This document shows positions 1 through 50,158 of a stretch of 50,158 nt of DNA, in pieces; position 1 is the first letter of the stretch, and each line of letters starts with the position of its first letter. Under the pieces are notes generated by a model, which did not search any database, was not told the DNA's origin, and was given only the letters and a program-made list of their open reading frames with translations. The translations under genes and the position numbers were made by a program. The stretch is taken from positions 1 through 50,158 of the forward strand of contig NZ_JANFNG010000042.1 in the NCBI RefSeq assembly GCF_024436035.1, in the 5' to 3' direction. The DNA is from Streptomyces humicola. GTDB lineage: Bacteria; Actinomycetota; Actinomycetes; Streptomycetales; Streptomycetaceae.

Positions 1-114
1 GAGCGCTACCGCACCCGCGCTGGCGTCGAGGGCAGCATCTCCCAGGCCAAGGCGCGCGATGTCAACCAGGTCGCGCCACACTCCTCTTCGAGGACAGGCT
101 CAACGTCCAGTTGA
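1..114 (+). pseudogene. 3' remnant of a transposase (IS1182/IS5-like)
   Basis: The frame is open from the window edge and its first residues read ERYRTRAGVEGSISQA, the motif in which the catalytic glutamate region of IS1182-type transposases usually lies. After about residue 17 the expected continuation is lost and the frame stops at 112-114. It is either cut by the window edge and decayed, or only a fragment. From 115 to 387 I see no gene. Confidence 0.5.
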
Positions 115-387
115 ACCCTATGGACTTACACAAAGATCCTTACACGCCCCTGGGCCTCGGCCAGCCTGTCACGTCACGGACTTACGCGACCTTTCGGACA
201 CGCTCGTGGCTGAATACGACGGTTGCGCCGGCAGGAATCGGATGCCCGTCCAGGCCGGCAAGCGACGAGGACGGCAAGAACACGGTGTCACCTCCCATGC
301 TGCTGGGCGCACGGAAAGGGCTGACTGTCGGCGATGAGTGGCTCGCTGATGGCAGCGGGCGACTCATCGCCGCGTGTATGCGCAAGG

Positions 388-1623
388 CTAGTGTGGTGAG
401 CTCACGGTGATGGTGAGCAGCGTGGGGTTGGAATCGGATACGGCGCCGGACTGGTTGGCGCCGCCTATGGGCGTGACATCATCGTATGGGAATGCATAGC
501 CGAGGCCGTTGGTCTCGGTTGCGTGCACGATGCGTGCGTAGTGGTTGGTCGGGCTGTTCGTGTAGTACGTCGCCGGGTTTTCGCCGTCCGGTTGGTTCGA
601 GTCGATCAGCAACGTGGTGCGGTTGAAGGCAGCTGCCAGCCGGGGGACGATCGCGAGCATGGTCTGATTCATGCCTGCGGTGTTGAACGGTCCAGTGGCG
701 CAGCTGAAGATGTCGCTGGTGCTCGGAGCCGCGAAGGAGCCGGCGCCGTTGAATGTCAGCAGGTTGCCAGTGACGGTTCCGGTGACGTTGCCCGCGCTGT
801 TCTGTGTGTCAACAGTCAGAGATGTTGACGAGTAGTGCTGCCATGCCTGGCTGACGTAGGGCTCGAAGTAGCCCTGGAAGAGCGACGAATCCATGACCAT
901 GCCGTTGTACGGGCTGAGCGCGCGCAGGTTGTGTCCGTTGGAGGTGACGATGAGTTTGTCCCATCCCTGGCCGTCGGAGGCGGCCTGCTGTTGCAGGCCC
1001 GAGCACACCTGGTCGACGCCACCGGTGGGCAGACCGGACACGTTCTGCTGTGCACCAGAGGCGTTGATGAGCGTCAGCCCGATCGGCAGGCACGCGAAAT
1101 CGACCGCGCTGATGTTCGCGTAGAGCTGTGAGTCGTTGTAGGTGAGCTCGCAGAAGTCCCACGCGAGGTTGATGTTCGGGTCAGATGGGTTGCTGACCGA
1201 CGGCTGTACCAGCGCGGGCCCGGGGTTGAGCAGGAACGTGAGCGGCGATCCTATGGAGAACCATACCCGCGCGGCGGCTAGGTGGGGGATGGTGACGGTG
1301 CGCGCGGCCGCACCCGAGGCGTTGAGCGCTATCGCGCAGTCCGCGCCCAGTGGGCTGAGCGTGGCCGACGGCGACGAGGGGTAGTACACCGTCGCGCCGT
1401 CCGATTCGAGCAGACAGAGGGCGTTGTTGTTGTCAATCGCCAGCCCTGTGACGTAGGCGTAGACGGTGTCTGATCCGGTGTTGTTGACCAGCGCGAGGTT
1501 CAGTGTGCTCGCAGTGAGCGGCTGGGTTGCCGCACGCGCCGCCGGGGCGTTGACTAACGACGGCGCGGCCGCTGCGGAGACTCCGAGGGCTGAGACTGTC
1601 AGGAATGTCCTTCGTGTCACCAT
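388..1623 (-). CDS. Secreted GH64-like beta-1,3-glucanase
   Basis: A 411-residue protein with a Tat-like signal: MVTRRTFLTVSALGVSAAAAP, then an AxA site near residue 31. The mature part looks like a GH64 (laminaripentaose-producing beta-1,3-glucanase) fold, for example the LALVNNTGSDTVYAYVTG start and the later CSGLQQQAASDGQGWD and SLFQGYFEPYVSQAWQHY stretches. It would cut beta-1,3-glucan outside the cell. ATG at 1623 is preceded by GGGAAAGAG about 9 nt upstream; the long open frame further upstream is the antisense of the GH1 gene. It lies 100 bp downstream of the GH1 gene on the same strand and probably belongs to the same locus. The family call is by pattern recognition. Confidence 0.8.
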   Translation of the reverse strand: MVTRRTFLTVSALGVSAAAAPSLVNAPAARAATQPLTASTLNLALVNNTGSDTVYAYVTGLAIDNNNALCLLESDGATVYYPSSPSATLSPLGADCAIALNASGAAARTVTIPHLAAARVWFSIGSPLTFLLNPGPALVQPSVSNPSDPNINLAWDFCELTYNDSQLYANISAVDFACLPIGLTLINASGAQQNVSGLPTGGVDQVCSGLQQQAASDGQGWDKLIVTSNGHNLRALSPYNGMVMDSSLFQGYFEPYVSQAWQHYSSTSLTVDTQNSAGNVTGTVTGNLLTFNGAGSFAAPSTSDIFSCATGPFNTAGMNQTMLAIVPRLAAAFNRTTLLIDSNQPDGENPATYYTNSPTNHYARIVHATETNGLGYAFPYDDVTPIGGANQSGAVSDSNPTLLTITVSSPH

Positions 1624-1672
1624 GATGTACGCACTCTTTCCCGTTCGTTGTTTGGGCGTCTTGCCGGGCCTG

Positions 1673-1697
1673 CGTACGTAAGCGCAAACCGTACGTA
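1673..1697. promoter_or_regulatory. Repeated CGTACGTA palindromes upstream of the GH64 gene
   Basis: CGTACGTA occurs at 1673-1680 and 1690-1697, 17 bp apart, about 50-75 bp upstream of the GH64 start. The spacing and position would suit a protein-binding site, but the motif differs from the GAGAGCGCTCTC operators elsewhere in the locus. No function can be assigned from sequence alone. Confidence 0.25.
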
Positions 1698-1723
1698 GCC
1701 AGGGTGGGTGATTGGGCTCGTTG

Positions 1724-3157
1724 TTAACCGGTGCAGCGACGCCTGGCGAGTGTTCCTGTGTGGATGATGTTTGCGTACCATCGGGCGCTGTCCTTGGGAG
1801 TGCGTCGCTGGCTGGCGAAGTCGATGTGGACGAGGCCGAACCGTTTGGAGTAGCCGTGGGCCCATTCGAAGTTGTCCAGTAGCGACCAGACGAAGTAGCC
1901 CCGCACGTCGGCGCCGTCGGCACACGCCCGGTGCACGGCCTCGAGGTGTGCCTGGAGGTAGGCGATGCGTTCCGGGTCGTGCACGGTGCCGTTCGGTTCG
2001 CAGTGGTCCTCGTAGGCAGCGCCGTTCTCGGTGATGATGAGGGGTAGGGCGGGCAGCTCGTCACGCAGTCGCAGGAGTAGCTGGTGAAGGCCGCCGGAGT
2101 CCACGGGCCAGTCCATTGCGGTGCGTTGGCCGGGTACTGGCGGGAAGCTGATGTTGTCGCAGCCGGGCCAGGCTCCCGGCTGCGCTGTGTCTGGGGAGGG
2201 CCGTGAGGAATCTGCCGCGGCGACGGCGGTGGGGCTGTAGTAGTTGATGCCGAGGAAGTCGACGCGTTGTCCGATGTCTGCCAGGTCAGGCTCGTGGACG
2301 AAGGACCAGTCGGTGATGTGCGCGGTGTCCTTGAGCAGGTCGTCGGGGTACTGGCGGTGGAAGAGCGGGTTGAGGAAGATCCTGTTGGCCAAGCCGTCGA
2401 TCCTGCGGGCCGCTTCCAGGTCCTCGGGTGAGGTGGTGTGGGCGCTGACGGCAGCGAGGTTGAGGGTGATGGACAGTTGTGCGGTGCTGGGGAGTACGGC
2501 GCGCAGTGCGATGGTGGCTCGGCCATGGGCGAGGTTGAGGTGGTGGGCGGCGCGCAGGGCGTCGGCGGCGTTGGTGCGACCGGGGGCGTGGACGCCGGAG
2601 CCGTAGCCGAGGAAGGCTGAGCACCATGGCTCGTTGAGCGTGGTCCACATCGGGACGCGGTCGCCGAGGGCGCGGGCGACCAGGGCCGCGTAGTCGGCGA
2701 ATCGGCTGGCGGTGTCGCGGGCGGGCCAGCCGCCGGCGTCTTCAAGTTCTTGGGGGAGATCCCAGTGGTAGAGGGTGAGGAGGGGTGTGATCCCGGCGGT
2801 GAGGAGTTCGTCGACGAGGCGCCGGTAGAAGTCCAAGCCGCGTTCGAGGGCGGGGCCGCGGCCGGTGGGCTGGACGCGGGGCCAGGAGACGGAGAAGCGG
2901 TACGCCTTCAGGCCGAGGTCGGCCATGAGGGCGACGTCCTCACGGAAGTGGTGGTAGTGGTCGGTGGCGATGTCGCCGGTGTCGCCGGTGCGTACCCTGC
3001 CGGGCGTGCGGCTGAAGGTGTCCCAGATGGACGGGGTGCGACCGCCCTCAGTGGCTGCGCCCTCGATCTGGTAGGCGGCGGTGGCGGCGCCCCACAGGAA
3101 GTCGGCGGGAAAGCGGAGCGTGGCGGAAGTGGCGCCGGTCAGGACCTGGTACGTCAT
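1724..3157 (-). CDS. GH1 beta-glucosidase
   Basis: A 477-residue GH1 enzyme of normal family length. It has the N-terminal [15 protein letters not shown] signature, the acid/base Glu176 in TLNEP and the nucleophile Glu377 in ITENG. There is no signal peptide, so it acts in the cytoplasm, probably splitting imported beta-gluco-oligosaccharides to glucose. ATG at 3157 follows GGAAGG with 5 nt spacing. It lies 50 bp downstream of the second permease gene, so it is probably the last or next-to-last gene of the transport operon. This arrangement mirrors cellobiose and laminaribiose loci of Streptomyces (CebEFG-BglC type). Catalytic function is secure; substrate is inferred from the GH64 and GH16 neighbours. 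Confidence 0.93.
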
Positions 3158-3207
3158 GGGATGGCCTTCCGTGCGGTCGGTGGATTGCAGGGAGGGTTCG
3201 GGGCGGC

Positions 3208-4098
3208 TCATCCCTTGACGGAGCCCTGCACGATACCGCTGACGATCTGCCGCCCCAGCAGGGTGAAGACGAGCAGCACCGGCAGTGTTCCCAGCAGGGC
3301 GCCGGTGAGGATGACGGACTGGTCGTGGACGTAGCCGTTGCCCAGGGCGTTGAGGGCGACCTGGACGGTGGGGTTGTCGCCGGTGAGGGCGATGACGGGC
3401 CAGAAGAAGTCGTTCCAGGCGGCCATGAAAGTGAGCATGCCGAGGACGGCCATGCCTGGGCGGGCGACGGGCAGCACGATGCGCAGGAAGATCCGCAAGA
3501 GGGAGGCGCCGTCCACCCGACCGGCCTCGACGAGCTCGTCGGGCAGCGCCTGCAGCAGATACTGTCGCATGAAGAACACCCCGAACGCGGATACGAGGGT
3601 TGGCAGGATCACGGACTGGAGCTGGTTCACCCAGTGCAGCTTGGCGATGACGATGAACAGCGGTATGACGCCCAGCTGGGGTGGGATCATCATGGTGCCA
3701 ATGGTCAGGGCCAGCAGTGCGTGACGGCCGCGGAAGCGGAGTTTGGCGAAGGCGAAACCGGCGAGGGTGGAGCACAGCACGGTGCCGACGGTCACCGATC
3801 CTGCCACGATCAGTGAGTTGAGCAGGGCCTTGCCGAGATCGGTCTCGGCAAGGACTTCCTTGATGTTGCCGGTCAGCCTCCCGCCGGGCAGCAGCGCCGG
3901 AGGAACGGCGTTGATCGCGGTGTTCGGCTGGGTGGCGGCGACGACGGTCCAGTAGAACGGGAAGGCGAAGACCGCGGTCGCGGCGATCAACACGGTGTAG
4001 GCGAGCCAGCCGGGGCGCAGGTGACGTGCTCCGGGAGCGGCGGCTCGTCGGGCCTGCCGGGTGCGGCGCAGCCGGGCCGTGAGTGTGGCGGCGGTCAA
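3208..4098 (-). CDS. Sugar ABC transporter permease (MalG type)
   Basis: A 296-residue inner-membrane permease of the CUT1 family with about six transmembrane segments. The cytoplasmic EAA loop is visible as [20 protein letters not shown], which docks the ATPase. The best start is TTG at 4098: it overlaps the upstream permease stop as TTGA and has GGGAGGG about 7 nt upstream. No ATG lies at a sensible position. It pairs with the MalF-type permease just upstream. No ATPase gene is in the operon, as in Streptomyces sugar importers that share MsiK. Confidence 0.92.
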
Positions 4099-5096
4099 CG
4101 TAAGGCCCTCCCTTTCCGTCCGAGTGCGCGTTCGTCGCAGGAGCGCAGCCGGGCGATCCCCGTGTTGAGCGTGACGAGCACCACGATGATCAGGAACATC
4201 ACCCACGCCACGGCGGCGGCCCGGCCCAGGTGGAAGAAACTCCAGCCCTGGTCGTACAGGTAGAGCCCGAGGGTCTGGTACTGGTGCGAGACACCTCCGC
4301 TGGGACCGCGGGTGCCGCCTTCGTACAGCAGAGGCTCGCCGAACAGCTGGGTGGCGCCGATGGTGGAGACGATGACGGTGAAGATGATCGTCGGGCGCAG
4401 CCCGCGTATGGTCACATGTCGGAACTGCTGCCAACGCGAGGCGCCGTCGATGGCGGCCGACTCGTACAGCTCGGCGGGGATGGACTGCATCCCGGCGAGG
4501 TAGATCAGCGCGTTGTAACCGGTCCAGCGCCAGGTGACGATCGTGGAGATGCCGACCTGTGAGGCCCAGGTGCCGTTCTGCCAGTCGATCCGGTGGACGC
4601 CTACGAGCCCCAGGGCCCAGTTGATCAGGCCGTAATCGCGACCGAAGAGCTGGGCGAAGACCAGCGTGGCGGCGGCAACCGAGGTGGCGTACGGCATCAT
4701 CATGGCGACTCGGAAGAAGGTCCGCCCGCGCAGACGGTAGTTGAGCAGGTGGGCCAGGCCCAGCGCCATCAGCAGCTGCGGGATGGTGGAGATCGCCCCG
4801 ATGGTGAAGGTGTTGCGCAGCGCGTTCCAGAAGAACGGATCGTGCAGCAGCCCGGCGTAGTTTCCCAGCCCCGCCCATACTCTCTGCCCGGGGTCGGTCA
4901 GCTCCACCCGGTACAACGAGATGTAGGCGGTGTAGATCAGCGGGAACAGCCCGAAGGCGGCGAAGAGCACGAAGAACGGTGCGACGAACGCGTACGGCGA
5001 GTACTTCACGTCCCACCGACCACGGCGCCGGACGTGGCCAGCGCCACGTCGCTGCGGTCCCACGGTGAACCGGGGAGGGGTTGCTGTCTGTGTCAT
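4095..5096 (-). CDS. Sugar ABC transporter permease (MalF type)
   Basis: A 333-residue CUT1 permease. A basic N-terminus leads to the first membrane span ([20 protein letters not shown]), followed by further spans and an EAA loop ([20 protein letters not shown]). It forms the membrane channel with the MalG-type partner. ATG at 5096 overlaps the stop of the binding-protein gene as ATGA, so the two are translationally coupled. The likely cargo is beta-1,3-linked or mixed gluco-oligosaccharides, by context only. Confidence 0.92.
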
Positions 5097-6400
5097 TGGG
5101 CGACCGCGTTCGCGATGTTATTCATGGCGTTCTGCCAAGCTTGTTGCGGGGAGACGCCCTTCTGCTCGACCTCGGAAAGCGCGTTAGTCAGCGCGGTGTT
5201 GACATCCCCGTCATGCACCCCGAGCACCTGCACCGGCATGTTCTTCGCCGAGTCACCGAAGATCTGGCCGACTGGCGCGTTGTTGAAGTACGGGTCGGTG
5301 TAGTTCTGCACGGCGCCGATGGCCTGGGTGTTGGACGGGAAGTTGCCCTCCTTCTCGAACAGCGTTACCTGCTGATCCTTGGCGGTCAGCCATGCGATCA
5401 GGTCGTAGGCTTGCTTCTGATGCGGGGAGGTCTTCGGGATGGCCAGGTACGAGCCGCCCCAGTTGCCTGTGGCGCCCGGCCCCGGTGCGATGTCCCACCT
5501 GCCTTTCCCCGCCGCGCCGGCCTGGCCCTTGATGTAGCCGGTCATCCATGCCGGACAGGGAAGGGTAGCGAAGGCGCCGGTGCTGAACGCCTGGTTCCAC
5601 TGCGGGGACCACTGGGTCAGCTTCGCGGTGATTCCGGCCCGCGCCGCCTCCACTGAGGTGTCCCAGGCGCTCTTCACCAGCGGATTGCTGCCGTACACCG
5701 GCTTGCCGCTCTGGTCGTAGTAGCGCACCGCCTGCTGGCCCGTCATCGCCGTGAACAAACCCGTCGCGCTGTCCGTCCAAGCACTGTGCGCGGGAGCGTG
5801 AGCCTGGTACTGCTTGCCCAGACCTACATACCCGGTCCAGGTGGACCACTTCTGGGCCAGGGCCGCCCGGTCGGTGGGGAGCCCCGCCTGCTTGAGCAGG
5901 TCCGAGCGATAGCAGATGGCCTCCGGCCCGATATCCGTACCCAGCCCCAGTACAGCCCCGGAGGGGGTGGTCGCGACCTTGATCTTCCACGGCAGGAAGT
6001 TCCTCGTCACCGAGGAGGCACCCAGGGTGTTCAGATCGGTGAAGTCGGATGCCTCCTGCCGCACCACCGTCGCGATCCGCCCGACCTCGACGCCCTGGAT
6101 GTCCCCCAGGCCGCTGTCGGCTGCCAGGTGTGTCTGCAGTGCCTGCCAGTAGTCGGCCTCGTTCTCGGTATCGGTTTCCTTGATCACGATGTTCGGGTGC
6201 AGCTTCTCGTACTCGGCGTACAACCCCGCTTCCTTGTAGCCGAAGGTCCCAAACAGGTCGATGGTTAAGGTGATCTTGCCACCGCCGTTCGCGGAGGAGC
6301 CGCCTGACGAAGAGCCACAGCCGCTGAGCAACGCGGTGGCGGTCAGGACCGTACAACCCAGCGCAACAATCCCGGTTCGCCTCGTTCTGGCCGTGCGCAT
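5093..6400 (-). CDS. Sugar-binding lipoprotein of an ABC importer
   Basis: A 435-residue family 1 solute-binding protein. The signal is MRTARTRRTGIVALG followed by a hydrophobic stretch and the lipobox LLSGC, giving lipidated Cys28. A Gly/Ser-rich tether follows, then an extracellular binding domain (KITLTIDLFGTFGYKEAGL). An ATG 21 nt further upstream also exists, but ATG 6400 has GGGAGG 5 nt away and gives a normal signal peptide. It heads the operon binding protein - MalF - MalG - GH1 - GH64. A repressor-type palindrome lies in its leader (6429-6443). It would capture oligosaccharides released by the secreted GH16 and GH64 enzymes. Confidence 0.92.
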   Translation of the reverse strand: MRTARTRRTGIVALGCTVLTATALLSGCGSSSGGSSANGGGKITLTIDLFGTFGYKEAGLYAEYEKLHPNIVIKETDTENEADYWQALQTHLAADSGLGDIQGVEVGRIATVVRQEASDFTDLNTLGASSVTRNFLPWKIKVATTPSGAVLGLGTDIGPEAICYRSDLLKQAGLPTDRAALAQKWSTWTGYVGLGKQYQAHAPAHSAWTDSATGLFTAMTGQQAVRYYDQSGKPVYGSNPLVKSAWDTSVEAARAGITAKLTQWSPQWNQAFSTGAFATLPCPAWMTGYIKGQAGAAGKGRWDIAPGPGATGNWGGSYLAIPKTSPHQKQAYDLIAWLTAKDQQVTLFEKEGNFPSNTQAIGAVQNYTDPYFNNAPVGQIFGDSAKNMPVQVLGVHDGDVNTALTNALSEVEQKGVSPQQAWQNAMNNIANAVAQ

Positions 6401-6428
6401 GAAAGCCTCCCTTGACTTCATCCATGCG

Positions 6429-6486
6429 TGAGAGCGCTCTCGAGCTCATTGCGGAGGAGAATGCCTTCCCTTGGAGTTCGCGTCAA
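6429..6486 (-). promoter_or_regulatory. Promoter and LacI-type operator of the ABC operon
   Basis: Read on the minus strand, TTGACG (6486-6481) and CATTCT (6463-6458) are separated by exactly 17 bp, a vegetative-type promoter. The palindrome GAGAGCGCTCTC (6430-6441) lies just downstream, within about the first 20 transcribed bases. It matches the CebR-like operator class (inverted GAGCGCTC core) of Streptomyces LacI regulators. Repression by blocking initiation or early elongation is inferred. Confidence 0.75.
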
Positions 6487-6590
6487 GGGTCGAAGCCGCC
6501 GCAAGCAGAGCCCGCAGGCCCGCCCGGCCTGCCAACCGGGAGCCTCGGGGCGGCTGTTCCGGGGAGCCAGTGCAAGTTGTGTCGCGCGTA

Positions 6591-6642
6591 TTGACAGAGG
6601 CGGGGTCCGCTTCTAGCGTCAGCGGCTTGAGAGCGCTCTCGA
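6591..6642 (+). promoter_or_regulatory. Promoter and LacI-type operator of the GH16 gene
   Basis: TTGACA (6591-6596) and TAGCGT (6614-6619) are spaced by 17 bp. The operator TTGAGAGCGCTCTCGA (6627-6642) begins 7 bp after the -10 box, over the expected start point. The layout mirrors that of the divergent ABC promoter, so the same repressor probably controls both directions. The 6401-6707 interval holds only these two promoters and the GH16 leader. Confidence 0.78.
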
Positions 6643-6707
6643 TATGTTCCACCGCCCGGCCCGAGCCGCGGCCCGGCGAACACCCTCACCCCCGAGGTGC
6701 CTCGATC

Positions 6708-8195
6708 ATGAGAACTAGAGTCGCTCGGACACCGGGGCCAAACACCCCACCAGGCCACCGTACCCAGCGCCGAACGCTGGCCCTGCTCCTGGCCTTCGCG
6801 CTGCCGCTGGCCGCCCTGATCGGCCTGACCGTCACGGCGAGCCCAGCGGCCGCCGGTGACGTGCCGCCCGCGCCCCCAGGCTGGACCACCGCCTTCAGTG
6901 ACGACTTCAACGGTTCGGCCGGATCCCCCCTGAACAGCTCCAACTGGCTCTACGACACTGGCACCAGCTATCCGGGCGGTGCTGGCAACTGGGGTACCGG
7001 CGAGGTGGAGACGATGACTAACTCCACCAACAACGTCTACCTCGACGGCAACGGCCACCTGGTGATCAAACCGATCCGGGACGCGAACGGCAACTGGACC
7101 TCGGGCCGGGTGGAGACCCAGCGCACCGACTTCGCCGCTCCTCCCGGGGGCGAGATGGAGATGAGCGCCTCCATCGAGCAGCCGAACCCCACGAACGGTC
7201 TCGGTTACTGGCCCGCCTTCTGGGCGATGGGCGCCGCCGCCCGCCCGGTCGGCGCTACCAACTGGCCCTCCATCGGCGAGTTGGACATCATGGAGGACGT
7301 CAACGCGCTCAGCGAGCACTCCACCACCTTCCACTGTGGTGTGGACCCGGGCGGCCCCTGCAACGAGACCACTGGCATCAGCAGCGGTCTGCAGGCCTGT
7401 CCTGGCTGCCAGACTGGCTACCACACATACTCGGTGATCGTGGACCGCACCAATACCTCCGCCGAGCAGCTGCGTTTCTACCTTGACGGCACCCAGACCT
7501 TCGCCGTCAACGAAAGCCAGGTCCCCATCCAGACCTGGCAGGCCGCGGTCGACCACGGCTTCTTCGCCATCTTCGACCTCGCCATGGGCGGCGCCTACCC
7601 CAACGCCATCTGCGGTTGCAACTCACCCTCCGCGGCGACTTCCTCCGATGCAGGCATGAGCGTCGCCTGGTTCGCGGTGTACCAGACCAACGGCGGCTCC
7701 ACACCGACTCCCACGCCCACACCGACTCCCACACCCACACCGTCTCCGGGTTCGTGCACCACTGTGGCGACCTCCGACATCTCGGCCGACTGCAACGACG
7801 CCGCGTCCTCGGGGCTCGCTGCGGCCACCCCGGCCACCGACGACACCAATCCCAGCGGCGTGGACGGCAACCAGATCGCCCAGCTGTCCAACGGCGCCTA
7901 CCTGCGCTACGACAACATCGACTTCGGATCCACCGGATCCAGCCAGTTCGATGCCAGGGTTGCCTCAGGCGCCACAGGCGGAGTGAGCGGGCTGGTCGAA
8001 GTGGTACTCGACAGCCTCAGCAATCCGCCGATCGGGTCCTTCTCCGTCGGCAACACCGGTGGCTGGAACAACTGGACCACCATTCCGGCCAACATCGCAG
8101 AAACCACCGGCACTCACACCGTCTACCTGGTCTTCAACTCCGGAGCCAGCGCGCCCTACGTGAGCCTGCACTGGTTCACCTTCCCAACCAGATGA
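6708..8195 (+). CDS. Secreted GH16 endo-beta-1,3-glucanase with CBM6-like domain
   Basis: A 495-residue secreted protein. A basic region with RTQRR and a hydrophobic core end at ASPAAAG near residue 50. The GH16 domain covers about 60-327 and contains the ExDxxE signature as GELDIMED (Glu191, Asp193, Glu196; nucleophile and acid/base). A STPTPTPTP linker spans 331-347. The C-terminal 350-495 domain looks like a CBM6 beta-sandwich (SNGAYLRYDNIDFG, GGWNNWTTI, HTVYLVF). It would bind and cut laminarin-type glucan outside the cell. ATG 6708 has GAGGTG about 8 nt upstream. It is controlled from the operator at 6627-6642. An alternative is another GH16 specificity such as lichenan. Confidence 0.92.
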   Translation: MRTRVARTPGPNTPPGHRTQRRTLALLLAFALPLAALIGLTVTASPAAAGDVPPAPPGWTTAFSDDFNGSAGSPLNSSNWLYDTGTSYPGGAGNWGTGEVETMTNSTNNVYLDGNGHLVIKPIRDANGNWTSGRVETQRTDFAAPPGGEMEMSASIEQPNPTNGLGYWPAFWAMGAAARPVGATNWPSIGELDIMEDVNALSEHSTTFHCGVDPGGPCNETTGISSGLQACPGCQTGYHTYSVIVDRTNTSAEQLRFYLDGTQTFAVNESQVPIQTWQAAVDHGFFAIFDLAMGGAYPNAICGCNSPSAATSSDAGMSVAWFAVYQTNGGSTPTPTPTPTPTPTPSPGSCTTVATSDISADCNDAASSGLAAATPATDDTNPSGVDGNQIAQLSNGAYLRYDNIDFGSTGSSQFDARVASGATGGVSGLVEVVLDSLSNPPIGSFSVGNTGGWNNWTTIPANIAETTGTHTVYLVFNSGASAPYVSLHWFTFPTR

Positions 8196-8246
8196 GAGCC
8201 GACCGGCTACGACAGCCCCGGCCCGGATGACCGGTAGAAGAAAGCT

Positions 8247-8296
8247 CCCGGCCTGCAGAGGCGAGGAAAGCCCGCATACCCCCTCTGCAGGCCGGG
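8247..8296. terminator. Strong hairpin downstream of the GH16 gene
   Basis: A perfect 15-bp stem (8247-8261 with 8282-8296, CCCGGCCTGCAGAGG) closes a 20-nt loop, starting about 50 bp after the GH16 stop. There is no U-tract, which is usual for actinomycete terminators. It separates the GH16 gene from the convergent repressor gene. The rest of 8196-8537 shows no gene. Confidence 0.75.
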
Positions 8297-8537
8297 TCCC
8301 AGATCCCTGACGCGAAGAGTGCCGTCTCCCCACCCTGGAGGTCCGGATGCCCAGGCGATGAACACTTCCTGGCGGGCATGGCGGCCGCGGCCTCCATGCG
8401 CACACCGGTGGTACCCGGCTCCCGCGCGCCCGCCGCCCCGGCAGCCGTGGCGAGCCGGTCGCCGAAGTGAGGCCCATCGGCCGACGGAGCACCCCAGCCA
8501 TCGAGCGACTGCGGCGGCGAATTCCACGACCGGCCTC

Positions 8538-9611
8538 TCAGGCCGACGCCCGTACTACCAGCCGAGTACCCGTGATCACCGATGACTGGGTGCCAATGAC
8601 GGCAGCGGGATCACTGCCTTCCGCCCCCAGTCGTCGCAACAGCAATCGGGCCATGATCCGCCCCATGCCCTCAATTTCCTGACGGATCGTGGTCAGTGGC
8701 GGATCGGTCCATTGCGCCACTGACTCCACATCGTCGAACCCGACCACCGCCACGTCCTCGGGCACGCGCCGCCCCTTCTCGCGCAGTACGTACAACGCAC
8801 CCGAAGCCATCAGATCAGACGCCACGAAAACCGCGTCAAGGTCCGGGCGTCGCGCCAGCAGGGCGGCCATCGCCCGTCCTCCCCCCTCCGGCGTGAAGTC
8901 ACCACACTCCACAAGCTCGGGGTCGGCGGCGTCGATCAAGGCGTCGCGCCAGCCGTCCAGCCGGTCCATTGCCGAGGTCTGATCCATCGGCCCGGTGATC
9001 GTGGCGATCCTACGGCAGCCCCGATCGAGCAGGTACTGGGCGGCCAACCGCCCACCACCTCGATTGTCACTGTCGACATACAACACACTCGCGTCGGTCT
9101 CACCGCCCAGCCAGCCAGGGCGACCGCCGAACACGGTGGGCAGGCCGCTCTTCTTCGTCATCGCGGGCAGGGGGTCGTCCCCGTGGAGCGAGAACAGCAG
9201 CGCCCCGTCGACATGACTGCCGGCGAGATACCGCCCGACCCGCTCGTAGTCCTTCCGGTCCGCCACCAGCAACAGCACCAACTGGCAGTCGGCGGCCGAC
9301 AGTTCCTTACTGATGCCGCGCAGTTGCTGGGCGAAGAACGGGTCAGAAAACACCCGGTCCTCGGGCTCGGCAATCACCACGGCGACTGCTCCGTTGCGAC
9401 GGGTCACCAGGGTGCGCGCCGCCAAATTCGGCACGTAACCGAGCTCCTCGACAGCCCGCTGCACCTTATCCCGGAGCTCGGCCCGAACCCCCGCCCCACC
9501 GTTGACCACCCGGGACACGGTCGCCCGCGACACCCCGGCGAGTGCCGCCACCGCCTCTAGCGTCGGCCGCAACGTATCGGCCTGGGACCCTGGGATCGGC
9601 GGCTTGGTCAC
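8538..9611 (-). CDS. LacI-family repressor of the glucan locus
   Basis: A 357-residue LacI/GalR regulator. The N-terminal helix-turn-helix and hinge read PTLEAVAALAGVSRATVSRVVNG (about 16-38), then a periplasmic-binding-protein-like effector domain (AVAVVIAEPEDRVFSDPFFAQQLRGI to AVVGFDDVESVAQWTDPPLTTIRQ). The start is GTG at 9611 with GAGGAG about 7 nt upstream. It would bind the GAGAGCGCTCTC palindromes in the divergent promoter region and a variant before its own gene, being released by an imported oligosaccharide. It resembles CebR and BglR in arrangement; the effector is unknown. Confidence 0.93.
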   Translation of the reverse strand: MTKPPIPGSQADTLRPTLEAVAALAGVSRATVSRVVNGGAGVRAELRDKVQRAVEELGYVPNLAARTLVTRRNGAVAVVIAEPEDRVFSDPFFAQQLRGISKELSAADCQLVLLLVADRKDYERVGRYLAGSHVDGALLFSLHGDDPLPAMTKKSGLPTVFGGRPGWLGGETDASVLYVDSDNRGGGRLAAQYLLDRGCRRIATITGPMDQTSAMDRLDGWRDALIDAADPELVECGDFTPEGGGRAMAALLARRPDLDAVFVASDLMASGALYVLREKGRRVPEDVAVVGFDDVESVAQWTDPPLTTIRQEIEGMGRIMARLLLRRLGAEGSDPAAVIGTQSSVITGTRLVVRASA

Positions 9612-9680
9612 GTTCAGGCTCCTCGCTCACAGCGCGTCCGGCACGGCAGGTCGTGCTGGTGACAGGATACCTAGAACATC

Positions 9681-9694
9681 TGAGAGCGCTCACA
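9681..9694. promoter_or_regulatory. Variant LacI operator upstream of the repressor gene
   Basis: TGAGAGCGCTCACA is an imperfect copy of the GAGAGCGCTCTC palindrome, about 70 bp upstream of the GTG start. It suggests autoregulation with a weaker site. The remainder of 9612-9827 shows no gene. Confidence 0.6.
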
Positions 9695-9827
9695 GCATGC
9701 CTATTCTGTTCGCCCGACCCCAACGAGAGAGGCTTTCCGGCGGTTCGAACCGGTCTTGTCCGCCGACACCCACCAGGTCGGCAGAGTCCAGCAGAGTTCG
9801 ACGGCGTCGAGTCCGAGCCCGGCCGTC

Positions 9828-11195
9828 TCAGCTGCGCTCGATGGTGAGTTTTAGGAAGTGGGTGGAGCAGGAGATGCACGGGTCGTGGTTGCGGATGGCC
9901 TTCTCGCACAGGTTGGTCAGCTCGGCGTCTGTGGGCTCGCCGCTGCCGAGGTGTTCTTGGACAAGGCGGCGCAGGTCCTCCTCGATCGCGCCTTGGTTCT
10001 GCGCGGTGGGCGGGACGAGGTTGGCATCGGTGACCGTGCCGTGGGCGCCGAGGGTGTAGCGGTGGTAGAGCAGGCCGCGGGGTGCCTCGGTGGCTCCGTG
10101 GCCCGTGGCAGCGCGAGGCGGCACATCGAGGTACGGGCGTGGTGGCGGTTCGTAGGTGTCGATGATGCGCAGCGCCTCGTCGACGGCGTAGAGCACCTCG
10201 ACCGCCCTGACGATGATGGAGCGGAAGGGGTTGCGGCATACCGCGCCCTGGCGCGGGTCACCGAGCCCGGCGTCCTGTGCTGCCTGCAGAGCGATCGGGG
10301 AGAGCCACTGTCCGCTGATCGCGTAGCGGGCGAGGGAGCCGGTCAGGTGGCGGTGGCCGTCGAGCAGCGAGTTGAGTGCGGTTGAATGCGGCAGCTGAGT
10401 CTCCACGACGTGGTCACCGAACTCCCGGACGCCGAACGTGCGGGTGGGCAGCGCGCGGTCGGAGTCGGCGGGCAGCCCTGCCGTGCTCGGTGCGCTCATC
10501 GCGGTCGGGTTACCTGATTCGATGGCGTACGTGCCGGGTTCGGCGAGGGCCAACAGCTCATAGTCGCATCCGGCGTCGGGGAAGTCGAAACCCGCGACCC
10601 ACTGCACGGTCTGTTCGGCGTCGTCACGGGCGCGGCGCAGCCTCTCGACGAGCGGGCGCAGTTCGGATGCGGCCGGGGTGCGGTAGAAGCCGCCCAGGCG
10701 GATGTTGACGGGATGGATGGCGCGGCCGCCGAGGAGTTCCATGACGGCGTTGCCGGCTTGCTTGAGGCGCAGGCCGCGCTCGACATCGGTGCGCCAGGTG
10801 CGCGCCAGGTCGATGGCGCTGTCGGCGCCGAGGAAGTCGGGTGCGTGCAGAAGGTAGATGTGCAGGGTCTGACTTTCGATCCATTCGCCGCAGTACAGCA
10901 GGCGGCGCAGCGCCGCGAGTTGTCCGTCCACGATCACGCCGCAGGCGTCCTCAACGGCACGGCAGGCGCTCATCTGGTAGGCAACCGGGCAGATCCCGCA
11001 CACCCGCGAGGTGATGTCCGGCGGCTCGGTGTACGAGCGTCCGCGTAGGAACGCCTCGAAGAAGCGAGGTGGTTCGTAAATCTGCAGCCGGGCCTGGTCG
11101 ACCTGGTCGTCGCGCAGGCGCAGGTGCAGTGCTCCCTCGCCTTCGACGCGGGCGAGGGAGCGGATGCGCAGCACCCTGGATTCGCGGTGGGTCAC
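9828..11195 (-). CDS. hydA: [NiFe] hydrogenase large (alpha) subunit, group 3b type
   Basis: A 455-residue catalytic subunit that splits or forms H2 at a NiFe(CN)2CO centre. The four cysteine ligands are visible: RVCGICP (Cys66, Cys69) and DPCISCSTH (Cys440, Cys443). His446 is the usual limit for C-terminal maturation cleavage, leaving a 9-residue tail. The gene starts at GTG 11195, overlapping the small-subunit stop as GTGA. With the FeS, diaphorase and small subunits it would form a soluble NAD(P)-linked hydrogenase. The gene set matches the HydBGDA enzymes of archaea and the Hyd3 enzyme of mycobacteria. Hyp maturation genes are not in the window. Confidence 0.93.
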
Positions 11196-11989
11196 CCTCG
11201 CAGTTCCTTCCGTGAGGCCGCCTCGAATTCGGGGGCGGCGGTGTTGTAGGTGCGCAGCACCCGCACCACGTCCAGGGTGTTCATCCCGTCGCGGCGCAAC
11301 AGCGGGATGAAGGCAGGGAAGTTAGTGGAGTTGGACGGTCCGAAGCAGCCGTAGCAGCCGCGCCCGTAGGCGGGGCACAGCGCGCCGCAGCCGGCGTGGG
11401 TGACCGGGCCGAGACAGGGCGTGCCGTGAGCGACGATCACACATACGGTGCCGCGTCGCTTGCACTCGAAGCAGACGCTGTGTTCCGGGACGTCCGGGGC
11501 GCGGCCGACGAGGTAGGCGGTGATGACCTCGATCAGCTGGCCGCGGTCGATCGGGCAGCCGCGCAGCTCGAAGTCGACCGGGACGTGGGCGCTGATGGGG
11601 GTGGAGGTCTCCAGCGTCTGGATGTAGTCCGGCCTGGCGTAGACGGCGGCGCGGAATTCGGCGACGTCGGCGTAGTTGCGCAGCGCCTGGACACCGCCTG
11701 CGGTTGCGCAGGCGCCGATGGTCACCAGGCGGCGGGAGACCTCACGGATGTGCCGGATACGCTCGATGTCCTGCTGCGTGGTGACCGAGCCCTCGACCAG
11801 CGACAGGTCGTACGGGCCGGGCCCGGGGGCACTGGAGGCCTCGAGGAAGTAGGAGATCTGCAACTTGTCAGCGATGCCGAGAAGTTCGTCTTCGCAGTCG
11901 AGCAGGGTTAGCTGGCAGCCGTCGCACGAGGCAAACTTCCATACGGCGAGCTTGGGGCGTCCCGCGGGCCGGTCGGTGTCGGCGGTCAT
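11192..11989 (-). CDS. hydD: [NiFe] hydrogenase small (delta) subunit
   Basis: A 265-residue electron-transfer subunit with no Tat signal, so cytosolic. Cluster-ligand motifs are visible: SCDGCQ near the N-terminus, GACATAGG in the middle, and a Cys-rich C-terminal half including [20 protein letters not shown] and GCYGCFGP, enough for three FeS clusters. ATG 11989 sits one base after the diaphorase stop with a GGGAGCTGTGAG ribosome site. It passes electrons from the NiFe centre to the diaphorase subunit. Confidence 0.92.
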
Positions 11990-11990
11990 C

Positions 11991-12827
11991 TCACAGCTCC
12001 CGTACGCCAAGAAGAGGTTGGGCACGGAACCAGTCGACGACAGGACCGTCGCGGCACAGCAGCAGGGGGCCGAGCTGGCAGTGGCCGCAGTGGCCGGTGC
12101 CGCAGTGCATGGTTCGCTCCAGCGACACGCGGATCCGGTCAGGAGCAAGGCCTCGATGGACGAGGTCGCGGGCGGTGGCTCGGATCATGACTTCGGGGCC
12201 GCAGACGAACGCCGCGGTCTCGTGCGGGTCGAAGGCCGCCCGCTCCAGCAGTGTGGTGACGACGCCGACGTCGCCCGTCCACTCCGCGTCCGGACGGTCG
12301 ACGGTGACTAGGACCTGGGCGCCGGCCGCTTGCCAGTTGGCTGTCTCCTGGGTGTAGAGCAGGTCGCGGGGCGTGCGGGCGCCGATCAGGACGTTCAGCC
12401 GCCTGTATCGCTCGGGGGCGGCGAGCGCGGCGAGCACCACCGGCCGCAGCGGCGCCATTCCGATGCCGCCGGCCACCACCAGCACGTCCTGCCCGGTAGC
12501 GGCGGGCAGCTCCCAGCCAGTGCCGAACGGGCCTCGCACGCCGACCATCTCGTCGGTCCGCACCTGATGCAGCGCACCGGAGATCGCGCCGACGGTCCGG
12601 ATGGTGTGGGTGAGGCGCCGGCCCTCGATCCCGCAGACGGACACCGGGATGTCGCCGACGCCGAACGCATAGACCATGGCGAACTGGCCGGGGGCGAACG
12701 GCGGCAGCGCCGTGCCCACCGGCTCCAGCGCGATCGTCGCGACGTCGGGCGCCTCGATCGCGTGCCCCACCACCCGGTACGGCAGGGGAACCCCGGCTGG
12801 GCATACCTGCACCTCGGGCGCGATCAC
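11991..12827 (-). CDS. hydG: Hydrogenase diaphorase (gamma) subunit, FAD/NAD(P) and 2Fe-2S
   Basis: A 278-residue ferredoxin-NADP reductase-like protein. A flavin-binding barrel comes first, followed by a nucleotide fold ([17 protein letters not shown]). The C-terminal 2Fe-2S ligands are Cys242, Cys247, Cys250 and Cys258 ([11 protein letters not shown]...C), as in PyrK and HydG proteins. It connects the FeS chain to NAD(P). The start is GTG 12827, overlapping the stop of the cNMP gene as GTGA. Confidence 0.92.
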
Positions 12828-13339
12828 GACGCATCACCACCGTGCGTGGCTGCTCCGGTGCCGGGTGGCCCGTACAGGTCGAGCAGGCGGATCCGGCAAG
12901 CCCGTAGTCTTCGTCCGATGGCTACCGATGCGACGCATTGGGTTACTGCCAGACCGAATGCGGGATCCTCCGTGATCGCTGCGCGCATCTGACGCGCGTC
13001 GAACTCGTACGCCTCCACCAGGTCGCGGGTGGTCGCGCCCAGGTGCCAGCGGTGCGGCTCGAACAGCCAGGACCAGCCGAGGAGTTCGCCCTCACCGAGG
13101 GTCTCCACGACGACCGCGCCGCGGCCCGGGTCGTGGACGTCGAGGGCGACATGCCCGCAACGCAGGATCCAGAACCGGTCGGCCGGGCCGTCCTCGTCGA
13201 AAATACGGGTGCCAGCCGGGAAGGACGTCTCACGGGAGAAGGAGAGCAGCCGCTCACGATGGCCGGGAGACAGCGCGCCCAGAAATCCATGGCCGACGGT
13301 CGTCCCCGCCTTTTCCGCGCGCTCGTGTGCGTCGTTCAT
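12824..13339 (-). CDS. Cyclic-nucleotide-binding-domain protein in the hydrogenase operon
   Basis: A 171-residue protein with a Crp-type cNMP-binding beta-roll: FPAGTRIFDEDGPADRFWILRCGHVALDV, then the phosphate-cassette-like GEGELLGWSWLFEPHRWHLGATT, then a dimer-type helix. It ends after about 20 further residues with no DNA-binding helix-turn-helix. It therefore looks like a ligand sensor acting by protein contact, or a subunit or regulator of the hydrogenase. ATG 13339 overlaps the FeS-subunit stop as ATGA and its own stop overlaps the diaphorase start, so it is strictly co-translated with the enzyme. A decayed paralogue lies at 35231-35703. The ligand is unknown. Confidence 0.88.
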   Translation of the reverse strand: MNDAHERAEKAGTTVGHGFLGALSPGHRERLLSFSRETSFPAGTRIFDEDGPADRFWILRCGHVALDVHDPGRGAVVVETLGEGELLGWSWLFEPHRWHLGATTRDLVEAYEFDARQMRAAITEDPAFGLAVTQCVASVAIGRRLRACRIRLLDLYGPPGTGAATHGGDAS

Positions 13340-14484
13340 GATGCCGCCTGCTCCGACGCGGCCGCCCGCTCGTCGTTGAGCGCATGCGCTTCCTCGACGA
13401 TGTCGATACCGACCGGGCACCACACGATGCACCGCCCGCAGCCGACACACCCCGAGCTGCCGAACTGGTCATACCAGGTACCAAGCTTGTGAGTGCACCA
13501 CTGCCGGTAGCGACTGCGCGAGGAGGCACGAACCGGTCCACCTTGCAGATGCGTGAACTCCAAGTCGAAGCACGACTCCCAGCGTCGCCACCGTTCGGCG
13601 TGATCTCCGGTGAGGTCGGTGACCTCCTCGGCGGTCGTACAGAAGCAGGTGGGACAGACCATGGTGCAATTCCCGCACGTCAAGCAGCGCGCGGCGACGT
13701 CGTTCCAGCGCTCCGCCTGCAACGTCTCCCGCATCAGAACCTGCAGGTCGACCGGAGGCATGGTCCGGCCCATGCGGCCGACGGCCTCGGCGACACGCTC
13801 GCGAGCCGCCGTCTCGGTGGCGGCATCCGCAAAGCGGCACGGCAGCTCGGCCAGCACCGCCTCGCCCTCCGCGCTGCCCACGCGTACCAGGAAGCGGTGC
13901 CCTTGGTCGTCGATCACCTCGGTCAGCGCCAGGTCGTAGCCATCATCCACGGCCGGCCCAGTGCCCATAGACACGCAGAAGCACGTGGCTCCCGGCTCGG
14001 TGCACTCCACCGCCACCAGGAAAGCCCCCTCGCGCCGCCCACGGTAGGCCCGGTCGGCGTACGGACCGCCGGTGAGCACTCGGTCCTGCACCGCGATAGC
14101 CCGCAGGTCGCACGGCCGCACCCCGAGGAACGCATACGAAGGCGGCGGTGTGTCGTCCTCCGCCATTACCAACTCGCCGTCGGCGCGCCGCTCGGCGCTC
14201 CACTCCCGTACCCGTTGCGGGTGCAGAAACGTCTTCCACGACTGCGGGCCTGCGCTGTGTGCGAACGCGGCTCCGTCCTCGCGCCGCTTCAGCCGGTAAT
14301 GGCCGGCCTCGAGCTCGACTCCCCAGCCGTAGGGGAGTTCGTCGCCGCCACAGACTTCGGCCAGCACGATCGCGCCGTCGCGAACGGTCGGCCCGATCAC
14401 GGTGCGGCCGTGCCCGGTCAGGACGCTGATCAGCGCATCCAGGCCATCTTTGTCGATCACCGAATGGGGGGTGCCATCCGGCAT
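13336..14484 (-). CDS. hydB: Hydrogenase FeS (beta) subunit
   Basis: A 382-residue protein with two C-terminal 4Fe-4S sites: Cys267/270/273/277 (CLTCGNCTMVCP) and Cys346/349/352/356 (CVGCGRCIVWCP). Extra cysteines (CFC at 168-170, TCFC at 279-282) are typical of HydB. It begins the hydrogenase operon. ATG 14484 has GGGAGGTG 5 nt upstream. It would take electrons between the diaphorase and the small subunit or to another acceptor. The promoter region holds a pair of GGGNC-type dyads. Confidence 0.92.
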   Translation of the reverse strand: MPDGTPHSVIDKDGLDALISVLTGHGRTVIGPTVRDGAIVLAEVCGGDELPYGWGVELEAGHYRLKRREDGAAFAHSAGPQSWKTFLHPQRVREWSAERRADGELVMAEDDTPPPSYAFLGVRPCDLRAIAVQDRVLTGGPYADRAYRGRREGAFLVAVECTEPGATCFCVSMGTGPAVDDGYDLALTEVIDDQGHRFLVRVGSAEGEAVLAELPCRFADAATETAARERVAEAVGRMGRTMPPVDLQVLMRETLQAERWNDVAARCLTCGNCTMVCPTCFCTTAEEVTDLTGDHAERWRRWESCFDLEFTHLQGGPVRASSRSRYRQWCTHKLGTWYDQFGSSGCVGCGRCIVWCPVGIDIVEEAHALNDERAAASEQAAS

Positions 14485-14577
14485 GGCGCACCTCCCAGCC
14501 CTGCCAGTGCCGTACCGGACTGTGATCTCGTCCGAGCCTGTCGGGGCCAGTATGGGCGGTCTTCTCTCGGCGGGCAT

Positions 14578-14612
14578 GGGCCTTCGGTCCCCGCTGTGGT
14601 CCGGGTGGCCCC
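14578..14612. promoter_or_regulatory. Paired DevR/DosR-like dyads between hydB and the protease gene
   Basis: GGGCCTTCGGTCCC (14578-14591) and GGTCCGGGTGGCCC (14598-14611) are centred 20 bp apart, between the divergent hydB and protease starts. They fit a GGGNC-N4-GNCCC dyad resembling DosR/DevR boxes. Such a regulator would act on both transcripts. Binding is inferred. Confidence 0.6.
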
Positions 14613-14674
14613 TGTTCATCCCTCACATGGCTCAGCTGGGTCTGCCCCGCGTCGGCCGGGTGATACGAGCGGGA

Positions 14675-15223
14675 ATGATGAGGGTCATGGACGTGCCTGC
14701 TTACCGCGTACCAGGACACCGCGCGCGGATCGCGGTCATCGGGGTCGGCAACGAGTTTCGGCGTGATGACGGCGCAGGTTGGGCAGTGGTCGCTGCCTTG
14801 ACCGAACGGGCCGAGCGGTACCCGGTGCCAGAGGGGACCGCGCTCCGGGTATGCGACGGCGAGCCGGCCCGGCTCATCTCACTGTGGGAAGGTACTGACC
14901 TGGCCATCGTGGTCGACTCGGCTTTCGTCGAGCCTGGGCAGCCCGGCCGTGTCCACCGCCTGGAGCTGGACGGTGACCAACCGGCCCTGGACGGTGGCGC
15001 CACCAGCTCGCACGGGCTCGGGTTCGGCGACGCTGTCGAACTCGCCCGCGTGCTCGGCCGCCTCCCGAGCCGGCTGGTCGTCTACGCGGTGGAAGGCGCC
15101 GACGCCAGCCTGGGCACGGGCCTGTCCGCCCCGGTCGCGTCTGCGGTGGAACCGCTCGCCGAACGGATCGCGGACGAGATCACCCAGTACGCCCGAAACA
15201 ACAACGGGGACAGGGGCGTGTAG
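14675..15223 (+). CDS. Hydrogenase maturation protease (HyaD/HybD family)
   Basis: A 182-residue endopeptidase that trims the C-terminal tail of the large subunit after nickel insertion. The N-terminal IAVIGVGNEFRRDDGAG motif holds the first nickel-binding acidic residue (Asp32); Asp81 (VVDS) and His113 (SSHGLGF) match the other two ligands. It is divergent from the hydrogenase operon and shares its control region. Start choice is uncertain: tandem ATGs at 14675 and 14678 and another at 14687 are all in frame; GAGCGGGA and GATGAGGG are possible ribosome sites. Confidence 0.88.
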   Translation: MMRVMDVPAYRVPGHRARIAVIGVGNEFRRDDGAGWAVVAALTERAERYPVPEGTALRVCDGEPARLISLWEGTDLAIVVDSAFVEPGQPGRVHRLELDGDQPALDGGATSSHGLGFGDAVELARVLGRLPSRLVVYAVEGADASLGTGLSAPVASAVEPLAERIADEITQYARNNNGDRGV

Positions 15224-15399
15224 CGCCACCAAACCCGTCTCGATCGGGTACGGAACCTCAGCTTCCACCCTGGAATGCAGAGCTGGGCGGCCGAAGGCAT
15301 CGGCTGCGAATCGCCCTGGAGCAGGCCCAGCACGAGGACGCGGTCCGGCGCCGCCGGGCCGGCGAAGCCCGAGGGGAGCAGCAGGAGGAGCGGCAGTCA

Positions 15400-15445
15400 G
15401 GTCCGGATGTCCCCGGCAGGATCCGGGCGGCGGGCCATTCGGCCC
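15400..15445. promoter_or_regulatory. GGGNC-type dyads upstream of the acs remnant
   Basis: GGTCCGGATGTCCC (15400-15413) and GGGCCATTCGGCCC (15432-15445) lie about 50-95 bp before the truncated acs gene. Their centres are 32 bp apart, about three turns, so the spacing differs from the other pairs. The 15224-15495 interval has no gene. Confidence 0.4.
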
Positions 15446-15495
15446 CTGCGGACGGTCGCCCGACAGGTGATCATCGATGTGGAAGGAGGCGCGCC

Positions 15496-15777
15496 ATGGC
15501 GACACAGACGACGACCGAGCCGATGGCAGGGACGGCGACCATCATCCGCAAGGCATCGCACCCGCGCGTGGCGCCGAATCTCGGCGACTACGAGCGCGAA
15601 TGCGCGCGGTTCGACTGGGCCCGGGCCCGTGAGCAGCTGTCCGGCCTGCCGGGCGGCAAGGGGCTGAACATCGCTTACGAGGCGGTCGACCGGCACGTGG
15701 CGCACGGTCGGGGCGGCCATGTGGCGCTGCGCTGTATCGGCCGTGACGATAGGGTCCGCAAGCGCATGATCAGTTGA
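15496..15777 (+). pseudogene. 5' remnant of an acetyl-CoA synthetase gene
   Basis: The frame opens with a good ribosome site (GGAAGGAGG before ATG 15496) and the typical start of actinobacterial acetyl-CoA synthetase: PNLGDYERECARFDWARAREQL, then GLNIAYEAVDRHVAHG and VALRCIGRDDRV. Only about 85 of the usual 560-660 residues remain before the frame ends at VRKRMIS. AMP-binding and catalytic motifs are absent, so it cannot be an enzyme. It looks like a deletion product. Confidence 0.75.
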
Positions 15778-16034
15778 GCTGCCGCCGGGGCGGGCGGCAG
15801 CCGGCCCGGCAGCACCGCCCTCATCGCCATCGCTCGGCAGCGCTCCGCGCCAAAGGGGGCATGCACCCGGAGGGGATTTCCTCTGAAGTGATCACTCGTT
15901 TGGCCGCCACCGGTCGCTCTGGATCGTAGGTTGATATTCGATGGCATAGAGCCCTGATCAGCCATGGGGACCTTGCGGTGAGCCCTCCCCAACCCATACA
16001 ACCGTATCAACTTTCGCGAGAGGCAGGGACCTCC

Positions 16035-16223
16035 ATGCGGTTCAACAAAGGTGACCGCGTACGTTTCTCACCCCAACCCGATGTCTCGGATCGAACCGAG
16101 CAGGGCACCGTCATGGATGTCGTACAGGACCGTAAGGGCCGGACTTTCTATGAGGTGCAGCGTGACTCGGACCCGTCCGGTCCTGATCTCTTTCTTCGGG
16201 AAGACGACATAGCGCAGACGTGA
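16035..16223 (+). CDS. Small basic/acidic beta-barrel-like protein, unknown function
   Basis: A 62-residue protein (MRFNKGDRVRFSPQPD...). The alternation GDRVRF, GTVMDVVQD, TFYEVQRD, LFLREDDI suggests an SH3- or Tudor-like small barrel, similar in style to DUF1918 proteins common near actinobacterial stress genes. ATG 16035 is chosen because AGGCAGGGA precedes it; an upstream in-frame start at 15978 would add 19 Pro/Gln-rich residues. It converges with the multicopper oxidase gene. Function is unknown. Confidence 0.6.
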   Translation: MRFNKGDRVRFSPQPDVSDRTEQGTVMDVVQDRKGRTFYEVQRDSDPSGPDLFLREDDIAQT

Positions 16224-16287
16224 TCACCTCCAAGGCCGGCCAGAAAGAGAAGGTCGGGCATGAGCGTTCACCAGGCGTCGGGGCGGT

Positions 16288-18228
16288 TCAGGTCAGGGGC
16301 CCGACGTGGTAGGGGCGCATCATTTCGTTGTCCTCGTGATCGAGCATGTGGCAGTGCCACATGTACCGGCCCTCTTGATCGAACTTCACCCTCACCCGCG
16401 TGACCCCGTTCGGATACGTGATCACGGTGTCCTTGAAGCCATTCTCCCAGGGTTCGGGAGCACGTGCTGCCTGTCCGGTCGGCTGCCGGTCTACCACCTG
16501 GAACTGGACTTCGTGGATGTGGATCGGGTGGGCGTCGGCCGTGAGGTTGTGGATCTCCCAGATTTCGGTCGCCCCCAGCGCAGGGTTCTCCGTTATAGGG
16601 TCGGCCCAACGCATGGGAACTGGCTTTTCGTTGGGATCCAGGGTGCCGAGTAGCACAGCGCGGGTCCCCACTCCGTTCAGGCGGGCGGATTTCTCCTCGT
16701 TCAAGGAGACCTGCCTCGTTCGGCTCGCGGGGCCTATCGGTGTGAGCGCGGGGAGGGTGAGATGCCTGGGCGGTACCGTGGTGTCCGGGGAGGTCAACGG
16801 TTTCACGGTGAACTTCATGACCTGCCCGGTGGTCCTCGGTTCCGCCGGGGCGAAGTCGGTACCCACCTTGCCGCCCTGGTACGCACTGTCCGGACCCTCA
16901 TTGATGAGGTATAGATCGGTTCCGACGGGGATCGATGTGTAGTCGACAATGACGTCTGCGCGTTCCGCCGGCGCTATCAGCAGCTGGTCGCGCTCAACGG
17001 GTGCCGGCAGGAAGCCTCCCTCACTTCCGATCTGCCAGAACGGCAGCGCGGGCGGCACCGGTCTGTGCGCGAGCCGATCGGCGACGATCTTCAGAACCAG
17101 GTACCTGGAGTTGCATCCGTTCAGGAAGCGGAACCGATAGCGGCGCGGCTCGACCGGGAGCACCGGCCAGGTCCTGCCGTTGGTGACCAAGGTGTTGCCG
17201 AAGAACTCGGGGTTCCAGATCGGCGGTATGTCGCTCCCCGGGATGTAGGGTCCCTTGAATCCGTCGGCGAAGGCTCTGCTAGCTGGATAGAAGAGGCTTC
17301 CGTCGGTGTTGAACGACCGGTCCTGGATCACGATCGGTATTTCGCAGAATCTCCCTGTGGGCGCGTCGCCGCGTTTCGGTGCAGGGCCTGGGAGCACACC
17401 AGGCGGCAGGTCGTCGGGCCCGCCGCGTAGAAGATAGAAACCGGCCAGGCCGGCGTACACGTTCAGCCGGGTGATCCCCAGGGCGTGGTCGTGGAACCAG
17501 AGTGTCGAGGCCCGCTCGCGATTGGCGTACTGGAATACGGCCTCCCCGTTGCTCCAGCCTTGCCCGAACCGCTCTTCGAACTTCTCTCCAAATTTGCGGT
17601 AAAAGGAACCGACGGGGGCGTATCCCGCGGGGATGCCGAGTGCGTTGGGCAGGTACCACGCCTCAGCGTAGCCGTCGCTTTCCTCACTGCTCTGTCCCCC
17701 GTGCAGGTGGGTCACAATGGGTACCGGGCCTGTGTACGGACCGGGGGTCGAGGCGTAGGTGGGGCGGGAATCCCGGCCAGACATTCCGCCGGGCGGATAC
17801 GCCCAATGCAATGTGGGGTCCACCGGCAGCAGATGCGGAAGGTAGTTGCCCTTGCAGTCGCGTAGTTGGTTCACCCAGGTCACCCGCACCGCCTGGTCGA
17901 ACTCCGCCTCGATGGTGAAGGAGGGGGCGTTGAAGGTTTCTGGATGCTGGGTGGATCCGTATCCCCATACCGTTGTGGCCGGTTGACCAGGGGGAAGGAT
18001 TTGCTGCCGAAACTGGCGAACACCGATCGTGTAGGAGTCCAGGCCCGTCTTCCGGTCCCGGCGGTCCCACGGCATCACCGGCGGTATCAGCAGCTCGGTG
18101 ACGTACTTTTCTATTGCCACCGGATCCATGGCTCCAGTCGGTGCATGGACCTGTGATGCAGTCTTAGGCAGGAACAGACAGCCGCCGCCTATAACTCCGG
18201 CTTTCAACACGTATCGCCTGCTGATCAC
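16288..18228 (-). CDS. Tat-exported multicopper oxidase (CotA/bilirubin-oxidase-like)
   Basis: A 646-residue three-domain multicopper oxidase. The N-terminus MISRRYVLKAGVIGGG carries a Tat motif (SRRYVLK), fitting export of a folded copper enzyme. Copper ligands are visible: THLHG (His174, His176), FHDH (His246, His248), HPIHIH (567-572) and HCHMLDHEDNEMM (His625, Cys626, His627, His631, with a Met axial ligand near 636). It would oxidise phenolics, bilirubin-like substrates or metals with O2. The start is GTG 18228 with GGAGGG upstream. The 18229-18584 interval shows no gene. The substrate cannot be read from sequence. Confidence 0.9.
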   Translation of the reverse strand: MISRRYVLKAGVIGGGCLFLPKTASQVHAPTGAMDPVAIEKYVTELLIPPVMPWDRRDRKTGLDSYTIGVRQFRQQILPPGQPATTVWGYGSTQHPETFNAPSFTIEAEFDQAVRVTWVNQLRDCKGNYLPHLLPVDPTLHWAYPPGGMSGRDSRPTYASTPGPYTGPVPIVTHLHGGQSSEESDGYAEAWYLPNALGIPAGYAPVGSFYRKFGEKFEERFGQGWSNGEAVFQYANRERASTLWFHDHALGITRLNVYAGLAGFYLLRGGPDDLPPGVLPGPAPKRGDAPTGRFCEIPIVIQDRSFNTDGSLFYPASRAFADGFKGPYIPGSDIPPIWNPEFFGNTLVTNGRTWPVLPVEPRRYRFRFLNGCNSRYLVLKIVADRLAHRPVPPALPFWQIGSEGGFLPAPVERDQLLIAPAERADVIVDYTSIPVGTDLYLINEGPDSAYQGGKVGTDFAPAEPRTTGQVMKFTVKPLTSPDTTVPPRHLTLPALTPIGPASRTRQVSLNEEKSARLNGVGTRAVLLGTLDPNEKPVPMRWADPITENPALGATEIWEIHNLTADAHPIHIHEVQFQVVDRQPTGQAARAPEPWENGFKDTVITYPNGVTRVRVKFDQEGRYMWHCHMLDHEDNEMMRPYHVGPLT

Positions 18229-18584
18229 CTGGACCCTCCATCGGATAGCCAGCAGCGATACAGGCCGTGAGGCACGCTCCGAGATACCACACCGTGATGG
18301 GGTGCTTTTCTGCACATGCCGTGGACCATGAGGTGGTGCCTCCCTCCAAGCTCGCCCCTGGCCCTCGACCGGGGCGCCGCAGGTATAGGACCGCATCCTT
18401 CCGCTCCTTTCTGGATAACACGAATGGCCCAACTCCGCTGCCCGATGAGATCCACAGGGGTGCCGGCGGCCCCGGGCCGGCTCCGATCAGAACGGCCCGG
18501 ATCCGGTCGCCAACGGGCGGTCGGTCGAGACTCCGCTGAATATCAGCGCTCGCAGCGGTCGGCTTCCGGCCCGGCAGTCGACAT

Positions 18585-18620
18585 AGCCCTTCGGACCTGC
18601 CGACCGGGCCGATCGGCTCT
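18585..18620. promoter_or_regulatory. Paired DevR/DosR-like dyads upstream of the aldolase gene
   Basis: AGCCCTTCGGACCT (18585-18598) and GGGCCGATCGGCTCT (18606-18620) are centred about 21 bp apart, 35-70 bp before the aldolase. The second box differs at a single base from one at 38348-38362. A third weak match, GTGACCCTTGGGCTAT, overlaps the start codon. Confidence 0.6.
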
Positions 18621-18655
18621 GCCGCGCCTGCGGCGGTGTGGGTGACCCTTGGGCT

Positions 18656-19564
18656 ATGAAAACGCAACCTGGCATCAATGGTGCCGGGCTCGGCCCGGGC
18701 AAGAAGACCCGCCTCAATCGGATTCTCCGCCAGCACGGCCTTTGCAATGGCACGGCGATGTTCCTGCCGTACGACCACGGGCTGGAACACGGCCCGCGGG
18801 ACTTCTTCGACAACCCCGCCGTCAGCGACCCGGCCTACACCATCCGGCTCGCGATCGAAGGCGGCTTCAACGGCATTGCCGTCCAGATCGGGCTGGCCGA
18901 AAAGTTCTACTGGGACTACGCCGGCGAGGTACCCCTGGTCCTGAAGCTGAACGGCAAGACCGACATCCCCCCGGACGCCGAGGCGCTCTCCCCACTGCAG
19001 GCATCCGTCGCGGACGCGGTCCGTCTGGGTGCCGACGCCGTCGGCTACACGCTATATGTCGGCAGCCCCGCTCAGGAAACCGACTTCCGGCAGCTACGGC
19101 AGGTGCGGGTAGATGCACAGCGGTTCGGCATGCCCCTGGTCGTGTGGGCGTATCCACGCGGCGCCGCAATCGAAGCGAAGGGCGGCCGGGACTCCTTCTA
19201 CGCCGTCGACTACGCGGCCCGCACCGCCAGCGAACTGGGCGCCGACATGGTCAAGGTCAACTTCCCCCACCCGGAGAAGACATCCGGCGTCAAGGACGCC
19301 TACCGGCGCGAGTTCTCCCCGCAGCAGGCGATCGATGCTGTGGTGCGGTCGGCGAACCGTACCCTGCTGTTGGTCTCAGGAGGGGAGAAGCAAGGCGACG
19401 AGGCGATGCTGGAGAAGGCGAGGCAGGCGATGGAGGCGGGAGCGACAGGTCTGATCTTCGGGCGCAACGTGTGGCAGCGTGAACACGACGAATCGCTGCG
19501 CTTCGTGGCCCATCTCCAAGACATCCTCGCCAAATACCCCCAGCCCGGAACCCTCCAGGTCTGA
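18656..19564 (+). CDS. Class I fructose-bisphosphate aldolase (DhnA/FbaB type)
   Basis: A 302-residue TIM-barrel aldolase of the archaeal/DhnA kind: FLPYDHGLEHGP near the N-terminus, VVWAYPRG, the MVKVNFPHP strand carrying the likely Schiff-base lysine, and the phosphate-binding LLVSGGEK and GATGLIFGRNVWQ. It would interconvert fructose 1,6-bisphosphate with triose phosphates; related proteins can have other aldol substrates. The start is uncertain: ATG 18656 and an in-frame GTG at 18638 both have weak ribosome sites. A USP gene follows by 17 bp, so it is probably co-transcribed. Confidence 0.85.
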   Translation: MKTQPGINGAGLGPGKKTRLNRILRQHGLCNGTAMFLPYDHGLEHGPRDFFDNPAVSDPAYTIRLAIEGGFNGIAVQIGLAEKFYWDYAGEVPLVLKLNGKTDIPPDAEALSPLQASVADAVRLGADAVGYTLYVGSPAQETDFRQLRQVRVDAQRFGMPLVVWAYPRGAAIEAKGGRDSFYAVDYAARTASELGADMVKVNFPHPEKTSGVKDAYRREFSPQQAIDAVVRSANRTLLLVSGGEKQGDEAMLEKARQAMEAGATGLIFGRNVWQREHDESLRFVAHLQDILAKYPQPGTLQV

Positions 19565-19581
19565 GCCCCACGGGAGAAACG

Positions 19582-20090
19582 ATGGCTGATCCGACCATCG
19601 TCGGGGTAGACGGATCCGGGCGCAGTCTGCGTGCGCTGGTATGGGCCGCCCACGAGGCAGTGCTCCACGGCCGCACACTGCGCGTCGTCCACGTCCGCCC
19701 GAGGAACACGAGTACGGCCTGTCTGCGGGAGCACGCGCTTACCGGTCACACGAGCACGACCGGGGCGTGGTGGAGGCCACCGCAATAGCACGGGAGGCCC
19801 ACACCGACCTGGAGGTGACCTGCGACCTGCCCTCGGGCTCCCCGGCAGCCGTACTGCTAGCCGAGTCCAAGCATGCACACACGGTGGTGCTCGGCGCCAA
19901 GGGTATGGGCGGCTTCGCCGGCCTGCTGCTGGGGTCGGTCGCCGTGCAGGAAGTCGGACACTCCGCGTGCCCCGTGGTCATCGTCAACCACGCCACCACC
20001 GGCCACCATCGCATCGTCGTCGCCGTCGACGGCTCGGCTCACTCCCGAGCAGCCCTGGTCTACACCTTCCGGGTGGCCAGCAGCACGGGC
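19582..20090 (+). pseudogene. Frameshifted and truncated tandem universal stress protein
   Basis: MADPTIVGVDGSGRSLRALVWAAHEAVLHG opens a USP domain behind GGGAGAAACG. The frame is lost at the CCC run near 19697-19699; one added base restores PPEEHEYGLSAGARAYRSHEHD and the ATP-site motif GAKGMGGFAGLLLGS. A second USP domain then starts (HHRIVVAVDGSAHSRAALVYTF) but breaks off near 20090. The intact gene would have encoded about 280-290 residues. The break runs into an opposite-strand USP remnant. Confidence 0.8.
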
Positions 20091-20099
20091 GGGGGGCCA

Positions 20100-20217
20100 G
20101 GGCGGCGTGCACGAGACGGAGCGGGAGACCTCGAAGGGCGGCCTCCTGCGCTGCCCACTCGCCCGCAACGTGACTGTCCCGGGATCCGTCGATCCCCACC
20201 ACGACAGAGCGGGTCAT
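20100..20217 (-). pseudogene. 5' remnant of a second universal stress protein gene
   Basis: Reading leftwards from ATG 20217, with GGAGGAG 7 nt upstream, the frame gives MTRSVVVGIDGSRDSHVAGE, then WAAQEAALRGLPLRLVHA, a clear USP N-terminus. Homology ends near 20100, where it abuts the broken plus-strand USP. About 40 of roughly 290 residues remain. Confidence 0.75.
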
Positions 20218-20787
20218 GTACGCTCCTCCGCCCCAAGGCAGGCAGGCATTCCACGGCCATGAACGCCGCAGGTGCGCCTCCTCGCACGTCACCTCGCCGA
20301 AGCGGGTCCCGCGGCCCAGCCAGAAGACCATTGTGGATCTGGAACACAGCCGACACCACCCGAGGGCTGTAGGTCACCCGGGATGAAACCGCTCGACCAC
20401 GAGGCGTCGGTGCCGGTACGCCTGGTCCTCGACGGGACGACAGCAGGTGTCATCCACGCCATCTGCGGAAGGCGAGACGCCGGCAGCCGAATCACCGTGG
20501 TCCGGCCACGCTATGCAGTCGCAGCACGCCCCGTGCGGGCCCCAGGCCGGTCCGGCGCGCCGGACCCTGGCAGGGGCCGGCGCGGCCACCAACGTGTTCC
20601 TCCGCGCCGCACCCGATGCACACAAGTCGAATCGTGGATGAGCTACGGGCTTTGTCCTCGTGATGTTCTGGGATGCGGTATGGGTCGCATCGGGGGACGG
20701 TTGAGGAGAGGGGGAGGGGCCTTCACCCGCGCTTTTTTGGGGGGGGGCTTGCCCGTAACTGACCTGTACGAAGGGCGTGTGACGACC
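20218..20787. other. Gene-poor 570-bp interval with a T6-G9 tract
   Basis: No convincing gene is seen. Just before the next gene is a run of six T (20733-20738) followed directly by nine G (20739-20747), unusual in otherwise mixed GC-rich DNA. A weak GGGNC-type half-match, GGGCCTTCACCC, lies at about 20717-20728. Confidence 0.5.
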
Positions 20788-21792
20788 ATGACGACACCGG
20801 CGTTGGTTCCCGCGCTTCATGAGGTGCGCGACGCCAAAACCGCGATTGCCAACAAGTTCACCACGCACACAGCGGTGACGCCGCGAGGGCCGTATCGCGA
20901 TACCTTGCAGCGTCGCGTTGGCGACGCCCGGGGCCATATCCGTCGCATCGACGAGCGGCTGGGCGCGTTGCAGCGCCGTGGACCGTTGTCTGCCAGCCTC
21001 GGGGGTGTTTGGCGTGTGACCGCTGCCGTTGTCCGGATGCCGTTCGATGTCGTGGTGGGGGTCCCGGCCGCGGCGTTGCGCAGCACCGCCGATATGCACA
21101 CGTTGCTGAAGAACGCCGAGGAGGAGTATGCGGTCACGGCCTTTGCCGTGGCCACCGAGCGGGCCGGGGAGCGCATTGCCGATGATGCCGACGATGCTCT
21201 GAGCTTGAGGTTGTTGCGCTCCATCCGCCTTGATGACGAGGAGCTGCTGATGGAGCTCGAAGAGGGCCTCGACCAGCAGGCCGGGGCGGTGGTGGTTCAG
21301 GCCGCCATGAGTTCGGGACGTGGAGGGGGAGCCGGGAGGGTGGGTTCGGTCCTTGGCGGTGTGACCCGGAGGTGGGGGATGGCCGAGGGCCTGTGGCAGG
21401 TGGCCGGGAAGGTGACGGCGGGCGTGGCAGGCCAGGTGCGGGGCGGGCGTCGGCACGCTGTGGCGGCGGAGGCGGAGCTGCCGATCGCCGATTACGGTCA
21501 GCTGGCCGCCTATCAGATCACGGAGGTGCTGCCGCAGCTGTCCCAGGAGGATCTGGCGGTGGTGGACGCGTACGAACGAGCTCACGCGGGCCGGGTGACG
21601 ATCCTGAACCGGACCGTGGACCTGCAAGGCCCCGAGCCGTGGCCCGATTACGACCGCATGCGGGCGGACGAGATCCGTGCCCGGCTGCGCCATGCGGGCA
21701 GTGACCTCGCGCAGCAGGCTTTGGACTACGAAACGAGTCACCGAGGGCGCTCCACCGTCCTTACGGCCGCTGCTGAGCGCGCCGGCGCGTGA
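20788..21792 (+). CDS. Uncharacterised helical protein with C-terminal tandem repeat
   Basis: A 334-residue protein I cannot name. Residues 1-65 and 105-172 are strongly helical and charged (RRVGDARGHIRRIDERLGAL; AEEEYAVTAFAVATERAGER; LLRSIRLDDEELLMELEEGL), with a ferritin-like or coiled-coil look. A Gly-rich link covers 175-222. The C-terminus holds two related units, 235-273 and 288-325, sharing Y..L...I...L, then YE..H.GR..(I/V)L. A decayed paralogue of the N-terminal part is at 39191-39730, also in the stress island. ATG 20788 is chosen; an in-frame GTG at 20779 is possible. Confidence 0.7.
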   Translation: MTTPALVPALHEVRDAKTAIANKFTTHTAVTPRGPYRDTLQRRVGDARGHIRRIDERLGALQRRGPLSASLGGVWRVTAAVVRMPFDVVVGVPAAALRSTADMHTLLKNAEEEYAVTAFAVATERAGERIADDADDALSLRLLRSIRLDDEELLMELEEGLDQQAGAVVVQAAMSSGRGGGAGRVGSVLGGVTRRWGMAEGLWQVAGKVTAGVAGQVRGGRRHAVAAEAELPIADYGQLAAYQITEVLPQLSQEDLAVVDAYERAHAGRVTILNRTVDLQGPEPWPDYDRMRADEIRARLRHAGSDLAQQALDYETSHRGRSTVLTAAAERAGA

Positions 21793-21829
21793 ATCACGGT
21801 TGCCGTATTCGGTCCGTCGAGGAACTGGC

Positions 21830-22040
21830 CTACGCGGTGCTCGCGGCCGTGCGCCGGTGATTCGTGGTCCGCAGGGGGATCCGGTGTTCGGCAGGGAAGA
21901 CGTAGAACGCCAGCAGCGCGCCGTTGTCGATGAACTTCTTGACGGCTTTGGGGAGTTTCGCTCGTACAGCTGGCAGACCGTCGTGATCGCGACCTGCGCG
22001 CGCTGCTTGTCCTCGGCGCTGTAGATGTCGGGCCGATTGT
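21830..22040 (-). pseudogene. Remnant of an IS256-family transposase
   Basis: The minus strand reads RPDIYSAEDKQRAQVAI; after one frame change it gives SPKAVKKFIDNGALLAF, then YVFPAEHRIPLRTTN. This follows the C-terminal part of actinobacterial IS256 (mutator) transposases (FPAEHWIHLRTTNPIES). The diagnostic NPIES is already lost and a stop follows. Only about 70 residues survive. Confidence 0.7.
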
Positions 22041-22075
22041 GTCGATGGAGGGCGAGGTGGGGTGAGAACAGGGCG

Positions 22076-23869
22076 TTATGTGTATATCGCACTGATTTCG
22101 TCCGAGAAATCCTTGACCACCGTGTGCCGTCTCAGCTTCAGCGACGGCGTCAAGTATCCGGATTCTTGGGTGAACTGCGTATCAAGGATGCGGAACTTCT
22201 TGACAGCCTCGGCGTGTGAGACTGCCGCGTTGCCGTCATCGACTGCTCGCTGGATCTCGGCAAGCAGTTCTGGGTCGTTCCGCAGCTGCCCCACCGGGGT
22301 ATCGGCAGGCTTGCCGTGCCGCTCGGCCCAGCGGGACAGGAACTCTCGATCCAAGGTCACCAGAGCGCCGATGAATGGCCTGTTGTCGCCGACGACCATG
22401 CACTCGGCGACAAGCGTGTGCGCGCGGATGCGGTCCTCGATGACCGAGGGGGCGACGTTCTTGCCGCCCGCCGTAACGATGATCTCCTTCTTGCGGCCGG
22501 TGATGGTCAGGTACCCGTTCTCGTCCAGCGCGCCGATGTCCCCAGTGTGGAACCAACCCTGTGCGAGCGCGGCCGCAGTCGCTTCCTCGTTGTTCCAGTA
22601 GCCGCTGAACAGGTGCTCGCCGTGGAGCAACACCTCGCCGTCGTCGGCGATCCGCACCACGCTGCCCGGCAGCGGCTGCCCCACCGTGCCGATCTTCGTG
22701 CGGTCCCACGGGTTGAAGGCCGTCGCCGCACAGGACTCGGTGAGGCCGTAGCCCTCCAGCACCGTGAAGCCGATGCCCCGGTAGAAGTGGCCGAGCCGTT
22801 CGCCGAGCGGTGCGCCGCCGGAGATGGCGTGCGTGGCGCGGCCGCCGAGGGCCGCGCGAAGCTTGCGGTAGACGAGCCGGTCGAAGACTTTGTGCCGGAG
22901 ATTCAGGGACAGGTTTGGTCCGGTCTCGGTGTCCAGGGCTCGGCTGTATTCGGTCGCTGCGTCGGCCGCCTGATCGAAGATCTTGCCCTTGCCGCCTGCC
23001 TGTGCTTGCTCCCGTGCGAAGTTGTAGATCTTCTCGAAGACCCGCGGCACGCCGAGTAGCAAGGTGGGCTGGAACGCTGCCAGTTCGTCGGTGAGGCGCT
23101 TCACGTCACCGACGTGTCCGAGCTTGATTGGCGCCATTGTGCAGACCACTTCGACCATGCGGGCGAAGATGTGCGCGAGCGGCAGGAACAGCAGCAGGGA
23201 GGACTCGCCGGTTTCGAACAGCGGTCTCATCCGCTCGACGATGTTGCCGCACTCGGCAAGGAACGCACGGTGGGTCAGCAGGCACCCCTTGGGGCGTCCT
23301 GTGGTGCCCGAGGTATAGACGATGGTTGCGGGGGAGTTTGGCAAGGTGGTCGCGGTACGCTCGTCGACCGCTGTGTCGCAGACATCTCTGCCTACTGACA
23401 ACAGTGTCTCGACCGCACCCGCGTCGATCTGCCACGTCTGCTTCAGGCAAGGAAGGCTTTCGCGAACGGCCTCCACGGCGGACTCGTGCGCGGCGCGTTC
23501 CACGACGCACGCCACCGCGCCCGAATCGGCGAGCACCCACTGCACCTGCTCGGCGGAGGATGTCTCGTAGATAGGGACCGAGACGGCTCCCGCGCTCCAG
23601 ATCGCGAAGTCGAGCAGCGTCCACTCGTACCGGGTGCAGGACATGACCCCGACGCGGTCCCCGGGGGCTACGCCCAAGGCGATCAGCCCCTTGGCGGCGG
23701 CCCGCACTTCCGCCAGGAAGGCGGCGGCGGTGACGTCCTGCCATATTCCGGCCATCTTGCGGGCCAGCACGGCAACCTCGGGATACTGAGTGGCGTTGCG
23801 GTGGATGAGATCCGTGAGGTTGCCGTTCGCGGGAACCTCGTACCGAGCCGCAAGGGTAAACTCACGCAC
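22076..23869 (-). CDS. Long-chain fatty acyl-CoA synthetase (FadD15-like)
   Basis: A 597-residue AMP-forming ligase that activates fatty acids to acyl-CoA via acyl-AMP. The phosphate loop is TIVYTSGTTGRPKGC, followed by GYGLTESCA, the HTGDIG motif and the C-terminal GRKKEIIVTAGGKNVAP hinge. Length and N-terminus (REFTLAARYEVPANGNLTDLI) match FadD15-type proteins of actinobacteria. The start GTG 23869 has AAGGAG 9 nt upstream; an upstream in-frame ATG lacks support. It is monocistronic here. Confidence 0.9.
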   Translation of the reverse strand: MREFTLAARYEVPANGNLTDLIHRNATQYPEVAVLARKMAGIWQDVTAAAFLAEVRAAAKGLIALGVAPGDRVGVMSCTRYEWTLLDFAIWSAGAVSVPIYETSSAEQVQWVLADSGAVACVVERAAHESAVEAVRESLPCLKQTWQIDAGAVETLLSVGRDVCDTAVDERTATTLPNSPATIVYTSGTTGRPKGCLLTHRAFLAECGNIVERMRPLFETGESSLLLFLPLAHIFARMVEVVCTMAPIKLGHVGDVKRLTDELAAFQPTLLLGVPRVFEKIYNFAREQAQAGGKGKIFDQAADAATEYSRALDTETGPNLSLNLRHKVFDRLVYRKLRAALGGRATHAISGGAPLGERLGHFYRGIGFTVLEGYGLTESCAATAFNPWDRTKIGTVGQPLPGSVVRIADDGEVLLHGEHLFSGYWNNEEATAAALAQGWFHTGDIGALDENGYLTITGRKKEIIVTAGGKNVAPSVIEDRIRAHTLVAECMVVGDNRPFIGALVTLDREFLSRWAERHGKPADTPVGQLRNDPELLAEIQRAVDDGNAAVSHAEAVKKFRILDTQFTQESGYLTPSLKLRRHTVVKDFSDEISAIYT

Positions 23870-24142
23870 GGTTTGTACTCCTTGTCGGCGGCCGGATGCG
23901 TCGCTGGCTGCGTTCGTGATCAAGATCGGCTGGGGCTCCGGGGACACAGAGCGTAACCCGCGGATACGGCCTGGATTATTGGTTCAGCATGCGCGCTGCA
24001 CGTCCTGATGAAGAGGGCCCGGCCGTCCCCGGCTGAGGGCCGACCTACCCACGGTGATGTCCGTCGGCCTGCGCTCGCTTGTTGGGCGCAAAGGCCGCTG
24101 TCCGACGAAGCAGGACGAGCGGTGGTACGGCGAAAAAGGCGT

Positions 24143-24192
24143 CCAAACCTCCTGGCCCGGAGTACCGACTGCCCCGGCGCCAGGAGGTTTGG
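24143..24192. repeat. Perfect 13-bp inverted repeat in intergenic DNA
   Basis: CCAAACCTCCTGG (24143-24155) pairs perfectly with 24180-24192, and the GC-rich loop can pair further. It sits in the 890-bp space between the acyl-CoA synthetase and patatin genes, which otherwise holds an SPFH remnant and paired dyads. It is not next to a gene end, so terminator, small-RNA or element-end roles are all open. Confidence 0.5.
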
Positions 24193-24423
24193 GAGCAAAC
24201 GGCGGGGAGGACGACCCTCTTGTTGGGGTGTTCAGCTTGCACGTGCGCTCCTAGCCTCGGCTATCCGCTGCTCCGCACCTCGCGTTCCGTCCTCCTCGTC
24301 ACTTTCAGTAGACTCCACCGGCCTGCGCATTTACAGGGCCTGACGGGCAACGTCAATGGGTCGTTCGGCCCATGCGTCACAAGGCCCCGGGACCTGTGCT
24401 GCGACGGGGTAGGCAGGGTGAGT

Positions 24424-24513
24424 ACGGAGCGTGACTTTCCACATCCGGTCCACCAGCGGGATCATGAAGCGGATACCAGGGTCGCGCACCCCGTGCAGCC
24501 GGCCGAGTCGGAA
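24424..24513 (-). pseudogene. Short remnant of an SPFH/stomatin (slipin) gene
   Basis: One minus-strand frame reads FRLGRLHGVRDPGIRFMIPL and continues VDRMWKVTLRT. This matches the start of the band 7 domain (FRLGRL.GVRGPG...IP.VDR...V.LRT). Nothing else of the domain is found on either side. It is a roughly 30-codon relic. Confidence 0.6.
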
Positions 24514-24628
24514 TGAGCACCCCGCGTTGTTATTGCCGCGCGATTGCGACTCCCAGATTCGGCACGATGACTGCCCTCCTCGACGCCAGAGTGCCTCCAG
24601 CGTGCACTGGCACCGCCGCAGCAGGTGT

Positions 24629-24664
24629 GGGCCGTGCGGCACCGAGGGCAGGGACGTTCATCCC
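24629..24664. promoter_or_regulatory. Paired DevR/DosR-like dyads upstream of the patatin gene
   Basis: GGGCCGTGCGGCACC (24629-24643) and GGGACGTTCATCCC (24651-24664) are centred about 21.5 bp apart, about 100-130 bp upstream of the patatin start. They fit the same dyad seen at other stress promoters in the window. Confidence 0.55.
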
Positions 24665-24760
24665 TGGAAGTTTCATACGCCATGTTGTGTTCTTGTCTTA
24701 TGCGACGGTCGGCGGGTTGAACGCCGGCCGACGGCCGTGACGGAAAGGCGGCGGCTGCAC

Positions 24761-25816
24761 ATGACGGCACAGTCGGCGGGTCACGACGATCGCTCAGGCT
24801 CGGGCACGTCCGCTTCCGGTGTGCGCAGGGGCTTGGTACTCGGCGGCGGTGGATCCCTGGGCGCTGCGTGGACGATCGGTGCGCTGTGTGTGCTGGAGGA
24901 CGCCTGGGGATGGGATCCGCGCAGCGCAGACATCATCTTGGGTACGTCCGCCGGTGCCATCGTGGGGTCGCTGGTGGCGCTGGGGGCGCGCCCGCGTGAC
25001 ATCCTCAGCCATCAGCGCGGCGACACGGCGCAGTCCGGGATCCGTGTGGACTACGACACGTGGGTCGGTGGCGCGCTGCCGCGGATCCCCAGGCCGGGGA
25101 TCGGCTCGCTGAAAATGCTGTGCGATGCGGTCAGGCACCCGCACCGGATGCCTTTCACGATGCTGCTCGCAGCCTGTGCACCGCCCGGGCAGGGAAACCT
25201 GAACGGTGTTCGCGACCTGTTCCGGCAGCTTGAGATGGGCGATCGTTGGACTCACAACCCGGCGTTGCGCGTGGTCGCGGTGGATCTCGACCGCGGCGTG
25301 CGCGTGCTGTTCGGAGCCCCGGATGCTCCCTGTACCGACCTTGCATCCGCGGTGACAGCCTCGTGCGCCCTGCCTGCCTGGTTCGCACCGGTGGAGATCG
25401 GCGGGCGCCGCTTTGTGGACGGCTGTGCGTGGTCGGACACGAACCTTGACCTGGTGGCCGGGGAAGGGTTGGACGAAGTGTTCGTGCTGGCGCCGACATG
25501 CGTGCGGCACATGGACCACCCGCGAAGCGTCCCCGCGCAGGTGGAGCGTCAGCTGCGGCGCATCGCGACCTGGCGCCTGCTGCATGAGGCGCAACTTGTG
25601 CGGCAGGCGGGTGCCCGGGTACGGATGATCGTGCCGGGGCCGGAGGATCTGGCCGCCATGGGCGCCAATCTGATGGACCCGCAGCGCCGGCTGTCGGTCC
25701 TGGAGACATCGCTGCGGACCACCGCTGCAGCTCTCCGCAAACCCCGGCTGGAGAGGGCAGCCTCGGAGTCTGGGCCGGGCGTGCGAGGCACGCGCGACCC
25801 GGGTACCGTCGCATGA
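24761..25816 (+). CDS. Patatin-like phospholipase
   Basis: A 351-residue cytosolic acyl hydrolase. The oxyanion loop is GGGGSLG (28-34), the nucleophile elbow GTSAG holds Ser63, and the catalytic Asp220 lies in VDGCAWSD. It would hydrolyse phospholipid or other acyl esters. ATG 24761 is chosen by domain start; GGAAAGG is about 12 nt upstream, rather far. The SulP gene follows on the same strand after about 115 bp. A paired dyad lies in its promoter region. Confidence 0.87.
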   Translation: MTAQSAGHDDRSGSGTSASGVRRGLVLGGGGSLGAAWTIGALCVLEDAWGWDPRSADIILGTSAGAIVGSLVALGARPRDILSHQRGDTAQSGIRVDYDTWVGGALPRIPRPGIGSLKMLCDAVRHPHRMPFTMLLAACAPPGQGNLNGVRDLFRQLEMGDRWTHNPALRVVAVDLDRGVRVLFGAPDAPCTDLASAVTASCALPAWFAPVEIGGRRFVDGCAWSDTNLDLVAGEGLDEVFVLAPTCVRHMDHPRSVPAQVERQLRRIATWRLLHEAQLVRQAGARVRMIVPGPEDLAAMGANLMDPQRRLSVLETSLRTTAAALRKPRLERAASESGPGVRGTRDPGTVA

Positions 25817-25931
25817 GAAGGCCGTCCTTGCACGCAGCCGACGTGCCCGGATGAGATCCCGGCGGCGGCGCGCGATGCGCCGTCGCCCTCGCTTGTGCGC
25901 GCTGAAGAGGCCGGCGAGGCCTCGGTGGGTG

Positions 25932-27641
25932 ATGATGAAGCCCATGGCTGGTGAGTGCAGGCGTGGCGCGCGGCGTCTCCCCGTGGCGTCGGTGCTGTTC
26001 TCGTCGTTGCGGGGCTTTCGGTCGCGGTGGGCTGGCGCCGATGTTTTCGCTGCGGTGATGCTGCTCGCGATCGCTGTGCCGGAGCAGTTGGCCACGTCGC
26101 ATCTCGCTGGGATGCCGCCGATCACCGGCTACTACGCTTTCGTTGCGGGCTCTGTGTTCTTCGCACTTCTCGGGTCCAGTCCGCAGATGTCGGTGGGTGC
26201 TGATTCCACTATCGCGCCGCTGTTCGCCGTAGCGGTCGCGCATCTGGCCCCGACCGGGTCGGCCCGCTATGTCGACCTGGTCGGGATCCTAGTGGTGGCG
26301 GTCGGGACCATGGTGGCTATAGTCGGCTTGCTGCGTCTGGGGTGGATCGCCGAATTCCCCTCTGCGCCGATCATCTCCGGGTTCCTTGCCGGTGTAGCCG
26401 TGATCATCGTGGTCCATCAGCTGCCCGATCTGCTGGGGCCTCCTGCGCCGGGAGGCACCACCGTGCACCGTATCTGGGTCATCGCGAGCCGCCTGCCGGA
26501 CGTGAACGGGTGGTCCTTGGGCATCGGGCTGGTCGTGCTGGGGGCAGTGGTGGGCGCTGAGCTGATGGACCGGCGTCTTCCCGGCGCGTTGGTGGGGCTG
26601 ATCGGTTCCACGGTCGTCGTGGCAGCGATGGGTCTTCGGGCCCATGGAGTGGAGGTGCTCGGCGCCTTCGCCCCACCGTGCCCCTCGCTTCGGCTTGGCG
26701 GGGCTGTCGTGGTCCGCGATCCGAAGCGTCGTGCCGGTTGCCGGGGTCGTCTCCCTTGTGGTGATCAGCCAGTCCGCCGCGACTACGCGCGCGTTCGCAG
26801 ACGCAGGCGGTTACGCGGTGAATGTCAGCCGTGACTTCCTCGGCGTGGGAGCCGGCGTGGCCGCGGGGCTGACAGGTTCCTTCCCCGTCAATGCCAGCCC
26901 TCCCCGGACGGCGGTGGTCGCCGCGGCGGGCGGCCGTTCGCAGGGCACTGGGCTGGGCGCAGCGGCGGCGGTGGTGGTCCTGATCCCCAACGCCGGGCTG
27001 CTGAGGGACGTGCCGCTGGCCACGTTGGCAGCGGTGTTGCTCGCCGTGGCCGCACGGATGTTCCCTACCCGGGAGCTGCTGGCCATCGGGCGCTTCGACC
27101 TGTTCGAGTCTGGGCTGGCTGTGATCACCTTGCTCACGGTGGCTCTGGTGGGCGTCGAGCAGGGCATCGGCGTGGCGGTCGGCTTGGCCATCCTGGACCG
27201 TACCCGGCTGAGCGCCCGCCCCCAGTTGCACGTCCTCGGCCGAATCCCGGGCACCACCAGCTGGGCACCGCTGTCCAGTGCCGAGCACGCCGCCCAGGTG
27301 CCCGAGGTCCTCGTGGTGCTCTATGCCACGCCTTGTGGTACGCAAACGCGGTCCACTTCCGTACCCAGCTGGACGCCGCGCTGGCCCGCACCATCGGGAC
27401 TCCGCACGTGGTTGTGCTCGACGCCATCGGCATGAGCGATATCGACTTCACCGGAGCGCGCTCGCTGCGCCAGGTGCTGGACGAACTCGACCGACGCCAC
27501 ATCATGGTGGCCATCGCCCGCGTGGGAGAACGCGTACGAAGAAGCCTCGCCCGGGCCGGCCTGCTCGCGCGCATCGGGGAGACCCGTTTTTTCGCATCGG
27601 TAAACGAAGCGGTCACCGCGATGCGACCAGAGGAGACTTGA
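25932..27641 (+). pseudogene. SulP-family transporter with STAS domain, two frameshifts
   Basis: Three consecutive frames together encode a SulP anion transporter. The first covers the early spans (AGADVFAAVMLLAIAVPEQL, MPPITGYYAFVAGSVFFALLG). One extra C in the CCCC run at 26671-26674 shifts to the second frame (SQSAATTRAFADAGGYAVN, GSFPVNASPPRTAV). One missing T at 27333-27334 shifts to the third, giving the STAS domain (FRTQLDAALARTIGTPHVVVLDAIGM). With two single-base corrections the protein is about 570 residues, full family length. Both sites are homopolymer runs, so sequencing error is a real alternative. Start 25932 is approximate. Confidence 0.8.
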
Positions 27642-27693
27642 GCGTGATTCCTCGTCACGGCAGCTCATGCGCCTGGTCCAGACCAGCCGACGT

Positions 27694-30507
27694 TCACAAA
27701 TCGGCTTTCAGACCGGGTATTTGGTGCGGATTCTGCTGCGGCGGGCCGGTATGGCTCGGGTTGCGCAACTGCCGCAGGAACGGGTCGGCCGTCTCTCGGC
27801 TGGTCACCCGGATCCGTGCGTCCACCGTGAACACCCCGTCCGGGCGTGCAATGACCGGGTTGAGGTCGAGCTCCGCGACCTGCGGTAGATCATCGGCGAG
27901 TCGCGAGATCCTCAGCAACGTCTCCCGTAGCGCCGCGACATCGGCCGCGGGGGTCCCCCGTTGGCCCTGCAACAGCGCTCCAGCGCGCGTTGAATTGATC
28001 AGGTCGTTCGCGTCGGCGCTGGTCAGTGGGGCGAGCCGGGCAGCATGGTCGGCAAGCGCCTCCGTCGCTACACCGCCGAGGCCAAAGATCACCAGCGGTC
28101 CGAATAGCGCGTCCTGGATCACGCCAATGATCACTTCGGTGCCGCCTGTCACCATGGGCTGGACAAGCACGCCTGTGAGCAGGCCTCCAAAGACGTCGTC
28201 GAATCGACGGTAGGCCGCGCGCACCTCCTGGCTGTCTCGCAGGTCGAGCGCGACGGCGCCGGCAGCCCTCTTGTGCAGCACCCCTGGCACATCCGCCTTG
28301 AGCACGACGTGTCCGCCCAACTTGTCAGCCATGGCGACAGCCTCGTCCTCGCTGGTCGCTGCCGGGCTCGGCACCAACGGCACCTGATAGCAGCCCAACA
28401 GCTCGCCGGTCTTCCGCGGCGGCAGCCATCCGCCGCCGGGCACGCGTCCGAGGAATCCGGCCACCAACTCCCGCGCGTCGGCCTGGCGCAGATCGGGCAG
28501 CGCTTCCCCGTCTTCGGACGGCTGTGCGAGCCAGGCCCCGTAGCGGACCGCGTGCCCGAGGGCGCGCGCCGCACTCTCCGGGTAGGCGTAGGCGGGCACT
28601 CGGCTCGCTACCGCCGGCGGAGCAACTGCAGGCCTATCCGACCGTGTATCCCGCGCGCGGTGGGTGGATCGGGCAGCAACACGGGTGGTGCGCGCAATGA
28701 GCCGCACTCCCTCCGACTGGTCGAGCACGACCGTGGCGAGCGGGATGCGGATGTCGGCCGCGCACACCGCGGGGAGCAGGTCATTCGTCGCGGTCGGAAG
28801 GACGAGGGCGAGCATCGCGTCCACCCCGTCGTCTGCCGCGATCAACTCCAGGCAGCGCCGGAAGCGCGCAGGTGTGATCGCCGCAGTGGTATCCACCGGG
28901 CCGGTGAGCGCACCCCCGGGCGGGATGATTTTCCCCAGCCGCCGCTGAACAGAATCCGATGGCGTGTGCACGATCAGGCCGCAGTGCACGCAGGCATCCG
29001 CGGCCAGCACCCCGGCGCCGCCGACGTTGGAGACCACGGCCACGCGTGGTCCAGCCGGCACCGGCTGAGTGGCGAGCAGCGCGGCGGCATCCAGCAGTTC
29101 CCCGAAGGTCTCGGTGGCGATGAGGCCGGCCTGCTCGAACAGGGCCTCCCGGCTGGTGAGCGGGGTCGCGATTGCTGCGGTGTGCGAGGCTGCCGCCAGT
29201 TGGGCTTCCTTGGTGCGCGCCGCATACACGGTGAGCACGGGCATGGTCCGGCCTACGCGACGCGCGGTGCGCGCGAACTTCCGCGGACTGCCGAACGATT
29301 CCAGATACAGCACGGCGAGCCGTGTCAGTCCGTCCTGCTCCCACCAGGTGAGCAGGTCGTTGCTGGACACGTCGTACTTGTTGCCGACGGAGGCGAATGA
29401 CGAGACGCCGATACCGATCCTGGAGAGGTGGTTGAGCATGGCGAAGCCCAGTCCGCCAGACTGCATGACCAGCCCGGCCACGCCCGGGGCGGGGTGGGCG
29501 GCCGCGAAGGTGGCGTCCAGGCTGATTCCCGGTACGGCGATGCCGAAGCAGTTCGGGCCGACCAGACGCATGCTGTGCCGTCGGCAGGCAGTCAGCAGCT
29601 CCTCGCCCTGCCTGGCGTCCAGCGCGGAAGTGATCACCACGAGGCCGCGGACGCCACGCCTGCCGCACTCCTCCGCGACGCCGGGCACCGAGGCCGGCGG
29701 CACCGCGACAACCGCCAGATCAACAGGTTCGGGAAGATCGGCGACCGACGGCAGGCAGCGGATCGCACCCAGTCTCTTCGCGTGCGGATTCACCGCGTAC
29801 ACGCGGCCCGAGTAGCCGCCGCTGATGATGTTGTGCAGGATCGAGCGGCCGACCGTGCCAGGCCGACGGCTGGCGCCGACCACAACCACCGACACCGGCC
29901 GCAGCAGCGGCCGCAGGCTCTCGATGTCTGCGAGGCTCTCCCGGCGCGACACCGCATCCAGGTATGCATCCGCCTCGGTCAAGGCGGCGACCTTGGGGAT
30001 GGGCATCGTCACCTCGACCACATTGCCCTCGAGCCGGCGCTCAACGGACAGGCCGGCGTCTGCGAACACCCGCAACATGGCGGAGTTTTCGGCCAGCGTC
30101 TGCGCGCAGAACGCTTCCACATGCCGAGCCCGCCCGATGGAAACCAGGTGTTCCAGCAGCAGGGTGGCGATGCCGTGCCCGTGCAGGTCATCGGCGACCG
30201 CGAAGGCGACCTCCGCAACGCCTGCAGTGGCAGTCCGTTCGTAGCTGGCGATGCCGACCACCCGGTCGCCCAGCCAGGCCAGCAGCGCGACATGATCGGG
30301 GTCGGGCGGGCGGCATACGCGTTGTGCCTCCTGCTCGGCGGCCCGCCTGCTGATGCTGAAGAAACGCAGGTAGAGGTTGTCCGGCGACATTGCCCGATTG
30401 AAGCGCCGAACCATCTTCAGGTCGTCCGGCTCGACGGGCCGGATCTCGATGGTCGTACCGTCTGCGAGCAGAGCATACGAGCGCCTGGATGTGGTCACGG
30501 CGCTCAT
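27694..30507 (-). CDS. GNAT acetyltransferase fused to ADP-forming acyl-CoA synthetase-like domains
   Basis: A 937-residue protein of the Pat/PatZ type. Residues 1-170 form a GNAT domain with the acetyl-CoA loop around LHGHGIAT (108-115). Residues 200-300 are a CoA-binding Rossmann domain (VSVVVVGASRRPGTVGRSIL). Residues 330-480 are succinyl-CoA-ligase-like, with His442 in ASHTAA where the phospho-histidine lies in active ligases. Residues 700-915 are an ATP-grasp domain (LGGHVVLKADVPGVLHK, TGGTEVIIGVIQDALFG). Relatives acetylate lysines of metabolic enzymes such as acetyl-CoA synthetase. The GNAT domain is N-terminal, opposite to E. coli PatZ. ATG 30507; the gene converges with the SulP gene. 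Confidence 0.9.
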   Translation of the reverse strand: MSAVTTSRRSYALLADGTTIEIRPVEPDDLKMVRRFNRAMSPDNLYLRFFSISRRAAEQEAQRVCRPPDPDHVALLAWLGDRVVGIASYERTATAGVAEVAFAVADDLHGHGIATLLLEHLVSIGRARHVEAFCAQTLAENSAMLRVFADAGLSVERRLEGNVVEVTMPIPKVAALTEADAYLDAVSRRESLADIESLRPLLRPVSVVVVGASRRPGTVGRSILHNIISGGYSGRVYAVNPHAKRLGAIRCLPSVADLPEPVDLAVVAVPPASVPGVAEECGRRGVRGLVVITSALDARQGEELLTACRRHSMRLVGPNCFGIAVPGISLDATFAAAHPAPGVAGLVMQSGGLGFAMLNHLSRIGIGVSSFASVGNKYDVSSNDLLTWWEQDGLTRLAVLYLESFGSPRKFARTARRVGRTMPVLTVYAARTKEAQLAAASHTAAIATPLTSREALFEQAGLIATETFGELLDAAALLATQPVPAGPRVAVVSNVGGAGVLAADACVHCGLIVHTPSDSVQRRLGKIIPPGGALTGPVDTTAAITPARFRRCLELIAADDGVDAMLALVLPTATNDLLPAVCAADIRIPLATVVLDQSEGVRLIARTTRVAARSTHRARDTRSDRPAVAPPAVASRVPAYAYPESAARALGHAVRYGAWLAQPSEDGEALPDLRQADARELVAGFLGRVPGGGWLPPRKTGELLGCYQVPLVPSPAATSEDEAVAMADKLGGHVVLKADVPGVLHKRAAGAVALDLRDSQEVRAAYRRFDDVFGGLLTGVLVQPMVTGGTEVIIGVIQDALFGPLVIFGLGGVATEALADHAARLAPLTSADANDLINSTRAGALLQGQRGTPAADVAALRETLLRISRLADDLPQVAELDLNPVIARPDGVFTVDARIRVTSRETADPFLRQLRNPSHTGPPQQNPHQIPGLKADL

Positions 30508-30674
30508 GTGGTCGTCTCCGGCGCGGTCATTGCCATCGGGTGCGAAAGGTGATCAATCATGAACCATGGTCCACTCGAAAATGCTGGCCCAGGATGGGAC
30601 CGGGCGCACTATCCAGGGTGGCTCGCCAGGGGCCTCACCGCATAGGCGCTTCTCGTCCGGGCTGCAGCCGGTCG

Positions 30675-31031
30675 GATGGGCGCGTTCGACATCCACCACC
30701 GGAACCGAACCCCGGCGTTTGCGGGCGGGGGTCCGGGCGATGTCCAGGAAGGGCATGTCGCCGCGGATAGAGACCGTCGGTGCGTCCTTCACACCGCGCA
30801 CCTGCAGGTCGGCCGTCCCGTGCCCTTAGGCTGGTGCCGCGCCTCGTGTGGCGCGGGCGCCTAGCAGCGTGGGGTCAGCTGCTCGACCGTCCGAACCGCG
30901 GAGACCGTGGCGACCGCTCCGATGGGGCGCACCAGCGTCTCGTAGCGGTGCTCCTCGTCGGGTCGCCATTCGCGTCCCGGTACCGTGCGCCGCGCCTCCG
31001 CCACCACAGCATGGAATCTGCGCTCGGTCAC
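30675..31031 (-). pseudogene. Broken CBS-domain protein gene
   Basis: GTG 31031, with GGGAGG 5 nt upstream, opens VTERRFHAVVAEARRTVPGR followed by EWRPDEEHRYETLVRPIGAVA, closely related to the N-terminus of the intact CBS protein at 43816-44544. A stop at about 30861 ends the frame. Another frame then resumes with KDAPTVSIRGDMPFLDIART and RRGSVPVVDV before homology ends near 30675. The second CBS motif is missing. Confidence 0.78.
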
Positions 31032-31161
31032 GGTCGCCTCCCGCCCGCTGCCGCCTTTCGATATCGCCAGCTCAACCCCGCCCCGGCTCGCCGCGGCAAG
31101 GTCCGGAACGGACCAGAGCGGGGACGAACGTCCCCAACGCACGAGACACCGGTGCGGGCGC

Positions 31162-31365
31162 TCAGAGGGAGGGAGGCCCGCTCACGGCCCGCAGAAAGCT
31201 CTCCCGGTGCCGCGCCGCGATTGCCGTCGCAGCAGGCGCCGCCATTTCGGCGTCGCCGTCTTCGGCGACGAACACGTGCAACCTGGAGTTGGCGCCGACT
31301 TCGGCGATGCCGCAGCCCGTCCGGCCGTAGTCGACGACGCCCAGATGTACGAATTCCTTGGAGTC
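31162..31365 (-). other. Unidentified open fragment
   Basis: A 67-codon minus-strand frame without a start codon reads, in part, FVHLGVVDYGRTGCGIAEVG and RLHVFVAEDGDAEMA. Its composition looks protein-like but I do not recognise a family. It may be the 3' end of a decayed gene; a stop lies directly upstream. Apart from this, 31032-31538 shows no gene. Confidence 0.25.
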
Positions 31366-31538
31366 TTACCTGTCGGCGATCGTAAGAGAGGCCGATGTCG
31401 GCAAGGCGTGGTTCGCCGACCCGGAGGCGCACCGAACATCACACTCAACGGCTTCGCCGAGGCCGGCATGCGCGCCGTGCGTCACTCTGGAGACCGGGGG
31501 TGGTGGGTTCCCCGTGCACGACCTGGAGGTGCATCCCG

Positions 31539-32399
31539 ATGGTCCGTCCCGTTTCCGTGGGTCTGAACGGTTCTCCCGAGAGCGTCGCCGCTGCGCACTG
31601 GGCGGCCCGCGAGGCACGGCTGCGTGGCGTGCCGCTGCGGCTGGTCTATGCCTGGGAGTGGCTGCCGAAGCATCTGCCGCCGACGCCTGCAGAGCCCGGC
31701 TTCGACCAGCACTGGCCAGAGCGCATGATGGGCGAGGTGGCCAAGGACATCGAGTCCCGCCACCCGCAGCTGAAGACCACCGTCGAGCAGATCGAGAACC
31801 TCCCGATCCCGACGCTGCTCGAAACGGCCGAGGAATCCGAAGTGCTCGCGCTCGGGTCGCGCGGCCTGGGCACCATCGCAGGCTTTCTCGCGGGCTCCGT
31901 CTCACTGGCGGTCGTGGCGCGGGCGGTGCGTCCCGTCGTCCTGGTGCGCGCCACCACCGGGCATGAGACGGCGGAAGCGGTGGGTGAAGTGGTCGTCGGC
32001 GTCGACCTCGGTCAGCCCTGCGAACCCCTGCTGGAGTTCGCCTTCGACTTTGCCGCGGCACACCAGGTGCCGGTGCGCGCCCTGCACGCCTGGCACTCGC
32101 CGCCCAGCTACGGCTACCTGCCCAAGGAAGTGGACGTCGGCGCCCTGGGCGGGCAGGAGCGGGCGGGGCTCGCCGCGGCACTGCGGCCGTGGCGCGAGAA
32201 GCATCCGTCGATCGCGGTGTACGAGCAGCTCGTCCCCGAACGGCCGGCGCATCACCTGATACAGGCAGCCTCCGGGGCCGCACTGCTGATCGTCGGACGC
32301 CGCACCGAGCCGGCGCGGTTGGGTACGCACCTGGGTGCCGTCGCCCATGCGGTGGTACACCACGCGCCGTGCCCGGTCGCCATCGTTCCCCATCCCTGA
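31539..32399 (+). CDS. Tandem universal stress protein (two USP domains)
   Basis: A 286-residue cytosolic protein with two USP domains. The first (1-145) has VSVGLNGSPESVAAAHWAAR and the ATP-binding motif GSRGLGTIAGFLAGS. The second (about 150-286) has EVVVGVDLGQPCEPLLEFAF and ends HAVVHHAPCPVAIVPHP, its glycine motif being degenerate (GRRTEPARLGTHLG). ATG 31539 has GGAGGTG 7 nt upstream. Its closest relative in the window is the USP at 45352-46200. Confidence 0.92.
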   Translation: MVRPVSVGLNGSPESVAAAHWAAREARLRGVPLRLVYAWEWLPKHLPPTPAEPGFDQHWPERMMGEVAKDIESRHPQLKTTVEQIENLPIPTLLETAEESEVLALGSRGLGTIAGFLAGSVSLAVVARAVRPVVLVRATTGHETAEAVGEVVVGVDLGQPCEPLLEFAFDFAAAHQVPVRALHAWHSPPSYGYLPKEVDVGALGGQERAGLAAALRPWREKHPSIAVYEQLVPERPAHHLIQAASGAALLIVGRRTEPARLGTHLGAVAHAVVHHAPCPVAIVPHP

Positions 32400-32433
32400 C
32401 CGGGCCCGCCTGCCTCGTGCCGCGCACCGAGCA

Positions 32434-32469
32434 GGGACCTTGGGTCCACGGTCAGGTCCCGGCCGTCCC
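32434..32469. promoter_or_regulatory. Paired DevR/DosR-like dyads upstream of the alcohol dehydrogenase
   Basis: GGGACCTTGGGTCC (32434-32447) and GGTCCCGGCCGTCCC (32455-32469) are centred about 21.5 bp apart, 65-100 bp before the dehydrogenase start. The first is almost perfectly palindromic. Confidence 0.62.
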
Positions 32470-32533
32470 TATGCCCGCTGCCCCGCCCGGGCCACCGTGG
32501 GAGCAGTGGCCGGCAGCGGCGGAGGTGAACGGT

Positions 32534-33604
32534 ATGCGAGCGCTGGTCTATCAGGGACCGGGAAAGTCGGCTTGGGATTCTGTGCCCGATCCGGAGATCG
32601 AGGATCCGGGCGACGCGATCGTGCGCGTGGACACGACGACGATCTGTGACACGGACCTGCACATTCTGGGAGGGGATGTGCCCGAGGTCAGGCCGGGAAC
32701 CGTGCTCGGTCACGAAGCCGTGGGCGAGGTGGTCGAGGCCGGGAGCGATGTGCGCACCGTCCGTCCCGGGGACCGCGTGCTGGTCTCGTGCATCTCGGCC
32801 TGCGGCCGCTGCCGCTTCTGCCGTACAGCCACCTACGGCCAGTGCCTCGGCGGCGGAGGGTGGATCCTCGGACATCTGATCAACGGAACGCAGGCCGAGT
32901 ACGTTCGCGTGCCGTTCGCGGACACCTCCACGTATCCGCTCACCGCAGGGACGCAGGATGACGCCGCGGTGCTGCTGGCCGACCTCCTGCCCACCGCCTA
33001 CGAGGTGGGGGTGCTGGGCGGCGGCGTACGGCCCGGGGACACCGTCGTCGTGGTCGGTGCCGGGCCCATCGGCCTCGCCACGATCCTGACGGCGCAGCTG
33101 TACTCGCCGGGCAGGATCGTCGCGGTGGATCTGGCCCCCGCCCGGCTGGAGGCGGCCAAGCAGCTCGGGGCCGACGTCCTGGCCCACGCCGCCCAGGAAC
33201 CGGAGCGGCTGATCGACGACCTGACCGACGGCCTCGGCGCGGATGTGGCCATCGAGGCCGTCGGACGGCCGGAGAGCTTCGGACTGTGCACGCGCGTGGT
33301 CCGTCCCGGGGGGCATGTCGCCAACATCGGCGTGCACGGCAAGCCGGCGACGCTGCACCTGGAAGACCTCTGGATCAAGGACGTGACCATCACCACCGGA
33401 CTCGTCGACACCTACTCCACGCCCGACCTGCTGCACATGGTGGCCGCAGGACGGCTACAGGTCTCCCCATTGGTCACCCACGCCTTCGCGTTCGACCGGA
33501 TCCAGGATGCCTACGACGTCTTCTCCCACCCGGCCGACACAGCAGCGCTGAAAGTCGCACTCCACCGGGAGCCAAGCCATGAATTGCTGCTCCCGCAGCC
33601 GTGA
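32534..33604 (+). CDS. Zinc-dependent alcohol dehydrogenase (MDR family)
   Basis: A 356-residue medium-chain dehydrogenase. The catalytic zinc site shows CDTDLH and GHEAVGEV. The structural zinc lobe is CISACGRCRFCRTATYGQC, with four cysteines in the usual spacing. The nucleotide fold carries VVVVGAGPIGLA. It would oxidise alcohols or reduce aldehydes with NAD(H), possibly redox balancing under low oxygen. ATG 32534 has GGAGGTG 6 nt upstream. It heads an operon with the CBS-BON gene (12 bp gap) and the XRE-flavin-barrel gene (6 bp gap). Confidence 0.92.
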   Translation: MRALVYQGPGKSAWDSVPDPEIEDPGDAIVRVDTTTICDTDLHILGGDVPEVRPGTVLGHEAVGEVVEAGSDVRTVRPGDRVLVSCISACGRCRFCRTATYGQCLGGGGWILGHLINGTQAEYVRVPFADTSTYPLTAGTQDDAAVLLADLLPTAYEVGVLGGGVRPGDTVVVVGAGPIGLATILTAQLYSPGRIVAVDLAPARLEAAKQLGADVLAHAAQEPERLIDDLTDGLGADVAIEAVGRPESFGLCTRVVRPGGHVANIGVHGKPATLHLEDLWIKDVTITTGLVDTYSTPDLLHMVAAGRLQVSPLVTHAFAFDRIQDAYDVFSHPADTAALKVALHREPSHELLLPQP

Positions 33605-33616
33605 GAGGTAAGGATC

Positions 33617-34339
33617 ATGAATCACCGAACAGTCGCAGACCTCATGACGCACATGGTGGTACGAGTGCACCGCGACACCCCGTTCCAGCAGATCGCCGCG
33701 CTGCTCGACGAGCACGCCATTACGGCCGTTCCCGTGGTGGACCCGGGCGACCAGCCGGTGGGCATCGTCTCCGAGGCCGACCTGCTCCGCAGCCAAGCTG
33801 ATCGGCCGGATCCCTCGGGTCGCAGCGACGCTCCGGCGCGGCCGGCCCACAGGCGCACCAACCCGGACCACAGGCGCACCAAGCGCGAGGCGACGACCGC
33901 GCAGGAACTGATGTCGAGCCCCGTGGTGTGCGCGCGGCCGGAGTGGAACGTGACCGAGGCCGCTCGGGTGATGCTGGACCGCAGCGTCAAACGGCTGCCG
34001 GTCGTCGACGAGGCGGGCCGACTGGTGGGCATCGTCAGCCGCGGCGACCTGATGCGTGTCTTCCTACGCCGGGACAGCGCCATCCGCGACGAGATCATCA
34101 AGGACGTCCTGATCCGGACGATGCGGGAGTCGCCGTCCGCGGTCCGCGTCGATGTCGACAACGGCATGGTCGTGCTCACCGGAAGTGTCGCGCGCGCAAG
34201 TCTGGTCCCGATGCTGGTCGGGCTGTGCCAGAGCGTGGACGGCGTCGTACACGTCGAGCACCACCTGCACTCCGAACACGACGACCTCGCCGATACCAGC
34301 ACGTACGCCTCCGTCGGCACCGAAACCACCGGGACGTGA
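33617..34339 (+). CDS. CBS-CBS-BON domain protein
   Basis: A 240-residue protein with two CBS motifs (HRTVADLMTHMVVRVHRDTP to VGIVSEADLL; AQELMSSPVVCARPEWNVTE to VGIVSRGDLM) and a BON domain near the C-terminus (VRVDVDNGMVVLTGSVAR). CBS pairs usually bind adenosine ligands; BON domains bind membranes or act as adaptors. The linker between the CBS motifs carries a short duplication, HRRTNPD/HRRTKRE. It lies between the dehydrogenase and the XRE fusion gene. A related gene of similar layout is at 35700-36395. Confidence 0.88.
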   Translation: MNHRTVADLMTHMVVRVHRDTPFQQIAALLDEHAITAVPVVDPGDQPVGIVSEADLLRSQADRPDPSGRSDAPARPAHRRTNPDHRRTKREATTAQELMSSPVVCARPEWNVTEAARVMLDRSVKRLPVVDEAGRLVGIVSRGDLMRVFLRRDSAIRDEIIKDVLIRTMRESPSAVRVDVDNGMVVLTGSVARASLVPMLVGLCQSVDGVVHVEHHLHSEHDDLADTSTYASVGTETTGT

Positions 34340-34345
34340 CAGGCA

Positions 34346-35023
34346 ATGAACGGCAAGGCGACGCGGCGGGTGAATCCAGGTGACATCGGCCGACGAATCG
34401 CCGAGCGGCGCCGGCAACTCGGCCTGACCCGCCAGGAGACGGCCGAACGCGCCGGCATGTCCGACAGCTACCTGCGCTACGTCGAGGAGCAACCGGCCGA
34501 CTTCGACATGCACGGACTGCTGCAACTCGCCGGCGCATTGGACACCACGGCCTCCGAACTCCTCGGCGGCGGCGTCGATCTGCCACCCGGCACCGGCAGG
34601 GCGGCCTACCACCCGCGGCTTGAAGCGATGGACCGCGACGAATGTCTCACCCGAATCTCTACCCATGGGCTCGGCAGGGTGGCGGTGACCACCGCCGACG
34701 GCCCCGCGATCCTCCCGGTCAACTATGCGGTCGTCGACGGCGCCATCGTCTTCAGAACCGCTCCCGGCAGCCTGCCCGCAGCGGCAGCCGGGCGCGAAGT
34801 GGCCTTCGAGGTCGATCACTTCGATGAAGCACTCAGCCAGGGTTGGAGTGTGCTCCTCGTAGGTGAGGCGGAGCGCATCAGCGATCCCGCGGTGTCACGA
34901 CAGCTGGACGAACGCGCCTACTCCAAGCCATGGGCCGGCGGAGAGCGCGAGGTATGGGTGCGCATCGAACCGCTGAAGGTCACCGGACGGCGGATCCTCA
35001 CCGGCACCGCTCACGACAGCTGA
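34346..35023 (+). CDS. XRE helix-turn-helix fused to a flavin-binding split barrel
   Basis: A 225-residue fusion. Residues 11-70 form an XRE DNA-binding domain (IGRRIAERRRQLGLTRQETA, then SDSYLRYVEEQPADFDMHGLLQL). Residues 85-220 resemble pyridoxamine 5'-phosphate oxidase-like FMN or F420 split barrels (RISTHGLGRVAVTTADGPAI, LPVNYAVVDGAIVFRTAPGS, VLLVGEAERISDPA). It may sense a flavin or redox ligand and regulate transcription. The gene overlaps no neighbour but starts 6 bp after the CBS-BON stop, so it is in the dehydrogenase operon. Confidence 0.88.
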   Translation: MNGKATRRVNPGDIGRRIAERRRQLGLTRQETAERAGMSDSYLRYVEEQPADFDMHGLLQLAGALDTTASELLGGGVDLPPGTGRAAYHPRLEAMDRDECLTRISTHGLGRVAVTTADGPAILPVNYAVVDGAIVFRTAPGSLPAAAAGREVAFEVDHFDEALSQGWSVLLVGEAERISDPAVSRQLDERAYSKPWAGGEREVWVRIEPLKVTGRRILTGTAHDS

Positions 35024-35041
35024 CGGAAGGAGGGCTTGGCG

Positions 35042-35130
35042 ATGCTGATGCATCGGACGGTTGAGGAGGTTATGACGAGCACGCCGATAAGTGTCGGCCT
35101 TGACGCACCGTTCAAGACCGCCCTCGCGGC
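35042..35130 (+). pseudogene. 5' remnant of a CBS-domain gene
   Basis: After GGAAGGAGGG, ATG 35042 opens MLMHRTVEEVMTSTPISVGL and continues DAPFKTALAA, a typical first CBS motif like that of 33617-34339. Homology stops near 35130. The DNA then runs toward the 3' end of a decayed opposite-strand gene. It was probably the fourth gene of the dehydrogenase operon. Confidence 0.7.
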
Positions 35131-35230
35131 AGGACGGTCGACGGTCTGCCTCGTGCCTTGTTCACCGCGTGCGTCACACAGCCTCCTCGTCTACGCTGCG
35201 TCCGGCGGGACCACTGGTCTTCGGAACGTG

Positions 35231-35703
35231 TCAGAAGCGGGTGCCGCTGCAGTATGGGGCGTACAGGTCCAGCAGCCGGGTACGCGCGGCCATCAGGCGG
35301 CGTCCGATGACCGCTGCAACACCGAGTGCGACCGCTTGCCCGAGTTCGGGGTCTTCCGTGCACAGCGCGCGGACCGCGTTGGCGTCGAACTCGTCGGCCG
35401 CCACCTCGGTCAGCGCCCGCGCGCCCAGGTGCCACACATGCGGCGGGAACAGCCAGGACCAGCCGAGCAGATAGCCGCTGCCGAGCACCTCGACATCGGC
35501 GGCTCGGCGTCCGGGGACGTGCATGTCGAGTGCGACCCGGCCGGAGCGCAGAACCCAGAAGCGGTCCGCCCTATCGTGCTCTTCAAAGATCCGCAGGCGC
35601 TGGCGAAGCTCACCTCATGACCGAGCCTGATGAGGGCTTGCCGTTTGTCGTCCGGGAGGGTGTGAAAGAAGCCGCTGCCCAGGGCGGTGCCGGGGCCGGT
35701 CAT
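35231..35703 (-). pseudogene. Frameshifted cNMP-binding-domain protein, paralogue of the hydrogenase one
   Basis: ATG 35703 overlaps the stop of the upstream CBS-BON gene as ATGA. It reads MTGPGTALGSGFFHTLPDDK and continues RQALIRLGHEVSFAS before the frame changes near 35600. The other frame continues LRIFEEHDRADRFWVLRSGR, GYLLGWSWLFPPHVWHLGAR and IGRRLMAARTRLLDLYAPYC. Repaired, it gives about 157 residues, colinear with the cNMP protein of the hydrogenase operon and likewise lacking a helix-turn-helix. The frameshift may be real or a read error. Confidence 0.8.
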
Positions 35704-36395
35704 GACGGTCGTCCTTCCTGGCCGAGGGTCTCCGGGCGCCACTGCTGCCGACGGGTGGCGGTCAGGCGGCATTCGACGTCCACGACGCCCTCCACCGCGC
35801 GGGTGAGGCGCGCGGCGATGGGGATCAGCGCGGGGTCGGGGATGTGGCCGCGCAGCGTGACCGCGCCTTCGTCCACCGTCACCTCCGGCGGCGGCGAGAG
35901 GTTGGGGAAGAGCAGCCCGATCACGTCGCGGCGGACCTCGTCTTCGATGTCCAGGTCGGTGCGGAGGAAGACCTTCAGTAGGTCGCTGCGGCTGACAACC
36001 CCGGCCAGGTGCCCCTCGGCGTCGATCACCGGCAGCCGCTTGATGCGGCCGTGCGCCATGACCCGCGCGGCCTGGGCGAGCGTGGCGTCGGCATGCACGG
36101 TCAGCGCAGGGGTGGACATCAGCTCTTCGGCGGTGGTCGCCCCCGCCTTGGCGAGGTCGGCGAGGCGGGCGGTCTGCTCTATGCGGGAGGGGTCGCTGTC
36201 GCGGAACTCCTGCTTCGGCAGCAGGTCGGCCTCGGAGACCACACCGATCACGCGGCCCTCGCCCTCCAGCACGGGCAGCGCACTGACCTTCCACTGCTCC
36301 ATCGTCCGCACGATCTCCTTGAACGAGGCGTTGGGGCCGACGGCGACGACGGTCTGCGTCATCACGTCGCTGACGATATGCGGGCTGTGCGGCAT
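35700..36395 (-). CDS. CBS-CBS-BON domain protein
   Basis: A 231-residue protein with two CBS motifs (VSDVMTQTVVAVGPNASFKE to VIGVVSEADLL; AEELMSTPALTVHADATLAQ to LAGVVSRSDLL) and a C-terminal BON domain (VTVDEGAVTLRGHIPDPALI). ATG 36395 (MPHSPHIV) is preferred over 36407, since GATGAGG lies 6 nt upstream. It is the first gene of a two-gene unit with the decayed cNMP gene. A GGGNC-type pair lies between it and the divergent USP. Confidence 0.88.
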   Translation of the reverse strand: MPHSPHIVSDVMTQTVVAVGPNASFKEIVRTMEQWKVSALPVLEGEGRVIGVVSEADLLPKQEFRDSDPSRIEQTARLADLAKAGATTAEELMSTPALTVHADATLAQAARVMAHGRIKRLPVIDAEGHLAGVVSRSDLLKVFLRTDLDIEDEVRRDVIGLLFPNLSPPPEVTVDEGAVTLRGHIPDPALIPIAARLTRAVEGVVDVECRLTATRRQQWRPETLGQEGRPS

Positions 36396-36470
36396 GGTGG
36401 GCCTCATCTCAGCGAATCAGGGGAGAGATCCTTCACGGCCAGCGTCAGGCGACGGGCCCCCTCTGCCTAT

Positions 36471-36505
36471 GGGTCTTTCGGCCCGCGCTGAGGCCGAACC
36501 GCCCA
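36471..36505. promoter_or_regulatory. Paired DevR/DosR-like dyads between divergent CBS-BON and USP genes
   Basis: GGGTCTTTCGGCCC (36471-36484) and AGGCCGAACCGCCCA (36491-36505) are centred 20.5 bp apart, 76 bp from the CBS-BON start and 82 bp from the USP start, so they could serve both. A further GC-rich match, GGACCCCGTCGGGCC, lies at 36506-36520. Confidence 0.58.
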
Positions 36506-36587
36506 GGACCCCGTCGGGCCCGACTGGCCAGCGGCGGCCACTGCCGGAAACCTGGAAGCGAGGGGATCGCGAAAGGGGCGACGTGCG

Positions 36588-37067
36588 ATGGCCGACCAGG
36601 AGGCGACGGTCCCGCGGATCGTGGTGGGCGTCGATGGCTCCGAGCCGTCGAAGGCTGCTCTGCGGTGGGCGCTACGGCATGCTGAGCTGACCAGTGGAGT
36701 GGTCGAGGCCGTGATCGCGTGGGAGTTCCCGTACTTGCGGTACGGATACGGCTGGACTCCTCCCACGGCAGGAGCAGACGAGCTGTTCGACTACGAAGGC
36801 ACCGCCGAGGTGATCCTTACGCGAGCGATCGACGAGGTCGTCGGCACCGGAGGCCGGAACAGTATCCGCACGCGGGTCGCGCGGGGCAATGCGGCAGCCG
36901 TGCTGTTGGAGGCCGCGCGCGGGGCGGAGTTGCTGGTGGTGGGGAACCGCGGGCACGGTGGGTTCGCCGAGGCACTGCTGGGTTCGGTCGGTCAGCACTG
37001 TGTTCAGCACGCCCCCTGCCCGGTGGTTGTCATCCGCGGCCAAGGCGCTCATGGACGCGCTGCGTAA
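36588..37067 (+). CDS. Single-domain universal stress protein
   Basis: A 159-residue USP. It starts PRIVVGVDGSEPSKAALRWA and has the complete ATP-binding motif GNRGHGGFAEALLGS, followed by HAPCPVVVIRG. It is one of two intact USP types here; the others are tandem. It is divergent from the CBS-BON gene and convergent with the YbhN-like gene, 14 bp away. Confidence 0.93.
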   Translation: MADQEATVPRIVVGVDGSEPSKAALRWALRHAELTSGVVEAVIAWEFPYLRYGYGWTPPTAGADELFDYEGTAEVILTRAIDEVVGTGGRNSIRTRVARGNAAAVLLEAARGAELLVVGNRGHGGFAEALLGSVGQHCVQHAPCPVVVIRGQGAHGRAA

Positions 37068-37081
37068 GGAGTCCGCACCGG

Positions 37082-38251
37082 CTATCTGGAACCGCGACCT
37101 TGCGCAACAGGCGCCCGTCCGGCATGCAAGGTCACGGCTAGCCACGTGGCCCAGCCGAGCGGCTGCAGCAGCCAGTAGCTGAAGATCCGGTACAGCAGGG
37201 TCGCGGCAATGGCCTGATCCGCGCGCAGGCCGTAGAAGACCAGCAGCGCGGCGAGCCCGGTTTCCACGATCCCGATGCTTCCCGGGGTGAGCCGCAGGCT
37301 GCCGGGTATCTGTGTCAGCCCGTACGCCAGCAGGAGGCCGCGCCACGGCACGCCAATGCCCAGAGCCCACAGGCTCGCGGCGAGACATGCGGCGTCCAGC
37401 ACCCAGTTGAGCAGGGCCAGCCCGAACGGGTGCAGCCAGCGGTGCAGTCCCGGCTGCAATGCTCGCGCCTCCTGCATCAGCCTCGTCAGCGCCTCTTCAG
37501 CCTGATCAAGCCTGCGAGATCGTTGCCCGGCCCACGTCCATACCTGCCACATGCCGTCCCGGAAGCCCTCGAACCGGGACAGGACCAGGACGGCAAGCCC
37601 GGCAGCCAAGGCTAGGACGAGCAACCCGATCAGCGGCCGCAGCACGGCTCCGGGCCCGCCGAGCCCGGCCGCCAGCGCCCCGAGCACCAGCAGCAGACCG
37701 AGGCTGACGGCGGACAGCACCCCGGCGACCACCAGCACCGCGGCGGCAAGCGTCTGCCTTACCTCGCGGCGGCGCAGCTGTCGATAGAGCCAGGCCGCGG
37801 AAAATGCCGCCCCGCCCGACAACGCCCCCGCCACTGCGTTGGCGGCAACCGCCAGGCAGGTCATGAACCGCAAGCCGAAGGCTGCTCCGCCCGCTCGCAG
37901 TAGCCGGCGCTGCACCGCAGCGAAGCACACCAGGGACCCCGCCTCACAGAGCGCGGGCACCACCAGCCTGTCCGGCCGCACCCTGGCGAGTAGCCCCAAC
38001 GCCGCGGCGAGCTCATGCCGATGGGACACGGCGAGGAGCACGGCACCCGCCACCAGCACGACGGCGGCCAGCCACCATCCCCAGCCGGGCCGCCGACCGA
38101 AGGTTCTCTCCTCCACTCCCGCCTTCACCGCCTCAGCGGCCGCTTCGACCCGCCCTCCGTCCTCCAGGGGCCGAGGCTCGGTCCGCGCGCGACGATGGTT
38201 CGCAATGAGGCGGAGGTACGGTGTCGTGCGGATCACCTCCGGTCCCCCCAT
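37082..38251 (-). CDS. YbhN/UPF0104-type membrane protein (lysylphosphatidylglycerol synthase TM-like)
   Basis: A 389-residue integral membrane protein with about eight hydrophobic spans, for example WWLAAVVLVAGAVLLAV, VLRPLIGLLVLALAAGLAVLVL and YGLTQIPGSLRLTPGSIGIVE. The last of these carries the P-G-S-hG--E motif typical of this family of flippase-like domains. It may act on lipids or polyprenyl-linked precursors. ATG 38251 has GGAGGAGG 6 nt upstream. A paired dyad lies at 38328-38362 in its divergent promoter region. Confidence 0.82.
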   Translation of the reverse strand: MGGPEVIRTTPYLRLIANHRRARTEPRPLEDGGRVEAAAEAVKAGVEERTFGRRPGWGWWLAAVVLVAGAVLLAVSHRHELAAALGLLARVRPDRLVVPALCEAGSLVCFAAVQRRLLRAGGAAFGLRFMTCLAVAANAVAGALSGGAAFSAAWLYRQLRRREVRQTLAAAVLVVAGVLSAVSLGLLLVLGALAAGLGGPGAVLRPLIGLLVLALAAGLAVLVLSRFEGFRDGMWQVWTWAGQRSRRLDQAEEALTRLMQEARALQPGLHRWLHPFGLALLNWVLDAACLAASLWALGIGVPWRGLLLAYGLTQIPGSLRLTPGSIGIVETGLAALLVFYGLRADQAIAATLLYRIFSYWLLQPLGWATWLAVTLHAGRAPVAQGRGSR

Positions 38252-38327
38252 GGCCGACCTCCTCCAAGCGGGCAGGCGACCGACACCCTCGCCACCGAGC
38301 ATCCGGCGGTGCCGATGACCCTGGCAT

Positions 38328-38362
38328 GGGCCGAAAGTCCCTGGCGGGGGCCCATCGGCTCT
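38328..38362. promoter_or_regulatory. Paired DevR/DosR-like dyads
   Basis: GGGCCGAAAGTCCC (38328-38341) and GGGCCCATCGGCTCT (38348-38362) are centred 20.5 bp apart, between the YbhN-like gene and the DUF1918 remnant. The second box is 14/15 identical to the one before the aldolase (18606-18620). Confidence 0.65.
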
Positions 38363-38424
38363 GGCGGAGGCCCGCCGCCTGGGGTGTCCTGATACCGGAT
38401 CGGAGCGGTGAAGGGAGGCCGACG

Positions 38425-38535
38425 ATGAAGGCCGCTGTCGGAGACTTGGTCATCGTCGAAAGCCCGACGACCGGAACGCTGCGCCGTGAGGGTGAGGTCG
38501 TGGGGCTCCACCATGCGGACGGCACACCGCCGTAT
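38425..38535 (+). pseudogene. 5' remnant of a DUF1918 gene
   Basis: ATG 38425, with AGGGAGG upstream, opens MKAAVGDLVIVESPTTGTLR and continues REGEVVGLHHADGTPPY, the N-terminal half of the small DUF1918 protein. At PPY the sequence switches to a USP interior (LDGSEAS). The missing C-terminal half would be about 25 residues. Confidence 0.72.
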
Positions 38536-38937
38536 TGGACGGCTCCGAAGCCTCCATGCCCGCAGTGCAGTTCGCTTTCGAAGAAGCCGCCTTCCGAGGC
38601 GCCCATCTGCTCGCGCTAGCGGCATGGCAACCGCCCTCTTTTGGCGGCGGTCGCGCGGAACAGGCCGAGCAGGAGTGGCGACGGCTGCTGGCGGAGGCAA
38701 CGGCGGGGTGGCAGGAGAAGTACCCGGACGTGCACGTCCGCCACGAACTGCTCCGCGGACACGCCGTCCAGATACTCTCCGAGACGGCCTCCTATGGGCT
38801 CGCCCTTGTGGTGGGCAGCCGGGGGCGCGGCGGGTTCCCGGGCCCGCCCCTCGGATCAGTCAGCCCATGGCGTCATCCACCACGCTACGTGCCCCGTCAT
38901 CGTCGTCCCCCACGGGCCCGTGCACGTCCGACGGTGA
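38531..38937 (+). pseudogene. Truncated, frameshifted universal stress protein (C-terminal domain)
   Basis: The sequence enters at LDGSEASMPAVQFAFEEAAF, a second USP domain without its first domain or start codon. It continues to VVGSRGRGGFPGPPLGSVS. One extra C in the CCC run at 38864-38866 breaks the frame; removal restores HGVIHHATCPVIVVPHG. It was probably the end of a tandem USP gene, joined by deletion to the DUF1918 start. Confidence 0.78.
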
Positions 38938-39190
38938 CACTGGCGTCCCTCATCACACGTAGGTCGTTCGGGGAAGCTGCCATGTCTGCCCTACCTCGAC
39001 GACGATGCCGCGGTGTCCTCCCTCGTCCCAGGGCAGCCGCCGGTCAGGGCGGAGCTCCCCAGATGCGTATGGAGCCACCTCGGCGCACGGTGAAAGCCGA
39101 GGACGGTCACGACTGCCCACCTGCTGGTGCGGAGCGTCGCGCCCGCCAACGGCTCAGTCGTACCAGGCGAAGATCGGGATGGAGGCGACG

Positions 39191-39730
39191 ATGCAACCGG
39201 CGGTACCCGCGCTGCGTGAGGCCCGCCAAGCCGAGGCCGTGGCCGTGGCCGTGGTGGCCAACCGGTTCATGGCGCATGCGGCAACGACCCCACTTGGCGA
39301 CCGCAGCGCATTGGAACGCCGTGTCGGCGACGTGCGGGATCACGTCCGCTGCATCGACCAGCAGCTGAGCAGGTTGCAACGTCATGGGCGGGCACGCTTG
39401 GCATTCCTCTGCGTCTGGAATCTGAGCACCGCGGCGGCCCGGAGGCCGTTCGATGTGGCCATCGGCGTCCCCGCCACCTTGCCGCGCCGCCACCGAGTAC
39501 CAGCTACCGAAGGACGCCGAGGAGGAGTACGCGGTGGCGGCCTACGCAGTGGCGATGGGCCGAGTCGGCGAAGCAATCGCCCACCAGGCCAGGGACGAGG
39601 CCAACGCGGGCCTGCTGCGCTCCATTCGCCAGGATGACGAGGACCTGCTCGCCGAGCTCGACGGCAGCTTGCAGCAGCGTGCGCGGTTGGTGACCACCAC
39701 TACACTGCGATCGGCGTCGATTCTGGACGT
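39191..39730 (+). pseudogene. Decayed paralogue of the 20788 helical protein (N-terminal part)
   Basis: ATG 39191, with GGAGG 5 nt upstream, starts MQPAVPALREARQAEAVAVA. It follows the 20788 protein through LERRVGDVRDHVRCIDQQLS and [12 protein letters not shown]. Near 39475-39490 the frame shifts, then continues [20 protein letters not shown] and [20 protein letters not shown]. It then runs in frame into a P-type ATPase interior at about 39730. The Gly-rich link and tandem repeats of the paralogue are absent. The 38938-39190 interval shows no clear gene. Confidence 0.72.
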
Positions 39731-40300
39731 CGACGTGCCTGTGCTTAGAGCGCACGAACTCGTCTTCAGCGGCACCAACTGCACCGGAGGTGAGGCGCGG
39801 GGCGTGGTCTTCGCTACCGGCATGACGACCGAACTCGGCCGGATCGCAGCATTGTCGGAACGTGTCACACAGGAGCCGAGCCCTCTGGAACGGCAGGTCA
39901 GGCGGGTAGCGTGGCTGATCGCCTGGGTCTCGGTGGCGCTGGCTGCGGCGTTCATCCCGGTGGCCACCTTCGGCGCCCGCCTGTCCCTGCTCAACGCACT
40001 GGTCTTCGCAGCCGGCCTGCTCGCAGGAATGGTTCCCGAGGGTCTGCTGGCGGTCATCACCTTGGCCCTCGCGGTGGCGGTCAAGGCGCTTGCGACGCGT
40101 GGCGCGCTGGTCAAACGGCTGAGCGCGGTGGAGACCCTCGGCTCGACGGATGTCATCTGCACCGACAAGACGGGCACGCTCACGGAGAACCGCATGCGCC
40201 CGACGGCCGTGTGGACTGCGCGAGGGCGCCGGGATCTGGACGGAGTCGCACCCGGCTCATCCCTCGCACCCAGCGACTGCACGCTGCATTTCCCACCCAT
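39730..40300 (+). pseudogene. Internal fragment of a cation-transporting P-type ATPase
   Basis: From [20 protein letters not shown] the frame encodes the end of the actuator domain, two membrane spans with the ion-site motif [20 protein letters not shown], and the phosphorylation motif [14 protein letters not shown]. It ends soon after near [11 protein letters not shown]. The N-terminal part, nucleotide-binding domain and C-terminal spans are missing, so it cannot transport. The upstream join to the helical-protein remnant keeps the frame. It converges with the GMC oxidoreductase gene. Confidence 0.8.
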
Positions 40301-40310
40301 TGGGGGCCCG

Positions 40311-42104
40311 TCAGGTCTTCGGCGGAACCGGCGGTACAGGGAGCACGAGTGCCGCGAAGGCATGCTTGGGGACGGCCGGGAACCTCGGGTCGACGGCCTC
40401 CACGCGCTGGTACGGCTTGCCCTGGGCGGGCCGGGGGTCTCGGCCGCCTTTGTTGGGCCACAGAGCCATCGCGCGTTCGGCGAGGGCGGTGATGGTCAGA
40501 GCCGGGTTGACCCCGAGGTTGGCGGAGACGGCCGCACCGTCGACGACGTGGATGCCGGGATAACCGTGGAGCCGGTGGTAGGGGTCGATGACGCCGTCGG
40601 CCGGGTCCTCGGCGATGGCGCAGCCCCCGAGGAAGTGAGCGGTCATCGGGACGTCGATGATCTCGCCGATGCTGCTGGCCGCGAAGCCGTTGATCTCCTC
40701 GGCGAGGATCCGTGCCGCCTCCATCCCTTCCGGGATGTAGGACGGATTGGGCGCACCAAGCCCCTGGCGCGCTGTCAACAAACCCTTTCCGGGTTGCTTC
40801 GGGCGCAGGTAGGTGGTGAGCGAGTTGTCATGGGTCTGCATGACCAGGCCGATGATGGTCCGCTCCGACCACTTCCGGTTGGACAGGGCGCGCAGCGAAA
40901 GGATGGGGTGCTTGGCGTTGTGGACGGCGAAGGAGAGCCAGCGCGGGGCCCGCCCGCCGTACGGCACCTGCAGCACCGCCAACAGGCCCATCGCGTTCGA
41001 GCCCTTGCCATAGCGCACCGGCTCGATGTGGGTGGTCGCGTTGGGATGGATGGAGGAGGTGATCGCCACGCCGCGGGTGAAGTCGGGCCTGTTGCCGGTC
41101 AGCTTCATGTAGCTGTACTCGTCGGTCTCGGCGCCGACCAGCGCCTCGGAGTTGGTGCGGGTCAGCTCGCCCAGCCGAGGTGAGATGCCGGGGAGCAGGC
41201 TTGCTGCGTACATGGTGTGCAGCAGTGTCTGCGTGCCGTAAGTGCCGGCGGCGAGGACGACCTGCCCGGCGCGGTATACGCGCGGCCGGGCCTTCCTGCG
41301 GCGCTCGGTCGGTACGGCTATCACGCGGTAGCCGCCTTCAGGATCTTCGGTGAGGCCGACGACGGTGGTCATGGGATGGATGACGGCGCCGGCTTTCTCG
41401 GCGAGGTACAGGTAGTTGTCGCAGAGGGTGTTCTTGGCGCCGTGCCGGCAGCCGGTCATGCACTCGCCGCACTGCAGGCAGGCGTGGCGAGGTGGCCCCG
41501 CGCCGCCGAAGTACGGGTCCGGTACCTTCTGGCCCGGCCTCGCCTGCACGGTCCCGTTGCCGTCCCTGCCGTCTCCGAAGAAGACACCGACCCGCGCCAG
41601 GTGGAAGGTGTCGCCGACGCCCATCTTCTGTGCTGTGGCCTTCAGATGGATGTCGGAAGGGGTCATCGTCGGGTTGAGCCGCACGCCCAGCATCCGTTCG
41701 GCCTGGTCGTAGTACGGCTCCAGCTCGGCCTGCCAGTCGGTGATGTGGCCCCACTGGCGGTCGCGGAAGAACGCCTCCGGCGGGACGTAGAGGGTGTTGG
41801 CGTAGTTGAGCGAGCCACCGCCCACCCCGGCGCCGGCGAGCACCAGCACGTTGCCCAGCAGATGGATGCGCTGGATCCCGTAGAGGCCGAGGGCCGGCGC
41901 CCACAGGAAGTTGCGCAGGTCCCAGGAGGTCTTCGGCAGCGTGCCGCGGCTGAAGCGACGGCCTGCCTCGAGGACGCCTACGCGATATCCCTTCTCGCTC
42001 AACCGGAGCGCGGCGACCGCCCCGCCGAAACCGGAGCCGACGACGACCACATCGTAGTCGTAGGTGGTGCGGCGTTCCGTGGATTGCTCGTCATGCTCGG
42101 ACAC
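40311..42104 (-). CDS. GMC-family FAD oxidoreductase (cholesterol-oxidase-like)
   Basis: A 597-residue flavoenzyme. The FAD-binding motif [20 protein letters not shown] lies at about 18-38. A GMC substrate and cap region follows, then [20 protein letters not shown] and [20 protein letters not shown], typical of cholesterol-oxidase-like proteins such as mycobacterial ChoD. A four-cysteine patch, [14 protein letters not shown], is found in this subgroup. The start is GTG 42104 with GGAGGG 8 nt upstream. It follows the acyl-CoA synthetase gene by 26 bp, so the two are one transcript. The substrate, perhaps a sterol or other alcohol, is unknown. Confidence 0.86.
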
Positions 42105-42130
42105 TTGGCGGACCCTCCATTTCAGTGAGA

Positions 42131-43765
42131 TCACAGTTCTCCGGCCGGAAGCTTGCGGACGAGGACCTTCCCGGACGCGACGCGCGGCAGCGTCTTCACG
42201 AAGACCACGGAGCGCGGGACTTGGTAGCGGGCCAGGCGTGTCCGCACGTAGTTCCTGACGTCGTCCGCTGTCAGCTCCTGCCCCGCACGGCGGACGACGA
42301 AGGCCCGCAAGGCCTGGCCGAAATCCTCGTCGGGAATGCCGATGACGGCGGCGTCGGCGACAGCCGGATGGCCGGCGAGCAGGTCGGCCACCTCGCCCGG
42401 GAAGACATTCTCGCCTGCCGAGACGATCATCTCGTCGTCGCGCCCGTCGACGAAGAGCCGTCCGGCCGCGTCGAAGTGGCCCACATCGCCCGTGGGCATC
42501 AAGCCACGCACCCTCTGCCCGGTACCGCCGCCGGTGTAGCCGGTGAACTGGCCGGAGGCGCCGATGTGGATGGCGCCTGTGGCGCCACGGGGCAGTTCGC
42601 GGGCGTGCGCATCCAGGAGCTTGACGGTGGTACCGAAGGGTGGGCGTCCGACGCACGAGGGTGCTGCGCGTAGATCCGCGGGAGTGGCAATGGCCGCACA
42701 GGCGGCTTCTGTCGTGCCGTAGAGGTTGTAGAGGACGTCGCCGAAGACAGACGTAGCCCGCCGTGCCAGCGTGCTGCCCAGCGGAGCGCCCCCGCTGAGG
42801 ATGATCCGGAGCCCGGACAGGTCGTATCGGGCGATGGTGTCCTCACCGAGATCGAGGATGCGCTTGAGCATCACGGGGACGAGGACCAGGCCGGCGCAGT
42901 GCTGCGATGCCATGCTCGCCAGCACCTGGCGCGCATCGAAGTGCCGACGCGTCACCACGGTGCTGCCCAGCGCCAGGTTCAGGCCGGTGGCGAGCAGGCC
43001 GAGGCCGTGGAAGACCGGCGGCGCGACGTAGGCTGCCTCACCGGAACGGAAGGGGACCTTCGACAGCACGGCGCCGCTCAGGGCGAACCCCTCCAGCCGT
43101 TCTCGCCGTGCGCCTTTGGGGCTCCCGGTGGTTCCGCTGGTGAGCACGATCAGCGGGCTGTGCCGTATGGGGGGCGCGGGCGGGGCGGTATCGCCTTCGG
43201 CGATGAGAGACTCCAGGGTCCGGTCCGGTGGTGCGTACGAGGTGCGACCGGTCCAGGCGACGAAGCGGCTCGTCACGGTGTCCACGGTGGTGGCGAGGTG
43301 TGTGAACTCGGCGTCGTACACCAGGGTGCCGACGCCCTCCCGGGCGCACACCTCCCGTACCTGGGCCGCGGCGAAGTCGACGTTGAGCAGGAGTATCCCG
43401 GCCCCGGTCTTCGCCGCCGCGAACACTGCGTCGAGCAGCCCCCGGTGGTTGCGGCACAAGATCCCCACTGTCGAGCCATGGGTGATGTTGATCGCCTGCC
43501 ACGCGTTGGCCAGTGCATTGGAACGGAGGTCCAGCTCGGTGAAGCTGAGTGTGCCCGCCTCGTCGGTCAACCCTGGCCGGTCGCCGTACCGCAATGCCGC
43601 CACGGTGACGGCTCCGCCGAGTGATCCGTAGGCCAGCAGCGCAGACACTATCGCCGGTAGCCGATCCAGCCGGTCAAGGCCGGACCTGTCGGCTCTCACC
43701 CAGGTGATCAGTGCCTGCAGCTCGGCCCACCTCCTCGCCGGACTGCAGCTCGCGGGCAGCCGCAT
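42131..43765 (-). CDS. Fatty acid/carboxylate-CoA ligase (ANL family)
   Basis: A 544-residue AMP-forming ligase. The phosphate loop is LIVLTSGTTGSPKGARRERL, followed by YNLYGTTEAA, TGDVGHFD, GRDDEMIVSAGENVFP and the C-terminal catalytic Lys in LPRVASGKVLVRKL. An N-terminal membrane-like or helical extension (about 1-60) precedes the AMP-binding domain. It is co-transcribed with the GMC oxidoreductase, suggesting oxidation and activation of the same lipid. ATG 43765; the ribosome site is weak. An alternative substrate class cannot be excluded. Confidence 0.88.
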   Translation of the reverse strand: MRLPASCSPARRWAELQALITWVRADRSGLDRLDRLPAIVSALLAYGSLGGAVTVAALRYGDRPGLTDEAGTLSFTELDLRSNALANAWQAINITHGSTVGILCRNHRGLLDAVFAAAKTGAGILLLNVDFAAAQVREVCAREGVGTLVYDAEFTHLATTVDTVTSRFVAWTGRTSYAPPDRTLESLIAEGDTAPPAPPIRHSPLIVLTSGTTGSPKGARRERLEGFALSGAVLSKVPFRSGEAAYVAPPVFHGLGLLATGLNLALGSTVVTRRHFDARQVLASMASQHCAGLVLVPVMLKRILDLGEDTIARYDLSGLRIILSGGAPLGSTLARRATSVFGDVLYNLYGTTEAACAAIATPADLRAAPSCVGRPPFGTTVKLLDAHARELPRGATGAIHIGASGQFTGYTGGGTGQRVRGLMPTGDVGHFDAAGRLFVDGRDDEMIVSAGENVFPGEVADLLAGHPAVADAAVIGIPDEDFGQALRAFVVRRAGQELTADDVRNYVRTRLARYQVPRSVVFVKTLPRVASGKVLVRKLPAGEL

Positions 43766-43815
43766 GCGATCACCGCCTCTCGCAGTCGCACCCTCGAGGA
43801 GACCGCACCGGAGTG

Positions 43816-44544
43816 TTATGGGACCGCCGGTTTCGGCCGGCCCGCCTGATCTACTGAGGTCGTTTCGGCTCCCTCATCACCTGCCGTTGCAGGGGTCCGG
43901 TGTACGAGGGCCTCAAGCAGCGCGATCCGGCGTACGACCCCGACGAGTCGGCCCTTGTGGTCGGTCACCGGCAGCGGCTTGAGGCGGGAACGGGCGGCCA
44001 GCCAGGCGGCGTCGGCGACCGGCGTCGCGAGGTAGACGCTGATCGTGGGTGCCGTCATCAAGGTGGCCGCCGTCTCGCCCTGCGCCTCGTCGTGCAGACG
44101 ACGTTCGCGCAACCTGCTGACCGGGCCCGGACGGTGGTCGGTGGCCTCCACGGCGGCCTTCGCCAGCAGGTCGGACTCGGACACGACGCCGATGACGCGG
44201 TCGTCGGCGTCGACGACCGGGACGGAGCTGAGGTGGAGACGCGACAGCAGCCGGGCTATGTCGAGGAAGGGCATCCCGCCGGGAACCGAGACCGCTGGAG
44301 CGTCCATCACCTCTCGTACCCGTGGCTCGTCCTCCGCAGCCGGGGACGGGACCCGCCGAGGCGACGGCTGGGCCTCGCCGAGCGTCTGTGGCCGCTCCGT
44401 GGCGCGGGCCGCCGACGCTGTGGCGACGGCGCCGAGATACCGCAGCAGCATGTCTTGGCGCTGGTGCTCGTCCGGCCGCCACGTGCGGCCCGGCAGGGTA
44501 CGGCGCACTTCCGATCCGGCAGCGTGGTTCTCGCGCTCGCTCAC
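43816..44544 (-). CDS. CBS-domain pair protein with conserved N-terminal module
   Basis: A 242-residue protein. The first 60 residues (RRTLPGRTWRPDEHQRQDML, LGAVATASAARATE) form a module also seen in the broken gene at 30675-31031. Two CBS motifs follow (VREVMDAPAVSVPGGMPFLD to VIGVVSESDLL; AATLMTAPTISVYLATPVAD to LVGVVRRIALL). There is no BON domain. The start is GTG 44544 with GGGAGG 6 nt upstream. It is divergent from the coiled-coil gene; dyads lie in between. Confidence 0.87.
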   Translation of the reverse strand: MSERENHAAGSEVRRTLPGRTWRPDEHQRQDMLLRYLGAVATASAARATERPQTLGEAQPSPRRVPSPAAEDEPRVREVMDAPAVSVPGGMPFLDIARLLSRLHLSSVPVVDADDRVIGVVSESDLLAKAAVEATDHRPGPVSRLRERRLHDEAQGETAATLMTAPTISVYLATPVADAAWLAARSRLKPLPVTDHKGRLVGVVRRIALLEALVHRTPATAGDEGAETTSVDQAGRPKPAVP

Positions 44545-44586
44545 GGTGACCTCCCATGGCCGGTAGGAACCAGTAACCCGGTGACC

Positions 44587-44679
44587 GGTCCGTAAGGCCA
44601 GCCAAGTAGGACCAGTCTTCCGCCAGCGCACCGGGGGGCGACAAGGTGCTCAACGGCCCTGGCATGGGACGGATGGCCC
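44587..44679. promoter_or_regulatory. Two sets of DevR/DosR-like dyads
   Basis: Near the CBS gene: GGTCCGTAAGGCC (44587-44599) and the weak AGGACCAGTCTTCC (44607-44620). Nearer the plus-strand gene: GGTGCTCAACGGCCC (44645-44659) and GGGACGGATGGCCC (44666-44679), centred 20.5 bp apart. One set could serve each divergent promoter. Confidence 0.5.
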
Positions 44680-44773
44680 AATGTCACGGGACAGCGCAGA
44701 TAGCCCAACAGCGTGCGACAGCCTCTGGTGCGTGTGGACACTGGAAGAGGGGCCGAGCAGGAGGAGGGCTCTC

Positions 44774-45231
44774 GTGGCGGCGTTCCGCGATTTCCTGATG
44801 CGGTTCCGTCCGGCTGGCACCCCCGGGGCGGCCACCGGTGTCCCTGCGGACCGCTCGGCCGAGATCGCTGCCGAACTCCAACCCTCCTTGTCTCTGCTGG
44901 ACGACGCCGAATCGCAGGCCCGGTCGATACGGGACGCGGCAGGTCACGATGCCGAACGAATCCGGCGCATAGCTGACCAGCAGGCTGCGCAGATCGTGGC
45001 GGAGGCGAGGGAGCGCGGTCCTTCGCCTCGGAGACGATCTCCGCCGCCTGCCGCAGCGCGCCGCGCCGCGTACGTTCGTCCTCTTCGCAGGCCCGTGCCC
45101 GTATCGCCCTGGTTGCGGACTCGGCTGCGTCCGGGAGCGAGAGAGGCAGCTTCAGCTCGGCCGCTAGTTCGACGGAGCGGTCCGCTCGTGAATGGGCCGT
45201 TCAGCACTTGTCGCCGACCGCACAGATGTAA
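44774..45231 (+). pseudogene. Frameshifted coiled-coil protein gene
   Basis: GTG 44774, after GGAGGAGGG, opens VAAFRDFLMRFRPAGTPGAA followed by a long charged helix (AEIAAELQPSLSLLDDAESQ, DAERIRRIADQQAAQIVAEA). The helix resembles the V-type ATPase or DivIVA-like coiled coils of hypothetical actinobacterial proteins. Near 45015 the frame changes; the other frame continues a helical stretch (SFASETISAACRSAPRRVRS) to a stop at 45229-45231. Repaired length is about 152 residues. Function is unknown. Confidence 0.6.
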
Positions 45232-45351
45232 GACTGGTCGTGGATCAGGAGATCAAGCGGGATCAGCACAGGTCAGCGGGAGATCGATGACGTGGCCGAT
45301 GTGGTCGATCACTTCGCTGTGGTCTGAACAGCTGGTCAGGAGGCTGGAGGT

Positions 45352-46200
45352 GTGACGGTACTGCCTGTCACCGTCGGTCTCGACGGTTCTGCGGAAAGCC
45401 TGGCCGCGGCGGGCTGGGCCGCGCGCGATGCACGGCTGCGCGAGGCGCCGTTGCGTCTGGTGAGCGCTTGGCCTGGGCAGCCGGACGTCGCGCCCGGTCT
45501 GGAGGCCGAGTGGCATCGGTGGGCGGAACACATGCTGCGCGCGACCGCCTCGGATCTGGCGTCGAGCTACCCGGAGCTGCGGATCACGGTCGAGGAAGTG
45601 CGCGGTGACCCGGTGACCGTCCTGCTCGACGAGGGCGAACGCGGCCAGATGGTCGTGCTCGGCTCTCGAGGAGTCGGTCAGATCTCCGGCTTCTTCCTCG
45701 GGTCGGTCGGTCTGGAGCTGGCCGCCACCGCGACCCAGCCGGTCGTCCTGGTACGAGCCGAGACCGATGTGAGCAGGCAGGGCGAGGTGGTCGTGGGGCT
45801 GGCGCTGCGGCGCCCCAACGACGGGCTGCTGGAGTTCGCCTTCGAGGCTGCCGAGCGGCGCGGCGCCGTTCTGCGTGCTGTGCATGCCAGCAGGGTTCCT
45901 CCGATCCACGGCGTTGCCCCGTGGGTCGTGGATACGGCGCTGGACGAGGCCAGGGAAGACAAGGGACGCAGGCTCGGCGAGACGCTGGCCGTGTGGCGGA
46001 AGAGATTCTCCGGCGTCCGGGTGTGCGAGGAACTCGCCTCCGACGCGCCCTCACGCCGGCTGGTGAACGCGGCAGCCGAGGCCTCGCTTGTCGTGGTGGG
46101 ACGCGGGCCGCGTCGTCCCGGTCACGGGGCACGCCTCGGGCCCGTGAGCCAGGCGGTGGTTCACCATGCCCCGTGCCCGGTGGCGATCGTTCCCGGGTAG
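45352..46200 (+). CDS. Tandem universal stress protein (two USP domains)
   Basis: A 282-residue protein. Domain one: LPVTVGLDGSAESLAAAGWA and the ATP motif GSRGVGQISGFFLGS. Domain two: EVVVGLALRRPNDGLLEFAF, ending QAVVHHAPCPVAIVPG with a degenerate glycine motif. The start is GTG 45352 with AGGAGG about 8 nt upstream. The GH65 gene begins 53 bp downstream, so the two are probably one operon. It is a paralogue of 31539-32399. Confidence 0.92.
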   Translation: MTVLPVTVGLDGSAESLAAAGWAARDARLREAPLRLVSAWPGQPDVAPGLEAEWHRWAEHMLRATASDLASSYPELRITVEEVRGDPVTVLLDEGERGQMVVLGSRGVGQISGFFLGSVGLELAATATQPVVLVRAETDVSRQGEVVVGLALRRPNDGLLEFAFEAAERRGAVLRAVHASRVPPIHGVAPWVVDTALDEAREDKGRRLGETLAVWRKRFSGVRVCEELASDAPSRRLVNAAAEASLVVVGRGPRRPGHGARLGPVSQAVVHHAPCPVAIVPG

Positions 46201-46253
46201 CGGACGCCGAAGTCGTACCCGGGTGGTCTCATATGGCCGGAGGTGGCGGATCC

Positions 46254-48755
46254 ATGGTGGATCAGACATTCTCGTCAGGGGACGCCGGATCTGCCTGCCC
46301 CGACCACGGCTTCCGGCCGGCGACGCAGAGCATGCCGGGCTGGACGTGGACCTACGAGGGGTATGACCCAGGCCAGGAAAGGCTGCGTGAAGCCTTGTGC
46401 ACGCTCGGCAACGGCTACTTCGCCACACGCGGCGCCGCCCCGGAATCGGCCGCAGGGCCGGCGCACTACCCCGGCACCTACGCCGCCGGCTGCTACAACC
46501 GGCTGGTCTCCACCGCCGCCGGACGGCGCGTGGAGAACGAGGACCTGGTCAACTTGCCGAACTGGCTGCCCTTGCGATTCCGCGTCTGGCCACATGACGC
46601 CATCGGTACGAACGGCATGAATCGCACAGAGCCTGGCTGGCTGACCTGCGACGCCAACGAATTGCAAGCGTACCGGCAGATCCTGGACCTGCACCGGGGC
46701 GTCCTCACTCGGCAGCTCCGGTTCGCGGTCGGGCCGGGCGGCCACCTCGACGTCGAACAGACCCGCCTCGTCCACATGGCAGATGCTCATCTAGCCGGCC
46801 TGTGTACCTACTTCACCGCTCGGAACTGGACCGGACGGCTGGAGGTGGAGTCAGCGATCGACGGCGAGGTGACCAACGCGGGGGTGGACCGCTACCGCCA
46901 GCTCAACGGACGTCATCTCACCGGCTGGCGCACGGGAGTTGCCGACGCCGACACGATGTGGATGCACTGCCGTACGACCGCGTCGGACATCAGCATCGCC
47001 TTCGCCATGCGCACCCACGCCCGTGCCACGGCAGACAACTCCCGGACCGACCTAACCCCCACAAGGGCAGCCCGTCTGCTGAACGTCCATCTCGCCTCCG
47101 GTGCTGTTGCCTGCGTCGAGAAGACGGTCGCTCTGCACACCTCGCGCGATGCCGCGATCAGCGACCCGCTGAACGCGGCGATCGACAGGATCGTCGATGC
47201 CCCCGGCTTCGAGCAGCTGCTCGCCTCACACACCAGCGCGTGGCAACACCTCTGGAAGCGAGCCGAGTTGAAGGTACCCGGCGAGGCGGGACGGATCCTG
47301 CGCCTGCACCTGTTCCACGTACTGCAGACCCTGTCACCCCACACCGCCGAACTCGACGTGGGCGTGCCAGCGCGCGGGCTGCACGGCGAGGCGTACCGCG
47401 GCCATGTCTTCTGGGACGAGCTGTTCGTCCTGCCCTACCTGAACCTGCACCTGCCCGAAGTCTCGCGCGCCCTGCTCACCTACCGCCACCGCCGGCTGCC
47501 GCAGGCCATCAGGGCCGCCCACGCCCACGGCCGGAATGGCGCCATGTACCCCTGGCAGAGCGGTTCCGACGGGCGTGAGGAGTCGCAGACGCTTCACCTG
47601 AACCCACGCTCCGGTCGCTGGCTGCCTGACAACACTCATCTTCAGCACCATGTCGGCTCGGCTATCGCGTACAACGTTTGGCAGTACGGACAGGCGAGCG
47701 ACGACAGCGAGTTCATGCACACCAAGGGCGCCGAGACGCTGTTCCAGATCGCCCGCTTCTGGGCCAGCACCGCCACGTGGGACGCCTCCACCGGCCGCTA
47801 CCACATCCGCCGCGTCGTCGGCCCTGATGAGTACCACGACGCCTACCCCGATGCCACCGAACCGGGCATCGACGACAATGCCTACACCAACGTCACCGCC
47901 GCCTGGGTGATGCGCCGTGCCCTGGACCTGGCCCGGGCCCTGCCTGTCCCGCGCCGCCGGGAGCTCTTCGAGCGCATCGCCTTGAGCGGCGAGGAACTGG
48001 ACGGTTGGGATGAGATATCCGGACGGCTGTATGTGCCCTTCCACCAGGGCGTCATCAGCCAGTTCGAGGGATACGCGGACCTCGCGGAACTCGACTGGGC
48101 GGCCTACCGGGACCGCTATGGCAGCATTCAGCGCCTCGACCGAATCCTGGAAAGCGAAGGCGACACCCCCAACCGGTACAAGGCATCCAAACAGGCCGAT
48201 GTCCTCATGCTCGGCTACCTGTTCTCACCGAGTGAACTCTGCGGTCTTTTCCGGATGCTCGGCTACGAGTTGGACGACGAGATGTGGCGCCGGACGGTGG
48301 CGTACTACCTGTGCCGTACCTGTCACGGTTCCACTTTGAGCCAACTCGTCCACAGCTGGGTGCTGGCGCGGGCCCGGCCCACCGAGGCGTGGCAGTGCTG
48401 GCAGGACGTGCTCACCGGGGACGTGGCGGATCTGCAGGGCGGCACCACGACCGAAGGCATCCACCTCGGTGCCATGGCCGGGACCCTCGATCTGGTGCAG
48501 CGCGGCGTAACGGGGCTGGAAACACGCGAGGGCGCGCTGTGGCTCGATCCAGCTCCGCTTCCCGAGCTGTCGGAGTTCGGATTCTCCATACGGTTCCGGG
48601 GGCACTGGGGAGTGGCTTTGCGCATGCGACACGGCCGGCTGTATATCAGCGTGCCTACCTCGGACGCCACACCGATCCACGTGATCCTCCCGGACCGGGC
48701 GATCACCGTCGTGCCGGGAGACACCGAGGGGCTCGACCTGTCCGCCTCCTCATGA
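46254..48755 (+). CDS. GH65 disaccharide phosphorylase-like enzyme
   Basis: An 833-residue cytosolic enzyme of GH65 layout: an N-terminal beta-sandwich (LREALCTLGNGYFATRGAAP), the (alpha/alpha)6 barrel (HGEAYRGHVFWDELFVLPYL), the general acid Glu526 in VVGPDEYHD, and KASKQADVLMLGYLF near the phosphate site. Relatives phosphorolyse trehalose, maltose, kojibiose or nigerose; some are hydrolases. ATG 46254 has GGAGGTGG 7 nt upstream and is preferred over ATG 46233. Following a USP gene, it may mobilise a storage sugar such as trehalose under stress. The exact substrate is unknown. Confidence 0.92.
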   Translation: MVDQTFSSGDAGSACPDHGFRPATQSMPGWTWTYEGYDPGQERLREALCTLGNGYFATRGAAPESAAGPAHYPGTYAAGCYNRLVSTAAGRRVENEDLVNLPNWLPLRFRVWPHDAIGTNGMNRTEPGWLTCDANELQAYRQILDLHRGVLTRQLRFAVGPGGHLDVEQTRLVHMADAHLAGLCTYFTARNWTGRLEVESAIDGEVTNAGVDRYRQLNGRHLTGWRTGVADADTMWMHCRTTASDISIAFAMRTHARATADNSRTDLTPTRAARLLNVHLASGAVACVEKTVALHTSRDAAISDPLNAAIDRIVDAPGFEQLLASHTSAWQHLWKRAELKVPGEAGRILRLHLFHVLQTLSPHTAELDVGVPARGLHGEAYRGHVFWDELFVLPYLNLHLPEVSRALLTYRHRRLPQAIRAAHAHGRNGAMYPWQSGSDGREESQTLHLNPRSGRWLPDNTHLQHHVGSAIAYNVWQYGQASDDSEFMHTKGAETLFQIARFWASTATWDASTGRYHIRRVVGPDEYHDAYPDATEPGIDDNAYTNVTAAWVMRRALDLARALPVPRRRELFERIALSGEELDGWDEISGRLYVPFHQGVISQFEGYADLAELDWAAYRDRYGSIQRLDRILESEGDTPNRYKASKQADVLMLGYLFSPSELCGLFRMLGYELDDEMWRRTVAYYLCRTCHGSTLSQLVHSWVLARARPTEAWQCWQDVLTGDVADLQGGTTTEGIHLGAMAGTLDLVQRGVTGLETREGALWLDPAPLPELSEFGFSIRFRGHWGVALRMRHGRLYISVPTSDATPIHVILPDRAITVVPGDTEGLDLSASS

Positions 48756-48889
48756 CGGTGTCGAGACGTCGACGTGAGCCGGCCGGAGCATCGAGGTGAC
48801 TTCGTGCGCAGCCTGGCTTTCGGGTCACAGCGAGCGAATGGAACGACCGCTCACCTCGCTGGGCACGATGCGGATCCACATGCCTCGTC

Positions 48890-48926
48890 GTCCTGTAGGG
48901 TTCCATAAGTCCCGCACGGGCGCTGA
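48890..48926 (+). repeat. Left terminal inverted repeat of the IS
   Basis: It starts GTCCTGTAGGGTTCC and ends GCACGGGCGCTGA. It matches the complement of 50071-50107 at 35 of 37 positions. Confidence 0.85.
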
Positions 48927-48960
48927 GATGCGTGTTCGCCGGGCCTTGGCTGATTCTCTG

Positions 48961-50043
48961 TCAGGCACCGCGGTACTCGTGGATAAGTCCGTTGAGGATG
49001 TCGTGGCGCTGGATGCGCTGTGCCGGGAAGGGGACGATGTCCGTGGCGTCGGCCGGGGCCCGAAGGTCTAGGGCGCGGTGCGGCCTTCCGGTGTTGTAGT
49101 GCTGGGCGTACTCGGCGAGGACGCGCCGCGCGTGCCACTTGTTGTAGATCAGCAGACGGTCCGTGGACTCTGATCTTGCCGTGCGTATGAACCTTTCCGC
49201 ATGGGCGTTCATCTTCGGCACCTGCGGCGCGCTCTTCAGGATCGAGATGTCCTCAGCGGTGAAGACGGCGTCGAAAGCCTGAGTGTAGCGGCTGCCGCGA
49301 TCGCGCAGTAGGTAGCGGAAGCCGGAGGCCCGGTCGCCGAGGTCGGCGAGAAGGTATCTCGCGAGTTGTGTGCCCCAGGCCGCGGTGGGGTGGGCGGTCA
49401 CGCCGAGGATGTGCACGGTGCGGGTTTCGACCTCCATGACGAAGAACGCGTACAACCGCTTCAAGATCACGGAGTCCACGTGGAAGAAATCCGCGGCCAG
49501 CAGGCCGGAGGCCTGCGTGCGCAGGAACTGGCGCCAGGTCGGTCCCGTGCCGGCGCGGCGGGGTGCCGGACCGAGGCCGGCGCTGCGCAGGATGCGGCGG
49601 ACGGTGGAGGCTCCGACGCGGTGGCCGAGGCGCCGCAGCTCGCCTTGGATGCGGGTTGATCCCCACGTGGCGTTGTCGCGGGCCAGGCGCAGGATGAGGG
49701 CGGTGAGCTCCTCGGAGATCGGTGGTCGGCCAGTGCGCGCGGGTTTCTGCTTCCACTTCCAGTGCAGGAGGCGTCGGTGCCAGGTGAGGAGGGTGCCGGG
49801 GGCGACCAGGCGGTGGCGGCGCAGCCTTCCGGGCAGGTGCCGGGTGAGGGCCGCGAGGACCTCGGGCCAGGCAAGGCGTGGGCGCACGCCGAGCTGGCGA
49901 CGCAGCACCGAAACCTCGTGGCGCAGCGCAAGCAGCTCGATGTCCTTCCCCTTCTCCGACCGCGGCAGGAGCAGGAGGAGGCCGAGGAGCCGGAGGAAGA
50001 CCAGGTAGAGCACGCGCAACGCCATGCAGTCCGAGACTGACAT
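48961..50043 (-). CDS. IS transposase with integrase-core (rve) domain
   Basis: A 360-residue transposase. N-terminal DNA-binding helices (KDIELLALRHEVSVLRRQLG) are followed by a second helix-turn-helix (ATWGSTRIQGELRRLGHRVG). The integrase-like core has the DDE residues in LLADFFHVDSV, RDRGSRYT and NAHAERFIRT. It resembles the IS481/IS3-like single-frame transposases of actinomycetes. Starts are unclear: ATG 50043, ATG 50025 and a TTG at 50061 are in frame, none with a good ribosome site. Confidence 0.88.
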   Translation of the reverse strand: MSVSDCMALRVLYLVFLRLLGLLLLLPRSEKGKDIELLALRHEVSVLRRQLGVRPRLAWPEVLAALTRHLPGRLRRHRLVAPGTLLTWHRRLLHWKWKQKPARTGRPPISEELTALILRLARDNATWGSTRIQGELRRLGHRVGASTVRRILRSAGLGPAPRRAGTGPTWRQFLRTQASGLLAADFFHVDSVILKRLYAFFVMEVETRTVHILGVTAHPTAAWGTQLARYLLADLGDRASGFRYLLRDRGSRYTQAFDAVFTAEDISILKSAPQVPKMNAHAERFIRTARSESTDRLLIYNKWHARRVLAEYAQHYNTGRPHRALDLRAPADATDIVPFPAQRIQRHDILNGLIHEYRGA

Positions 50044-50070
50044 GTTCGTGAGGCGTTGCAAAACCCCTGA

Positions 50071-50107
50071 TCAGCGCCCGTGCGGGACTTTTGGAACCAT
50101 ACAGGAC
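50071..50107 (-). repeat. Right terminal inverted repeat of the IS
   Basis: Complement of the left repeat apart from two mismatches. The last 51 bases of the window (50108-50158) show no gene. Confidence 0.85.
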
Positions 50108-50158
50108 CTTGTTGGCTGATGTGATTGTTCGTCTGTCGTGATCTTCGGGTTGGGTGGA

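Follow-up and report, generated by a model that had tools for sequence, protein, structure and literature searches.

The window, i.e., the whole stretch of DNA that was analyzed (50,158 nucleotides), carries on its minus strand an operon in the order HydB-CNBD-HydG-HydD-HydA (Table 1), in which an intact open reading frame (ORF) for a protein consisting of a cyclic-nucleotide domain (CNBD) only lies between two hydrogenase subunit genes. Homologs of HydB, HydG, HydD, and HydA in this order mark a group 3b-like [NiFe] hydrogenase, with all subunit matches falling below the NCBIfam equivalog cut-offs. A preliminary description of this DNA had claimed a 171-residue cNMP protein in a hydrogenase operon, overlapping both neighbors by ATGA and GTGA and lacking the Crp helix-turn-helix (HTH), and all three points were borne out by the ORF listing, the window letters, and Pfam. 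Letters 13336 to 13339 (TCAT; ATGA on the coding strand) hold the HydB stop and the CNBD start, and letters 12824 to 12827 (TCAC; GTGA on the coding strand) hold the CNBD stop and the HydG start. The only Pfam domain in the protein was cNMP_binding (PF00027; 44.8 bits), and no HTH was detected by Pfam at an E value of ≤0.001. An identity as a Crp/Fnr transcription factor was rejected, given Pfam results without an HTH and a structural model without any element past the helix of residues 126 to 156.

Table 1. Features of the CNBD-containing hydrogenase operon and of the paralog region in the window
Feature	Position	Strand	Basis and remarks
HydA/ShyA-like NiFe large subunit	9828..11195	-	ORF and profile matches
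HydD/ShyD-like small subunit	11192..11989	-	Start inferred; ORF extends to 12148; searched as 11192-12052
HydG/ShyC-like FAD/NAD(P) and 2Fe-2S subunit	11991..12827	-	ORF and profile matches
CNBD-only protein, 171 aa	12824..13339	-	ORF, Pfam, AF2 model
Long C-terminal helix, residues 126-156, with conserved RL...R.RLLDLY	12872..12964	-	Alignment and model
Rebuilt phosphate-binding cassette, residues 88-104 (GWSWLFEPHRWHLGATT)	13028..13078	-	Alignment; short helix 89-92 in model
HydB/ShyB-like 4Fe-4S subunit	13336..14484	-	Start inferred; ORF extends to 14619
DosR/OsdR-like box GGGCCTTCGGTCCC between HydB and protease	14578..14591	.	Pattern search; weak
Hydrogenase maturation protease, divergent	14675..15223	+	Start approximate; searched as 14492-15223
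Frameshifted CNBD paralog	35231..35703	-	Two stops; family match in another frame
CBS-BON protein, upstream of paralog	35700..36407	-	Pfam domain scan

The AF2 model of the CNBD protein (60 sequences; mean pLDDT, 88; pTM, 0.79) comprises a CNBD and the long helix, with the short helix lying in the cassette; the predicted architecture is accordingly that of a CNBD extended at its C terminus by a long helix, without an HTH. The top VIA-align match was Gmet_1532 (3mdp; Z score, 18.2; 2.2 Å over 125 residues), whereas Foldseek ranked cAMP-bound Crp-type proteins first, and plant GORK was also among the structural matches. The presence of cAMP-bound Crp/GlxR among the closest solved folds, together with the Pfam score, speaks for a genuine sensor of cAMP/cGMP by which the hydrogenase would be switched directly; this reading is nevertheless highly improbable, since Trp replaces the cassette Glu and Arg, both of which are kept by the Crp of the same genome. 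With that Crp as the alignment reference, the canonical Glu position is occupied by Trp in 102, Ala in 3, and Leu in 1 of 106 rows, and the canonical Arg position by Trp in 104 rows, in a set of which much was chosen by motif. W89 and W98 stand at these places in the window protein. Seven residues (A53, G62, G88, W91, P95, W98, and R144) show no variation among 22 relatives that were found without a motif filter (set A1). A larger contig set comprised the best 80 of at least 587 confirmed CNBD loci, nearly all from Streptomycetaceae, and was chosen by the motif G[WA]SW[LM][FVI][PEA]P[YH], so that motif invariance in it is partly built in. The cassette Glu-Arg pair of cAMP/cGMP-binding CNBDs is thus lacking and, because both residues are lost, canonical cyclic nucleotide binding or control appears unlikely from the sequence. 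Given these replacements, the earlier proposal of direct cyclic-nucleotide control of the hydrogenase is not supported. A literature search mostly confined to papers outside subscription yielded no published account of the altered cassette.

The gene order around the CNBD gene was surveyed in the window's own phylum, in named contigs, and in plasmids, with order counts resting on the per-domain positions of matches. Fifty of 200 genomes of the window's family had a HydG match at the cut-offs used, and 42 of these 50 loci showed the HydB-CNBD-HydG order, which is more than a chance arrangement would give. In the other eight, the CNBD gene is missing and HydB adjoins HydG; one of these genomes (G345) has CNBD copies elsewhere, one (G198) has no CNBD copy, and the remaining six are absent among the matches listed for the CNBD family. 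In a survey of 198 genomes of the phylum (CNBD match cut-off, E ≤ 1e-15), the protein was matched in 20 genomes, of which 13 belong to families other than that of the window; 12 of these 13 have it between HydB and HydG. HydA as the query matched 47 of the 198 genomes. Forty regions from these genomes (the window's own genome and six others were left out) were compared, of which 35 hold both HydB and HydG, with the CNBD gene between them in 13 and not in 22. A Burkholderia savannae plasmid, from a second phylum, has the same HydB-CNBD-HydG order, and matches on Paraburkholderia and Pandoraea plasmids coincide wholly or partly with genes annotated as CNBD, 4Fe-4S, and FAD/NAD(P)-binding. The lack of conservation in related operons that would have counted against the preliminary description was not seen: the order is kept from family to family and recurs in a second phylum, although the gene is missing from a part of the family and phylum loci. 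Among 34 distinct loci left after manual removal of duplicates, the CNBD gene had a four-base overlap with HydB in 23 and with HydG in 25, counts that the choice of starts favors. In L029/L077, the hydrogenase-operon CNBD gene, too, seems to be split over two frames.

Since the CNBD gene is missing from other group 3b operons, it is accessory, and close relatives without it (8 of 50 family loci; L071 to L073 and L082 in the HydA tree) show that the enzyme can function in the absence of the CNBD protein. In the HydA tree of 54 loci, CNBD carriers required 3 label changes versus a shuffled mean of 16.6; L078, L097, L101, and L108 were dropped as incomplete, L109 was left out, and L127 and L169 were entered as "other" though both carry the gene. 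The tree fits a putative history of one gain in the crown clade followed by losses in L071 to L073 and L082. Six changes were required in a wider HydG-plus-HydD tree, from which 8 of 91 loci were dropped and in which L100 was counted as a non-carrier. No columns of HydB, HydG, HydD, or HydA consistently tracked CNBD absence, the HydB and HydG values of L071 to L073 being only slightly raised. Among the loci compared for junctions, no fusion of a CNBD to HydB or HydG was found, and the one shared HydB-HydG frame (L090) contains no CNBD. A profile scan for CNBDs in 35 loci that lack the gene between HydB and HydG, or are incomplete there, added only L098, one of the 22 phylum regions mentioned above. 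This deep group 3b operon encodes a distant CNBD protein downstream of HydA (4978-5421, minus strand), in which W and F occupy the cassette positions. Partial HydB, CNBD, and HydG genes along with a fragment of HydD were seen in L153 (probably the same contig as L238), where HydA is absent from the 14-kb stretch; this is perhaps a decaying hydrogenase operon.

Many CNBD copies occur outside such operons. A CNBD-family member was found in 112 of the 200 family genomes versus 50 with a HydG match at the cut-offs used, so not every copy can be acting with this hydrogenase. Among the best 80 of at least 587 loci, a HydB-plus-HydG pair lies beside the CNBD gene in 19 and is absent in 61, i.e., many copies have no such module adjoining, and 44 of the 80 have a CBS-BON homolog without the pair (CBS-BON and universal stress labels at other loci denote phmmer similarity to window proteins). 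The window holds a case of its own. The preliminary description had placed a paralog at 35231 to 35703 next to a CBS-BON gene; the neighbor is real, its stop overlapping the paralog start, but the paralog is not one open frame. Two stops interrupt frame 1 and the family match resumes in another frame, so the gene is frameshifted in this assembly, as either a pseudogene or a sequencing error. An intact sister of the paralog lies on another contig of the genome (contig C44; L007/L031). The surrounding region (33617 to 37067) is a cluster of CBS-BON and pyridoxamine-oxidase-like/HTH genes that resembles a dormancy-type island; a universal-stress-like protein within it was named from sequence alone. 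The suggestion of a wider family of small CNBD proteins near CBS-BON genes holds as a neighborhood pattern, such proteins being common near CBS-BON homologs in Streptomyces.

These neighborhoods bear on a further reading, namely, that the protein is a free-standing redox or nucleotide sensor that is only coexpressed with the hydrogenase and acts with CBS-BON and stress proteins. The 44 loci just mentioned fit it, as does the "Crp-like" SCO0168, a predicted OsdR target that the available part of PMC5069765 lists beside a universal stress gene, a layout that recurs in many Streptomyces loci; SCO0168 of S. coelicolor may be one of the small CNBD proteins near CBS-BON homologs. We regard a free sensor as quite unlikely, since 12 of the 13 matched loci outside the family sit in a hydrogenase operon and, in the CNBD tree of 108 rows, the early-branching rows are hydrogenase-linked except for two long-branch rows (L069 and L027); the orphan role thus looks derived. 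Rows from loci near CBS-BON homologs or from other contexts fall within Streptomycetaceae, in a tree with few columns, weak support, and some hydrogenase-linked rows among the CBS-linked ones. From this branching, the CNBD proteins beside CBS-BON look as if they derive from the hydrogenase version. A CBS-BON homolog follows HydA in six Streptomyces loci (L149, L164, L166, L182, L186, and L189) among the best 80 of at least 587, and in L151 (7010 to 8850) CNBD, HydG, and CBS-BON genes adjoin one another, with HydB, HydD, and HydA absent from the stretch. These arrangements suggest that CNBD/CBS-BON pairs may be remnants of hydrogenase operons. L151 was set aside as a sign of a partnership with HydG, as it is a single case and its HydG lacks the C-terminal Fe-S cysteines.

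Promoter motifs were also searched. A first DosR/OsdR-like pattern had no occurrence in the window. A pattern shaped after inspection of the promoter (GGGNCYTNNGNCCC) gave four boxes (14578 to 14591, 26630 to 26643, 36471 to 36484, and 38328 to 38341) versus 0.79 expected in the window, of which one lies upstream of the hydrogenase and one upstream of the CBS-BON gene, and a looser pattern gave nine versus 5.28 expected. Upstream of HydB, the strict box occurred in 2 of 40 loci (shuffled mean, 0.37; maximum, 2) and the loose box in 9 of 40 (shuffled mean, 3.5; maximum, 10), and no site scoring ≥7 was found at the hydrogenase promoter with a matrix built from 10 published OsdR sites. The box was dropped as proof of shared control because the pattern was fitted post hoc and is weak across relatives.

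Given the fixed place of the CNBD gene between those of the electron-input subunits, its spread over many families and to a second phylum, and the precedent of HoxI (see below), the protein is best explained as an accessory subunit of the HydB/HydG module. We therefore somewhat favor the view that the CNBD protein is a putative fifth subunit, accessory and dispensable, of an NAD(P)-linked [NiFe] hydrogenase of the bacterial group 3b-like kind; the loss of the cAMP-holding residues and the place in the operon indicate that it is probably an overlooked part of the enzyme and not a cAMP sensor. The protein would homodimerize via its long helix, and the dimer could dock on the HydB/HydG electron-input module, as HoxI does on the HoxFU diaphorase, where it may tune or stabilize the module. 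The protein's own Trp side chains may plug its pocket, which may alternatively have been reshaped to accept a different ligand; NAD(P)(H) would be the most obvious candidate. An assembly or maturation chaperone for this module that is absent from the finished enzyme would account equally well for the tight linkage to HydB and HydG and for the lineages that dispense with the gene. We consider a chaperone rather unlikely, as 61 of the best 80 of at least 587 loci lack the pair beside the CNBD gene and the HoxI precedent is a bound subunit (PMC3702609, available part).

A broader extension of the subunit reading can be offered tentatively. The Trp-cassette CNBD class might generally serve as the fifth, regulatory subunit in a large bacterial group 3b clade, recruited independently of HoxI, and either read a non-cyclic-nucleotide ligand (e.g., NADP(H)) or, with its pocket self-plugged, work as a lever on the flavin module of HydG; the Streptomyces copies might have outlived the hydrogenase and been reused beside CBS-BON proteins in dormancy-type islands. 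A conserved fifth gene that is missing in some lineages is a reason to repurify the group 3b enzyme from a carrier host. If the protein is a subunit, it would provide a handle on the switch of electron flow between H2 and NAD(P)H. The altered cassette also cautions against annotating such CNBD proteins as cAMP sensors.

Several known systems resemble the protein in part. KCNH and plant Shaker channels have CNBDs that do not bind cyclic nucleotides; they offer a precedent for a CNBD pocket unused for cAMP, although these channels are unrelated and the resemblance is one of principle only. The Crp/Fnr regulators (GlxR and M. tuberculosis Crp) share the CNBD fold and the long helix; the window protein differs from them in having no DNA-binding domain and in having lost the cassette Glu and Arg. 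Gmet_1532 of Geobacter metallireducens (3mdp), which scored best of the solved structures by single-domain profile match (E = 7.5e-24), likewise lacks the Glu and Arg in its cassette (GVSSLIKPYHY) but, unlike the window family, has no Trp at the motif positions; a paper on it was sought by name, and none was found.

Group 3b hydrogenases are NAD(P)-linked enzymes that are described as having four subunits, and those of M. smegmatis and P. furiosus have four subunits (PMC13332983, available part). All four subunits of the group 3b HydBGDA of Pyrococcus sulfhydrogenases have homologs in the window operon, in order, with matches below the NCBIfam equivalog cut-offs, and the window operon differs in the extra CNBD gene between HydB and HydG. 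In the accessible text of the sources, a Rhodococcus equi group 3b cluster lists a CNBD gene (PMC13332983), and its counterpart in the group 3b cluster of a methanotroph is named HoxI and thought to bind NADP (PMC12319191).

HoxI of the group 3d soluble hydrogenase of Cupriavidus necator was described as a diaphorase-bound homodimer that acts as an NADPH activation site (PMC3702609, available part). It was rejected as a member of this sequence family, i.e., as an ortholog: it groups with Crp in the tree (on long branches) and scores below the host's own Crp with the family HMM (41 versus 63 bits). The homology is at the domain level (hhalign probability, 95; BLASTP E value, 6e-4). HoxI also lacks the cassette Arg, having His instead, but retains the Glu, unlike the window family, and hoxI follows a maturation protease gene, whereas the window CNBD gene lies between two electron-input genes. 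By the tests made on sequence, the window protein would thus be HoxI-like in outline without being a member of the HoxI family. Lying outside this family, HoxI is still the closest analog: like the window protein, it is a CNBD-only protein of similar size (167 aa) whose gene shares an operon with a soluble, NAD(P)-linked hydrogenase of group 3.
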